Assembly: GCA_014905825.1 (NCBI GenBank) | Contig: JACGCN010000019.1 | Coordinates: 434,001-498,000 of the forward strand | Length of the DNA: 64,000 bases | DNA from: Lyophyllum atratum | Lineage: Eukaryota; Basidiomycota; Agaricomycetes; Agaricales; Lyophyllaceae | Direction: 5' to 3' | Shown: piece after piece, positions 1-64,000 of the stretch | Position numbering within the stretch: position 1 is the stretch's first letter | How the letters are laid out: each line of letters begins with the position of its first letter | Translations under genes and position numbers: made by a program | Notes under the pieces: generated by a model | What the model was told of the DNA's origin: nothing | What the model saw: the letters and a program-made list of their open reading frames with translations, nothing else | The model's database searches: none

Positions 1-1
1 A

Positions 2-1570
2 GGAATCGTCAACGATTACCTTAAAAATCTTTTGGAACTCAACCTCGCGAAAACCTCCAAGAAATCTCCTGTCGTTCTCGCCGTCTCCGACAATGTGCTC
101 GCAAGCAACATCAAGGGTGAAACCGGCATTTCTTGTGACGTCTCGGAGACAGCCCAAGAACTTGTCCGCGGCATTCGTCTCCATGCTTCCAAGCTCTTGA
201 AGGGTCTCCAAACCGACGACCTCCGAAAAGCCCAGCTCGGTCTGGGTCACTCATACTCTCGCGCGAAGCTGAAGTTCAATGTGAATCGTATCGACAACAT
301 GATCATCCAAGCCATTGCCCTCCTCGACCAACTCGACAAGGACGTCAATCTGTTCGCCATGCGCATGAGAGAATGGTATGGATATCACTTCCCCGAGCTT
401 GTCCGCCTCGTTCCCGACAACCATCAGTATGCTCGCGTCGCGCAGTTCATCGGCGACAAGGACACCCTTGATGAGGAGAAGCTGCCAGATTTGGCTGCCA
501 TCCTGGACGACGACTCAACGCTCGCTCAGAACATCCTCGACGCCGCCCGTGGCTCTATGGGCTCCTCCCTTTCCGAAATCGATTTGATCAATATCAACGC
601 GTTCGCCATGCGTGTGGTCTCTATTTCGGATTACCGCAAGTCCTTGATATCGTATCTGACGGAGAAGATGAACCTCGTCGCGCCCAGTCTGACCGCGCTT
701 CTTGGGGAGCGGATCGGTGCGCGACTCATCAGCCACGCCGGCAGCTTAACGAATCTGAGCAAGTACCCTGCGAGTACGGTGCAGATTTTGGGTGCTGAGA
801 AAGCCTTGTTCAGAGCGCTGAAGACGAAGGGTAACACACCAAAGGTAAGGACTCTTTCTTCGCGTTTCGTTTCAAGAATGCTTACGTCTCTGATTCAGTA
901 CGGTCTGCTATACCACTCGTCGTTCATTGGCCGTGCCGGACCGAAACACAAAGGCCGGATTTCTCGATTCCTTGCCAACAAATGCTCAATAGCGTCGCGG
1001 ATAGATTGTTACTCCGGTTCGTATGCTTGCTACATACATGGTATGTATGAGACCGCGTCTTAGTTTGAACATTTTCAGATGCCCCTACATCAAAATTCGG
1101 CGAGGCTCTACGTGCCCAGGTGGAAGAACGCCTCAACTTTTTCGAGACAGGGGCCCCACCGTCAAAGAACGCGGATGCTATCAGGAAGGTGTTGGAAGAT
1201 CTCGCGATGGACGATGACGATGACGAGGATGTGGAGATGAACGGTCCGGTGCTGACGACGCTCGAAACGACCCCGAAGAAGGAGAAGAAGAAGAAGAGAA
1301 CGAGCGACGACATGGACGTTGACGGCGATGAGGAGGAACAAACGTCGAAGAAGGTTAAGCTATCAAAAGAGGAGAAGAAAGCACTGAAGAAGGCCAAGAA
1401 GGAGCAGGCGAAGAGCGAAGCAGCAGCAGCGGACGTGAGTCATGTGCTCGTGCTTTGGATCGTGCCCTATCATGCTGACCACCTCTCTTTAACAGGGCGA
1501 TGAGGTTACCAAGAAGAAAAAGGAGAAAAAAGAAAAGAAGGAGAAGAAGGAGAAGAAGGTCAAGGCGTGA
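2..1570 (+). CDS. NOP56: NOP56-type box C/D snoRNP core protein (5' partial)
   Basis: Component of the box C/D snoRNP that guides 2'-O-methylation of rRNA in the nucleolus. The 5' end lies outside the window; frame 2 is open from the first base. Exons are 2-844, 899-1016, 1079-1434 and 1496-1570, with introns of 54, 62 and 61 nt; the second donor is the unusual GTTCGT, chosen because it alone restores the family's reading frame at the expected length. The conserved Nop domain is clear: [48 protein letters not shown]. The C-terminus is acidic (DDDDDEDVE) and then a long lysine/glutamate tail ([16 protein letters not shown]), as in Nop56. Nop58 is the main alternative, but the [10 protein letters not shown] segment and the tail favour Nop56. 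Confidence 0.95.
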
Positions 1571-2592
1571 TCTCCTCTTCCTCGCCATCTTCCTTCATTC
1601 CATTCTTGTATCTTATCTTGCTCTTTTGATTTCTTATCTATCTGTTCGTATCTCCACGCCTTTCATATGGGAGGCACGGCCGGTGACAGCTGGTACCTTG
1701 CGGAAACCTTTGGTCAAGTGGCCTCACCCAAGAAGTCCTCATCTCCAGCAATAGGCCTTCTCTGGTTCCTCGGATTAGTGGCGGATATGCTGAGTGACAT
1801 CAAGCGAGTGGCCGTCCTCTGGAGGATGGCTAGGTCCTCCTTCATTGATGCCCTATGAGTTACGACCGATCTTTCACATTTCTACCAGACGTGATACATA
1901 AGTCACTCGTGGTGGAGGATATTCTCAGTGCTTTTCAACCAACGAAGCCGCTTCGAACGGCCTCCAGGCGATCGCACCCCAAATTTCAGAGGTTCTTCGG
2001 AAACTTTGACGGCCTGTCATACCTCGCATCATCGTACTCTTGACCAGACTTGCTTCATCACAAAGAACGGTAATCGGGAACCGAGGTCAGAGAGATGAAG
2101 ATTATGTAAGACTATTGCAGGCGCCATTGTAGACTCGTTCTGTCGTACAATGCCGTGATGGGTCGCAGCTGCCGCTATACATGAGGCAGACACATGTTTT
2201 ACTGATCTACAAGCTAGGGAACTATTCCTAGAAGCTGTACAGTGATTCACGGAAGTGACCTGATCCGGAGAGGCGCTCTATTAACTATCGATAATTTAAG
2301 TGCCCCTTACACGTTGTCTATAGCTTCACCCTTCTGCAAACGCCATCATGATTTCCCGGACCACAAGGAAGGGAATCGTGAGGCATTCTCAGAACTCCTG
2401 GTACGTGTGGCATCAATTTCATTGTGGACACTCCGTTCACTCCACATCCAAAAATAAGCATCATTGCGAGGTATGGGAATATCAATGGATGCAAGGTATA
2501 TGTGCTATTCGCTAGCTAGTAGCTATCCTATACAAACCTGAATAATCAGGAATAATCCTCACTCTCCCGCTTGCTGACACCCACCCAACGCC
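1571..2592. other. intergenic, no gene seen
   Basis: About 1 kb between NOP56 and the convergent small Cys-rich gene. Short open frames are present but none has coding character, splice structure or a recognisable domain. The T-rich stretch at 1571-1650 just after the NOP56 stop is probably its 3' UTR. Confidence 0.5.
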
Positions 2593-3102
2593 TCATGCCA
2601 TCGTGACAAAACTGGATATTACCAATGCAGCGGCAACCATTGCAGCCCACCTGTGACTAAACCCTGGCGGTGCTCCTGAAGGACTGTTTGAACCAGTGTC
2701 GCATGTTCCATTCCTCGGGTCTTCCGTCTTATTCCCGTTTGCATCGTAGCAATTAGACAGGAAGTTCTTTGAGCATCCGAAGGCGCTTCTGTTATTGGTA
2801 CTGACGATGCCGGCATCAACTGGGTTGCCTACGCCGTCGAAACAATTCATGGAGTAGACGTCGAACTGGGATTTGTGAGCCTCATAGGTCTGGTTGAAGC
2901 AGCTGATGGTTTTCCCATGCGCGTTCCCGGCGCAGAAGTATTCACCGAACTCGTTGACGGACCGACCACTCGGCTCGCAGCAACCTCGTAGGCTAGGTTC
3001 CCAGGTGCTCACAGTGGCGCACTTGAATCCGTAACAAGCAACGCTGGACATGTTAATATGTACTGTTGGCGTCCAGTAAGTGAAGTGAACATAGTCAAGC
3101 AA
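2593..3102 (-). CDS. small cysteine-rich, probably GPI-anchored secreted protein (N-terminus unresolved)
   Basis: The frame encodes about 169 residues with ten cysteines spaced along it (ACYGFKC, GCCEP, YFCAG, ISCFN, MNCFD, FGCSK, NCYD, GTCDT). It ends in a Ser/Gly/Pro spacer followed by a hydrophobic tail (WAAMVAAALVISSFVTMA), the layout of a GPI-anchor signal. The first in-frame ATG is at 3051 (MSSVACYGF); the frame is open upstream of it for a further ~220 nt without an ATG, through hydrophobic sequence. A signal peptide encoded by an upstream exon is therefore likely but I could not place it. A secreted, wall- or membrane-attached Cys-rich protein is an inference from composition; I do not recognise the family. 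Confidence 0.55.
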   Translation of the reverse strand: MLDYVHFTYWTPTVHINMSSVACYGFKCATVSTWEPSLRGCCEPSGRSVNEFGEYFCAGNAHGKTISCFNQTYEAHKSQFDVYSMNCFDGVGNPVDAGIVSTNNRSAFGCSKNFLSNCYDANGNKTEDPRNGTCDTGSNSPSGAPPGFSHRWAAMVAAALVISSFVTMA

Positions 3103-3830
3103 GGCCGAAATGGGCAGACCGAGGAGCTTTACACTTGCGATCCTGGCGGAGATGTACGCGATAGAAATACTTTCACGTGGAGAAATCGAAATTAGGACTC
3201 CTACCGATGTCGTGGGCTGGAGAAAGGCAATGTCGGCGGAATTAAGGGCAGTTACCAGATGGACGAAAGTGGGGAGGAGAAAGTCAGTCTAAGTTGTGGA
3301 AGATTATCGCAGCGCGACTCACCGTTAGTGCGAAGGAGAGCAGTGCCCAGTTTTCAGCCCGTTTTTCGACTGAATAAAGAGCGCCCGCATGGATGGCGCC
3401 CGTCAATTTTCAAATATCAATCACTTGTTGCCTTGTCAAGCGCTGTTTTTGATGCTTATCATTCAGATTGATCATGAATTTCGGAGGCAGCGATCACTGT
3501 AGGCTTCTGTAGTTGGGACAAGAGTACAACTGATTAGGCTACCGTCTGTCGGTTTGCACCTTACTCTACCAGCAGAGATCGTTGTCCATATCGTCTGTTG
3601 ACAGATCAGACCGCCGTTGCATCCAAACAGCTTGAGCTAGTAAATATCCGCGACTCGTGAGTTATAAGTCAAAAGATATCTCAATTTACAAACAGGTGCC
3701 TGTCCGACACAATAATCTGAGTATTTATGGAAATGTTGAGATGCACTTATATGAGGAGAATAATACCAAGAAAGTTGAGGGGTCCGCATCTACTCGGGCT
3801 TGACCACATGTCGACACACCATACACGTCC
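3103..3830. other. intergenic between a minus-strand Cys-rich gene and a minus-strand GMC gene
   Basis: Contains the presumed 5' exon or promoter of the Cys-rich gene (near 3103-3420) and the 3' flank of the GMC gene. No other gene could be supported. Confidence 0.4.
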
Positions 3831-6145
3831 TCACCACGCAGCCTTGATCAGATCCGATGCTCTCTCCGCAAAGACGTATGTAGCGGCTTGTGTGTGCGCC
3901 GCAGGAACCCGAGGCTATACCGCGCAAGAGCAATAAACATGTGTTTATACACCGCAAAGGAAGACAGATCCACTCACAATGGCTGATGAATCGACGACGC
4001 GCAGCCCCACAACCTTCTTCACACGTAGATCGGGGTCGAGGACGCCATAATCCGCACCCTTCGGGGACATTGATGCAGTCCCAACGCAGTGGGAGACGGT
4101 GATCGCCGACCCACGAATGAACTCGTCTAGCTCCGCGTCGGTAACGGCGGTATCAACGAGACTGAGAACATAGTCTGAGAATACCGGGGCTTGGGCAAGC
4201 CGGCGAGCAGAGCGAATAGCTTCTCGCATGACAAACAAATCGAAATCCGAGTCCAGAAGATTCGGGTTTATGGCCGGTGGATCAAATGGGTTATTGGAGG
4301 TTATTAAAACGCTGCCACCTTCGAAAATTGAAGATAGGTAAATTAATTCGGTGAGAGTCATATAGCCGGGAGACCTACGTGAAATGGGTGTCACAACCAC
4401 CGTGCCAATGACCATGAAACTTCCAGTCGGAGGGAGAGGCAGGCGTGTCTTACCATTCTATGTAAGAAATCGATTGTAAACCTTCCAGATCCGGCAAAGA
4501 AGGCAAGGATGCTACATACCGCGATGATGAATTCGAAGTGAGAGGTGTGGGGCCCAGCCGACGGATCTTCGAATTGTTGGAATATCGTTGAGTTGTCTGG
4601 TATGCGCAACCAAGCCGCAGTGCTGAAAGTGGCCGCAGCATACGGGCCTGTCCGTGTCTCATTCCACTGCTTAAGTTGCTGCTCCGCAAGGGTGTCGTTG
4701 CGGAGGGCGGCCTCGTAGGTATCGGTGGAATTCACGAGCCATGTATTTGCTACAAATGGGTGGTCGGTGAAGTTCTGTCCGACTGAGGGAAGATGGACAA
4801 GAGGCTTGACTCCGACTTTGGATAGAAGCTTGGAATCACCGATACCAGAGTGTTGAAGAAGATGCGGTGTGCCTATGACCCCAGCGGAAAGGATAATTTC
4901 GTTTTTAGCAGTAACCTTGCTTCGTGGTCCTAGTTTGCAAAGGATAAGCAAGAAGGACATCTTCAAAAAGTACTCATGATGTCACCTCCAAGTGCCTGGT
5001 CATTTGTAAACTCCACGCCCTTGAACACTGGCACCCCATGAACGGATCCAGTTTGAAGAACACGGGTAACTCGAGCATTAATCAAAACGTTCAAGTTACG
5101 CCTTTTTGCAAATTCGGGAGCGAGGTATGATGTCGCCGAGCTGCTCCTTTCCCCGCCCTTTATTGTGAAAGGTGTCCATCCTAAAGTATAATATCCTTAT
5201 GGTTAAATTCTCGAACTCAAATCACAGACACGAACCTATACCAAGCTGGTTTCCCGAGTTCATATCCAAATTGAATGGAAACTCGCGAGGAAGCTCCGAC
5301 GTTGCTTGAATCACGCGATGGTCGAACGAATATATGAATCCGGGAAGGCTGACAGCGTTGATGCCATGGAATCCGTGCACAGCTGGGTTGAATTGACCAG
5401 TTGTGTTGTGATGGTCAGCAGGCTCGGTCCACCTTTCATTCTGTCGATGATGTCACGAGCTATTTCAGGAGCCTTCCACGAGTACGGCTCACTTTGCGGA
5501 AATATGGCTGCAGTTTATTCCAGGACCACCCATTATCTCCCGTCAACTTACCGTACCGATCATAGTCATCTGAGGAGCCACGCGTGTACGCAAGGCCATC
5601 TAAATAGTAAAACCAAGGGAGAGATTAGTACATTCGCTTGATCCATTAATATGGTCATACTCAGGGAGCTGGTACCCCCAAGGATATGGCCTTGAGGATA
5701 TCCCACAGACCGTCCTTCGATGCCCGCCATGGGTGTAGTCGTGTAGTTCCAATCGGCCGGTGTGTTGAAAAGACGGCCATTGAAGAAAGGAACCTTAGAG
5801 TTGAACACATTTAGGTTGCTAGATTCCTGACATGAGATTGCCTGCACGACGAGGCTGAGTTGTGTTCTTACGAGCCACCGGCTTCTAAGACTAGAACGGA
5901 ATGATTCGAATTCCCAGTCAACCGATTTGCGACTGCAAGTCCAGCAGTTCCGCCTGCACCACAAGTTGGCGTCAAAGGCAAGGGATCACTCGATGATTTC
6001 AGCTCTACTCACCTCCAACAATCACGAAGTCAAAATCGAGACTAGGAAGGTCCTCCACTCTTGCCACAATTGCACCAAATGACACCTTCGTTATGAATGA
6101 AGTGAGGCATACCAATTGGCCTAACATGTGGATTTTGGTCAACAT
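3831..6145 (-). CDS. secreted GMC oxidoreductase, aryl-alcohol oxidase type
   Basis: FAD-dependent oxidase that would oxidise an aryl alcohol (or similar) outside the cell and supply hydrogen peroxide for lignin degradation. Ten exons on the minus strand: 6013-6145, 5872-5953, 5661-5818, 5493-5599, 5236-5440, 4986-5180, 4520-4929, 4379-4457, 3978-4318, 3831-3914. They total 1794 nt, an exact 597-residue frame, the usual family length. The start at 6145 gives a hydrophobic leader (MLTKIHMLGQLVCLTSF). Motifs in order: dinucleotide-binding VIVGGGTAGLA and LVLEAGG, GMC signature GHILGGTSSLNG, TGDNGWSWNKL, SAGVIGTPHLLQHSGIG, and the C-terminal active-site block VSHCVGTASMSP with PAAHTQAATY. The residue after the catalytic His is Cys where most relatives have Pro. 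One donor is GTTCGT. Substrate is inferred from family only. Confidence 0.9.
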
Positions 6146-6609
6146 AGCGGGATGTTCAGTGGAGAGGAGTGACAGGCCGCGTGAGGTACCAACGAACGGC
6201 TTCGACGTAAGCGACCAAGGAGCTTTGCGACCACATGATGTTGCTGGCAATGGTGGTGCCAATGGTGCACATGGGTCAACCCTGGTAGAAGCAGCTCCAA
6301 CCCAAGACAGCAGCGATCAGAAGCAGGTAGCAGGCCAGTGCATTTCTCTCTTGCGTACATCCTGCACCTGCGACAGTCCGGTGACGGTCATATTGCAGCC
6401 TGGTATATTTTTGGTAGTATTAAGGGAAGGGGTTGGATCTGCAAGAGTTGGTGTATTAGTTATCTATAGATGAGTGTGTCGGGACCTGTCGCCTTACCGC
6501 CGTGATGATTGGGGGAGAGAAGAGAAGCCTGAGGCTTGCTTCTCTTCACACGACTGCACTGGAGAATGTTACGACTGGAATCGGCATGGAAGTTGTCATC
6601 AAGACAGTA
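6146..6609. promoter_or_regulatory. upstream region of the GMC gene and of tRNA-Glu(UUC)
   Basis: The 464 nt between the GMC start codon and the first tRNA must carry the minus-strand GMC promoter. I saw no convincing TATA box or named binding site. No gene could be supported. Confidence 0.35.
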
Positions 6610-6694
6610 TCCGGTATGGTGTAACGGCTAACATTGCCGCCTTTCACAACGTAGAAGGACGCGGCAGCTCGGGGTTCGATTCCCCGTACCGGAA
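6610..6694 (+). tRNA. tRNA-Glu (UUC) with a 13-nt intron
   Basis: Acceptor stem TCCGGTA pairs with TACCGGA, followed by discriminator A. The T arm CGGGG-TTCGATT-CCCCG is perfect. The anticodon stem GCCGC/GCGGC encloses loop C-T-TTC-A-C with anticodon TTC at 6643-6645. Thirteen extra nucleotides (6647-6659) follow position 37, the canonical place for a nuclear tRNA intron. A run of six T at 6698-6703 is the RNA polymerase III terminator. The usual internal A and B boxes lie in the D and T arms. Confidence 0.95.
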
Positions 6695-6761
6695 ACATTT
6701 TTTACTCGACTTATGGCCAACGGAAATGATGTCTACGGAAAATGGTTGTCTATTTATATAA

Positions 6762-6844
6762 TCGGGTATGGTGTAACGGCTAACATTGCCGCCTCTCATA
6801 TGAGCATAACGCGGCAGCTCGGGGTTCGATTCCCCGTACCCGAA
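6762..6844 (+). tRNA. tRNA-Glu (CUC) with an 11-nt intron
   Basis: Nearly identical to the preceding tRNA but with acceptor stem TCGGGTA/TACCCGA and anticodon CTC at 6795-6797. Eleven nucleotides (6799-6809) follow position 37 as an intron; its sequence is unrelated to that of its neighbour. A T run at 6845-6850 terminates transcription. Together the pair supplies both glutamate isoacceptors from one 235-bp stretch, which suggests a local duplication followed by an anticodon and stem change. Confidence 0.95.
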
Positions 6845-6850
6845 TTTTTT

Positions 6851-7199
6851 CATGTCGCGGTCGGTCTTCACATCCTAGATGATCCTACAACCATCACGGA
6901 GACTCTGCATTATCTGGCAGTGGCGCTATCGGGATTCGGCAGGGTGATCTCCAAGGTCTGTTCCGAGAGCGAAAATAAGCAAATTACGCCGAGCACTTAT
7001 GCTGAATTTCCTGACAAGTCTTACAGGCAGGAGTTACATCCCGAGTCCATAAGTACAAGGATTGAATATTGAGATTACTCCTTAGGCCATATTTCTCAAT
7101 GCTCCTAGCTAACATGCCACCTTCAAGGATTTAAATTGCGATGACCTGATAAAATATGACTTATACTTGGCGCTCAACTCGAAAAACTCGTCTTATGAA
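6851..7199. other. intergenic, ends in the target site of a transposon
   Basis: No gene seen. The last five bases before the terminal inverted repeat (7195-7199, ATGAA) are repeated immediately after the far end of the element at 21629-21633, so they look like its target-site duplication. Confidence 0.5.
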
Positions 7200-8261
7200 T
7201 AGGGGTCTTCAGAGTTGGCGCAACGGCCGTTTCGAAACGGTAATTTCAGTTTTGAAAACAAAGCTTTGAATCGAAACCACTTTGACCGCTCGAAGGCACC
7301 CCGTTGCGATTTGTGATTTAAACTGTTTCAACATCGAGCTGAGCTTGATTTGAGCAACTGAGAGATGGCGGTGACCCAAACTTGAGATAACGCGCTGGGG
7401 GGGGCTTCTTGGACCCGAACCACCACCATCTGGTGGTTCGACACCCGATTCCCACCGTTTTTTCGGTGGGAATTGGCACGAAACGGCCCGAACCGTCTCG
7501 TGACTCCTGACCGAGACTCTGCAAGAATGCAGCAGTCCAAGAACCTTGCCCCCCTCAATGTCGAGGACTAGTAGAGCAGTCTTCGTTACGAGCGATGCCT
7601 AGCTCACAACCACCCATTCGCACTGAGGCCCATTCACCACCCTCTGGGATGAGTGATCTCAACTTTCATCATTTGGTAATCGACATTTCTAAAGCCCCCG
7701 AAAAGTCCCTGAGCGATCGATTAAGAGACCTTGCCGTCGCAGTCATCGCTGAGTCCTCCTGCCCAAATACAGTCCGTGTGTCTTATTCCTTTACTTGATG
7801 CCTAACACGTATGTACAAGAAGGTTGAAGCAGACCACTAACAGTGTTATATGCTCCCGCAAGCCTCAAGTATTGCCAGGAGCAGCACGTGTTTTATCAAC
7901 TAAGTGTTCACTTAATCACACTTCAAACTTTGTTTATACTTTGTACGACATCCGGAAACCCACTACCAACATTCTCTCTGCGTTGATCCCGCCCGCATCT
8001 GTAATGGAAACACCTCCCCCGAACGGAGCTTCTCCACATACCTTCTAGGCTCAAAGTCCCTCTTCCCTTTGGAATGTTAAGCCAGGGGAGAGGGTTTTTG
8101 GTGTCATAATGTCCCTGCTTCGATTGTGCGGTTAGCCGACCGCTCCAAAGCCAAGCAAGGGCTATACGTAACACACGTGGAGAAAATTTTCTATTCAGTA
8201 CTGTATAAAAACCCCATGAATAATTCACATACCCAACAGCCCAACTTCTACGCTCTCTATC

Positions 8262-8793
8262 ATGTTCTACTTCACTCCCCCCGCCAATTCCCAACGTCGC
8301 CCACGGGCCACCCCTTGGCAATAGTACCAGCCCTTTGGAAGTACGAGTCGGCAAGCATTCGTACCTCCCGTCATGGAACACGTACCAGTTCCACTGGAGG
8401 GCCCAGATGTTGGGAAGACCCAGCGAAAAAAATAGCATCGCTGTGGGCGATTATGTCCACATCCTCTCCCAATTCTCCTCCTCAGCCTTCGATCTTGATG
8501 ACATTGCAGATCTGCATGGCCTAATCACGGGTTTCAGCATCACCAACACATTCTACACTATATCTTTCACCGTCAAGACAGAGGAAGTGGGGGACGTGGT
8601 GCTTCAAGTCCCATATCATTATGCCTCTCTTAGCTCCGAGGACTTCCACACGCATGTCTCCAGGATAAACTCCCCGCATTACGTGAACGATGCTGCATAT
8701 TATGAGATGGTGGAACGCATTTTTGGGCATAATGGCAGGGTGAGGAAAGAAGCCCGCCCCCATGAAGTACCTGCCAAGCGTGTCAGATACTAG
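8262..8793 (+). pseudogene. extra 5' ORF of the LINE, one frameshift, unknown function
   Basis: A frame of about 152 codons ends at 8793 (core YVHILSQFSSSAFDLDD, FHTHVSRINSPHYVND, ending PAKRVRY). The nearest ATG with a TATA-like box upstream (TGTATAAAAA near 8203) is at 8262 (MFYFTPPANSQRRPRAT) but in another frame; joining needs a one-base shift in the CCCC run near 8311-8314. It lies inside the LINE target-site duplications and upstream of ORF1, so it is either an additional LINE ORF or host sequence carried by the LINE. I do not recognise the family. Confidence 0.45.
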
Positions 8794-10257
8794 AGCAGAG
8801 TTCCACACAGTTTGCCAACCGTACCCTCCAGGCTCCTCTCCTATACGTGAGTTCGGGTTACTCCTCCCCAACCACACCGACACTTACAGAAGGCGCTGAC
8901 TCCCTTTTAGAACTGTCTCTCCTTGAACAATCACTCCTTGATCCTTTTGATAAGCTTACGTACATATACACGCGTCGCTCTCCTTGTCCCTGCTATATCT
9001 TTGTTTGTCTTAACCCCCCCGGGGTAATAAACTCCTTTAATCTATCCGCTCACACGGTCCCATGCTCCCTCCCCACTATCATCGTATTCTGGATCAGAGT
9101 GCAACGTCATCCCCTCGTCAACTGAACATACTCAACGTCATTATGCGAGGGTCACTATAGAAGGCTGCGATGGTCGGGAATTAGGACCCTGCAAACGAGT
9201 CCTATCATCAACCTTTCAACGATAAGTACGTCTTCGCCACGTCACTAAGGATACCTTGGCTGAAAAGTGGTACGCGCCCTCCCTCACAAAGTAGTACCTT
9301 TGCGCGTGGGCCTGTATGAGAAAATTGACGAGTTAATCGTGAGCTCTCCCTCCACCAAACTCGCCCTTCCCCTTTCACCTCTTCCAGTAGGCTCAGCATT
9401 TCCTAACCCGCTCTGGATATCTATCAACGGACACATTTATATGGTGGCGTTATCCCCAATATTGCAGTATAAATGATTGGCTTAATCTCACCGTCATTAC
9501 AGATATCTCTCGTCATTGACCATTCCATCTCAAACTCTGCATCATCATATCCCCAGAACATCGCGAACCTGCCGTCTGCGGAAAAGCGGCCCGTCTCGCC
9601 TCAAAAGTTTAAAAGGACGGTCATGTCACCGTCAAAACTCAGGTATATCGAGCCATCCAAGCACATCATCACATATGTCTAACATCGAAGTTAACTCCCC
9701 AATCTCCCCTTTACCACAATCCCCACAGGCTCCGTCAACGGACCTTACCTTGACATCCGTCCCGTGGCCACCCACTAGCTTCGCTGCCGCTCTACAGCAA
9801 CCCTCCAACAAGAGAGCAGCAGAAGCCAGCCCCCAAAAAGAGCCGGGTGAGATCATCTTTAATGCGTCTAAAAGGAATACTGCGACACGTTTACCTCGAG
9901 CTCCGGCGGCCCAAGTGACTGAAATGCCAGCATCTGGCGAGGATGGGAGGGACCCCGCAGCTTTTCCTCCTTTATTACATTCCGCCCACCCCTTCCATCC
10001 CACGGAAGACAGCATGGACCAGGATCAGGCTACTCGTTTCTCTCTCGTACCAGCGTTCGTGCGTGCGCGCACATTGTCGCGAGAAGCGATCCCTACCCGT
10101 TCTGATAACATCGCTGTCTCCGACTCTGAGTCAGATTATTTGCCTCCATCCCCCTTGGACGACATCACTGTCGCTGCGCTGGATCGCATGGAGGCTGAAG
10201 AAAGTCTTCGTCGTACTGCTGGAACTGCGGAACACACACCCACCACTAGGGAACAGC

Positions 10258-10398
10258 CTGGGTAACCCATGGGTGTCGGAAGCCTAACCCACACCCATAC
10301 CCACAGGTACCCATACCCAGGCGATGGGTACGGGTAATTGGTGGGTCTGCAGTGGGTACGTCGTGGGTATGACCCACGGTGGGTAACCCATGGGTTAG
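10258..10398. repeat. left subterminal GGGTA/TACCC repeat cluster of the hAT
   Basis: Many short copies of GGGTAACCCATGGGT- and ACCCATACCC-like words in both orientations sit just inside the left end. They are mirrored by a similar cluster near the right end (13776-13884). Subterminal repeats of this kind are the usual binding sites for hAT transposases; that role is inferred here. Confidence 0.7.
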
Positions 10399-10442
10399 CC
10401 AACGAGAATACAGTCCAGAGGTAAAAAAAATGTATTTAGTAG

Positions 10443-13400
10443 TTATTCTATGTCATCCCAACCGTCTGGCATAAGTACATCACCCTCCGAATCACCCTCT
10501 TCCTCAGGGACCTCGGGAAGTGTGACAACCTTCGAGATGTCCTCATCATGAATCAGTCCCATGAGACTCCATCGGCCGAGACAAAGGAGCGCACGAGTCG
10601 TTTGTGCGGCCATACGGTTTCGGACATGCGTGAGCTGGAGACGGCCAAGACTAAATACACGTTCGACGTCAACAGAGGTAGCTATGGGCATTGCTAAGCG
10701 AAAGATAACTCAGTAAATAAAAGTGAGGCCGCACCTGGGATGGTCAGGTAATCCAATGCCATTTGAGAGAGGCCGGGATACATCGCTTGTCGCTCGATCC
10801 ACCAAGAAATGACGTCCTCAACGGCCTCTACGTCAGTGCTCAGGTAACGGTCCAGCTCATTACGAAGTTCGGCGGGTTTGGGCGGGGCCAGTGCAGCTAG
10901 ATTGTCGAACATATTCTGCATGCCACTTGTGAGAAGCAACGATAAGAATAGAAAGGAGTGGCTCACCTCTGATCTTTTCTGAGGTTCTTTTGGACGACGC
11001 TGCATCTCTTCAACGTCTAGTTGATAGTTCTGCTCAAATGCATCTCGAGTGATGTCTTCTGCCTCCTTGATCCATCTGTCCTCCCAGCCGTTGTTCTTGA
11101 AGTAGGTAAGTTTATGACGAGGGTGTAGAACTGCAGCAAAGATTCAAATATGTCAACATTTCCGCGAGTTAAGTGCAGTCAATGATGAAAATACATACCC
11201 ATCGCGATGCGGTAGAGCTCAGAGTCGTCAGTCTTGGTGTAATAGCGGTTGATAGTCTTCTTTGCCAAGTTTAGAGCAACACGGATTGCGGGCTCGTAGG
11301 TTTTGTCGAGGCTGTCCGTTGTGAACTTCTGGTCAATAAGATCCATTGCCGGGATCACAGTAGCGAGATTCGGAGTCGAACGAGAAAAGAATGTCGTCGC
11401 ATGTTTGAGGATCTACATGCAATGGGACGTGCGCGTGAAACCCGACTCTGCGAGGAGGGACATTATCAAGACGTCATGTGATGTAACATACCTCAAGCAC
11501 GTCACAAAGTTGTGACGCAATCTTCCACTCCTCGCCACTGAGCTCGTACTGCCTCAACCCGTTCGCTCTGCTGCTGGTTATGGCATCCACCGCTTTCCGA
11601 TAACGCAAGGCCATCTGAAGCATATCAAAGGTCGAGTTCCACCGGGTCGAGACATCCCTCGGAATGAGGCGAAACATCAACTTCGGGTCTCCCAGTCCTA
11701 CCACGATACGACGCCATTCCGGGAGCAGAATTGTGGATGAATGGATGATGGCATAGGCGAGTTTCCGGATCTATGGGTGGGATGTGGTTAGATTGCATCA
11801 AGGTGAGCATAATCCATTGTACCTTGACGAGAACAAGCCTAACGGGTCGGACACTCTCTGATAGCTTCTCCGCCTCCTCCTCAGTCAAAAGCGCAACTTC
11901 GTCCACCCATCCTTCGACATTATCGTTCTCCACGTCACCCTCTGCATTGGTTCGCATGTCCAGGTCCTCAAGATCGATACCGTCTGCCAAATCCAGCAAG
12001 TCCTTCTCGGCATCATCAAGTGCGTCCTTCGCCTTCTTTTTCGGAACATCGAATTGTCGAAGAAGACTCTTTGCGACTAACTTTACGATGTGGGCGAAGC
12101 AGCGGGTCCGGCGAGCCGCTCCAGGGAAATAGAGGAGAAGTTTAGCGAGTTCGTCGATCATCGTATCATTGGAGCTTGCATTGTCGCATGTAATGCTAAG
12201 GACCTATCAGAGCGAGTGAGTCGTGATTAATAGATTTTTTATGATGCTCTGTGCTCACCTTCCCACTAATGCCAAAGTCATCAAGAATCTTTGCAAACGC
12301 CGCCGCCAAAACGATCCCGGAATGAGACTTTGAGAGAGGGTTTAGATGATTGACTTGGACATTTTGTTGGGTGAGTACTTGCCTGAGCAACCTCGACAAT
12401 GTCCAATAGCAAGCTGATCGGTTTTCCGTTGTGTACCAGATGAACAGTGACAGCAACATATGGACGATGGTTGGGTGACGTCCAAGCGTCGGTTGCGAAG
12501 CTCAGTGCACCGTCGCACTCCTTCATCGTTGTTAAGGTATGTCAGTATTCAATATCGAGAAACCATGAACTTACCTTCAACATCTTTGCTATCCGATTTC
12601 TAGCCTTCGCAAATACTGTCTTGACATCCCGAGAAACGGTCGTCGGATGCGGAACATAGTAGGTAGGTCTCCCCGTCTTCAGCAGGCAGTTCAGGCCGCG
12701 GTCTTTCACAATCGCAAATGGCCTATTGCTTTCGCTCACCCACCGAACAATTTCGGCTCTAGTAAAGTTTTCGGGTCAGCTTCGCAGGTGCAGTGGGATT
12801 GTGACGGTACCTTGTCTCGGTTCGCGTGTGAGGACGGTGAGAGTAAGTGACATTTGCTTTGTCTTTTCTTGCAAATGAGGCCGTGATTGACCCATTTGCA
12901 CGATAGCCACCGACGACCTTTGTGCGGGCCTCCTGAATATTTATAGCCTCGTCAGCGGCATGCAGCACGTCCTCGCCCCAGCATTTCTTCACATGCTTGC
13001 GCATGTTACCCGTGGATTGTGCGTCCTTCATATCTAGGTACCTGACAATGCGCTGCGTACACCCCTTTCCAGTGCAACGAAATACGTGGCACTTCCGGCC
13101 GCCGCGGTACTCGATCACAGGATCTGGCTTGAAGAAGGCATAGACTGTCGTATGCCACCCGTTTTGCATTCGCTCTGGTGATGGGTAAGTTATCGGTTTA
13201 ACTTTCAAATATAAATACACACTAAGCTCCTGCTCGTCAGATTCTTCTTCAAGTCCTTGGGCTGTGGCTACGGGATCAGATGACGAAGAAGACCCTGAGG
13301 AAGATGATGAACGGCTGCTCAGCTCGCGCGAGCCCCGGACCTGCCCCGCCGCATCAACCTCCTCGACATCTGTCACGCCATGTGCTGCGAGTTCGGCTTC

Positions 13401-13643
13401 ATCTTCCTCTTCGGATAGGACAGTGGCTCGGCGGCTTTTCTTCCGAGGTTTGACTGAGGTAGATGGTGCACCTGAGCTTACGGAACTTGCTCCAGAGGTG
13501 TCGCCGGTGCTCGATTTGGAGGATTTCCGTTTAAGGACACCTTTGACTTTCTGTACGACAGCCTTGGCCTTATCTGAGATCGTTCGCTTGCGTTTGCCGC
13601 TTACGATGTTCCTTGGATCATCAGCCTCGAGGCGGCGGCCCAT
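10443..13643 (-). CDS. hAT family transposase, BED zinc finger plus dimerisation domain
   Basis: Catalyses cut-and-paste transposition of the surrounding element. Ten exons on the minus strand: 12811-13643, 12575-12758, 12383-12520, 12259-12327, 11823-12203, 11492-11770, 11199-11412, 10967-11130, 10735-10915, 10443-10681. They give 2682 nt, an exact 893-residue frame. The N-terminus is basic and Ser-rich. A BED-type finger follows near residues 180-235 (CHVFRCTGKGCTQ, STGNMRKHVKKCWG). Then come the RNase-H-like core blocks (ALSFATDAWTSPNHRPYVAV, ITCDNASSNDTMI, RCFAHIVKLVAKS, DVSTRWNSTFDML) and the C-terminal hAT dimerisation motif (SVDVERVFSLGRL, RNRMAAQTT). One intron (12328-12382) is GC-AG. 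No lesion was seen. Confidence 0.92.
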
Positions 13644-13775
13644 GCTTGACAGGATTGATGGAGATCACCTGTTTGTGGACTTTTGAGATTAGATTGGTGC
13701 AAAAGCCACCGTCTTTGATTATGTAAAGGACTGTACAGTACATAAGATACATGATGACGTAGGTTCTGAGAGGTA

Positions 13776-13884
13776 AACCCACTGCTGGGTACGGGTATGG
13801 GTATGGGTATGGGATGTCGGACACATACCCATACCCAGACAACCCGTGGGTCTGTACCCGCGCGGGTTACCCATACCCAGGCTA
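13776..13884. repeat. right subterminal GGGTATGGGTA repeat cluster of the hAT
   Basis: Tandem GGGTATG words followed by ACCCATACCC words lie just inside the right end of the element, partner to the cluster at 10258-10398. Confidence 0.7.
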
Positions 13885-13982
13885 TTCCCTACCCACCACC
13901 AGAGGGAGTCAGACTTTGTACAGGAAAGGCAAATCTGCATCCGCGATCCCCGCTGGATTGCATTTCAAAAAGACATTGCGAG

Positions 13983-14032
13983 GTGAGCTCTATTCGTGTC
14001 TCCCAAAGACTTAATTCTAATGATTGGCATAG
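13983..14032 (+). other. intron-like segment inside LINE ORF1
   Basis: Begins GTGAGC, contains TCTAATG about 16 nt before the end, and ends CATAG; removing these 50 nt rejoins the two halves of ORF1 in frame (…LRG/A, then AKTPVVTSHNLLDHD). Either it is a real spliceosomal intron or an indel-bearing spacer that imitates one. Confidence 0.55.
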
Positions 14033-15288
14033 CTAAAACTCCGGTAGTTACCTCCCACAACCTACTGGACCACGACATAGCCATGGCGGATGCCTCCCAG
14101 GGCTCTCCCAGCACGAGGTCCACATCCGTGACTGCCGCTCCCGGAGGTCCGACAAATGGACCCGCTATCCAGCTCACCACCACGTCTGCTTTTGCAGAAC
14201 CGTACTTTCTCAGGCCTGGTCGCTCCGCCACGATCGAGGACGGGGTGATGGTCCTCAGCGAAGGTGGAGAACCGATCCTAAGGTATACCGCCAAGCCATC
14301 GACAGGCTTTCCTCGTATCGATTTAGGAGCACCCCCCCTGCAGAACATTACCAGGGACCTGGCTCAGAAATGGTCAGAGCTACCCCCGCCGAAACTACTA
14401 ATGTGATCTTTCAATGCACATTTCGACCCTAATCCTCAAGAAGCGGTTCACAGAGCGGAGGACTTAATCGCGCTCGCCTGCGGGGCAGGTGCTCAAAACG
14501 TGATTGTTAGCCCTCCCACCCAGGCCACCTACGACCCTTTCCGCTTTCCCTCCCCTTTTTCCTTCTTAGTGTCCGGCATCTCACAGTCTGCAGCCGACGA
14601 GCTCCTCGACCTACACATTCTGAGTACGGACAAAGCCTCCCTCATTTTCGACCCATTTGTCCCTCGGAACCCACGCCACCTAATTACCATCCGAGGCCTT
14701 ACCTTCCGTAACACAACCGAAGCCGCTGTCGAAGTCGCAGACATTGTCCGCCGGAGGCTGGTAGCCACCCCAGAAATCGCTTCCCACATCCACGACCACT
14801 TGATGATCGCTGACGCTGGTGCGGTAGCGACGGCCTATGCCTCGATACAGGCAACAAGCATTGAGGCGGCGCTTCCCAAAGCTCAGGGAGGAAAGCAATT
14901 GCTATGGAACATTGAATGGGATCCACCTCAGGTCAAACTCACGAACTACTTCAAGCTCGTTCACCTAGTCCAAGATGTTAAATTTCCCACTACAGTACGC
15001 GGTACGGGTCTCCCCTTGGTTAGCGATTTGGTTTTCCGATGCGTCGGATGCAAGGGCATATCACACCCTACACCCCTTTGCCCTCTCCCCGATATACCGG
15101 GCTGGCTAGGACCTAGAAAGGCCCCAGACGAGGACGATGATCTCGCAATTGATGCCTTTAATAGACCCAAGACAAATGGTGCAAATGGAGGGGTGAAAGG
15201 GAAGGATCCGATTCGAGGAGGCCGCGAGGGTGGGAAGTTTAGAGGTGGCCGTGGTGGTAATCGCGGTAGGGGGTCCAGTAGGACTTAG

Positions 15289-15812
15289 AATGTAACGCCC
15301 ACTTCCCCTCGTATAGCATGTACCTACTATCGCCCTTTCTCGTTGAGTATGCTTGTATGCAATATACCTCTCTGAGCTCATGCCATCCGTGTCCCCATCG
15401 CGTGGGCCTCATTAAAAGGTCGGAATGACTCCAACACGAACTCCCGTAGGATCACTCTTTAAGTGAGGTGCTAGACACTCCAGTCTGAGATGGAGTAGTC
15501 CTGGCTGCCGTTCAAACTTAGCTTTGTTGTAATGTAGAGGCCCCAATAGGCTGAATTTACTGGCCTAAGGGTACAGGTAAGCCTAGGTGGGGCACGCCAA
15601 TGGAGGGCAGAAAACGGAGGCTTATACAAATTAAGCGACAATCCCGTGCAGCAGTCCTGCTTAAACCGACGTTGAGGGGTATGCCGGCTCAGACGGTATG
15701 CCCCGAACCGAAGGTAATTGTCAACCGCCGTAGGCCTGGGTCAAGCCTACCTCCCGTACAAGTTGGTTGTCTTCTCGGGTGAGTCTTCACAACTGCTTCA
15801 ATACTAACTTCT
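15289..15812 (+). other. inter-ORF region of the LINE with an intron-like element
   Basis: No convincing frame links ORF1 to ORF2 here. At 15779-15825 a 47-nt stretch has GTGAGT at its start, the branch-point consensus TACTAAC, and CTCAG at its end. The ATG at 15813 lies inside it. If it is spliced, ORF2 would start differently from the longest open frame. Confidence 0.5.
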
Positions 15813-18800
15813 ATGCCTTCCTCAGGTGTCAATATCGGTCAAGGTTCGGGCCCTCGCGAGCTTGGAGGAGCATCCGGGCTAGCCGTCGCTCGTAACTTCG
15901 ATGAAGAGCTTGAGAGGTTTGGTGACGGGTCTCAAGGAGGCGGAAGTACAACTTTTCAAGTACAACCGGCCAACGGCGTCTTGATTGATGCAGGCCACCA
16001 TGTTGGTAGCCACCCCATGACTTGGGGAATCCGCTCCAACGAGCGGGAGATAGCCCAGGGAGAGGCTATATCTCAGCAACGCATGCGGTTAACTGCTGGG
16101 GGGAATTTCACGTCAGCTGACACGCTACAGAATTCGAGTTCACGAACACGACACACCTGCAAACTTAACACCAAGGCGGCGATTAGGATTGCATCCTTGA
16201 ATATGAGGGGTTATCGATCTGCGGGAAACAATCAGCAAGATTCCAAATGGTTACATATCAATCAATTAGTAAGGGAGAAACGTATAGGCATTTTACTGGT
16301 ACAGGAAACTCATTTAACTGAGGAAAGAAAAACGAACATCGAGTCTCTATTTGGCAAGAGACTTCAACTCCATATTTCTATGGACCCGGACAACCCCTCC
16401 GCGAAAGGAGGAGTAGCTGTCATATTAAACAAGTCCCTAACCAACACCCACGACGTCAAGATTTTGGAAGTGGTGCCAGGACGGGCGATGCTGATTCACA
16501 CGAACTGGCACCTGAGTGAAAAGTTGTCCATACTAGTAGTATATGCCCCGAATGTAACGTGCACAGATGGACGGACGAATGCGGCCTTTTGGAAGGACCT
16601 TCTGATGTTTTTCGATGCCCGTCCTAACCTGAAAGTCGATGTGTTAACCGGTGATTTTAACATGGTTGAGGACCTGATTGACAGACTACCGATGCGTTCA
16701 GACCCCCTTGCAGCCACGGACGCTTTGAAGAACTTCACAAACGCGTTAGGTCTCGTAGACGGATGGAGGGAGACGCACCCATCATTGAAAGCGTACACGC
16801 TACTTCACAGTTCAAATGGAACTCAGTCCAGGATCGATAGGATCTATGTCTCAATGAATATAATGAAGACTGCCAGAGAATGGAATATCGAACCAACGGG
16901 AGTCCCCAATGCGGACCATAACTTAGTTTCCGTCCAGATCGCCCACCAAGATGCTCCAGAGATAGGCAAAGGGCGATGGTCGATCCCAGAACATGTGTTG
17001 AAAGACAAGACATTCCAGACATTTGCCAAAGAATGTGGTAAGAAGGCGATACTAGAACTGGAGGGGTTGGCCGGACGACCATGGCGGGAAGATAGCAATG
17101 CTCAGCTGATCTATAATTCCTGGAAGGTGAAAGTACTTGAATTTGCAAAAGAAAGGGATAAACTAATAATCCCTCTAATCAAAGCCAAGATAAGGGAACT
17201 CGAGAAAACCCTGGCCGAAGTTAATAATGACCTCTCCCAACAAGAACAGTTGAGGAGCCAGAAATCTGCGGAGTTGACCGCCAAAATCCGCTCTCTGGAA
17301 AAGCAAAGGCACCTAAATGCTAGGAAACATACGGCCATTAGGAATCGTTTAGAAGGAGAAATGATTTGCAAGTACTGGACACAGGCTAATAAAGCTGCAA
17401 AACCCCGGGACCTCATTTACGCCCTAAGAAAGAATGTTACTCCAGTTAGTGCCGAAGTGACGGTAGAGGGCCCCCAGGAACGCTCACCTTGCCCACCCCC
17501 GTTTGTGTATGAAAAAGACTCAAGACGGATGGCGGAGGTAGGAAGGGACTACCACAACAATCTGCAAACAAAGGATATAGACCCGAACACTAGCTTGCGC
17601 CAAAGTAAAATCGAGCATGTCCTTTCCCGTACTCCTACAACTCTGTCGGCAACGCAGAGAGAATCCCTGAACGCCCTGGTGACAAAAGAAGAGATAGCGG
17701 AAGCCCTGCGCTCCTCTAAAAACGCTACGGCTGCAGGGCTAGACGGAGCTACCTACGAATTTTGGAAATCCTTGAATAACCGCTACATTGAGGACGAGCG
17801 AAATGAGAAACCGTCCTTCGATGTACTCGCCCTCTTAACAGCTGCACTTAGGGATATCCAAAGTCACGGGATGATCGCGTCGACCAAATTTGCTGAAGGT
17901 TGGATGTGCCCCATTTACAAGAAAGGTGAGTGCTCGGACATCGCAAACTATAGACCCATTACCTGCCTGAACACTGATTACAAACTGTTCACAAAAGCCC
18001 TGGCAACCCGACTGGCAGGAGTGATAACTTCCCTAGTCCACCCAAACCAAGCGGGTTTTATCCCTGGTCGCCGCATTACGGACCAAACGAAACTAATTTG
18101 CATGATGCTTCACTATGCTGAAGCGACTGAACAAAATGGCTTGATTGTTTCCCTTGATCAGGAAAAAGCCTACGATAAGATTGATCACGACTACCTGTGG
18201 AAAACCTTGGAAGCTTTCGGTATTCCTGAGGTCTTTATACACTCCGTTAAGACCCTATATGCCAACGCTGACTCACAGATAATGATTAATGGCTTTCTTA
18301 GCTCGCCATGGAAAGTGACGAGAGGTGTTCGGCAGGGAGACCCCCTGTCATGCCTCCTTTTTGACCTCGCGATTGAACCTTTAGCGGTCTCACTGAGAAA
18401 CTCCACGTTGAAGGGTTTTAGGATTCTGGGTGTAGAAGAGAAACTGATAGCTAATCTCTTTGCAGATGATACCACCACCTTTTTGTCGGAGGAAGATGAC
18501 TTCTCGAATCTACAATCTATTTTGAACGAATGGTGCATTGCGTCGACCGCGAAATTTAATGTGCAAAAGACAGAGATCATACCCGTTGGTGAACAATCTT
18601 TCCATATGAGGGTAATTGAATCCAGGAGAACTGCCGATGAAGTAGCCCCAATCCCAGAAGGCCTCCACATCGCTATCGAAAGTGAGGCGGTTCGCATACT
18701 TGGGGCTTGGTTTGGGAACAAAGTAAATAAGGAAGAACCGTGGGATAGAACCATTAAGAAAATTGAAGAGTGCCTTGAATGGTGGGAAAAGGGCCACCCC

Positions 18801-21032
18801 ACGATGGAAGGTCGTAAACTGGTAGTCCAGATGATGGTTGGAGGGATGACCCAATACCTATCGCAAGTGCAAGGAATGCCGAAGACCATAGAGAAGAAGC
18901 TTTGCAGAAGAATTCGTCAGTTTGTGTGGCACGATAAGAGCTCAAGAATAAAAGAAGACCAACTATACATGCCGATAGAGCAGGGGGGAAGGGCGTTGCT
19001 AGATATAGGAGCCAGAAATGAGGCGATAGCAGTCATGTGATTGAAATCATACCTTGATCTAGGCCCGAACCGTCCTTTGTGGGCATCGGTTGCTGACGCC
19101 CTGTTTGCACTGAAAACCCCCTTGTCCGAAGGTAAAGTCGATCCGAAAGTAAGATTGAATATCTTCCTTCAATCATGGAAGTCCAGAGCTACGGAGAAGT
19201 CTGGAATCTGCCCTGACTTACTACAATTACTGACAACCGCTAGAAAGTACGGGGTAAGACCGGAAGGCATAGCCTTCTCAAAGGACATTGTGCAACAACG
19301 GCCCATATGGTACCATAGCGATGCCGATCCGAAGATTCGTCGCCACGCGCATGGTAGGACCGCTGTATGCCTACGAGATAAACACGGAGTACGGACGGTA
19401 GGTGATGCCGAAAAATGGGCTATTAGACTAACCGATAGTTCCCACCGAGTGGATCCCTCTTGTGAATGCCCCAGTTGCATGCAGGTTGAAGAGGATGTTG
19501 GATGCCTTCACCCGCATGACTGCTGTGAAAAGGCCAAACAACTCCTCCAATTCCTTCCCCCAAAATGGAATCCCACCACAGCTCCGAATGAAGAGACCAG
19601 AGTGCCAGGGGATTCAAATGACTCGGAATGGATTGTATTCCAGAGAGGCCTGGTGACCTCGGGTCCTTTAGCAGATATTTTCAGAATCTTCACCTCAGGA
19701 CGAACGGTAGGAGGATTACCTACCTTGTCTCCACCAACCAACAGTGACCGGGAACTGTGCATAAACAATGGCGATGATGATGCACAGGCAGGAGCTGGCG
19801 TCTTCTGTGAAGCTGACCATCCGTTGAACAGGAGTATCAAAGTCCCAGCGGCATTTGTCCAATCTAACCAATCAGCGGAGATGCTTGCGTTAAAAGAAGC
19901 GGTGGAGAGGGCTCCCACTTCGAATGCCCTGTGTCTGGGACTGGACTCTAGATACGTGATTAAACATGTGACAGAAAGTCTAATTGAGCATGAAGACTTA
20001 GGCTATATTGGTATTGAGAACGAAACCCTTGCGAGACTAGCGGTGGCTAGGTTGAGAAGTAGGGGGACGGTGACGAAACTGAAATGGGTGAAAGGTCACG
20101 CGGGCCATGCGAGGAACAGTGGCGCGGACACTTTGGCAGGGGAAGCAGTGGTTATGGCTGCACCCACAGACCTTGACCTAACAATTGATCCCCTTTTGAC
20201 GGTAACAGGAGTAAAGCTTTCAAAGATATCCCAATCTCTCGCGTATAAAGCCATACGTGCCGCTAAAATGAGGATGACACCTTCAGTAAGGACGCGGACT
20301 GTTAGGAACCTGGAGTCAATTAAACTTGAGATGAAAAAGAATTGTGACGCCCGACCAACCTCTGCGACGATCTGGAAGAAAATTAGAAACAAAGATTTCT
20401 TGAGACAGGCGAGATACTGGTTATAGATGTCAATACATGATGCATATTGGGTAGGTTCACACTGGCTGAGACCAAGTATGGACCCAGAGCTCCAGAGGCG
20501 TGCAATATGTGAACATGACGGTGAATTAGAATCGATGGAGCATATTCTTACGAAATGCACGTCGCCGGGCCAACATGAGGTCTGGCAGCAGGCAGGAGAG
20601 CTTTGGCAACGCCACGGTGAGGGCATATGGCAGAAGCCCTCTCTCGGTGAGATTTTAGGGTCACCTCTTATGCAAGTGCGGAGCGCTGAAGGTAGTCCAG
20701 GACCTGGCGGTGTGAGACTCCGTCGCATACTGATTGTTGAGTCAGCGTATTTAATTTGGAAATTGAGATGCGCTAGGATTTGTGAGTTTGACAACAGCTC
20801 ATTCACCAGCCTGGAAGTGGGAAACCGCTGGGCTAAAGTTATCAATGAAAGGTTTGACCTAGATCGGCAGACGACCGATAAGAAATATGGAAAGAAGGCC
20901 CTTTCGAGGAGCCTAGTCAAACAGACCTGGGAAAGGGTCATCCTGGATAGAGACAAGCTCCCGGCAGAATGGCTGGAAGTACCTGGGGTTTTAGTGGGTA
21001 GGGCCCTGGCAGTGCGGCAGGGTATGGGGTGA
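15813..21032 (+). pseudogene. LINE ORF2: endonuclease, reverse transcriptase, RNase H; two stops
   Basis: One continuous frame of about 1740 codons broken only by TGA at 19038-19040 and TAG at 20424-20426. The APE-type endonuclease occupies roughly residues 125-345 (RIASLNMRGY, LLVQETHL, VLTGDFNMV, SRIDRIYVS, NADHNLV). Reverse transcriptase follows (ATAAGLDGATYEFW, NYRPITCLNTDYK, QAGFIPGR, VSLDQEKAYDKIDH, RGVRQGDPLS, LFADDTT with the catalytic ADD). RNase H lies near residues 1310-1430 (QSAEMLALKEA, LGLDSRYVI, KWVKGHAGH, GADTLAGEA). A terminal CCHC motif is ICEHDGELESMEHILTKC. This domain order is typical of the Tad1 clade. Both stops could come from C-to-T changes. Confidence 0.92.
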
Positions 21033-21628
21033 ACCGCATATGCTAAGGGCAGAGTCCCACACTTAGAGTGCGTAAAGCATTTCCTCAGTGGTGAAATGAT
21101 CATGATTAAAGTATATGGTTAATTGTGAACTTGGGACGGGGTTTAGATCCCCTGTCACTAAAAGCGAGCACGAGTAAGGCGATATTAGCGTCAAGCTTTG
21201 TGCTGCCCGTAAGGGTAACGCTACACCAAAAAAAAAAAAAAAAAAAAAAAAGAGATAACGCGCTGATTGACTGATAAGGAAATGTCAATTTATCTTGCCC
21301 TTCACAACTATTCTGCGGGATCCCGGAGATGCCTCGTCCACAAAATGTCAACAGCAGATGAACGCGCTTCTTTCGAGTGAACGTAGCGCGTTGTGCGACG
21401 GAAAATACGAAGTTACCAAGTATCTCACCCACGTCCACTTCGGGCATCTCCGACTGATAATGAAGCTCCGTTCGAAGCCGCAACAGCAGGCAGCAGCATG
21501 CTGAAAACCAAAGTGATGTGGTTTCGATTTTGTGACTTGCCGTTGCAACTTTTTTGAAACGCTCGAAATCTTTTTCTTTTTAAACAGCCGTTTCAAAACG
21601 GCCGTTGCGCCAACTCTGAAGACCCCTA

Positions 21629-22317
21629 ATGAATTGCAGTCAGCTGCGGGACTTGCGCATAGTTGAATGGAGACAGCGAGTGCCCATGCGGAATTGCTTC
21701 CCTTTCTGATGTTGTATGTTGCTGAGAATACTACGGGTTCTGGAGTCCGGCAATTTGACACTGAATCTACTGGCATAAAGCTGCTAAACGGCGTTGCAGA
21801 TGTCTTCGCCACTAGGTGGATTCGCAGCTTCATGAGATCGCATGGATAGCAGGAGGTTTGTACAGCTTAAGCTCCGTGGCGGAAGATGGAGGATTTATTA
21901 TTCGCTAGCGACAGCTCAGTGCTGGTGTCAAGTTTCACTTACTCGCGAAGTGAAGCCTTAGGGTCCCGAGTGAAAATAGAAATCGCAATCTTGTATGAAA
22001 GCCACATACATATCAACCGCGACATTTCTAATCATTCTGATTCATACACGAAATCGACAGGGGATCTTAGAAAAAGAAAAGAAAAAATCACGAAGGGGTG
22101 AGTTTATAGAGGATTCCGTTCATGAGGGGCATCAGGATTGAATGGAGGAGGAGAAGATCCGTCGCGTAAGATCGACCGGGCTTGAAAATCTGCTAGATCC
22201 ACGCGTCCGCGTGTATCCCTTCCACGCATGCGGAGGTTCAAGTCCGTCTGAACTTCTTTACCCACAGGTGACATGTCCAAGATGCGACGCAAATCCCTTA
22301 TGCCAATGACGCCACCA
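21629..22317. other. intergenic, no gene seen
   Basis: Separates the nested transposons from the SRD5A pseudogene. Open frames on the minus strand here continue from the MITE and have no domain. Nothing else is supported. Confidence 0.4.
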
Positions 22318-23374
22318 TCAGAATAAGAAGGGGACGATAGCTGTTCTATCCTTAGGACATTGTTCTCCAAGCCTGCCCTTACACCGCTGCTGGCTTCGAT
22401 ACGCGTGGGGCAACATCGATAGAACCTCGGCGAATAAAAAAAATGTAGGGAGGGGCTAGATTTTGGGCGAAGAGGTATGCAGGATTTGAAATGAGGGTTG
22501 CGATATTTCGGGGGGAGAGAAAGGTCCGGACAGAAGCGGCGGAGAGTGATGGGGGTGGTGTTGCAGCCGGGGCAAACCCCAGCCATTCAATCCACTCGCA
22601 GAGATATTGCGGGTAGGATATGTATTTGTATAACCCGACCTTTGGGAAGGCAGGGTGCTCCAAATTACGTCTTTTAGGCTCGTCACCATCGTCCTTTTCG
22701 CTCTTCCCCTTCGCCACGCTCCGCTCCAGCTGAGGAGGATATTGGAATGAAAAATAACGACTGCGAGACCGAGGGCCCAGAGAGCCAAGCCTGCATAAAA
22801 AGAGGATCTCGTGAAAGTATACCCTCCTGTAAGATATATACGGGCGAAAGGCGACGTGAAGTTCGCGCCAATTACGCGTCCGTTGATGGCATGGAAAATG
22901 GCGGCGACGACGCCGGATAGAGTATGCGACTTGGAAGTATAGAGGGTTCGCAAAGATGGTGAGACTCGGTGGGCCAAATGAACGAGGTAGGGAGCAGCAA
23001 GGATGATTCGAGGGCTGTTGAGGGATGGGTCGGACTGGAAGGAAAAAGACATGCGCGAGGCCAGGAAAGCGTATATGAAAGAATAGGCGCAGCGAGCTCT
23101 ATAGTGAGCGGAGGCACAAGACCTGTGACGAGCCTGCGTGTGGGGAGAGCCGACCCAGCATCGAGTTTCGCCTACCTGTTATGAAAAGGACTTCATCCCC
23201 TGAAGGGATGGAGCAGGCAAGGTTGCCATTTAGCAGGACAGGAAAGAGTACAACAGATGAGATAGTGAGCCATTTTCTAACCACTGTGAAGTAAGTCAGT
23301 TTAGGAATTAGAATGCGAGATGTAGAACTGGCTTTACTATTGTACAAGACCGCGGCCTGTCCCTGGCTGAACAT
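22318..23374 (-). pseudogene. steroid 5-alpha-reductase-like membrane protein, decayed copy
   Basis: Recognisable blocks of the 3-oxo-5-alpha-steroid 4-dehydrogenase family occur in order but in changing frames. These are an N-terminal segment (TVVRKWLTISS, IPSGDEVLFITG), a GT-AG intron (GTAGGC…CTATAG), SPSLRTLYTSKSH and AINGRVIGANF, then in another frame GLYKYISYPQYLCEWIEWLG, and in a third frame FAEVLSMLPHAY with the C-terminus KDRTAIVPFLF. At least three frameshifts are needed, one at a run of eight T near 22436-22443. A missing-residue HxWY-type motif (here AYRSQQRCKG) also argues against function. Compare the better-preserved copy at 46079-46962. Confidence 0.75.
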
Positions 23375-25368
23375 CGTCTCTTTCTACTGAAGACGTGGAG
23401 AGCGTACAGAAAACCTATGGTGTCAGCGCGTAACGCTTAAGAGGTCCCAATAGCGGTAGCGGTCCGGTGTCGGAAGAACATCGAAAAACTGTAACCGAAA
23501 TTACATCTTTGTCTACGTGGAATTTGTGTGGAAGCTCCTCCTTGATCATTGAGAAAGAGAGTTTTGATTAATAGATTGCGCTTCTTTTCAGGTATAGAGA
23601 CACCTTGGCTGGACAAGGTCGCGATTTGCTCCTAAGTGCACTGACTTGTTGGGAGTCCGAGTCGCCGTGACGGTGGTCGCGGTCGCAGTACAAAATGGAT
23701 GAATCATGTGATAAGCGCACTGCCAAATAACAACAACCCGTTTTTGGACTTGCAGCAACGCGTCGGAACAATAGTTTCAAAACCTCTGCCGCGAATCATG
23801 CTGCTGAACGTTGAACGAGCACCGTTCCAGCCCATTGATAGCATTATCAGGCACTATCCCCACTTGAGGCTCAGGTAGCTGCCCACATCTTGATCATATC
23901 GGCAATAGAGTCGGCGACAAGCCACCAAACCTACAGAAACCTACATGATGCCAATATTAATGGCCCTTCACCTGAAGATCACATGTAAGCCGCCATAATC
24001 CTCGGAAGCCGAATGGGATGAGGGGATGTCATGACGGCTCGGGCACGGACTGGACTCCGACCTCATCACTCGGGCTTAGGTTATTTGATAACCAACCAGA
24101 ACGCAGGCACTTGCCACTGCTCGGTGCTAGGATATAGCACAATAGCAACACAACAGCATGGGGCGACCAACTAGCCTTCGCAGAGCTAAATATGGATTGC
24201 TTGTGACGTTGAGTGCTCTTCGCGACCTTCGCGGTCGTCGCTTCGGCGGGCAGGTCGGTGATCTTTGGCATCAGCCGCGAGGCATCCCATACGTGCGCGA
24301 CTTGCAGTGTGTGTGGCGAGGCGATTATAAGCACTCAATCTCCTGTAGCTGTCTTCCTCTCGCTTTGCTCGAAATTGGATCGTGTGGCTACTGGGCAGAA
24401 TACTAGTAGGATGCTCCAATGCAGCGCTTGGGAAGTGTGACTCGTGGCGCCGCGATGATAGCCTCCGACTCACATGTCCGCCGCGACGGAGTCAATGTAG
24501 AAATAAATGTGAGTCTTCCCTCGACGAGGCCACAGGCGTCCATCCGAATAGGTTCTCACCCACGATTATCCTTGCCATTGTCCTTTCTAGCTTACGTTCT
24601 CGAATAGACCCCCAGACTATCATCGGGGAAAAGACTAGCCCGTCCGTAGTGGCGATTGCGGATTCGACTATCCGATGTGTCTTTCGAAACAGCTCTTCTA
24701 GTACCACATGTTCGGTATGGCCCTCCTGAATCCACCACACGCCGAGCTCATGCTTCTCCGTGACCCTGCTGCGAGTCGTCTCGAACACCACGAGTTCTTC
24801 AATAACATACGGTTTGGTCATCTCATGGCTCCAACCGCCGAGGTTACACTATACCGCCATGCCTAAACTGTTTATATTGGACCAAGGGGTAACTTGTTAC
24901 CAATGATTTACGCACCTGCAACGATCCGATTCGGAGGACGGTAACTACCCACAACCTTCATATGGGAATGCGGGGTCTGCCATCTGATACGTTGGGCTGG
25001 TGAGCGGATGCGGTGCGGAAGATGTCACGACGATCAGGTAGGATGTCGATGATATAAACGCGAAGGACATGGAATGAAATCTAGTACTACATATTAGGTT
25101 TTTAAGGCTGCATTTCAAATGGGGATTGCGAATGTGTGCGGATGAGGTGGGTATCCGAGAAAAATTGCGATGATGCGAGATGATAAAAGTAGCACGATGG
25201 ACGGGAACGATCGAACTGGACAAGGCTCGGACAGGGTCGGCGATGAAGCTTGAAGAAGGGGATAGAGGTAAGTTTGTATTTGAAGGTCCGCTCCAATTAT
25301 CGAGGTCGGTGGACGACACCGAGGCCGAACATGGCTTCCCTGCACTATGGATAACGTCGGCGTCGCAG
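23375..25368. other. intergenic, about 2 kb, no gene seen
   Basis: Several short frames overlap on both strands between 24.0 and 25.3 kb, but none shows domain, splice structure or conserved motif that I can defend. Confidence 0.4.
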
Positions 25369-25982
25369 TCAAGCCATTGCTTCTACCTCTGAGACGAGTA
25401 CCCCATATGTTAGTTCATGACGGGAATAGAATAAGGGCAAGGAACGCGACGCACTGGGACGCGGTAGGGCACGTCCTTACCACTGGTAGCCAACATCGAC
25501 GACAGCGGCGACGAGTTATCTACATCCTTCGCACGCATGACGCACGTCTGGATCTCCGAATCGGTCCTCACCGAAAAGCTCACGATCTTGAGAAACTCGT
25601 CAAAGGCAAGAGTACACGTGAAATCTTCTACCCAGCTGCGACCACTCTTTTTCCAGGTCCAGGTCACGTTGCCTTCGAAGACAACGATGCGCGTTGAGGG
25701 GTCGGCCTGCAGGGTGCGGTGGACCACGCACGATCGCGTCCAGTGTGTCGCTAGTAGGTCAAAGTACGACCGGATCGCGTTCGGCCCGCGCAAGAGTGAC
25801 GACTGTGGGTGGGAGCAGGTCGAAGGGTAATGCTGGATCGAGGTCGGCCAGGTGGTGGAGAAGTGAGACAGGAGGGTAAGCGGGTGTGTTTTGTTATTTG
25901 CGAAGGCAGCAAGGAAGTGGTCTGTGGCCGTTAACAAACGGTCGCGCATGTGTGACGAGGAGGGGCAAGTCGAGCCAGGCAT
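25369..25982 (-). CDS. NTF2-like (SnoaL-type) fold protein
   Basis: Two exons, 25481-25982 and 25389-bounded 25369-25388, separated by a 92-nt GT-AG intron (25389-25480); the joined frame is 173 residues, ending SEVEAMA. An internal ATG at 25949 (MRDRLLTATDHFLAAFANN) would give 162 residues and matches the start of the fold better. Features of the NTF2-like cone fold are a helical start with FLAAF, PNAIRSYFDLLATHW, and strands RIVVFEGNVTWTWKKSGRSWVEDFTCTLAF-type, followed by IVSFSVRTDSEIQTCV. Such proteins bind small hydrophobic ligands or act as isomerases/cyclases; no specific role can be given. The long polypeptide stretch is described here only by its motifs. Confidence 0.75.
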
Positions 25983-26846
25983 GTCGCTAATCCCGGGGGG
26001 TGACAGATATGGACAGAGTATGATGGGTAGCTGGGCGACAAGTGGATCGTCCGGTTAATACTATAACTCTTCGCCGGAAATACTTGCTTTAAGTACTTAG
26101 ACTCGAGCGGGCTCGGGCAGAAGGGGATAGGGCTGGTTCGGCGATACGGTGACACAGAAGTTAAGATTAGAACTAAGGGCTTGGAGACTCCCAATCGGCA
26201 GAGTTCGTCATGGAAGACCGGAATAAGACGTAGACGTCACGCTCGGGCACGGGCGATGGGCATTGCGCACACAAACACGCGTGTCAATGGCTTTAATGAC
26301 CTTCCGGATTCCAGGCTTGGTGGCAGCGGCTTCGGCATGAGAAAGGTATCAGGCAGAAGGACACACCGAAAAAGATAGATGGCGTCCGGCCACATGTCGA
26401 ACCCCCGAGTGGCAATGCGAAATTACACGGTGAGAGGAGGGCTCGGTCACTGTGAAGGTGCCCGACATAAGAAAAAGAGGTCTATGCGAAAAGGAATACG
26501 ATTCAAATACGATTCGAATTTCCAATAGCCATAGATCGCTCCTGATAGGGCCGCTCATCCGCGATGAAAGCTTGAAGTAGGAGGTCATTCTGGGAAATGA
26601 GATTGTAGGATGATACGAAAGGCAGGTTAAATAGGAAAGTTACCATTGCCAAGATGATACGTGGTACATGGACAGGACATAGCACGTGGTGAAGAGTGCT
26701 ACACCAGATATCGGAACATGGGAGTTAGTAATAGGAGGCAGGCGTTGCACACATTGAACTAATGGTCAAATGGCCGGAGTCAAGTCAGGAAGCCGGATCC
26801 GCGGATTAGATGCAGGATGGAGACACCCTGGGTAAGTATATCGTCC
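25983..26846. other. intergenic, no gene seen
   Basis: Upstream of the NTF2-like gene; no supported coding region. It grades into a dispersed repeat at 26847. Confidence 0.4.
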
Positions 26847-27118
26847 GGATCGTACCTTCTGAGATAATGAACTCTTCGGCGTTGGTTCGGCGACTCGGCG
26901 CTAATAGATCCCACCATGAAGTAATGCTACTATTATAATGAATATTATGCATCATGAAAGACTCGTCGGGAAGGCAGAGAGAGCGTGTGTTTGAGAGATT
27001 CTAAATTCTCTCGGAAGTATGTGCATGGACTGATTTCAAGACATTGCCAGGAAAAGATGTGGTAACCGATGGTCCCGACACGAGAACACAAGAAATAACA
27101 GAGGGTGAAGGACAAGGT
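26847..27118. repeat. dispersed repeat copy 1 (related to 29091-29410)
   Basis: Shares collinear words with 29091-29410, for example GCATCATGAA, AAGACTCGTC, GTATGTGCA, AAGATGTGGTAACCGATGGTC and ACAGAGGGTGAAGGA. The pair are diverged direct repeats flanking orphan gene A copy 1. Part of this copy overlaps the remnant SRD5A-like first exon on the minus strand. Confidence 0.7.
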
Positions 27119-27257
27119 ATTGGACAGCGTAATTGCGGGCGACAAAGTATAGGCATAACGCCTGGTCGGGGAGGAACGTGGAGGTCCAACTACTACCCCT
27201 TGCGGCGAGGCGGTTGATTCGACGTGTCACGGTCACAAGACCACTACATTTTTCCAA
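27036..27257 (-). pseudogene. remnant first exon of an SRD5A-like gene
   Basis: Encodes FLPDQALCLYFVARNYA, which matches the start of the SRD5A-like gene at 46079 (MLSPDQVLYVYFVARKYF), and then diverges into unrelated sequence. Its start lies about 100 bp from the start codon of gene A copy 1, on the opposite strand, the same divergent arrangement as at 46.0 kb. Confidence 0.6.
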
Positions 27258-27298
27258 CGACGTCCCTCCTCATCAACTACATTACATCTCTCCAAGTC

Positions 27299-28417
27299 AT
27301 GCTCTACGGTTCTATTCCACGCATCCCTTGGGCGATAGCACGTTCCAAGAACATTTTGAGCCCGCCCACCGGGGGCGCCGTCCTTTTTCATCTCAGAAAT
27401 ATTTCGGGTCCACCTACAGCAACCGCTTCGAAAGTCAACTCCAAGTCGAAGAGACACTGGCATCACCACGGAGTCCTTAAAACCCTCAACCCCCAACGCA
27501 TCCAATCCGAGGACTTTATTGACATTTCCAAACACGAAATGGCCCGTGTATGGGTCGGATCCCACCGTGCAAAATTCTACTACGGCTTCGAGAACACCTG
27601 GTCGAGGTTACCTTTCCCTGCACATGCTCGTGGGTTTCTATATCATCACCGCGATCCGAAGCTCCCGCCAACCACAGCGCAGATCCGGTTCCGCCTCACT
27701 CCACACAACGACCCAGCTCAGTTCCACGTTGGGCAGGATATGCTTACGACGCGCGGGGCTCCGTGGGCGATTAATTTGTTGTCGATGACGAAGCCCTTCT
27801 ACAAAGCGTTCAAGTTACAGCTCCTCGAAGAAGGCCTTTTGGATCCAGACTTCATGCGGACGGTGCAGGAAGCATGGGCAGGGCGCCGACAGGTTGTCGG
27901 ATTACCGAGTATTCACTATCTGGAGCAGCCCTTTGTTATGGACCTCGCTGGCAGTGATACACTGCGCATTAATACCGTTGACGCGGTGGGCTATGTGCGC
28001 ATTTTTCGTCTGTTTAAGGAGGACCGAAACGAGAAACGGGTGGGGCCTTATTCCGGTTAGCTTATATTTCTTCCAATCATCATTCACTCATGGCAGACAT
28101 ATGATTGGCTAGGACGCATCCTTGTTCGATTCGAGCACTCAACGGAGCCGGAACACGCGGGGACCAGATCGCTTGTTATACGCGTTCTGGAAATCCTCGA
28201 GCCCATCCAACCGGTCATTCCTGGATACGATATGTATATTCCCATTCCAGAAGAGGGTCAACTACTCAAAAAGAAATATCACGGTGGTGCTGATCGGATA
28301 TACTCGATAGACTTGGATCGCCTAACCAAACAAATGAAGGACCTTGCTTTATTTCTAACATGGTGCGCGTCATTGCTATTGACTATCTGGAGAAGCTGGA
28401 ATCTCATTGCAAAGTAG
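27299..28417 (+). CDS. orphan gene A, copy 1 (conserved unknown protein)
   Basis: Two exons, 27299-28055 and 28113-28417, joined over a 57-nt intron (donor GTTAGC, acceptor GCTAG), give 353 residues. The start was chosen because MLYGSIPRIPWAIAR aligns with MLSRSIPRVRWPIAR of copy 2. Shared blocks are MARVWVGSHRA, ARGFLYHHRDPKLP, TTAQIRFRLTPHNDPAQF, PWAINLLSMTKPFY, IHYLEQPFVMDLA, and in exon 2 RILVRFEHSTEPEHAGTRSL and ILEPIQPVIPGYDMY. I recall similar uncharacterised proteins in agaric genomes but no assigned domain. It may be intact, though the weak donor leaves some doubt. It is divergent from an SRD5A remnant. Confidence 0.7.
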
Positions 28418-28497
28418 ATGAGGATAAAGCACATATTTGGTGGTCGTCGCTACCAATAACTTCAAGGACACACCATACATACCCCCCAGCGCAAACC

Positions 28498-28813
28498 CTA
28501 GAACCTGCACCTACGAAATCTCCCCATGTCATCGGCGCACCAGTGACTGGTAAATTCCCGGCCGCCGCCCCCATGTTGCCTGTGTACTGCCCTGGGATGG
28601 CTTCGCGCCCGGCATATTGTACTTTGGCGGGAGCGAGATCGAGAGCTGGAGGGATGTTTCGGGAAACATACGGCGGTATTCACGCGAATGCGACTCTCCT
28701 GACATTGTCAAGGGGACGAGGACAGGGCTGTCCTGGGGATATACTTGTCTGGGGAATGCGTCGGATACCTCTACAGCTTTGTGAACACGGCGTCGTTTTG
28801 GCTTATGAGTCAT
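28498..28813 (-). pseudogene. relic D, copy 1 (unknown protein, convergent to gene A)
   Basis: Minus-strand sequence contains REYRRMFPE, SLPPKYNMPGAKPSQG and, in another frame, LAPAKVQYAGREA and NLPVTGAPMTWGDFVGAG. The same peptides occur at 37092-37265 and 44348-44815. The frame changes show decay or unplaced introns. Its position 3' of and convergent to gene A repeats the arrangement at 44.3-46 kb. Confidence 0.55.
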
Positions 28814-29685
28814 GAGTTATTTTCGATATATCCTAGTAAGCGGTAGATGCCATCGCGAAGAACTAGTTGACACTAGGTGAGAATGTTTATTACGAATGGA
28901 ATGCTTTGCTGGCACGCAATGGGCTGTATCGCAAGTTTCGCTTTTCTTGGACGTCCGCCAAAATCCATAGTGTGTGGAGAACGACGCGCGTGTAATCACC
29001 AAGTATGCAGCCAGTTGTAACTGCAGCGACACATAACTTTCATCCTTACAATCACGACAGGTCGTACTGAAGTAAGTAAATGGTCTAGATCGTACCTTTC
29101 ATGATAACGAAACCTATTCGCCGATTCGGCGCAGCCATAGAGGTTCGTCATGGTGCCATTATAAAGTAGAGTTACTACTATGAATAGTAAAATACTTCGA
29201 TGTAGCGTCATCTTTCGTGCATCAAGCCGTAGAACACCGTGCATCATGAAGACTCGTCAAGAAGAGAGAGAGACAGAGAGACAGAGAGGGAGTCGGAAAA
29301 GAAAAAAGTATGTGCAAGAAGAATTTCAAACCATTGGTAAAGATGTGGTAACCGATGGTCGCGAAATGGGAACGAAACAAAAAAAAATTGACAGAGGGTG
29401 AAGGAGACGGGATAAATATACGCGCAACTCATGAAAAGCGCAGGAGGGAGAAAGGGGTGGGAGTACAAGTTCAAAGAAGGACAATCGCCCGCGCCCGGGC
29501 TATCCAGTGGCGACAAGACGCAAAAAGAATGTCACAAGAAGAGAAAGCAAAGCTACAAACACCCCGCATCAGCACATCATCTCCCGACATAACATCAAAA
29601 CCCGACTCACCCAGCCATACCAAATCTACAAAATACACCAGCCGTCCCCAGCCCTACAGCCAAGTGACAGCACCAAGAACACGCT
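28814..29685. repeat. dispersed repeat copy 2 (core 29091-29410) and spacer
   Basis: Core 29091-29410 is a diverged direct copy of 26847-27118 (see there). It includes an AG-rich stretch (GAGAGAGAGACAGAGAG near 29264-29290). On the minus strand FRDHRLPHL is shared with the other copy (CRDHRLPHL). The remainder of the stretch holds no supported gene. Confidence 0.6.
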
Positions 29686-32600
29686 CTACTCAGAGGGCCA
29701 TATATCCGTAACAGTCCTCCTCCTCTCCCTCCTCGCCGTATTCATCGGCGGCAGCATCCCACCCCCACCCACCCCCAACATCCCCGCCGAAACAGCCGCA
29801 CTCCTATCCGCCGCATTCACCGTCGAAGAGTTCCTGCTCATCCCCACCCCTGCCCCCGCCCCATCAAGCGACATCCTCCCCGCAGCCGGCGTCCGTCCCA
29901 CCGTCTTCCGCCTGATGTCCTTCTCCGTCTCGGACCCGCTCTGCACGGCCCGCTCCAGGCGGTTGGGTGGCACGAAACTGGTACTGGGCTCTGCCCCCGA
30001 GCTCGCACCAGACTCCGTCCGCCGCCTTTGGTTCTCCATGTGTTGCTGCTGCAACCCATTGAGCGCGGAAACGCTTATTGTTGACGGACGGGAGAAGGTG
30101 ACAGACTCCTTCACCGAGCGATCAGAGTCTGTACGAGGCAATGATGGGAAGACTGTCATCTCAGGTGTACGCCCCGTCGACACGGTATGGGGCGTCAGGG
30201 CCGTTGTAGCATTGCTCGGCGTCGTAAGCGAACCAGGAAAGTGCGCCGTGTTGCCACGCACAGTCAAGGTCGACGCGACGGAGATTTTGCGTCTGTCCCT
30301 TTCCCGCACAGTGCTGGCTGTAGGTTTATCATTCACAGTCTGATTCCGCCGGAGGAGGCTTTCAGATGGAAGGCTGGGGAGAGGTTTTGGAATGGCAAGT
30401 GAGGGGAGGGTACGGCTGCGGTCCAGATTTCCTTGATTGACCCGGGACGTAGGTGTAGGTGAAGGCTCGTATTCGCCGTAGAACGTCTCCTGAGAACGGA
30501 TGGTGGGCATGCCCCCATTGCTCGGGGTCATAGAGTTCTGCTGCATCTCCCGCTGTTCCCTAGGCGTAAACAGCCGGCGTGTAGAGCCCGCATTCCCACT
30601 GGTCATGTTCCGCGAAGCATTAGACGTTTGTTGTGCAGGCGGTGGTGGAGTGTCGTATCTTCCTTCCACCCCCCTCCCCCTATCCTGATCCCTAAGCGTG
30701 CTAAACGCAGACGGTGGCCTCGCCCCACTCAACGAACTTTCCGCCCGAGCTGCAAGCCGTCTCGACACATCATCCCTCAAGCTCTCCCTAGCATTAACAG
30801 GCTCCCAACTCCTCCTCGACTCCACACTCCTCCTCCCACTCCCGCTCCCCCCACCCGAGCTCCCGGGCCCGCCGCCACCACCCGCCCCAAGCACAACATC
30901 AGGGCTCATACTCCCCCTCTTCCTCCCCCCTCCCATCGCCAACCCCTCCTCATCCAAACTCACGCTCCTCGAATGCACACCCCCCTCCCCCCCACTCGCG
31001 CCCGCCAAATCCCTCACGGCCTTCCCCACATCGAGCAGGAACCCCGTCAACCCCCGCACAAGCTCATCGCTCACCCTCAGCCCCTCCCGATACTCCGCCC
31101 CCACCCTCCCCCACAACTCCCTCTCCCTCTCCCCTCCCGCCCCACCACCATCCGCATCCTCCACCTCCGCATGCACCTGCTCCTCCAGGGCCCTGGCAGT
31201 CCCATACCGCAACATCCCGTTCAACCGCTCCGCAGCGCCCACGACACCCTGGGCACCCCGCACCAGATCCACACTGCCTACCCGTCCGCCACCGCCACCG
31301 CCCAAGCCGGCACGAGCGATGTGGCCCTCGAACATGGCGAGACTTTCCACCATGAGCCGTGTGTGCTCCTGGTGCTGCTGCTGTTGTTGATGCTGCTGCT
31401 GCTGTTGATGTAGTTGCATCGTCCCCGCCCCAGGAGCGGGCGGTGGTGGGGGAAGGGGAAGCCGCCTGGTCCCGAACGGACTCGCGTACCTCTCCGGCGG
31501 CGTGTCTTGCGCTTGCGCCTGCAGCACGTGTGCGCGGGTGAGAGTACCGTAGCGACTTAGCGCTGACGGCGCGCGATCAGGCGTCTCTAGTGTCTCTCGC
31601 TCCCGCTCCCGGTCTCGTGTGAAGGATCTTTCCCGGTCTCTATCTCGGTCTCGGTCTCTGTCTCGGTCACGTTCTCGAGCAAGCGACGCATCCCGATCCC
31701 TCAACGGCTCCACAGCGCTCTTCGAATTCCTCAACGCCCTCCTCCTCTCCCCCTCCCCCTCCTCCCTCCTCCCCCTCTCATAATCCTCATACTCATAATC
31801 CCTATCCCTCCTCCCCAAATACCGATACTCCGCCATCGACGTCTGTGCCCTCTCCCTCCCCACCCCTCCTCCCCCACCACCCTCATTCCTCCCAGCAACA
31901 AGCGTATCCGCCCTCCTCCTCTCCCCATGCGCACCCCTCCTCTCCCCATCCCTGTCGTCGTCGTCGGGGTCATCATAGTCATCATCGCTGTTCCACCCCG
32001 CCCGCCTAGGCCCAGGCCCAAGACTCAGCCTCTGCGATCGCCTCCTCGTCGGGCTAAGCCCCGCCGCCCTCAGCCCCTCCCCCACCAGACTCCTCCCCGC
32101 CGTCCCTGCCCCATACCCATGCGCACCACCTTGAGCAAGCGCGCTCTCCGCACTGCCCCCTCTAAGACTCTGCCGGCGCTCGCGATACTCGCCCATACCC
32201 ATAACCGGCGTCCCTCCCGTCCTCCTTGCAGACGAGGAGGAGGAGTGGTGCAAGTTCGAGTTCGAAGTTGAAGTAGGGGGTGATATGGACGGAGCGGCGG
32301 CGGGCAGGTACGTTGTTGTATATTCGCGGGATGAAGAGAGGTCGTGGGAGTACGAGTGTCTGGAGGAACGGGCGCGGCTTCCTGAGGCGGAGGCGGAGGC
32401 GGTGTTGGAGTTGGAGTTGGAGTTGGAGTTGGAATGGGAGTTGAGGGAGGAGTTGGTGGAGGAGTTGGATGAGGTGAATGCGATGCTGGGGGCGCGGAGA
32501 GGGGTCATTGGTTCGGGTTCGGCGGAATACTAGAGGGAGGGGAAAGGGGTTGTCAGCCGCTTTGTTCTTGTTGTCTAGGAATGCTCGAGAAGAAAATAAA

Positions 32601-34352
32601 AATTGGTGAAAGGATGGGGCATGCGTATGGGGCATACACGACCACAAAGAGTCCAAGGAGTAGCCAAGTAAATTGTACCCAAAAAATAAATAAGAACGAA
32701 AACTCAAAGAAAGAGTGACTGCTCGAGGCAAGAATCAAGCCAACGAATGAGAGCACCAACACGAAAGTAAAACCCGCATACAACCCACTGAAAAAAAAAA
32801 ACTCACCGGTCCATCTGCACTCCTAAATTCAAGGGGCAACGCCCCCCTCCTCCTCCCCGCCGCACTAGCAAGCGTCGGACTGCCCCTCCTCCTCGCCGAC
32901 CCCAGCACACCCTCCCTCTCCCTCTCCCATTCCCTCTCCCTGTCTCTCTCCCTGTCTCTCTCCCTGAACCTCGCCGTTCCACCTCCCCTCCTCATCTCCT
33001 CCTCTCCCACCAGCGACGCCATCGACACCCTCTTCCTCCTGCGGGACGGGCTCGAAGACCCGCCCGACCCATTGGACAGGTCGTTCCGCGCGAGGTTGCG
33101 GGCATCGTGCGGGGATGACGGCGCGGAGGGGACACGCGTGCGGCGGTGCGGCGTAGGCGGTGTATGCGGGCGTGGGGCATAAGAAACCGTGCGTTGATGT
33201 TGGTGGTTCGAGCTCGAGATGGTGCTCTGGTTATGGTTATGGTTATGGTTGGCGTTGGCGTTGTTGCCGTAGTCCCTGGAATGATGCGACGTGCTAGACT
33301 CTCGTTCGGTCTCGGAGCCAGAGCGAGGGTCGTAGCTTGGGCTGGGCTGCAAAGGAGACGCACGGCGGGCGTGGGAGTTCGAAAGGCGGGATGCGGTGGA
33401 TTTGGTCGTTGAGGACCCCGAGGTCGAGGACGGGGCCGGGGAGCGTGAAGGGCCCGAGTGGGAGTTTGGGGTGCCTGAACGGGGGTATGAGGAGAGTTTG
33501 TCCAAGACCTGCATGGGGAGGGTCATAAATCAAGTGTAGGGAGATAAGATGGACGAGAGGGCGACGTACGAGACGATTCCTCTGCGTGAGGCTCTTTACT
33601 CTCTGCAGGGCGAGTACATTCTCATTCGAGCTCAGAGAGGCACGACGGAGCTCAAAGCGGGCTGTATCGTCCCCGTCCTCGTCATCGTTGGTATGCCTAC
33701 CGTCGTTATATGCATGCTCATAATCCTCGTCCTCAATGCCAACAGGCGCCTGCGGCGGGGGCTCCTCGAGGATACTCTGCCTCTCCGTCGGACGCAGGAT
33801 CGTGTTGATGCTGCTGATGCTGCTGTTACTGCGGTGATGCAACGACCGCCTCTGCGCGGGTACAGAAAGGCCATTGCCACTACCGCTGATACCCCCGCCG
33901 CCGCCCTGGTCCCTAGAGCCTCCACTGCTCCCGCTACTACTAGCGAACGACAGCGGACGTTCGTTAAGCGAAAGAGGCTGCGGATCGTCCGTCGTGCTCC
34001 CGCTGCCCGTCGAGTTGGTCGCAGGCGGGGAGGGCAAGCCGGACCCGCTAGAGCTCGCGCCGGGGCTGGGTGGTTCCGGGAGGTCGGGGATGTGGGATGC
34101 GGTGCCGTTGGGGGGGCTGGTGAAGGTGAGGTAGGAGGGAGAGGCGGATACGGAGGTGGGCGGGGGGTTGGACCCGATGTAGACGGCCGAGAGACGGTTG
34201 GTGGTGTGTTTGGACTTGGACAAGGGGGCGGGGCGGGGGGGCATTGGGGATGTGGGCGTGAATGGTGTCGTCGTGGGCGTCGAGGGCAGCGACGAGCATT
34301 CAGAAAGGGCGCTGCTCGTCGAGAGCCCGCGATGAGAAATGAGAAACAACAA
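29686..34352 (-). CDS. large, mostly disordered protein with RD/RE repeats; 5' end unresolved
   Basis: Three exons, 33570-34352 (start uncertain), 32807-33508 and 29686-32529, all in phase 0, give about 1440 residues. Introns are 61 nt and 277 nt. The sequence is dominated by Ser/Pro/Gly/Arg. It has runs such as SNSNSNSNSNS, an alternating RDRDRDRDRDRDRE tract, a Q/H-rich stretch and poly-Gly. Ordered islands are RVKSLTQRNRLVLDKLSSYP across the first intron and a helical segment LMVESLAMFEGHIARAG … GVVGAAERLNGMLRYG … VSDELVRGLTGFLLDVGKAV. No ATG is in frame upstream of 34352; the first in-frame ATG is MPPRPAPLSKS. The likely true first exon is missing or displaced by the adjacent repeat array. 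Function not recognised; low-complexity open frames on the plus strand here are shadows. Confidence 0.75.
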
Positions 34353-34389
34353 ACCCTACGGCCACGGCTTTGCATTTAGGGTTATCATT

Positions 34390-37060
34390 TGGGGTATCAA
34401 GCATTGCTAACCCAAGAATGGAAGCAATCCAAATTACGTAAATAATTACTTCCTCTTCCACTTGAATGGAGGAGTCGAGGACCCCGACTTCATCCCAATC
34501 TACTCGCCGAATAAAGCCTTCCAATTCTCCATAAATTCAACGATGCATGCCTTGAAAATAACAACCGATGCACTTCGATACTTCGGGTGACAGATCCGGG
34601 TCTATCGAGTAATCGCCTGGTTGAAGAATGCCTTGAACATGACTGGTTTCATTGCGGATGACGCACTCACTCACTCACTCACTCACCTTTCTGAGACACG
34701 GAAAGTTTAAGGACCGCTCAACATTGTAGACGGTGCTATCCTTCCGGATCCCCCCACAGTCATTCCGACGTTGGCATTGTTCACCAGCTCACCAGGTAAG
34801 CTTGAACTCATGTCTTTGCATCTCTGTTCTCTTTAACTCGACCACTACCAGTACATCTGTTGTCACTGATGCGCTAACTATACGGAAGCCCCCACCTACG
34901 CAACGGATCGTACGAAGCAACAACCCCCGACCCCTTCCCACTTCCCACAAAAGAGCACCAAAAGACCCACCCACCCCATCAGTGCGTACCCTCCCCTCCC
35001 TCCCCCTCCCACCCGCACCATGAAGAGAGAAGAAGTTCAACCCTGAGGCGAAGTTGATGACAAAACGTGAGATAGTATCTGAAACACACACATCGATCTC
35101 GAGTTTGACGTCCCGTTGAAATCGTGAGAGGCTAACATTCAATTACCAGTGCTTTCCGCGGGAGGGGACCGAGGTTACCAGTCCATTGGTTGTCACCGAT
35201 GCGCCAACACTGCGAAGCCCGCACTCAGGCAACAGATGGTACGAAGCAACAAGCCTCGGTTATGCACACTTTTTGAATGGAACCCGACTTCATACCAATT
35301 TACTCTCCGAAGTCCATGCATGTCTTGGAAATTACGAACATACACCCCTCGAGAATGCGCGTGGCCGATCCAGGACTATCTCGTACTCGCGATCGCCTGG
35401 TTGAAATATGCGAAAACGACCCCTCCTTCGGAATAGGAGGACCGCAAGTTATATAGTGATACAGGAAATCTTGTCGTGGTAACCTCGAGCAATCTAGTTA
35501 ACCTAGGCCATAAACGCGTCCAGGCATCTATACAAGACCTACCGCCGTAATCAAAGTCCTGAAGGAATGCGTCATTTACTGTAGGTTGCATTGCGGATGA
35601 TGCACTCACTCACTCACCTTACTGAGACACGAAAAGTTTATAAAGGACTGCTCAAGATTGTTGACGATGCTATCCTTTTCCCCACAGTCATTCCGAAGTT
35701 GGCTTTGTTCAGCAGCTCACCAGGTTAGCTTGAACCCATGTCTTTACATCTCCGTTCTCTTCAACTCACTACTACCAGTACAGACTGGGAAGCCCGCACT
35801 CAGGCAACACATCTTCCAAGCCCAGCTCAAAGTGTACCAAACTCGCCCGTATTCTTCACAGCTCAACCTTGCCCGCCATCCGACTTCCCACAAAGGCGCA
35901 GTCCGAGACCCAACCACCCCATCCGTGCGTAACCTCCTTCCCACCCACTCCCACCCGCACCATGAAGAGAGATGAAGTTCAATGAAGTTGATGACAATAC
36001 GTGAGACGATATCTGAAACCCACGCATCGATTTCGAGTTTGACGTCCCGTTGAAATCGTGTGGCTAACATCCAATTATCAGTGCTTTCTGCGGGAGGGGA
36101 CCAAGGTTACCAGTACATTGGTTGTCACCGATGCGCCAACACTGAGAAGCCCGCACCCAGGCAACAGATGGTACGAAGCAACAAGCCTCGGTTATGCAGA
36201 CTTTTTGAATGGAACCCGACTTCATCCCAATTTACTCTCCGAAGTCCATGCATGTCTTGGAAATTACGAGCATACATTCTTCGAGAATGCACGTGGCAGA
36301 TCCAGGACTATCTCGTACTCGCGATCGCCTGGTTGAAATATGCGAAAACGACCCCTCTTCGGAATAGGAGGACCGCAAGTTGTATAGTAATACAGGAAAT
36401 CTTGTCGCTACCTGTGGTGGTAACCGCGAGCAATCTAGTTAACCTAGGCCATAAACGCGTCCAGGCATCTATACAAGACCTACCGCCGTAATGAAAGTCC
36501 TGAAGGAATGCGTCATTTACTGTAGGTTTCATTGCGGATGATGCACTCACTCACTCACCTTACTGAGACACGAAAAGTTTATAAAGGACTGCTCAAGATT
36601 GTTGACGATGCTATCATTTTCCCCACAGTCATTCCCAAGTTGGCTTTGTTTAGCAGCTCACCAGGTTAGCTTGAACCCATGTCTTTACATCTCCGTTCTC
36701 TTCAACTCACTACTACCAGTACATTGGCTGTCACCGATGCGCCAACACTGGGAAGCCCACACCCAGGCAACAGATCTTCCAAGCCCAGCTCAAAGTGTAC
36801 CATTGAACTCGCCCGTATTCTTCCCAGCTCAACCTTGCCCGCCATCCGACTTCCCACAAAGGCGCAGTCCGAGACCCAACCTCCCCATCAGTGCGTAACC
36901 TCCTTCCCACCCGCGCCCACGCCTACCATGAAGAGAGACGAAGTTCAATGAAGTTGATGACAATACGTGAGACGATATCTGAAACCCACGCATCGATTTC
37001 GAGTTTGACGTCCCGTTGAAATCGTGAGGCTAACATTCAATTACCAGTGCTTTCCGCGGT
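34390..37060 (+). repeat. tandem array of about 0.93-0.94-kb units, roughly 2.7 copies
   Basis: The marker CTGAGACACGGAAAG/CTGAGACACGAAAAG recurs at 34691, 35622 and 36563, spacings of 931 and 941 bp. CACTCACTCACTCAC runs, an intron-like stretch (GTTAGCTTGAACCCATGTC…ACTACCAG) and a coding-like block recur with it. The first copy is the most diverged yet keeps an open frame there (HLNGGVEDPDFIPIYSPNKA, then STMHALKITTDALRYFG). In copies two and three the equivalent part is frame-shifted (HFLNGTRLHPNLLSEVHACL). The array therefore looks like an amplified exon-bearing gene fragment of unknown function. Confidence 0.8.
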
Positions 37061-37091
37061 CGGAATGTAGGCGGGGGGTTGGGGGGTCCTG

Positions 37092-37265
37092 TTGAAGGCG
37101 CTACGTCCTTCCAACTCTCACTCTCGCTCCCGCCAAAGTACAATATGGACGCAGGCGACTCAACTCGGGGGCGGCGGTCGTGAATTTGCCAGACACTGGT
37201 GCGCCAATGACACGTGGAGACTTCGTAGGTGCCAGGGTATGCAGCGGGGGGTAGTAGCGTTGTTG
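37092..37265 (+). pseudogene. relic D, copy 3
   Basis: Encodes LAPAKVQYGRRR and AAVVNLPDTGAPMTRGDFVGA, matching relic D at 28.5 and 44.7 kb. It directly follows the tandem array and has no gene A or SRD5A neighbour. Confidence 0.55.
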
Positions 37266-37531
37266 GTAGGATGACTGCCGAATACGTCCTTCATCCGCGG
37301 GATGCAACAGGGTCCTCGTGAAATAAATGACTTGAGACTTCGACTCGCTATGATCCTTGAGCTTGCATCAACCGAGTGCGCGGTTGGTGATCATAACGCG
37401 TCGCCCTCGATTGGACATGGATTCTGGCGAACGCCATAGAGCAGTGAGACTTGAGAGTCTACACGCAGCCGATCACGCGACACCAAACACGTCTCATCCT
37501 GTCACTCACCCATTGCCAACTTTGAGAGTCC

Positions 37532-40096
37532 TCATACAACACCACCAGACGAAATGGAATCCTCGTCTTCCTCGTCTTCATACTCCTCGTCTTCATACAC
37601 TGGTGGCACCCAAGATCCTGGCCTTGGAGCCGTCTCTCCTTCGGAAGTAGTCGCCAGGCTAGGGAATTCATTCGGCGGACGATAACGTCCATTCAGCAAA
37701 TCCGTGATGTGACGCATTTCGCGCCGCTTGGCCCCTTCACTAGGGTTCAGCTCCGCCATATCGAAGTCTATGATGCCCACGCAATCGCCATCCAGCGTCA
37801 GGTTCTCTGGTCGAATATCGCGGTGGCGCACACCAGCGTCATGAATGTCACCCAGGACACGAAGGTATGCCTCCCTAGACAGAAAACGGAAGTTCAGACT
37901 GGAGACGACGGGATCGTGTATCCACGATACACCCACCTGGCTGATTTCGAAATGGTTGTCCCGTAGCTTCGGTCGTCGGGCAGGAGAGACTTGAGGGCTG
38001 TACCAACATGGCTCATAACAAGCGCCATGGTATCTGTCTCGATGTCCTCAAACAATCCGTACACGAATGGTATGCCCTTGACTCCCCGCGTTGCAAGGTG
38101 CTCGTAGATGGTATACTCATGTCGTAGGCGCTCCTTTTGTGCAGACTTGAAGGATAGCTTGACAACGACGTCGACGCATCGAACTTCTCCGTCCGCGGCA
38201 AGGAGTCGGAGGGTAGCACCATGAGCGACGCCAGTCGCACCACCCGCAATTCTCGAAGTGAAAACGATCGAAAAGTGCTCCTCGGGTCCATAGGTGTCCT
38301 TCTGGATGCTGTGCGTGCGCAAGAAAGATGCTGGGGCCGGGGAGTTGTAGACGCCGTAGCGTAGCTCGAGTAACATTAAAGGCCGTCCTCGAGCGTTTTG
38401 TTTTACAATCTATGAGGAGAGTCAGTGCGTGGATGAAGAAGAAGATGTAACTCAATACCTCCTGGTTCCTCATCCGCTCCTCCGCCTCGCTCCGCTCCTT
38501 CAAAGCCATCGCCCTCGTCTTGTACCGTTTGTTCGGAGCCGAAGCACCAGTTCCCCGCCGCCTTTTTTGACCGCCTAATGGAGGCGATTCATCCTGTTGA
38601 CGCTCAAGCTCCGTACGATCCATCACATCTTTCACAATCGATATGAAAAGCCCCATATGGATCTTCCCGTAGCCCGGGTTCTTGCACTCGGGCACTCGGA
38701 TAAGCTCGGACAGGAAAAGTGTCTGGCTGGAGCGGTGGCGAAAGCCGATCCTTTCGAAATTTCCACAGTAGAAAACGGTGTATGTCGTGTTTTGCTCCAC
38801 GGACCGAGCCCAGGCCTGTCGAAATGGATGTCAGTACGCGATTCTATGACCGTGGAAAGATTCGCGAGATACCCTCTGTAAGAAAGAGCTGGCCATTTCA
38901 CTTGCAGTTGTTTTGGTTGAAGTTATAGTCCGCGCCGGCACAGTAACCTTCGGCCATGAGACCCCAGTATTCCTCGGCGGCTCCCCTGCTTCTCCTGCAT
39001 TCGCCGAAGATCCCTTCGCATTCCCTTTTCTTGTGGCGATAGGTCTGCGCAAACGGGAACTCCTTCGAAGCGGGATAAGTTCCTTCTCTGGGGTGGGCAC
39101 CTTGCCACCTTGAGCCGATTTCGTGGCGATGGTGGAAAGAGTCCGGTTTGCGACTGGGAGATTGGAAAGCGACGATACTGATACTCCCCACCCCGTCATG
39201 GATGCATCCGCAGTATTGAAATGGATATTCGGCGGCGCTGCGTACCCCTTCGTGCCGCATACTTGGTATGGGAAGCTGTCTGCCCAAGCAGCGACTTCCA
39301 TCCCCTCGAGAACATCTTCCGCCTCTTTCGAGATGGCAAATACTTCCCAATACGCTAAGCCATTATACTTCTGTTTTACGATGCGCAACGTCTCGCGCGT
39401 CCGTTCATCCATATACCCTTGCAGCTTCTCTTCACCGCGTTTACCCCCGATAAACATAAGACCATAGTTTTGACTGAACGCGTCAAGTTCCCCCGCGTTA
39501 GCCGGCCCGGTGCAACCCCAGATCATTACACTCTCCCAGCCATTTGCACGTGGATGGAGCAGAAACATGGAGGAGACAACGCTAGAATATAGTCCGGTGG
39601 TCTCTTGGTATGCCTCAGCTAGGGATTGTGCATCTTTTATTCGCACCCTGGACGGGTACCGAGAACGAAACTGCTGTGACGGAAACGAGTCTCTGGGACG
39701 GTGAGATGAAATAGGCACCTTTCGGGCGATGAGCGACTGCGACGTGACGTTCACGGCTCGGGAGATGTCCGTCGCCAATGGAATAACTTGAACCCTCTTC
39801 AGCAAAAGTTTTCCGTCCAGATGTTTGTCGTAGAAGACTGAGGGTGCGGTGAGACTGGGGCATACCCTTGGATCGTCAGGGTCCAGATCCGGAGACTGCA
39901 GTGGAGGATTCCACTGCATCAAGAGGGTAAGTTCGTGGTTTATATAGTCTATTCCCACGCGCTGCATGATAATTTTGCCACGCAAGCTGCGAAAAGATAA
40001 TGGAATGCAGACGGTGGACCTGGGTAGTGGTTGGAACTTGGACTGGCGCTGGGACGATTCAAGCTCATTGTTCTGATTCAACCTTTCAACATTCAT
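37532..40096 (-). CDS. FunK1-type fungal protein kinase-like protein
   Basis: Four exons on the minus strand, 38873-40096, 38459-38815, 37937-38409 and 37532-37874, with introns of 57, 49 and 62 nt, give an exact 798-residue frame. The N-terminal half has no named motif beyond the usual FunK1 extension (VYFYDK-like block VFYDKHLDGKLLL, IWGCTGPANAGELDAFSQ). The kinase-like half shows VVKLSF with the ATP-binding Lys near residue 611, and VRHRDIRPENLTLD near 700 (HRD with Asn). It also has IIDFDMAEL with DFD in place of DFG, as is usual in FunK1. An acidic tail ends it. FunK1 genes are expanded in agarics; substrate unknown. It lies 158 bp downstream of a second, degenerate FunK1-like gene on the same strand. 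Confidence 0.85.
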
Positions 40097-40254
40097 CTGT
40101 CACGTGTTTGAGTTCTGCACAGCCAACATGTGACTCATGGGCGTGATGGCGAATCGCGACGCGACATGAATCAGTACCTAAATTAAAATAAGAGTGCATA
40201 GTACATACTAATGAATGTCCTAGATATTAGCATTACTGTATCAGACTCCGAAAT

Positions 40255-42452
40255 CTACTCCATTCGACGTGATAAAACTGCGGTACTAGACTTTGTCTCG
40301 GAGTCGAAGAGTCTGGGTCTTTGAGTGATGTGGGAATCATCCTCCGACTCCTCGTCCGAGGGATCACCACTCTCTGCTTCCGTCAACTGGTGCTTTAGAG
40401 GATTCCTCAGAAGCCTCTCAAGGGCTTTGAGTTCCTCCTCTTTTTTCCACGCCTCTGCCGTCTTATAGACGCTCCCGAGACTGACGAAGTAGATGGGGCT
40501 GCGACCATTCCGTCTCAAATTTTCCGGGAGGATAAGTATATCATGAAGCGCAAGTTTTCCATAGCAGTAGTTATGAGTGTGGAATTGCTTGAGCGCTTCC
40601 AAGGTATCCTGCCTATAGCCAATGTGAGAAAAGGGCTTAAACAAATAGGCAGTTAACTTGAACGCACACCGTGGATTCAGGAAAACGCTTTTCACTCTTC
40701 CACCAATCCTCCAGCGACTCACTGCCAACGTCTTCAATGACGAGGCATGCGTAAGGAGCCTTGATGATCGGATTACCCTCCGTATTAGCGTGAATGAAAA
40801 GCCCTATGAGTTGTGGAATGCACGTCACGCCTGCCTTTGCCAGGTCGCGATACGCCTGATCTTCATTTCGAAGTCTTGCCAATTCCGTGTCTCTAGTCTT
40901 GCACTTGACCACGACCAATTTCGAGTAGTGTCCACGAATTCCGGGGAACACGCGCCCGGAGATACTGAGAGTCCCTTTAGATGTATAGTGCTGGGGTGAA
41001 ATACTGATAGAGACGACTGGACTTTCTAACGTAAAGTCCGTCGCTCCAACAGTGACTGAAGGAGAGCGGAAATAAGGTGATCTGGGACAAAAGGAGAGTA
41101 TTGGACATTTTTTATTCTCTGTGGAGGTCAAAATGAGCCACTGCCGGGTCCGCGCTTCTGTTATGAAATTCTACGGAGCTATCAGTCTAGTAGACGGCAG
41201 TTTGGAGTCATGGTGAGACATTTACCTTCGGAGAAAGCTCGGGCCCCTTAGATGGACACGGTTCGTACCATGTAGGAGGGTGCCCATGCTTCATCTGAGC
41301 AGATCGCTCTTTCGCGTCGCGAAGCATCGCAATGAAGAGCCCTGTGATCAGCCTGCCGTGACCTGGAGCATCAGTCTGGACGATGTCAGAAACGTATAGT
41401 GTCTTGTTTTTTCTGTCACGCTTGAAATAGACTTCGGAATGTCCGGAGTGTAGACATGCGAAGGTAGTGTCATGCTTCACCATCTCAGCAATGACCTAGT
41501 ATGCTTCCGTCAGTAGATGCAGTCGGACGTGACTAACGAACACAAGGTAAAGCCTTACTTGCTGCACCATGTGAGACGCATGCACCCTGTCCACCTTATC
41601 GATAGGATGTGAAGGCGGCGGAGGCATCACCGGTGGAGAGACAACGCTTTGGCTCGCGTCAGGCCCCATCTTCGACCACGTCTTCAGGACTCCGCCCGAC
41701 TTGGCAGGATGATCGATCGCGCAGAAGTTTCCCATTTGGCACCCTTCCCATGGAAACTCACTCATGGTGGCGTGTTCTAGGATCGCTTCGAAGACCTCGA
41801 TGCTGCCGGCCCGCATGTTCTTGAACTCCCATACACCAATAACCGGGAAGTCTTTTGGTACATCGAGGTACTCCATCGGAAGAGATGACGCGGGGGATGT
41901 ATCGGATATCTCTAAGAAGCCATCCGCAATCGCGTGGTTTTCGTTTTCTTCTTTCCCGTGTATTGTTTGCCATCGAAGATGAACACTAGACCACACAGGG
42001 AGTTGAAATTCCAGAGTGGAGGCGACGATAGAACAATGCCTTGTCACGGTCCTCGAGTAGATTTCTTCGACGGATTTCTCATTCAGAATTCTCTGCAACA
42101 GGGCCTGTTCAACGCTACGTTCTCGGAGTCCATGATCCGGGAAACACGTGCCGGCCGTTGGAGGAAGGGGAAATTGGTGGATATATTTGGTTAAAGCATC
42201 CTCGGCGACGGCTTTGAGGTCGGCGAGAAATGCCGGTAGATAGACGACCCGGTCGATCCTAAGATGCTTCTCAAGATGGCGGTCAAAAGAAGCGGGAAGC
42301 CTGGTGCTGCGGGATGGTGTATGGTCCTTATCCCTCGTGAGAGTTGGCATAGAGTATTCAAAGTAATCTCGAACTAGGGTGGTTTCTTGGAAGTTGTCGC
42401 CTGGGAAGTCCTGGGAAAGGGAAAATCCCAGGTCATCGTCGATGGAGCTCAT
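40255..42452 (-). CDS. FunK1-like probable pseudokinase
   Basis: Four exons, 41559-42452, 41226-41495, 40670-41170 and 40255-40608, with introns of 63, 55 and 61 nt, give an exact 672-residue frame. The family extension is seen (DRVVYLPAFLADLKAVAEDAL, VIGVWEFKNMRAGSIEVFEAI, YFKRDRKNKTLYVSDIV, GRLITGLFIAMLRDAKER). In the kinase half the Lys (LVVVKCKTRDTE) and LVIEDVGSESL are kept. The catalytic loop, however, reads YCYGKLALHDILIL with no HRD Asp, and the DFG position reads YFVSLGSV. The gene thus keeps the fold and reading frame but probably not catalysis. It is head-to-tail with the FunK1 gene at 37.5-40.1 kb. Confidence 0.8.
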
Positions 42453-44347
42453 ACCGTGTGTGCGGAGTAGAGAAGGGAACAGTGGGATGCTATTAGATGA
42501 CGAGGACGCTCACATCCCCTCGAACTTTTATATGAAGAGCGCACCTAGGAAGAGAACAAATACGTCTGAACAATAGTGGGCAGATGGAAATAAAAGAAAG
42601 TATAATTGCAGTCCTTGACTACCGATTCTCGAATGCAGTGACCTCCGGGCGTCCTAGTCAGAGGGATGTAGCATTGTGGGTCCATGCAGGCGTCAGGAGG
42701 CTATTGTGTGCTGACGAACCTGTCATAACTTGGACCCACGACCGAGTTTGGAACAAGAGTTTTCATCAATCTTGTTGTATTCGCAAGGACCGCCATTCTA
42801 AAAATACTTGAGGATAAATCGATGGCTTGGATGTCTTTTTGGCTCGAGATTATTTGGGGGGAGTCGAAGAATACTTGGATTGGTCAATGTTACACTGGTG
42901 CGAAGTGGATGGACCTCAGAAAAAGTGAGCGCAGTATGTGATCATGACGAGCAAGGGACTTACTCGGTATTCAAGCATCTCAACGACACGGACCCACATC
43001 AATCATGGTTACCACGGACCCACATCAACCATAGTAACCATCGCGTCCGACATCTTCGAAAAGCTCATCCATAAGTAAGTACATTCCGGAAAACACAATG
43101 TCGCTTCCAGCAACAGAAGCTCTTCACGATGCAGAGGCTGTATCGACTAGAACAAAAACATCAGTACAATTACACTCTTCAAGTTCACATCGAATCTGAG
43201 AAGGGTTGCGAACAAGGCTTTTCATGGATCCGCAGAGACGCATCATGTCAGATCGCACTCTTATTATATCAGTCGTCCTAAGTTTTCAGCTGCCTTATAT
43301 TCTTGCAACTAAGAGATGGCTTGACGTAGGAAAATCATCGAGTGTTGTACATGCAATACACCAGCTGTACGAAATACACGTTCTGAAGCCGTTCCAGTAA
43401 GTTCCACGATGTACGACTATAGTCATGCAGCTCACCCGAACTGTTCGACTATGGTCCCAGATTTGTCCAGCGTTATAATAGAAAAGTGAGCACCGGAGCT
43501 AATTCGTGCGTATTGTTGGTGTACACCGTGTAACAGAGTTCGCTAGACGTTTTGGTGGGTAAATGAGAGGCGTTTAATGGCACAACTATAGGCCTGGATC
43601 GTGCTGGGATCGTGGCCGACCGTCTGAGAGATGGTCAAGTCACATGATTCATATAATTGTTGGGCGACGGGCGTTGTCACCTGCGTCCAGCTGCGTCAGT
43701 CCTTCTTCCTCTCAGCGTCAGGCTTCCTTTTGCTTAACGCGTCCTGCTGTTCTTGAGTACAAGCCACCACGCCAAGTCGTGGCATAATCTAAGAATTTAC
43801 TGCAGGAAAAACAGGTACAGTGTCGACCCAACGTCTCCCTCTACTGAAGTCCTGGGCAGTGGGAAGGTCGTCGAAGCCAAACCAACACAAAAGCATACCT
43901 TAGTTCTCGAGACATGATGGATACGCGGGATGATTTCATGCTGCACGTTTCAATTCTATGGTCGTACGAGCGGGGACCGCATCGTGGTGACTGATACAGC
44001 CAGCGAGTCTCTGACGTCATACTTGAATAGTTATGGGATAGTGTTCGCATCATATCATCAGGTACATTTCCTCCGAGCCTTACCGACCTTTCTCTTTGCA
44101 GTATTCGGCACAGTGATCTAAATCGACATCGCCCGATTGAATGTTACCCTCTTCCAGCCCATCCCTCAACGACACCATCCTGACCATCGAGACGTCGGAG
44201 AAGATGTGCCGCTACCATTCCAAGAGGAGGCCAACCACGAGACTAATTCGGTGCTCGCTGTAGAGCCCTTGATCGGGTCGTCGGGGCCTTGCCCCAGTCA
44301 GCCTCGGAGGTGGTGTTGGAGCCTAGGATAGAGGAAGAGGAAGTGAA
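42453..44347. other. intergenic, about 1.9 kb, no gene seen
   Basis: Contains scattered short frames only. The stretch directly after 42453 holds the promoter of the pseudokinase; no clear element was identified. Confidence 0.4.
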
Positions 44348-44815
44348 ATGAAGACCATGACGAACTTGGTAAGACTCGGAGGTGGCGCCACCAAAGTAAA
44401 TGCTGAGAATGGGTCGCCATGGCTGCGGCGACATTGTTGCGGCCTGCTGCTTGCTTGCGTTCTCCACGATGGCGCTTATGGCTCCCTAGGACATATCAAA
44501 AAATTCCTGGTCACTCCTCTTGAACTCGAACCAGAACACAAAAAAAGAACATCTCCCAAGAACAATGAGTATGTCCTCGCCCTCAGGACACAGTGCCAGG
44601 GGAACCGCATCCGTTGGAATATATACAGCCGCGTGTTTCCCGAACCGCTCTCGCTCCCGTCCAACTTGAAGTACAATATGCCGAGCGCGGAGCCGTCTCG
44701 GGGCAGGATACAGGGAACTCGGAAGGCGGCGGTTGTGAGTTTGCCAGACACTGGTGCGCCGATGACACGTAGAGACGTGCTAGGGTATGCGGCGGGGGTA
44801 GTAGCACGTCCTTAA
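44348..44815 (+). pseudogene. relic D, copy 2 (longest frame), convergent to gene A copy 2
   Basis: A 155-codon frame includes KNNEYVLALRTQCQGNRIRW, NIYSRVFPEPLSLP, KYNMPSAEPSRGR and VVSLPDTGAPMTRRDVLGYA. It lacks a plausible start and probably represents the last exon(s) of a gene, or a relic. The peptide family is shared with 28.5 and 37.1 kb. It ends 77 bp before the stop codon of gene A copy 2 on the opposite strand. Confidence 0.5.
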
Positions 44816-44892
44816 GATGATCGGTACCCACTCCTACCGACTACCTGCTTTATCCCCTACTTCGCAAGTCAGCTCCCATCCCCCCCGAAAAG

Positions 44893-46000
44893 TCAACAAC
44901 ACACACCTTCTAACAAATAAGCCAACGTCCCCTTGTCTTTCCATTTCCCAAGTGGCTTATCCACGTCTATTGAGAACGGCTGAACCACACCCCGCCCGAG
45001 CCTTTTGAGTAATTGACCCTCTTCCGGCACGGGGAGATACATGTCGTATCCAGAGACGACTGGTTGGATGGGCTCGAGGATCTTCAGAACGCGTATGACG
45101 AGCGACCTGGTGCCCGCGTGTTCCGGCTCCGTCGAGCGTTCGAATCTTACGAGGATGCGTCCTACGTGCCCCATAAGTAACTTACGAAAATCGGAAAAGG
45201 AATGTAATAAGCGTACCGGAATACGGCCTCCCACCTCCGTTCTTCCGTCGTTCCCTAAACAACGAGTCCGCAAGGTACCCAAGGCCAATCGCATGCGGCG
45301 TATACATGCGCACCGTATCACTCAGCGCGACGTCGAGCTTAAACGGCTGCTCCAAATAATGAACACTCGGCCCATCAATACTCGACCTACAATGCCCCTT
45401 CCACCCCTCCCTCACCCCCCGCATGAACTCCGGATCCACCAGGCCGTCGTGGATGAGCTGCGTCAGAAACGGCTCGTAGAAAGGCTGCTTGAGCATCATC
45501 AAATCAATCGCCCACGGCTCCCCGTACTTCCCCTTCAAGTCCTTTCCCTCCGCGAACAGCCCCGGGTCGTCACGCGGCGTGAGGCGGAAGCGGATCTGCG
45601 CTGTAGTCCTTGGGAGGCTGGGGTCATGATGGTAATACAGGAACCCGCGCGAATCCGGGGGGAAGGCGGCGCGGTTGTGCCGGGCGGAGAGGTAGTAGAA
45701 GATGCTGGCGCTGTGGGAGGCGACCCAGACGCGGGACATGGTGTGGTTGGAGAGGTCCATGAAGTCGGTGGGGTGGAGGTGGGAGGGGTGGAGGGTGTGG
45801 ATGGAGGGGACGAGGGCTGAGGGGGGGCGGGGGTTGCGGCGCCAGTAGCGGTGGGAGGTGGGGGTGGGGGTTGGGGGGGTGGATGGGGGTGGACATGAGA
45901 TGTTTCGGGGATGGGGAAGGGAGGGGGTGGGTGGACACGAAACGTGTCTTGGACGCGCTATCGGCCAGCGGACGCGTGGAATGGAACGGGAAAGCATCAC
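44893..46000 (-). CDS. orphan gene A, copy 2 (conserved unknown protein)
   Basis: Exons 45217-46000 and 44893-45161, joined across a 55-nt intron with a GTACGC donor and GTAG acceptor, give 350 residues. The start is at 46000 or the next codon, 45997. Blocks shared with copy 1 are MSRVWVASHSA, RGFLYYHHDPSLPRTTAQIR, FRLTPRDDPGLF, PWAIDLMMLKQPFY, VHYLEQPFKLDVA, RILVRFERSTEPEHAGTRSL, GYDMYLPVPEEGQLLK. Near the end GTGTGTG could be a further donor, so the last residues are uncertain. The start codon faces that of the SRD5A-like gene with 78 bp between, so the two probably share a promoter. Function unknown. Confidence 0.75.
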
Positions 46001-46078
46001 TGGAGAGGTGATGGTGGATGGAAAGGGGACAGCTGGAAACGAATCACGGCAACGACCGCCTCGCTAACTTGGACCACC

Positions 46079-46962
46079 ATGTTGTCCCCCGACCAGGTGC
46101 TGTATGTCTACTTTGTGGCGCGCAAATACTTTACGCTCTCCGCTGTTGCAGGCTTCTTCGCGACCTTCTTCATCGATGCCCCCTTCGGCCGATTCACCCC
46201 GTCCGGCGACAGCATCTTCCTCGTCGATGGTAAGCACGCGTCTATCTTCCGCCTTCCCTCTCCAACGCTTCTCTCCCAGGATAAAATCATGGATCATAAT
46301 GGAACTCGTCTCCCCCCTCGTCTTCCTCTACACCTTCCTCACCTCCCCAGTCTGGGCCTCTCGTCGCCTTCAACCTCGTCAACGGCGCCCTCATGGGCGC
46401 CGGCATCTCCGCCCCCACCGCTCAAGCCTTCCTCGGCCCCTCCCTCCTCTCCCGCCCCACCTTCGTCCTGGGCGTGGTGCTGTGGGCGGTAGGCTTCGCG
46501 GGGAACATCTACCACGACGAGATTCTCCTCGACATCCGGCGTAAGGCCCAGACCAAGAACAAAGCGGGAGGGGGGGAGCACTACGCCATCCCCCACGGCG
46601 GGCTGTTCGAATATGTGTCATTCCCTAACTACTTGTTCGAATGGATCGAGTGGACGGGGTTCGCGCTCGCTGCTGCGCCTCTCCCCTTCTCACCCGCCGC
46701 CCTGCCCTCCCTTCTTGCCCCTTCCTCCCTCCTCGCCCTCCTCAGCCCATCCACCTGGACTTCCCTGGCGACGATCTTGTATTGGCATGTAACGGCCCCG
46801 GCACAGGCGTTCGCGCCGGCGCTTAAGCCACCGCATATTTTCCTCATCGCGGAGGTGTTGCTTATGCTTCCGAGAGCTGTACGTGGGCACGGGTGGTACC
46901 ACCTCCGCTTTGGGGGGGCGTACCCGGCTGAGCGGAAGGCTGTGGTACCGTTTTTGATTTGA
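46079..46962 (+). pseudogene. steroid 5-alpha-reductase-like gene, probably disabled
   Basis: Exon 1 (46079-46229) encodes MLSPDQVLYVYFVARKYF, then FIDAPFGRFTPSGDSIFLVD, the family N-terminus. After an intron (GTAAGC…CTCCCAG, 46230-46279) come WIIMELVSPLVFLYTFLTSP, then directly LVAFNLVNGALMGAGIS in another frame. From there the C-terminal half is open to 46962, with NIYHDEILLDIRR, HYAIPHGGLFEYVSFPNYLF, EWIEWTGFAL, AEVLLMLPRA, GWYHLRFG and YPAERKAVVPFLI. Exon 2 is one base out of phase with exon 1, and about 40 residues normally between the second and third blocks are absent. The family reduces a C=C bond in steroid or polyprenol-type lipids in ER membranes. Confidence 0.75.
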
Positions 46963-46989
46963 GGTGCTTGGTGTTTACTTGGATTGGGG

Positions 46990-47370
46990 GGATGGGGATG
47001 TGGGGCGTGGTTCATTGACTACCAAGCTTTGGAGCGGCGTATCTGGACGTCGTATCGTTTTTTGCTCTGGATTGCTTTGCGTTTTTGGATTGGATTCTGG
47101 ATTGGATGCTCGATGGAATGGGAACATGGTGCGTGTTTCGTTGACTCGTCGCTCTTGAGCGGCGTACCCGGGCGTTGGACCGTTTTGGCTTTGATATGCT
47201 TTGCGTTTTTGGATTGGATTCTGGATTGGACGGATGGGAACCTTGCGCGTGTTTCGGCGACTAGTGGTGCTACCACGCTTTGAAGCGGCGTACCCGGCCG
47301 TCGTATCGTTTTTGCTATGGATTGCTTTACGTTTTTGGGTTGGATTCTGGATTGGATGGACACGCTTCTT
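46990..47370 (+). repeat. three tandem units of about 123-127 bp
   Basis: GTTTTTGGATTGGATTCTGG-type words start at 47081, 47204 and 47331, and each is preceded by GCGGCGTA(C/T)C…CGTATCGTTTT-like sequence. The array begins about 30 bp after the SRD5A-like stop codon. A related single unit is found at 49535-49592 behind an SRD5A fragment, so the repeat travels with the end of that gene. Confidence 0.8.
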
Positions 47371-47768
47371 CCTCTCAGCTTTCGACGTTCGGCGTACCTC
47401 GCAACTATCTTGCAACCACTCTTGCCGCAGTCGCAACAAACCGAACCGCACCAGAGAACTCGCCAGTCGGGCTTCGAGCCCACAAACTTGCAAGATGCAT
47501 CCCGCGGTACCATGCTCACGCGTCCCCTTAAAAAAGATTGAAGTAACTAATCCTTCCACAAAACGCACGTTAGACAGCAATACGGCACATTTTTGGTCGT
47601 TTTCCGAAATTTACAGCTATCCACTAGGTGTCATACAAATTTGTCCATCGAAATACCACACACAGACACCAAATTGCCTGTTGAATACCATCGTAGTGAG
47701 GAAGGCGATCCAGAATGCCTCAGAATGTAAAACTTACTATCAGATTGTTCAAGGATGATAATCTTCTC
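47371..47768. other. spacer, no gene seen
   Basis: Between the tandem units and the 90-residue protein gene; no supported feature. Confidence 0.4.
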
Positions 47769-48041
47769 TCAATTACGAACGAGTCCGAGATCTTGGTTGA
47801 AGCCGTAGAAAGTGACATCAACCGTCTGTCCTCCGCAATTGATGTACCATCCACGCCTGATCCCAGACTGCTCGAACGCGATAAGCTCCCAGCCGTCCCG
47901 GTTCCAGTGGGCTGTGGCCGGATCGGAAAAGTTGGGTGCCACTTTGTACCAAGCGTCGTTGCCGCCCTCTTTGGAATAACTAGAAACGAAGACGCTGAGG
48001 CCGCTGGTTCCTGAAAGGTTGCGAATGTTGAAACCCGTCAT
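47769..48041 (-). CDS. small single-exon beta-rich protein, lectin-like appearance
   Basis: Ninety residues from ATG at 48041: MTGFNIRNLSGTSGLSVFV, WYKVAPNFSDPATAHWNRDG, WELIAF, RRGWYINCGG, VDVTFYGFNQ. Alternating short hydrophobic and polar stretches with many Trp, Gly, Asn and Ser suggest a compact beta-sandwich such as small cytosolic fruit-body lectins. I recall similar short proteins in agarics but cannot name the family. There is no signal peptide. Minus-strand TTTAAAAG near 48210 could be a TATA box. Function is unproven. Confidence 0.7.
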   Translation of the reverse strand: MTGFNIRNLSGTSGLSVFVSSYSKEGGNDAWYKVAPNFSDPATAHWNRDGWELIAFEQSGIRRGWYINCGGQTVDVTFYGFNQDLGLVRN

Positions 48042-48309
48042 TGGTGATACTGCTGATGGTGTGATGTGTGGCGGTTAGAGATCTGCAATTGCGTCGCGAT
48101 GTAATATGTCAGTTCTAAAGTGTCTGTGCAGCTTGTTCGACCACTTGCCTCTGTTCTTATCTTCGTGAAGATTGGGGCTGACCATCGCAGCGAATACGAG
48201 CTTTTAAACCCCTCTGTTTGTTTTTGACGTGTCCTGGTTAAGCATCCGGTGAAGTGTGTGTCCGATTTGCTAGAATAGAACTCAACTTCAAGTTGACTTC
48301 AAGGGCTAG

Positions 48310-48815
48310 TGACAGGACGAATGCTGATAGGGGGGCCCTCAAGCAGCCATAGAATCTTTCTCGCTCGGAGTGCAGAAGCACCGGTGATGCTGAAGCACGG
48401 TGATGTTGAAGCACCTGTGGGGGCAAGTCATGAGGGGATGAATGTTGACCGTTCTCAAGCCGCAGGAACAGACAGAGGCTTCTTTTCCGTCGTAACGCAG
48501 AAGCACCGGCGAGGCGAAGCTATGAGAGGATGAATGCTGACAGTTCTCAAGCCTCAAGAAGACAGACAACCTTCGTTTCCATTGGAGCGTTGAAGCACCT
48601 GCGGGGCCAAGTTATAACTTGAGGATGCATATTAACAGTTCTCAAGCCTCAGGAATACATAGAATCTTCTTTCCTGTCGGAATGATGAAGCAGCAGCTGT
48701 GGGGAAAGTCATGTGGTGACACATGTTGACAGTTCTCAAGCTTCATGAAAACATAGAAACTTCTTTCCCGTCGGAATGACGAAGCACCGGTGAGACAAGG
48801 TCAGATGAAGCTTGG
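48310..48815 (+). repeat. minisatellite of about 92-107-bp units, roughly five copies
   Basis: GTTCTCAAGC(C) recurs at 48451, 48543, 48638 and 48732, with a related CCCTCAAGC at about 48343. Each unit also carries a TTCTTTCC(C/T)GTCGGAATGA-like and a GAAGCACCGGTG-like word. It lies upstream of the 90-residue protein gene, and no protein is encoded. Confidence 0.8.
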
Positions 48816-49030
48816 GTTGTCGATTCACAAAACTATTTTACTGGTGCTTCAAGGAACTTTCGTATCCGAAACAACAATTGGGCGGATGGATGTACTGGGT
48901 TGTCGTAGGATAGTTCGTGTAGAGCGTCAGTTATTCTTGCTGAAGGGTTGGTCAATAGCGTGAAGAGACGGGAGAGTTGGGCGTTTAGTATGTGTCTCGT
49001 TGGGAAAATTGAAGGTTTCGGTCGGAAGTA

Positions 49031-49440
49031 TTAATGACCATCTACCAGTTTATCACCTTGTGCAAAGTGAGAAGTGAGCAGCGAGGAATATACCAAGTGG
49101 ATACTTACCGGCTCTCAATACTGCGCCGCAGGGACCTCAGCTGGTGAGCGGTAGTACCCTCAGAGAATTTTGCGCCACTGTGCTTCATTTTGCTGCGGGT
49201 GCCCATGCAGTAATGTGTTTGGCCGTGCATCCGAGATCGGACAAGGAGGTCGAGGTCGGCAATCGGGTATTGAGGAGATGTGTCTTGGTCCGGGTGACCG
49301 CGACACACGTCGATCTGGGACCAGGTGAAGAATTGGTGAAGAATAAGGGGAGTTCTAGGAGCAACCCAGGTTCCAGGAGATTCGACTTGCCGATGATGAC
49401 CAAACAAGGGCCAACACGGGTTGTCTCGACTCGGACATGC
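49031..49440. repeat. dispersed repeat E, copy 1 (related to 63161-63500)
   Basis: Shares ordered words with 63161-63500: TATCACCTTGTGCAAAGTG, GAAGTGAGCAGCGAGG, AAGGAGGTC, GAATAAGGGGAGTTC and CAGGAGATTC. On the minus strand both copies encode ESPGT and TPLILH, and PIADLDLLVRSR versus PIADADLLIWSR. So E probably derives from a protein exon that has decayed in both places. Confidence 0.65.
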
Positions 49441-49454
49441 GTGCACTAGCCTCT

Positions 49455-49592
49455 AGGCTTCGCGGGTACATCTACCACGACGAGATCCTCCTCGACATCC
49501 GCCGCAAGGCCCAAGCTAAGAAATTCGCTTTGAAATGCTTTACGTTTTTTGGATTGGATTCTGGACGATGGGAGCATGGCGCGTGTTTCGTT
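49455..49592 (+). pseudogene. SRD5A-like fragment plus one 123-bp-type unit
   Basis: GGCTTCGCGGGTACATCTAC and the following bases match 46492-46553 of the SRD5A-like gene (YHDEILLDIRRKAQ). The sequence then jumps at once to a unit of the downstream tandem repeat (ATGCTTTACGTTTTTTGGAT). About 480 bp between these parts are missing, so this is a duplicated and internally deleted gene end. Confidence 0.75.
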
Positions 49593-49818
49593 GTAATACC
49601 CAGCGTTAACGGATCATGGCCCTGGTGTGTGTACTATATACCTGTATGACGCAAACTATATGCGGATGATGCTACCCTTCTCACCGCACTCCTCCCGTGC
49701 CATAGTCCATTTTTCAGCGTCCATCAATGGAGGGGTGTACATCCATAGGACGAAGGAGCAGTACAACGCGTGGTCGACACTTCTTGAGCCGTCCGAGGCG
49801 AACATGGGCTGGATTTGA

Positions 49819-50104
49819 AATGGGCTCTTTAGTTACATGAAGAAGGTACGCACCGAAGCCCATCACTCCTTTCTGAACCTCTTCAATTCTCATGAACACA
49901 CCCAGTCGGAAACCTTCTCGCCACCCCATCCCGAACAAGCCAGCAAGGGCGCGCAGTACATCAACACCTACGATGGCTACAGCGGCCCCGTCCAGGTCAT
50001 CTTCCCCGAACACGCGTCGACGTAGGGCGGCCCGCAGCCGACCAACTTCATCAACACCATCGTTGGGCTCATTGGAATCAAGGGCCACAAGGACTCCGCA
50101 CATG
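49819..50104 (+). pseudogene. GMC oxidoreductase fragment
   Basis: NGLFSYMKK is spliced over a 60-nt intron (GTACGC…CCCAG, 49846-49905) to SETFSPPHPEQASKGAQYIN, YSGPVQVIFPEHAST, an in-frame TAG at 50023-50025, then PTNFINTIVGLIGI and KGHKDSAHG before a GTATGT donor. The block matches the part of GMC oxidoreductases between the FAD-linked N-terminus and the substrate domain. Neither end of the gene is present, so it is a relic of a GMC gene distinct from the one at 3.8-6.1 kb. Confidence 0.65.
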
Positions 50105-50480
50105 GTATGTGGGCCTCCCTTCGATATACGGTTCTTGGAATGATATCGCGCGTCAGACCGGGTGGTTCGCGTCCGCCCCACCCCTGCGCCTGCATACGCG
50201 CCTGGCCCTGCTGTCTCGAAAGCAGTTGACCCAACCCCACCTCCAGATCGGGACCCCTTCTTCTCACCCCGTCCTCACACCTATTGAGCTTCATCCACGC
50301 CGCACTCGATTTCATATACTGTAGTATTTCGACCGAGTGTTCAGGTCACGCATCACGGAGGCCCGTGAACTGAACACTTTTGGTATATGTCACGGCTCAC
50401 GGTCAGCTGTGAACACTTAAATATTTCGGATAAAAAAACTATTTTTTCGGTCAGCCGCGCTCATCTTTCTCGTCGTAATA

Positions 50481-51956
50481 ATGTCTGCTCCAACTCAACT
50501 TGACTTTACAACTATCGCTGGTCCGCTCAGGGCTGACTTTGATTTTGAGCTTCACATGAGGGTCCCGGATGCGGTTCCAAGATTCGAATTGCCCCTCACG
50601 GCGCACATCGCCCAAAATCTCCTGATCGAGAAGTTCAACAACGACAGCATTGCCATCACCGCCAACGCCATGAACGCTCCCCTTCCACGCGTCCGCGACT
50701 GCGAAGTGGGTCCCGCTCTAGTTGCCCCGATCATGTATCGAGAGAGCGAATTTATTGAGATGGTAGAGAGTGAGCAACTTTGCACGGCTTTGTGTCCCCT
50801 TCCTGTCGCTCTGATCAGGGCCGTCGCTGCTGAGCGTTCGAGGCTGAAGAAAGCTGTTGAGTTGGATAGACAGGCTGAGAAGGCAGAAAAGGAGAAGAAA
50901 GAAAAGGAACATAAGTCCGAGAGGGGAAAGCTTTTGGGCAGCTTGAAGCTCTCCCATCCCATTCCACGTATTCTTGGGGAACCCGATGAGGTTGTCATTC
51001 CCAACTTATACCTTCGAGCCATCAAGTACAGATGCTGTCCTCCTCTCAACTTCTTCACCAACCAACGTCTCGCTATTGTGCATCATTCCCCCCAAGATGT
51101 TCACCTCAAATTCATGCGGCCACCTGGCGATGACGACTCTGCAGAGAAGGTTCAACTTTTGGATTTGCCCAAGATGATTGCCCAGTGGGGTTCCGACGAC
51201 CATAGTTCGTGCTTGACCCCGCTTGGTTACCTCGAGGCTTCGAAGAATTTTTTGGAGGCGCTCAAGCTTCTTTCGGGCGAATACTCTCCTTCTACGGACG
51301 ATCCCACCGCTACCACTTACGCTGTGGAGTTCGAGAAACACCGTAACTTCTTTGCCAAGATGGATAACTTGGAGGCGAAGTATCCTTATTGGTACCCATT
51401 CGAGCTGAAGGCGCGTAGGGAGATTGTTCTCAAAGGTGTCGTCTTCGATCAAAATGCCTATGCTTTGGAGGTGATGATGTGTTTGAATCTTCGAGAACAG
51501 AATCCGCACTCTTCCTCCTCCCTCAAGAATCCGGCTACTCCTGCTTCTCTCAAGCGTACCTCTGACGTTGATGCTCATCTCACTAAGGTCCCAAGACCGG
51601 CTCAGCAGTCTGACGCGGCTTCAGCTCGTTCTTCGTCGTCGTTTCGGGCCAGGCCCCCCACATGTCTCCTCTGTGGGAAGGGCCACCCGTACCGAGATCA
51701 CCCAACCAAAGCCACGACGTTCGACGACAACAAACCACTTTTCTCTCGGCTCAAAGATGACGGCATCTGGACGGCCAAGCCATTCAAAGGGTCTCCAACC
51801 AAGCATATCTGTACCCGTTACAATCTCAAGACCTTCTGTGACAGCCGCCACGGCACTGACTCCATCCACGTCTGCAGTCTCTGTGGGGGGCAGCACCCTG
51901 CTCTTGAACGCAGTACCTCCTGTGACCGCGTCTTCTCCGGGTTCATCCAGGCTTGA
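50481..51956 (+). CDS. Ngaro gag-like protein
   Basis: 491 residues, one exon, starting 5 bp after repeat A1. A charged helical stretch (AEKAEKEKKEKEHKSERGK) lies near residue 140. Two Cys/His clusters lie near the C-terminus (TCLLCGKGHPYRDH; HVCSLCGGQHPAL), like the zinc knuckles of retroelement gag proteins. The stop lies 4 nt before the ATG of the polymerase gene. No lesion seen. Presumed role: packaging element RNA. Confidence 0.8.
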   Translation: MSAPTQLDFTTIAGPLRADFDFELHMRVPDAVPRFELPLTAHIAQNLLIEKFNNDSIAITANAMNAPLPRVRDCEVGPALVAPIMYRESEFIEMVESEQLCTALCPLPVALIRAVAAERSRLKKAVELDRQAEKAEKEKKEKEHKSERGKLLGSLKLSHPIPRILGEPDEVVIPNLYLRAIKYRCCPPLNFFTNQRLAIVHHSPQDVHLKFMRPPGDDDSAEKVQLLDLPKMIAQWGSDDHSSCLTPLGYLEASKNFLEALKLLSGEYSPSTDDPTATTYAVEFEKHRNFFAKMDNLEAKYPYWYPFELKARREIVLKGVVFDQNAYALEVMMCLNLREQNPHSSSSLKNPATPASLKRTSDVDAHLTKVPRPAQQSDAASARSSSSFRARPPTCLLCGKGHPYRDHPTKATTFDDNKPLFSRLKDDGIWTAKPFKGSPTKHICTRYNLKTFCDSRHGTDSIHVCSLCGGQHPALERSTSCDRVFSGFIQA

Positions 51957-51960
51957 ACAC

Positions 51961-54187
51961 ATGTACGTTCCTCCGATTCTGCACGACACTCCTTTACAGC
52001 ATCGTGATTTTTCTGGCCTCATTCATTATCGTCCTCGCCCTCTCTCATACTCTGCGTACGATGATGAGCTGTTTAATCGGATCGTTACTCCCTACAGCGT
52101 GCCAGGTTTTCGTCGTCTTCTCGATAAACACAATCTTTCCACGTCACACCCTCTCCTAATCACCAACCTCTCTCGTGGCTTTCCTCTTGGCACGCTTCCG
52201 CAGCTGGAGCGCACTGTTGTTATCAAAAATCACCCATCCGTCTCCTCTTTTCCGGATGCCGTCAGTGCATATATTTCGGATGAAATTGATGCTGGTCGTA
52301 TGTCGGGCCCCTTTTCCCTTCTTGACGTCGAACGTATCATGCGGGGACCCATCTACTGCTCACCATTCATTGTCACTGAACAGGATGCTGGTCCTGGTCT
52401 CCCCAAGAAGTTTCGAGTCTGTCGGAATCTCTCAAAGGATGATCCTGTTTCTGGCATGCCTTCCGTCAACAGCTTCATTTCTAACAAAGACTTTCCGACA
52501 CGCTTCGATATGGCTTTCCGTGTCGCCGATGAGGTGAGCTATCATTTTTCATATATCTCAAAATTCATCGCATTTCTGCGAATTCTTTTGCTCACATCTC
52601 TACATCTCTTCGCGATCTATTTCGCATATCACATCTCTACATCTCTTCGCGATTTATTTCGCATATCACATCTCTACATCTCTGGGCGATTTATTTCGCC
52701 CACATCTCTACATCTCTGGGCGATTTATTTCGCTTATATCTCTATATCACATCTCTGCGCGATTTATTTCGCTTATATCTCTATATCACACCTCTACATC
52801 TCTTCGCGATTTATTTCGCCCACATCTCCACATCTCCTTGCGATTTATTTCGCTTTTATTTCACTTCTATCTCCATATCACTTCGCGAATCATTTCGCTC
52901 ATAATTGTCCTCAGGTCGCCAGGGCACCTCTCGGTACCCAAGCCATGTCCTTTGATATCAAAACTTTCCATCGCACCTGTCCCGCGTTTCCAGATCATAA
53001 GCCCTGGCTCGTGGTCTCCTTTGACGGTGGATTCTACATCGATCACGTCCATCCTTTTGGCGCGCGGCCTGCCAGTAGTAATGCCGGACAGATCGCGAAT
53101 GCGTCCATTGATATTTGGCATGGCGAGGCTCATCCGAACAACATCTTTTTCAAATACGAAGACGATATAAAGGCTTTTCGCTATCCCAACTCCTCTGGCT
53201 CGTTTCATGATGGTGACTATTCTTACGTTCATGACCGTAACTCCATCATGGACTTGATTAAAGATCTCAACATTCCTTGGCATCCTGAGAAGACAGGCTC
53301 TCAATTCTCGTTCGTCTCTACGTTCATTGGCTTCGAGTGGAATTTGCCCCTTCGACAAGTTTCACTTCCCGAAAAGAAGCGTCTCAAATATCTTGCACGC
53401 GTGTCCTCGATGATTGACCGTCATGTCATTCATCGTGCTCGCTTTACTCTCTATGACATCCAGGTACTTCTTATTGTAATCACTCCTTGTCTTCTTTATT
53501 CATCATTCTCAGGTGCTCCATGGCACTCTCGTTCATATCACCTTCGTATTTCCCGTCGGTTCATCTCGTCTGCCAGTCTTCTCTAACTTCATGTCCGGTT
53601 ATAAGGGCAATACATTCAAAAGTCATCATCTCTCCGACTCCTTCCTTAACGGACTACGTTGGTGGCACAAACAACTCTCCGATCCTACGGCGTTCCGACA
53701 GTTACATCCCATAGCGGCCCTTCAGGATCTCAACCTTTTCGTTGATGCCTCAACATCCTGGGGTATTGGGATTATCATTGGGAACCACTGGCATGCTTTC
53801 CAGCTCGTAGATGATTGGAAACAGCTTGCCGGACCTGGCCATGACATCTGTTGGTTGGAGTCGGTCGCTATTGAGTTCCTGGTCTACTTCTTGCGGCAAC
53901 TAGGGCACTTAAACTCACATCTTCTCATACATTCCGACAGTAACGGTGCTATGGGCGCCCATAACAAGCATCGCAGTCCCAACGTTCCTATGAACGTCTC
54001 CGTGCGACGGACCTATGCAGTCTTAGCAGAATGCATTATCGTGCCTTCGTTCAAGTATATTGAATCCACTCTCAACCCTGCTGATCCGATCTCGCGTGGA
54101 GAATCGGGTTCTCCTGATCGTATTCTGCTCTCTCGCCGGTTTGACATACCTGGCGAACTCAACCCCTTCTTCCGCTTTAATGACTAG
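51961..54187 (+). CDS. Ngaro reverse transcriptase / RNase H
   Basis: Exons 51961-52533, 52915-53463 and 53513-54187 give an exact 598-residue frame after removal of a 381-nt and a 49-nt GT-AG intron. Reverse transcriptase blocks are GPIYCSPFIVTEQ, KKFRVCRNLSKDDP, AMSFDIKTFHRTCP, FGARPASSNAGQIAN and KYEDDIKAF, where YEDD holds the catalytic aspartates. RNase H follows with LNLFVDASTSWGIGI, WLESVAIEFL, LIHSDSNGAMGAHNK and TLNPADPISRG. The stop overlaps the recombinase start by 8 nt (ATGACTAG), suggesting coupled translation. The element copies its RNA with this enzyme. Confidence 0.85.
52594..52900 (+). repeat. minisatellite inside the long intron of the Ngaro polymerase gene
   Basis: Units of about 37-50 bp built from CACATCTCTACATCTCT followed by (T/G)(C/G)GCGATTTATTTCGC are repeated about six times. 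They make up most of the 381-nt intron 52534-52914. The T- and C-rich composition would lengthen the polypyrimidine tract of the intron. Confidence 0.8.
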
Positions 54188-55832
54188 TATCAATTCACTC
54201 ACGGCTTCTTCTGAGGTCGTTGACGTCGGTTTTGGTGTCTTCATCGAGCGGAGCCATCCTCCACGCAAACCTTCGCCAGAAACTTCTTTCGCTCGACTGT
54301 CATCTTCGCCCCCTGTCACTGCTTCCTCTGCGGTCTCAAAAGTACCTTATCTTTCTGTTCCATCTGCTTCTTCCCACTCCTCACCTAATCTTCCGTTTCG
54401 TACTGTATCCCCAACTCCAATTCCCTCTCCGATCTCTGATGTTTGTAAATTGTCTCCTTACGTCTCTGTAATACGTGACTCTTCCGAAAATTCATCCCCA
54501 TCTTTTGTCCAACACAGTCCTATGGCCTCACTTGTACACTTGCCCGACCCTCGACTGGCAGCTGCTACATTGTTACCTCCTCGTCATTCTCGGCGTCCCC
54601 GTACCGGAAACGACTGGGAACCTAGTCCTCTACGTCCCATCGTACCAGCAGATCGACGTGTACTTCTCTGGAGAACTCCTCATTCTGTCCAACTTCAAGA
54701 CAGTCTGGACAATGAGATTTCTCGTCGGTTGCAGATCAAAGTCTTTGAGCAATTGCTCACTTCTGTCACAGATGGAACTCGCCAGTCTTATGGTGCTGGC
54801 ATTCTCCGTTTCACTCAGTTTTGTGATCGTGAGGAGATTTCGGAGAACCTTCGCATGCCCGCTTCGCCTATCCTCCTATCAGCATTCATTGCCGACGCCT
54901 CTGGTACATGTACTGGTGATTGCATACGCCAGTGGTTGAACGGCCTGCGTCTATGGCATTTGTTCAATCGTGCTGAATGGTATGGCCATGACTCTTGGAT
55001 CCAGTCGATCAAGAAGTCTGCTGAAAAGCTCGGGGTTCCCTTCAAACGTCCTCCTCGAAATCCTATAACACAGAATGACCATCTAGCGTGTTTACGGCGA
55101 CATCTCGACCTCACTGTACCAAAACATGCCGCCATTTGGGCAGTCGCAACTGCGGCCTTCAGTGGCTGTCGACGTTTGGGTGAGCTGCTTCCAGAATCAT
55201 CAAAATCTTTCTCCATCCTTCGCGACGTCACGCGAGGTAGTCGTCGCACTTCATCAACTGTGAATTCCTGCAGAGTCATCAGCATATCCCTTCCATGGAC
55301 AAAAACCACCGGGATTCGTGGCGGCCAATGTATCCTGACCGCTACGGGAGACGTATATTGCCCTGTGTCAGCCCTGGAAAATCACCTCGCACTCAGCCCT
55401 GGCACAGACCGTAACACACCTCTGTTTGCCTATGATGCACATCCTCTGCCTTCCTCCATCTTGACCAAGGATCAATTCCTCCGCTTCACCTCAGGTCCGA
55501 CTGCTCCTTACTTTCTTTGTCCCTTCTCAATCATTGACAACTTTTCAGACATCTTCAGACTCGAAGGCCTCGATCTCGTTCTGGGCCACAGCTACCGTAT
55601 TGGTGGCTCTCTCAAACTCCTCGCTGATGGAGTCTCTCCAGAGATGGTGATGAAACTTGGTGGTTGGACATCTTTGTGTTTCTTACTCTACTGGCGTCGA
55701 CTGGAGCTCATCATACCGGCCGCTATCACACGAGCATGGGAAGCTCGTCGCAAAGAATTCGCTAAAAGATTTAATCTCCCTGACAATCTCGACGAATTAA
55801 CCACACAATTCTTTAATTCCTTTACTGTGTAA
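54180..55832 (+). CDS. Ngaro tyrosine recombinase
   Basis: 550 residues; the ATG at 54180 overlaps the polymerase stop. The first 170 residues are Ser/Pro-rich. The core-binding part follows (LLTSVTDGTRQSYGAGILRF, FIADASGTCTGDCIRQWLNG, LRLWHLFNRAEW). The catalytic part has FSGCRRLGELLPE with the first Arg, GHSYRIGGSLKLLADG with the His-x-x-Arg pair, and LGGWTSLCFLLYWRR with the nucleophile Tyr. This enzyme integrates the circular DNA copy by site-specific recombination instead of an integrase. The frame is intact. Confidence 0.88.
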   Translation: MTSINSLTASSEVVDVGFGVFIERSHPPRKPSPETSFARLSSSPPVTASSAVSKVPYLSVPSASSHSSPNLPFRTVSPTPIPSPISDVCKLSPYVSVIRDSSENSSPSFVQHSPMASLVHLPDPRLAAATLLPPRHSRRPRTGNDWEPSPLRPIVPADRRVLLWRTPHSVQLQDSLDNEISRRLQIKVFEQLLTSVTDGTRQSYGAGILRFTQFCDREEISENLRMPASPILLSAFIADASGTCTGDCIRQWLNGLRLWHLFNRAEWYGHDSWIQSIKKSAEKLGVPFKRPPRNPITQNDHLACLRRHLDLTVPKHAAIWAVATAAFSGCRRLGELLPESSKSFSILRDVTRGSRRTSSTVNSCRVISISLPWTKTTGIRGGQCILTATGDVYCPVSALENHLALSPGTDRNTPLFAYDAHPLPSSILTKDQFLRFTSGPTAPYFLCPFSIIDNFSDIFRLEGLDLVLGHSYRIGGSLKLLADGVSPEMVMKLGGWTSLCFLLYWRRLELIIPAAITRAWEARRKEFAKRFNLPDNLDELTTQFFNSFTV

Positions 55833-55916
55833 TATATTCACCTCTCATTTTTCTACTTGCATGGCTCCATTGGGAAGCTCGTTCGACCGACGTTTGAGCC
55901 ATGCTCTGGTTGGGTA

Positions 55917-56087
55917 GTCGGAGGTCTCTCTCGCTCATTCCGGGACCTTCACATACCTTGTGTACAGAGGTTCGTTGACTTACTGCCCGATGAAACGGGC
56001 GATGTCTTCCTGACCTCTTGCCAACCGTTCTGACATGTTCTCATCTCATGACGCGCGCTCCGTAGGATACGAGAGCGATTGCCTTAT
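55917..56087 (+). repeat. Ngaro repeat B1 (171 bp)
   Basis: Appears identical by eye to 56357-56527 (B2). Begins GTCGGAGGTCTCTCTCGCTC and ends GCGATTGCCTTAT. Confidence 0.9.
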
Positions 56088-56145
56088 TGTAAGCTCAGGC
56101 TACGTGAGCGAGCGAACGGCTAGCCTGAGTGAGAGATAAGGCAAT
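56078..56145. other. long imperfect hairpin between B1 and A2
   Basis: ATTGCCTTAT at 56078-56087 pairs with ATAAGGCAAT at 56136-56145, and CTCAGGCTA at 56094-56102 pairs with TAGCCTGAG at 56121-56129. It sits at the end of repeat B1, where the circular junction would form. Confidence 0.75.
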
Positions 56146-56356
56146 GCGCAAACTTGATATCCCTGCCACCGAAGTTGGCTGAGTCAGCCTTGCCACTTAT
56201 GGTGGCTGGTTGCGCGACGTCTGAGACAGCTTCTTGCTCTCAGCCGCGCTCATCTTTCTCGTCGTCCCACCCGCCCACCCTTTTGACGACTTCGCTAGTT
56301 CACACCTGAATTTTTCGTCTTCACACTTGGTATTTCATTGTTGGGCCCGCCCTCCC

Positions 56357-56527
56357 GTCGGAGGTCTCTCTCGCTCATTCCGGGACCTTCACATACCTTG
56401 TGTACAGAGGTTCGTTGACTTACTGCCCGATGAAACGGGCGATGTCTTCCTGACCTCTTGCCAACCGTTCTGACATGTTCTCATCTCATGACGCGCGCTC
56501 CGTAGGATACGAGAGCGATTGCCTTAT
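56357..56527 (+). repeat. Ngaro repeat B2 (171 bp), right end of the element
   Basis: Second copy of the 171-bp repeat; beyond its last base the sequence is MITE-derived (CCATAGCATACG…). Confidence 0.9.
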
Positions 56528-56808
56528 CCATAGCATACGCGACTCAAGGCTACTGTTTTTAGACCACCAATTACATACCAATCATGGATTTTCTTACCTC
56601 AGAAATCCTGATACCTAGACATTCATGTAATGAGCTGACAATTGGCTATACTTAGCCTCTAGCCCGTAGAAAAAAAAGTCTGAACACTTGTGCAAAATGA
56701 ACATTTTTGACCTTGTCACGGATCACTCCTACTGGTGAACAGTTGGCCCAGTGAACACTATAGGTCACGCGTCACACCCTGTGAACACTCGGTCGAAATA
56801 CTACAGTA

Positions 56809-57910
56809 TTCCCAATCCACCTTCGTATCCTCTATTTTAGACTTGAACTGCTCCAACCCTAACCCAACCAAACTCGAGGACGAACTTCACTCGAGGAACC
56901 GTCCCTGCTCTCGACAAAGGTCCTCAAGTTCTGCCCCATGGGACAACCCTATGATACCTGACATGACCACACCCGAAAAGGCGTTCGCGCTCCTCTTGTA
57001 CGACTTCAGGCTGTCCGACATTATCAATTAAGGTATGCTCTTTTGTCCCCCCTTCTCCATCTTTGCGTAATTGACAACTCCCCTAAAAGCAGACAGGCAA
57101 GAAACCCCAGGCTCGGTCTAAAGCCTAATTGACTTCAAAGACGCCACCACCGTCCTCAGCTGCGCCGGTGGGCAGGCGGGAGAAGTGGCCTGAGGAGGCG
57201 CGCAAGGCTCTCCGAAATGCCTTCGTTGAAATTATGGGCTCCATTTCGTCGAAAGCGGAAGAAGGTTGGGGGCGAAGGCGAAGGTAAATGTGAAAGAAAA
57301 AGGCAAAGGCGAACACGGCTAAAGGTCGGGGGCGAAGGTGAAGGGGAAGGGCAAGGGGAAGGTGCAAGAAAAAGGCAAAGGCGACCAAGACAGAGTGGGA
57401 GTAGGCGTGGCAGCGCAGCCGCAGGAATCAATGGCTTTATGCCTCCACCATTGGCCGACCCTTCCGTTTATTTGTCGACCGGCTGTATTTTCTGGCGGGA
57501 ATTGGGGGGCGGGGACGGAGAGGTGTTTTGACCAGACGTTGGGGTGGGCGGAGGGAAATGAGCCGGGGCTGGGGTTTGTAGAGAAGGAGGATGGGAAGTG
57601 GCGGCGGCATCGGGGTGATGTAATCACATTCAATTGGTTTGGTGCTCATACAGAACATGAGGTCTTACGCCGTATGCTCGATTCTCTTCACTCCCTGTAT
57701 GCCCGATTTCCCGCGCGCAAAACGACATCGGGTCCCACCCCGGTGCAGAGCCCCCAGTACTGGTACAACGCATGCCACTTCTGAAAAACGCTACACAACC
57801 TCCCCTTAGAACGGCGCTTATTTTGCGTGTGCTTCAAGGGCAGGATAACATGTGCAGGTTAATCAATGGGTAATGCCGACAAAGACTCCGTTTGCTGACA
57901 GGCTTCCATA
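56809..57910. other. intergenic with a purine-rich tract
   Basis: 57240-57400 is a GA-rich low-complexity tract (repeats of GGCGAAGG and AAAAAGGCAAAGGCGA). It opens long frames on both strands rich in Lys/Gly/Glu or Pro/Leu/Ser; these look like composition artefacts. The last ~100 bp are the promoter side of the NLR gene. No gene supported. Confidence 0.4.
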
Positions 57911-60900
57911 ATGTCGCATGCCCACCACGCAGCTGCGACCTATACTCCTTTCCTTCGAAAAATGCCCAGATTCCGCTTTCCATGCTCGCCAAGCTCGGCG
58001 ACCTTGCACTTCGACGAAAAAACCCAGGCAAGTTTACTTCCTTTCTATGGCCATGCTAGTAATGTAGATTAACCTTGGTTTTCCGGCAGCCTCCCACGAA
58101 AGGCGCCAAACCCGCGCAGGATGTGAACGATCTTGGGAAACCAACAGCTGGTGAATATGCGGGTGAGACAGCAAAAGAGTTTCTCAAAATACTAGAGACA
58201 GTCGCCCAGGAAATACCCGTTCCTGGTGTTGGCGTAGCTGTGAAGATTGCGACGAATTTGATCAAGGCTTGTGAGGTAATGTACAGGGATTGATCTTTAC
58301 TGTGATGTGCGTATTCACCTCTTTGGTATGTAGGAAAGCCATGCTACTTTAGAGCGGGCAGAAGAGCTGAAGCTTCGCATCAGAACACTCGTCACCGCTC
58401 TGGTCAACGAACTAAAGGGGAAGAAGGCAGAAGACATCCAGGAGAAGCTAAAGGAGGACATAAACTCTCTGGAAAAGTAAGTGATGTCGCCGTCCCCCGT
58501 CTACTGAGGCTATATCTGATATTTCCTTTTTTTTCAAATATTAGGGACTTGACGTATATTCAATCAAAGCTCGACGAAATCGCATCGCAAAACGCTCTGC
58601 TGATGACATTTTTCAGGAGCTTCAATGAGGAGAAAGTCCGGAAGTGTGTGGATCGTTTGAGCAATTCCTTGGAGCAATTCAATGTGAGATATCTTTGGAG
58701 GAGCTGTATTAGTATCTTGGGCTAAAATTGTTCCCTCTAGCTCGCGCGCGAAATCGATCATGCCAATGTCCTCCAGAACTTGGAAAAGCAGATTCGTACC
58801 TTCTATTCCAACCAGCAGCAGTCCCTCGATAATATTCAAGCTGCCATGCACGATGTGAAAGCTACCATGGAAGACGTCAAAGCCATCCTCAACAACCGTC
58901 CAACGGCAGTCTCGTCTTCATCGCAGTCAGGCACCCGCGCTCTTGTTCCTGCAAACACGGGCAATTTTCACGGCCGTGACGGCCTTGTGGCTGAGCTTGT
59001 CCGCGTACTGATGGACGTCTCGGACGGTCAGGAGCGTCCTCGAGTCTGTCTTCTAGGGCCTGGTGGGATGGGAAAGACATGCACGGCGCGTGCAATCATG
59101 GCCCATCCTGACATGAAGCAGTATCTCCCTGATGGTAGCCGTGTTTGGGTGCCGTGTGTGAAGGCTACATCCGTCTCTCTCTTCCTGGATACCCTGTACT
59201 CATCCCTGGGCACCACACGGAACACGGGAAACACGCACGATGACATCATTTTTGAACTCCAGTCGTCTGAGGGCCTCGTTCTTTTGCTCGATAATTTCGA
59301 GACGCCCTGGAGCATTGATGGAGGGCGGGCTGAGGTTGAGCAGATACTTCGAGATATCAGCCGAATACCTCGTATCTCCTTCCTTGTCACCATGAGATCC
59401 GCCACTCCACCTTGTGACGATATACAATGGCACGTCGTGAATCTGCCCGCTGTTGATTCTGATGCAGCCCGTAGAATATATACAACTATCTACGCCAAGG
59501 GTCACGACGACGCCAAACTTCCAGAATTGCTCGAACTAGTCGGGCATATGCCATTGGCTATAACACTCATGGCTAAGGTTGGAAAACTCACCGGACTGTC
59601 GGCGGAGGACCTGGTGAAGGAGTACAATGAAAATGGCACTGCGATGCTTGAACAAGGATCTGACAAGGAGCACAGTATGAATATATGTATCGGCCTGTCC
59701 GTGTATGGACCTTCCATGGAGCGACATCCGAAGGCGTTCGACCTACTTGCCACTCTTGCCATGTTACCAGTCGGAACTACCTACGGCAAGTTAGCAAAGT
59801 GGTGGGCACGTAGCTTGCCAAATCTTAGTGGTACACTCGCAGTTCTCAGAGAAACATCCCTGGTAGAGGAGCAAAATTCCACTTTCGTCGTTCTTCCAGT
59901 CATCAAACGCTACATTCTTGATCCATCGCGTGTTCCTCCTACCCTCCGCATCTCTATGATCGAATCGGCGTGCAACTTTGTGTCGCAGCACACGTCCTCC
60001 CGCGGTGATGACATGCACAAAGACCATACCGCAGCACTGTCAATTGAGGAAGGGAATTTACTGGCCATTTTGCTCGAGAGCATGCAGCCCAGACCAAAAC
60101 TGATTACGTCCCTCCTTGCACTAGCGAGACACCAAGAGTCGACTAGGCCGCGAATCGATGTCATCCAACATGCTTTGAAGCTCGTACATGAAATGGAAGA
60201 CAATTCCAGCCTCCTCGGCACGACCCATTTCTGCTATGGCGACATTTTGACTGGCCTCAATCGCTACGATGATGCCCAAGAACACTATACCCTCGCACGT
60301 GTCTCGTTTCTCTCGATCCCTGATATGCAACAAGCTGCTCAGTGCCTCCTCAAGGTCGTGGATGCCAATGTGTATTTAAAGTCCGTATACGAAGACGACA
60401 AAGCACTGATTGAGAAGGCACGATCAGAATTCGGAGCCATCAACGACCCCCACGGTCTTTCCTGGTGTCTCTATCATTCTGGAACTTTGGAATGGCAGTT
60501 TGGAGCAAGCCAGGGGAGCGATACCGACGCCATCGATTTAATCCAGCGCGCCAGGGCTGCATCTGCAGAACTCGGGGATATTTTCCAGGCCGCTAGATGT
60601 GCGTCCCAGCTGGCAGAAGTTTACAGCGCTCAGCAAAATTATGATCAGGTTAAGAGGTGGACAGCATTGGCTGTGGAGGAATTTGGACAAAGTGGATATC
60701 CTGAATACCAACCAGGGCCAATGACAATGCTCGCTCGCGCTTTTATCGCAACAGGTGACTATGGCGCTGCGCTCAAGTTGTTGATCCAAGTTCTCGAGCG
60801 TTCCAAGTTGTATGGCTCTCCGATGGAAATTGCTGATGCACTGGAGCACATGGGGCGTGCTTGGGCGAAAATGGGCGAAGAACTCGACGCCAGGGAGGCA

Positions 60901-61071
60901 TTCGGAGAATCCCTTCGGATATATTCCTCGGTGAAAGCGGGTGCACTGGACGAAATTCGGTGTCGGTTCTTTCTTCGGAGATTGGAGGATCCGAGTTTGA
61001 GTCCTACTGAGGAAGAGCAACAGGCGGTGTATTCCCGTTACGCCAATGAAGAGATCGAGAATATAATTTAG
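57911..61071 (+). CDS. NLR: helical N-terminus, NB-ARC, tetratricopeptide repeats
   Basis: Five exons, 57911-58027, 58090-58275, 58334-58476, 58545-58683 and 58741-61071, give 971 residues (954 if the second ATG at 57962 is used). The first intron is GC-AG (GCAAGT), the rest GT-AG. The N-terminus contains a hydrophobic IPVPGVGVAVKIATNLIKA and long charged helices (AEELKLRIRTLVTALV, LAREIDHANVLQNLEKQI), resembling four-helix cell-death domains. NB-ARC follows with LLGPGGMGKTC near residue 300, GLVLLLDNFETPW, FLVTMRSA and GHMPLAITLMA. TPR-like helices (CYGDILTGLNRYDDAQEHY, ALKLLIQVLERS, ALEHMGRAWAKMGEELDARE) fill the C-terminal third. Fungal NLRs act in non-self recognition and programmed cell death; the trigger is unknown. 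Confidence 0.88.
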
Positions 61072-62166
61072 CGCAATCGTGAGTTTACAGTATTTTATTC
61101 TTCGCTGTCAATAACAAAATAACGCCTTGTCAGATGCAGGGGCTTGAAGAGCGGGTTGGCCTCGGGGCTAGCCAGAATCACTGAAGTCGTGGGGTGGGAC
61201 GTATCGTCTTTGTGGTACTGTATGTAGCCCTTCCTATTGCAAACCAACGTTATTCCAAGAGCCCTAGCCAGTCGCCCCTATTCCCCAGTCAAACTTGCGA
61301 TGATACTTCACCTTACGTCCCAAGCTTATCTAGCACCTACTTATAGGAAGTGAATCATGCCTGCTTTATGACCTGTCATTCATCTCGGTATGGATAGAAT
61401 TCGAATCTGCATGTTTCAGTAAGGCTAAAAAGGTTCTGAAACGTATACACAGGACAGAACCTATAGATCCACCACTGGCAGTTACTCAGGTACATTACTT
61501 ACCTTCATATCATATTTCCTACGAACTGAAGACCAGCTGTGTGTGTCCACCACCACTCCATCAACCGCCGCCGTCATGCACGTCGTCGATTGAAAAATGA
61601 AAATCTGATGTAAATGGGACGCCTAGTGTCAACATCCACAGAACTACAGCAACTGTACTAGAAATGCATAAGGTCAGCGAGCGCAAATAGGAGAAGTGGG
61701 AGCAGAGCTTATTTGACACTGTTATAGTCCAATATTCCTTCATATACCCATAACTTCGCTTGCGGGCTACTATACATCAGCAGCTTCGCAATAGACTTGA
61801 ACCTCCTCCTCCAAAGTCGTAGCGGTTTCCAACACGCTTCCCCATTGTCCGGCTGTTCAAACCACAACACGCGATACGGCTAGCCCAACTGCTCTGAAAT
61901 GTAAAAGATATGGGCATGTCGGGGCCGTCATGAATATTCGACTCGAAGGTCGTGGTGAAAAAATATCATCCCTGGCGTCGAGCTCGCGAGGCCTCGCATC
62001 ACAAATGAAATGCCCATGTCGAGGTGTTGAACTTCGGGACATGCTAGCATTTGCGTCCTCCGAGGAGATCGCCGTCATTGGAAACACCTAGGCTCTAGAC
62101 GTCAGCCAACTACGAGGTAAAGGGCAATCGACGAAGGGCACCTACCGCGGAGTTTTCCAGGGAAGC
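61072..62166. other. intergenic, no gene seen
   Basis: Downstream of the NLR. Short frames only, none supported. Confidence 0.4.
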
Positions 62167-62700
62167 CTAAAATTCGTGCAAGAATGTCGAGTCGGAGAAC
62201 CCGTTTGCATGATAATTGACGATCGTGCGCCACGTATCGGAGGTCCCTCTGGGAATGTGAGATTGTCTGTTTCGTCCGAAATACATCCAAAGTTCGTCGA
62301 GATACGCAGAGGTTAGGCAACAAAGTCGCTCGACCATAATGCGCATGCTCTGAGGGGCGATGACTGTCATCCCAATAATGGATGGCACCATAATTTCAAG
62401 GACACAGAAGACGAGGAATCTGGTACCTGCCTGTTCGAGCGAGGTCGAGCGCTCGAATCGAACCAGGAGAAGCCCTAGATACGTCGACCATGAGTAAACG
62501 ACATTGGTATTTGAAATAAGCTTACTAGAGTATGGCACCCCGCCTCTCGGAGTTGTATCTTGAAAAGCTCGAGGTAGGCCTTCGTCATCGCTTATACGTT
62601 CATCGCCCAAGGACCCCTATGGATACCTTCGAGATCTTCTCTGCTCTGGTATTGCGCCGGGTCGTTGACGACGGAAAATGACAAGTCGCATTTGAGATTC
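62167..62700 (-). pseudogene. orphan gene A, copy 3 (decayed)
   Basis: In one minus-strand frame: SFSVVNDPAQYQSREDLEG, GPWAMNV, a stop, AMTKAYLELFKIQLRE; in another: GGVPYS, then LLLVRFERSTSLEQAGTRFL. These match APWAINLLSMTKPFY and RILVRFERSTEPEHAGTRSL of copies 1 and 2. Stops and frame changes show it is a relic, with most of the gene's first half gone. Confidence 0.7.
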
Positions 62701-63160
62701 CGCTTACGATCACGACGGGCTCAGGCAGCCATGCCAAGCCAATACATAGATGCCAAAATCTCTTATCCTGCTTTTCCGAAGACGATTTTCAGTGAACATG
62801 ATTGATTACTAAGGATAGTCATAGAGGGCTCAAGACGGGGAAAGAAGCTGTCATGGCGATGATTATAGAAACGGAGGTACGGCGTCCTGAGGTGATGATA
62901 AAGACGGTTGAAGAGGGGTTATAAGGAGAGGGGAACACAAATGCAATGGGAAAACAGAACATGGGGTTCATCGTCTCCAGGTCTATGACGTCATGCTGGG
63001 CCGCCTATAGATGGAAACGCAAATCGTCGTTGGTTGTGCGCAAGCCCATCGTAGAGTGTACGGGATAGCAAGGAAGGATTGGAGTAGCGTGAACCGTCGA
63101 AGCGTCGTCGGGGCGAGACCGGGGTTGTTGAGGAAATCCGTCGTGTCGATTGGAGGTGTT
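62701..63160. other. intergenic, no gene seen
   Basis: Between the gene A relic and repeat E; nothing supported. Confidence 0.35.
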
Positions 63161-63500
63161 GATGACCACCTATGTTATCACCTTGTGCAAAGTGGGAAGT
63201 GAGCAGCGAGGGAGATATCAAGTGGTACTTCGGTTATCAATACTGCGAGGCCGAGAGTACTCCTGAAGAAATTCACAAAATCCAGCGCCACCGTTCCTCG
63301 GACCTCATGTTCCTGCCGGTGCCAGTACATGATCCGAGACCAAATAAGGAGGTCAGCGTCAGCAATTGGGTGTTCAGGTCGATTGAGGGGTAGTGTCTTG
63401 TACCGGGGGACTGCGAGACAGTCGAGGTGAAGAATAAGGGGAGTTCCAGGAGATTCTAGATTTTGACCAAACAAAGGGCAACAGGGGTTGTCTTGAGTTT
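63161..63500. repeat. dispersed repeat E, copy 2
   Basis: Diverged copy of 49031-49440 (shared words listed there). It lies on the same side of a gene A copy as its partner does, so it may belong to the same duplicated segment. Confidence 0.65.
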
Positions 63501-63552
63501 AGTTGTGATATTTGTGATCCTCATTACAACGTCGACCATCGGAGCAGGCTCA

Positions 63553-64000
63553 ATGGATCCCCACAACTTTGCAAACTCGCTCACTAATCTCTTTCGCGCC
63601 TTCGTCCCCGTCCCCGTCGCCACGCCCGACGACGACGACAACAGCGACATGCCTGCTCTTGAGCCTATTCCCACCCCATCAGCGCCTACTACCAACCCTT
63701 CAGCGCAAAGGGAAGATGAAGAAGACGACCAGATGCCCGACCTGCAGTCCGTCTCCGACTCGTCAGAGGACGACTCCGACGACGGCGATGCCAACGAGGT
63801 CGAGATGCAGGCAGTGGAAGACGACAACGACAGTGCCTGGACAGATGACTCAGCGTCAAGTATCCCTGCACTCGAGCCCATCCCTACCGTGCCCCGCATA
63901 AACCGCCGCGCGCGGGTCGATGACGACGAGGATGAGGAGCGAGACCGTAGGCATCCCTCTCAGCGTGTCGGCCCTCCTTCTAACCCCATCACCGCCGCCC
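63553..64000 (+). CDS. acidic low-complexity protein, 3' partial
   Basis: Opens at ATG 63553 (MDPHNFANSLTNLFRAFVPV) and stays open to the end of the window, 149 codons. The sequence is rich in Asp, Glu, Ser and Pro (TPDDDDNSDMPALEPIPT, SSEDDSDDGDANEVEM, VDDDEDEERDRR), and MPALEPIPT / IPALEPIPT is repeated. Nothing identifies the family in this part; a regulatory or ubiquitin-ligase protein with a downstream domain is possible but unproven. A frame on the opposite strand here is a shadow. Confidence 0.7.
   Translation, partial: MDPHNFANSLTNLFRAFVPVPVATPDDDDNSDMPALEPIPTPSAPTTNPSAQREDEEDDQMPDLQSVSDSSEDDSDDGDANEVEMQAVEDDNDSAWTDDSASSIPALEPIPTVPRINRRARVDDDEDEERDRRHPSQRVGPPSNPITAA

Follow-up and report, generated by a model that had tools for sequence, protein, structure and literature searches.

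The window analyzed here is a stretch of 64,000 nucleotides from the mushroom Lyophyllum atratum (contig JACGCN010000019.1, positions 434,001 to 498,000). Its features are listed in Table 1. Three transposons of three classes lie one inside the other. A PIF/Harbinger-type MITE (559 bp after subtraction of the LINE) was entered by a 10.2-kb LINE, which was later entered by a hAT transposon that is still intact. The LINE has an upstream reading frame (ORFA), an ORF1 that is divided by a putative intron, and an ORF2.

Table 1. Features of the nested transposons in the window (TSD, target-site duplication).
Feature	Coordinates	Strand	Remarks
MITE left TSD copy, AAT	7198–7200		3-bp duplication in all copies readable at both ends (8/10)
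MITE left terminal inverted repeat (AGGGGTCTTCAGAGTTGGCGC...)	7201–7240	+	arms match 98% over 41 bp
LINE left TSD, GAGATAACGCGCTG	7384–7397		
LINE	7398–21251	+	ends common to other copies; poly(A) 21228–21251
Conserved multi-branched RNA fold (predicted), LINE 5′ end	7398–7554	+	fold z = −9.5
ORFA, extra upstream ORF (174 aa in C71)	8262–8793	+	window copy frameshifted close to its start when compared with C71
ORF1 exon 1, first part	9675–10246	+	continues at 13900–13982 past the hAT
hAT left TSD, CCCACCAC	10239–10246		
hAT transposon	10247–13891	−	predicted transposase of 897 aa
hAT right TSD, CCCACCAC	13892–13899		
Putative spliceosomal intron 1	13983–14032	+	GTGAGC...CTAAT...CATAG, 50 nt
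ORF1 exon 2	14033–15288	+	CCHC knuckle (by eye), RG-rich tail
ORF2 leader, conserved, non-coding	about 15550–15825	+	alignment of 5 copies
Putative intron 2	15779–15825	+	GTGAGT...TACTAAC...CAG, within ORF2 leader
ORF2: endonuclease, reverse transcriptase, RNase H	15826–21032	+	stops at 19038 and 20424 in window copy, absent in C71
LINE right TSD, GAGATAACGCGCTG	21252–21265		
MITE right terminal inverted repeat	21588–21627	−	arm match
MITE right TSD copy, AAT	21628–21630		

The nest and the order of insertion

The borders of the hAT and the LINE are exact to the base, as the initial annotation had claimed. The hAT is flanked by an 8-bp duplication and the LINE by a 14-bp duplication. The poly-A end assigned to the LINE is borne out by a run of 24 A. 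The outer border had been misread. The 5-bp ATGAA that was taken for the MITE duplication recurs at both ends because the old target read ATGAATGAA, and the true duplication is the 3-bp AAT. ATGAA was rejected as a target-site duplication on account of the 3-bp duplications of the other copies. In a survey by eye of 10 MITE copies including that of the window, all eight copies with both ends readable had a 3-bp duplication (ATT 4, AAT 3, GTT 1), and for the other two (L041 and L042) no left end could be located. The inverted repeats extend inward from 7201 and 21627.

The genome (64.8 Mb, 151 contigs) was searched for empty sites, and those found support the order that had been proposed: MITE first, LINE second, and hAT last. 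The LINE copy C71 is uninterrupted at the hAT site and holds CCCACCAC only once; the hAT is therefore younger than the LINE. MITE copies without a LINE run uninterrupted across the LINE site, so the LINE is younger than the MITE. The LINE target GAGATAACGCGCTG is single-copy in these LINE-free MITEs, and L034 and L037 are identical at 80/80 bases across the insertion junction. Seven of the nine other MITE copies align end to end to the 559-bp sequence (88–99% identity), and L042 and L041 align over 3–541 and 48–559. The stops that had been assigned to the LINE are present, one in ORF1 (14404) and two in ORF2; C71 is open at all three positions. The hAT gene reads as intact. LINE copies with other ends had been named beforehand as evidence against the nest, as had a related locus with the same interior and other flanks. 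Neither was found: the other LINE copies share their start and end bases and differ in their flanks. The exception is C57 (L071), which starts a few bases short and has 14 extra bases between its TSD and the slightly shortened 5′ end.

Repeats are prone to misassembly, and tandem units are seemingly present elsewhere in this genome; faulty assembly or the segmental duplication of a single locus might have produced the nest. However, each element has a clean duplication of its own, and the related copies elsewhere differ in flanks and duplications, which makes such an origin hardly credible. We regard the nesting and the order MITE, LINE, hAT as practically certain.

The MITE probably derives from a 3.8-kb PIF/Harbinger element (C1:452386-456230), which has the same ends and the duplication ATT. 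Two exon pieces of this element match the DDE_Tnp_4 profile at its start and at its end (E 0.031 and 0.002, both below the cut-off), and the third exon piece showed no match to this profile. The inverted repeats and duplication length are like those of PIF/Harbinger elements, the transposase domain may be so too, and the 3-bp duplication typical of this group was found in 8/10 MITE copies, the other two being unreadable. The usual target of PIF/Harbinger elements is TWA, whereas the duplications here are ATT, AAT, and GTT, and thus mostly AWT.

The hAT yields a frame of 897 aa without a stop once nine introns, picked by eye and including one GC-AG intron, are removed from its minus strand. The predicted transposase matches PF05699 (hAT dimerisation, E 7.1e-16). 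This domain and the 8-bp duplication identify the element as a hAT; it shares its terminal inverted repeats, duplication length, and transposase domain with known hATs. The only full-length copy found in the genome is that of the window; the second-best match has 70% identity and covers part of the length. The hAT ends (10247–10400 and 13780–13891) appear by eye to be rich in TGGGTA/TACCCA repeats, perhaps transposase-binding sites. At C46 1010153–1080479 there are four matches about 22 kb apart; in each, some 4 kb separate a hAT-like fragment from a Harbinger end, an arrangement that resembles tandem units.

The LINE family and its reading frames

The LINE of the window measures 10,201 bp without the hAT and one CCCACCAC. 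Its nearest copy is C71 (96–97% identity), which measures 10,831 bp with a MITE of its own included, and C1 measures about 11.27 kb. ORF2 matches PF03372 (E 2.1e-7), PF00078 (E 3e-36), and PF00075 (RNase H, E 2.2e-14). All five copies examined end in poly(A), and their TSDs vary in length (window 14 bp, C71 at least 15 bp, C1 14 bp, C28 16 bp, C57 14 bp). Together with the endonuclease and reverse transcriptase of ORF2, these are the marks of a LINE. Its reverse transcriptase was found at nine or more places in the genome (12 rows, E up to 1e-10), so the family, which has three ORFs, looks small, nine being a lower bound. In C71, ORF2 is open over 1697 aa (including some residues of a preceding insert), and ORF1 exon 2 is open over 433 aa.

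The 5′ part of ORF2 in the C71 LINE (L063/L073/L002) harbours a hAT-type MITE (about 565 bp, 8-bp duplication CCGACGAG). C62 has a pair of distant LINE copies at about 449430–467434, with a spacing of about 11,648 bp (measured at ORF1, the reverse transcriptase, and the 3′ end). This distance is near one LINE length, and the pair may reflect either tandem duplication or two insertions.

Tad1-like is presumably the clade name for fungal LINEs with an APE endonuclease, reverse transcriptase, and RNase H such as this one. The domain order, poly(A), and 14–16-bp target duplications are alike. The length of 10.2–11.3 kb, the upstream ORF, the putative ORF1 intron, and the 5′ RNA fold, all read in the present LINE family, may set it apart. 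Of 7991 candidates scored, 1418 are relatives of the ORF2 protein (E up to 0.001). Those with names among the best 120 of the 1418 are from mushrooms and bracket fungi.

ORFA is kept in C71, C1, C28, and C57. Its dN/dS of 0.11–0.42 (5/6 pairs computable) indicates purifying selection. It matched eight rows on six contigs of its own genome, and a protein search for it in other species gave two matches, of which the named one is from L. atratum. No domain match was obtained in Pfam and NCBIfam. The structure model has a pLDDT of 59 and its best PDB match an E of 0.15, values that at most hint at a small beta-barrel.

A putative intron in ORF1

A short segment (lengths 50, 50, 53, 54, and 59 nt) divides ORF1 at an identical position in all five close copies (window, C71, C1, C28, and C57). 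These are five of the eight ORF1 matches in the genome, and the three distant ones (C141 and two in C62) lie outside this count. Five copies are few, and the window and C71 are close kin. The segment starts with GTGAG in four copies and with GTAAC in C1. When 150 nt before and 600 nt after the segment are read unsplit, every frame has a stop. With the segment removed, a stop-free frame results in 4/5 copies; the window retains the TGA at 14404–14406, which is absent from C71, C1, C28, and C57. The spliced ORF1 would encode 636, 639, 628, and 630 aa in C71, C1, C28, and C57, the two exons meeting at residues 218, 224, 212, and 214.

A strict splice pattern (donor, branch site, acceptor, and frame) was found in three of the four lineages (C71, C28, and C57). 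It is absent in C1, whose signals are weaker (GTAACC and CTGAC). The pattern, which was composed after the sequences were known, was run on C71, C1, C28, and C57 (the window reads like C71), and 24, 19, 33, and 8 of 3000 shuffles (about 0.3–1.1%) satisfied it over the four lineages. GT..AG plus frame is a weak test because 1891–2400 of 3000 shuffles reach it. The identity between lineages is 53–69% in the segment versus 66–81% in the nearby exon, a modest contrast measured on pairwise alignments, a method that favours short stretches.

The dN/dS was 0.13–0.15 for exon 2 (4/6 pairs computable) and 0.32–0.37 for exon 1 (3/6 pairs computable). The dS of exon 2 was 2.1–2.2 in three distant pairs, beyond estimation in two, and 0.69 between C28 and C57. 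Silent sites between most lineages are therefore near saturation.

Relatives of the ORF1 protein are few (7 among 7989 scored). Two of the seven are deposited L. atratum models (P0003 and P0004) that splice at the segment and may be purely computational. P0003 also skips a piece around the stop of the window and is therefore a fitted model. A Termitomyces relative (31% identity) was deposited as a single protein of 637 aa, near the 628–639 aa of the spliced ORF1.

Spliceosomal introns are usually absent from LINE ORFs, which is the usual state rather than a strict definition, and intron loss is the usual hallmark of RNA-mediated copying. Here, the putative intron occurs in 5/5 close copies. 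In keeping with the usual intronless state of LINEs, ORF1 might instead consist of two separately translated ORFs (about 220 and 400 aa), with the 50–59 nt as an intercistronic spacer. In all four lineages, a methionine does lie a short way past the segment (at residue 18 beyond the junction in C71 and C1). However, the residues preceding this methionine are alike (D-x-D-[IV]-x-M), and the reading beyond the donor is unlike between copies by eye. The strict splice signals of three lineages, each with a chance of about 1% or less, and the single 637-aa protein of Termitomyces also make two separate ORFs unlikely.

Programmed frameshifting or read-through could likewise join the halves of ORF1, and in the window, C71, C1, and C57 the length of the segment is not divisible by 3. 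The segment of C28 (54 nt) leaves the frame unchanged yet contains a stop; one recoding event therefore cannot serve all copies. No common slippery site was seen by eye in the alignment of the five copies, and recoding is very improbable. On the basis of its position and signals, we consider that the segment is probably a real spliceosomal intron that has been kept through retrotransposition.

The ORF2 leader may hold a second intron, for which we have less confidence than for intron 1. The leader is strongly conserved and is called non-coding because indels shift the frame, and the pattern GTGAGT...ACTAA[CT]...AG occurs in the leader of all five copies. The frame test does not apply to this intron because the leader is non-coding, and the intron would measure only 32 or 64 nt in C141. 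A Lyophyllum shimeji model (P0010) joins ORF1 to ORF2; it may be computational and was not relied on.

Retention of the putative intron and the 5′ RNA fold

All five copies bear a TSD of their own and a poly(A) end, as independent insertions do, so the segment was present in the sense RNA that was copied. It follows from this anatomy that the RNA used in target-primed reverse transcription contained the putative intron. Most likely, the ORF1 protein would be made from spliced RNA and reverse transcription would start from unspliced RNA. The best overall explanation, to which we assign a probability of roughly 0.75, is the nest described above together with a LINE for which unspliced RNA would be the template of copying and spliced RNA the source of the ORF1 protein. 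Cis-preference is known from other LINEs. The ORF2 protein may bind the unspliced RNA that encodes it, and we speculate, at somewhat less than even odds, that this preference is the reason for intron keeping.

Nesting as such is ordinary, and it is the LINE that is unusual if the intron is real, a point that the initial annotation had missed. Drosophila copia and retroviruses copy unspliced genomic RNA and use spliced RNA for expression; these are LTR elements, whereas the present LINE is target-primed. Among the matches listed from the open-access literature, in the portions of text available, there was no LINE with a conserved ORF1 intron. Penelope-like elements are retroelements with introns, like the putative intron-bearing LINE here. 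One paper reports spliceosomal introns in them and a mechanism said to permit intron retention; they have a GIY-YIG endonuclease, and an antisense template is one proposal (PMC3846280). Compared with the elements as described there, the LINE of the window has an APE-type endonuclease, and its poly(A) shows a sense RNA template. If the present reading is true, an intron-keeping LINE would show that unspliced RNA can serve, by rule, as the template of target-primed reverse transcription. Such a LINE would also be relevant to defences such as human HUSH, which tells intronless DNA from host genes (PMC8770142). Intron keeping might then help the LINE to pass as a host gene.

The first 160 nt of the LINE are predicted to fold at −90 kcal/mol, and 0/200 shuffles folded as well. 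RNAalifold gave 39 pairs on seven sequences (4 changed on both sides) and 45 pairs on six sequences (2 changed on both sides), and both alignments had an unfavourable (positive) covariation term. In a helix-by-helix hand reading, 230/236 cells pair and six positions are changed on both sides; the strands were hand-picked and some helices counted in part, a selection that favours structure. This reading took the window, C71, C1, C28, C57, and C96; it excluded the outer G-C stem as well as C2, in which one arm is incomplete. C96 and C2 folded alone did not adopt the fold as a whole.

As in R2 and L1Tc, the fold might act as a self-cleaving ribozyme and release the LINE RNA from upstream transcripts. 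Its place at the extreme 5′ end of the LINE, its strong folding, and its conservation would fit such a role. HDV-like ribozymes are located at the 5′ end in other LINEs according to two reports, and the position here parallels theirs (PMC3774820, PMC4035085). On the other hand, an Rfam search of window positions 7000–22000 gave no family up to E = 2, HDV-like ribozyme models included, and a known ribozyme at the LINE 5′ end was rejected on this ground. The predicted fold is nested, and the HDV double pseudoknot could not be traced on it by eye. A ribozyme is therefore improbable.

The 5′ fold may help to mark or package the unspliced RNA, although we hold this packaging role to be doubtful. 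Tentatively, we can picture a LINE lineage with a retrovirus-like division of its RNA, in which spliced RNA would serve as the ORF1 mRNA and unspliced RNA as the genome, and the 5′ fold would mark the copy to be retrotransposed. If so, this division would have kept introns for the time that silent sites took to saturate.

The pattern of the last arm of the fold (up to 3 mismatches) occurs at seven sites in the genome, versus 0 for the control. Six of them are at LINE 5′ ends, of which that in C2 is decayed, and one is an orphan in C96. At C96:102548-102702 (L067), only the first 155 nt or so of the LINE are present, and the printed sequence that follows is not LINE.
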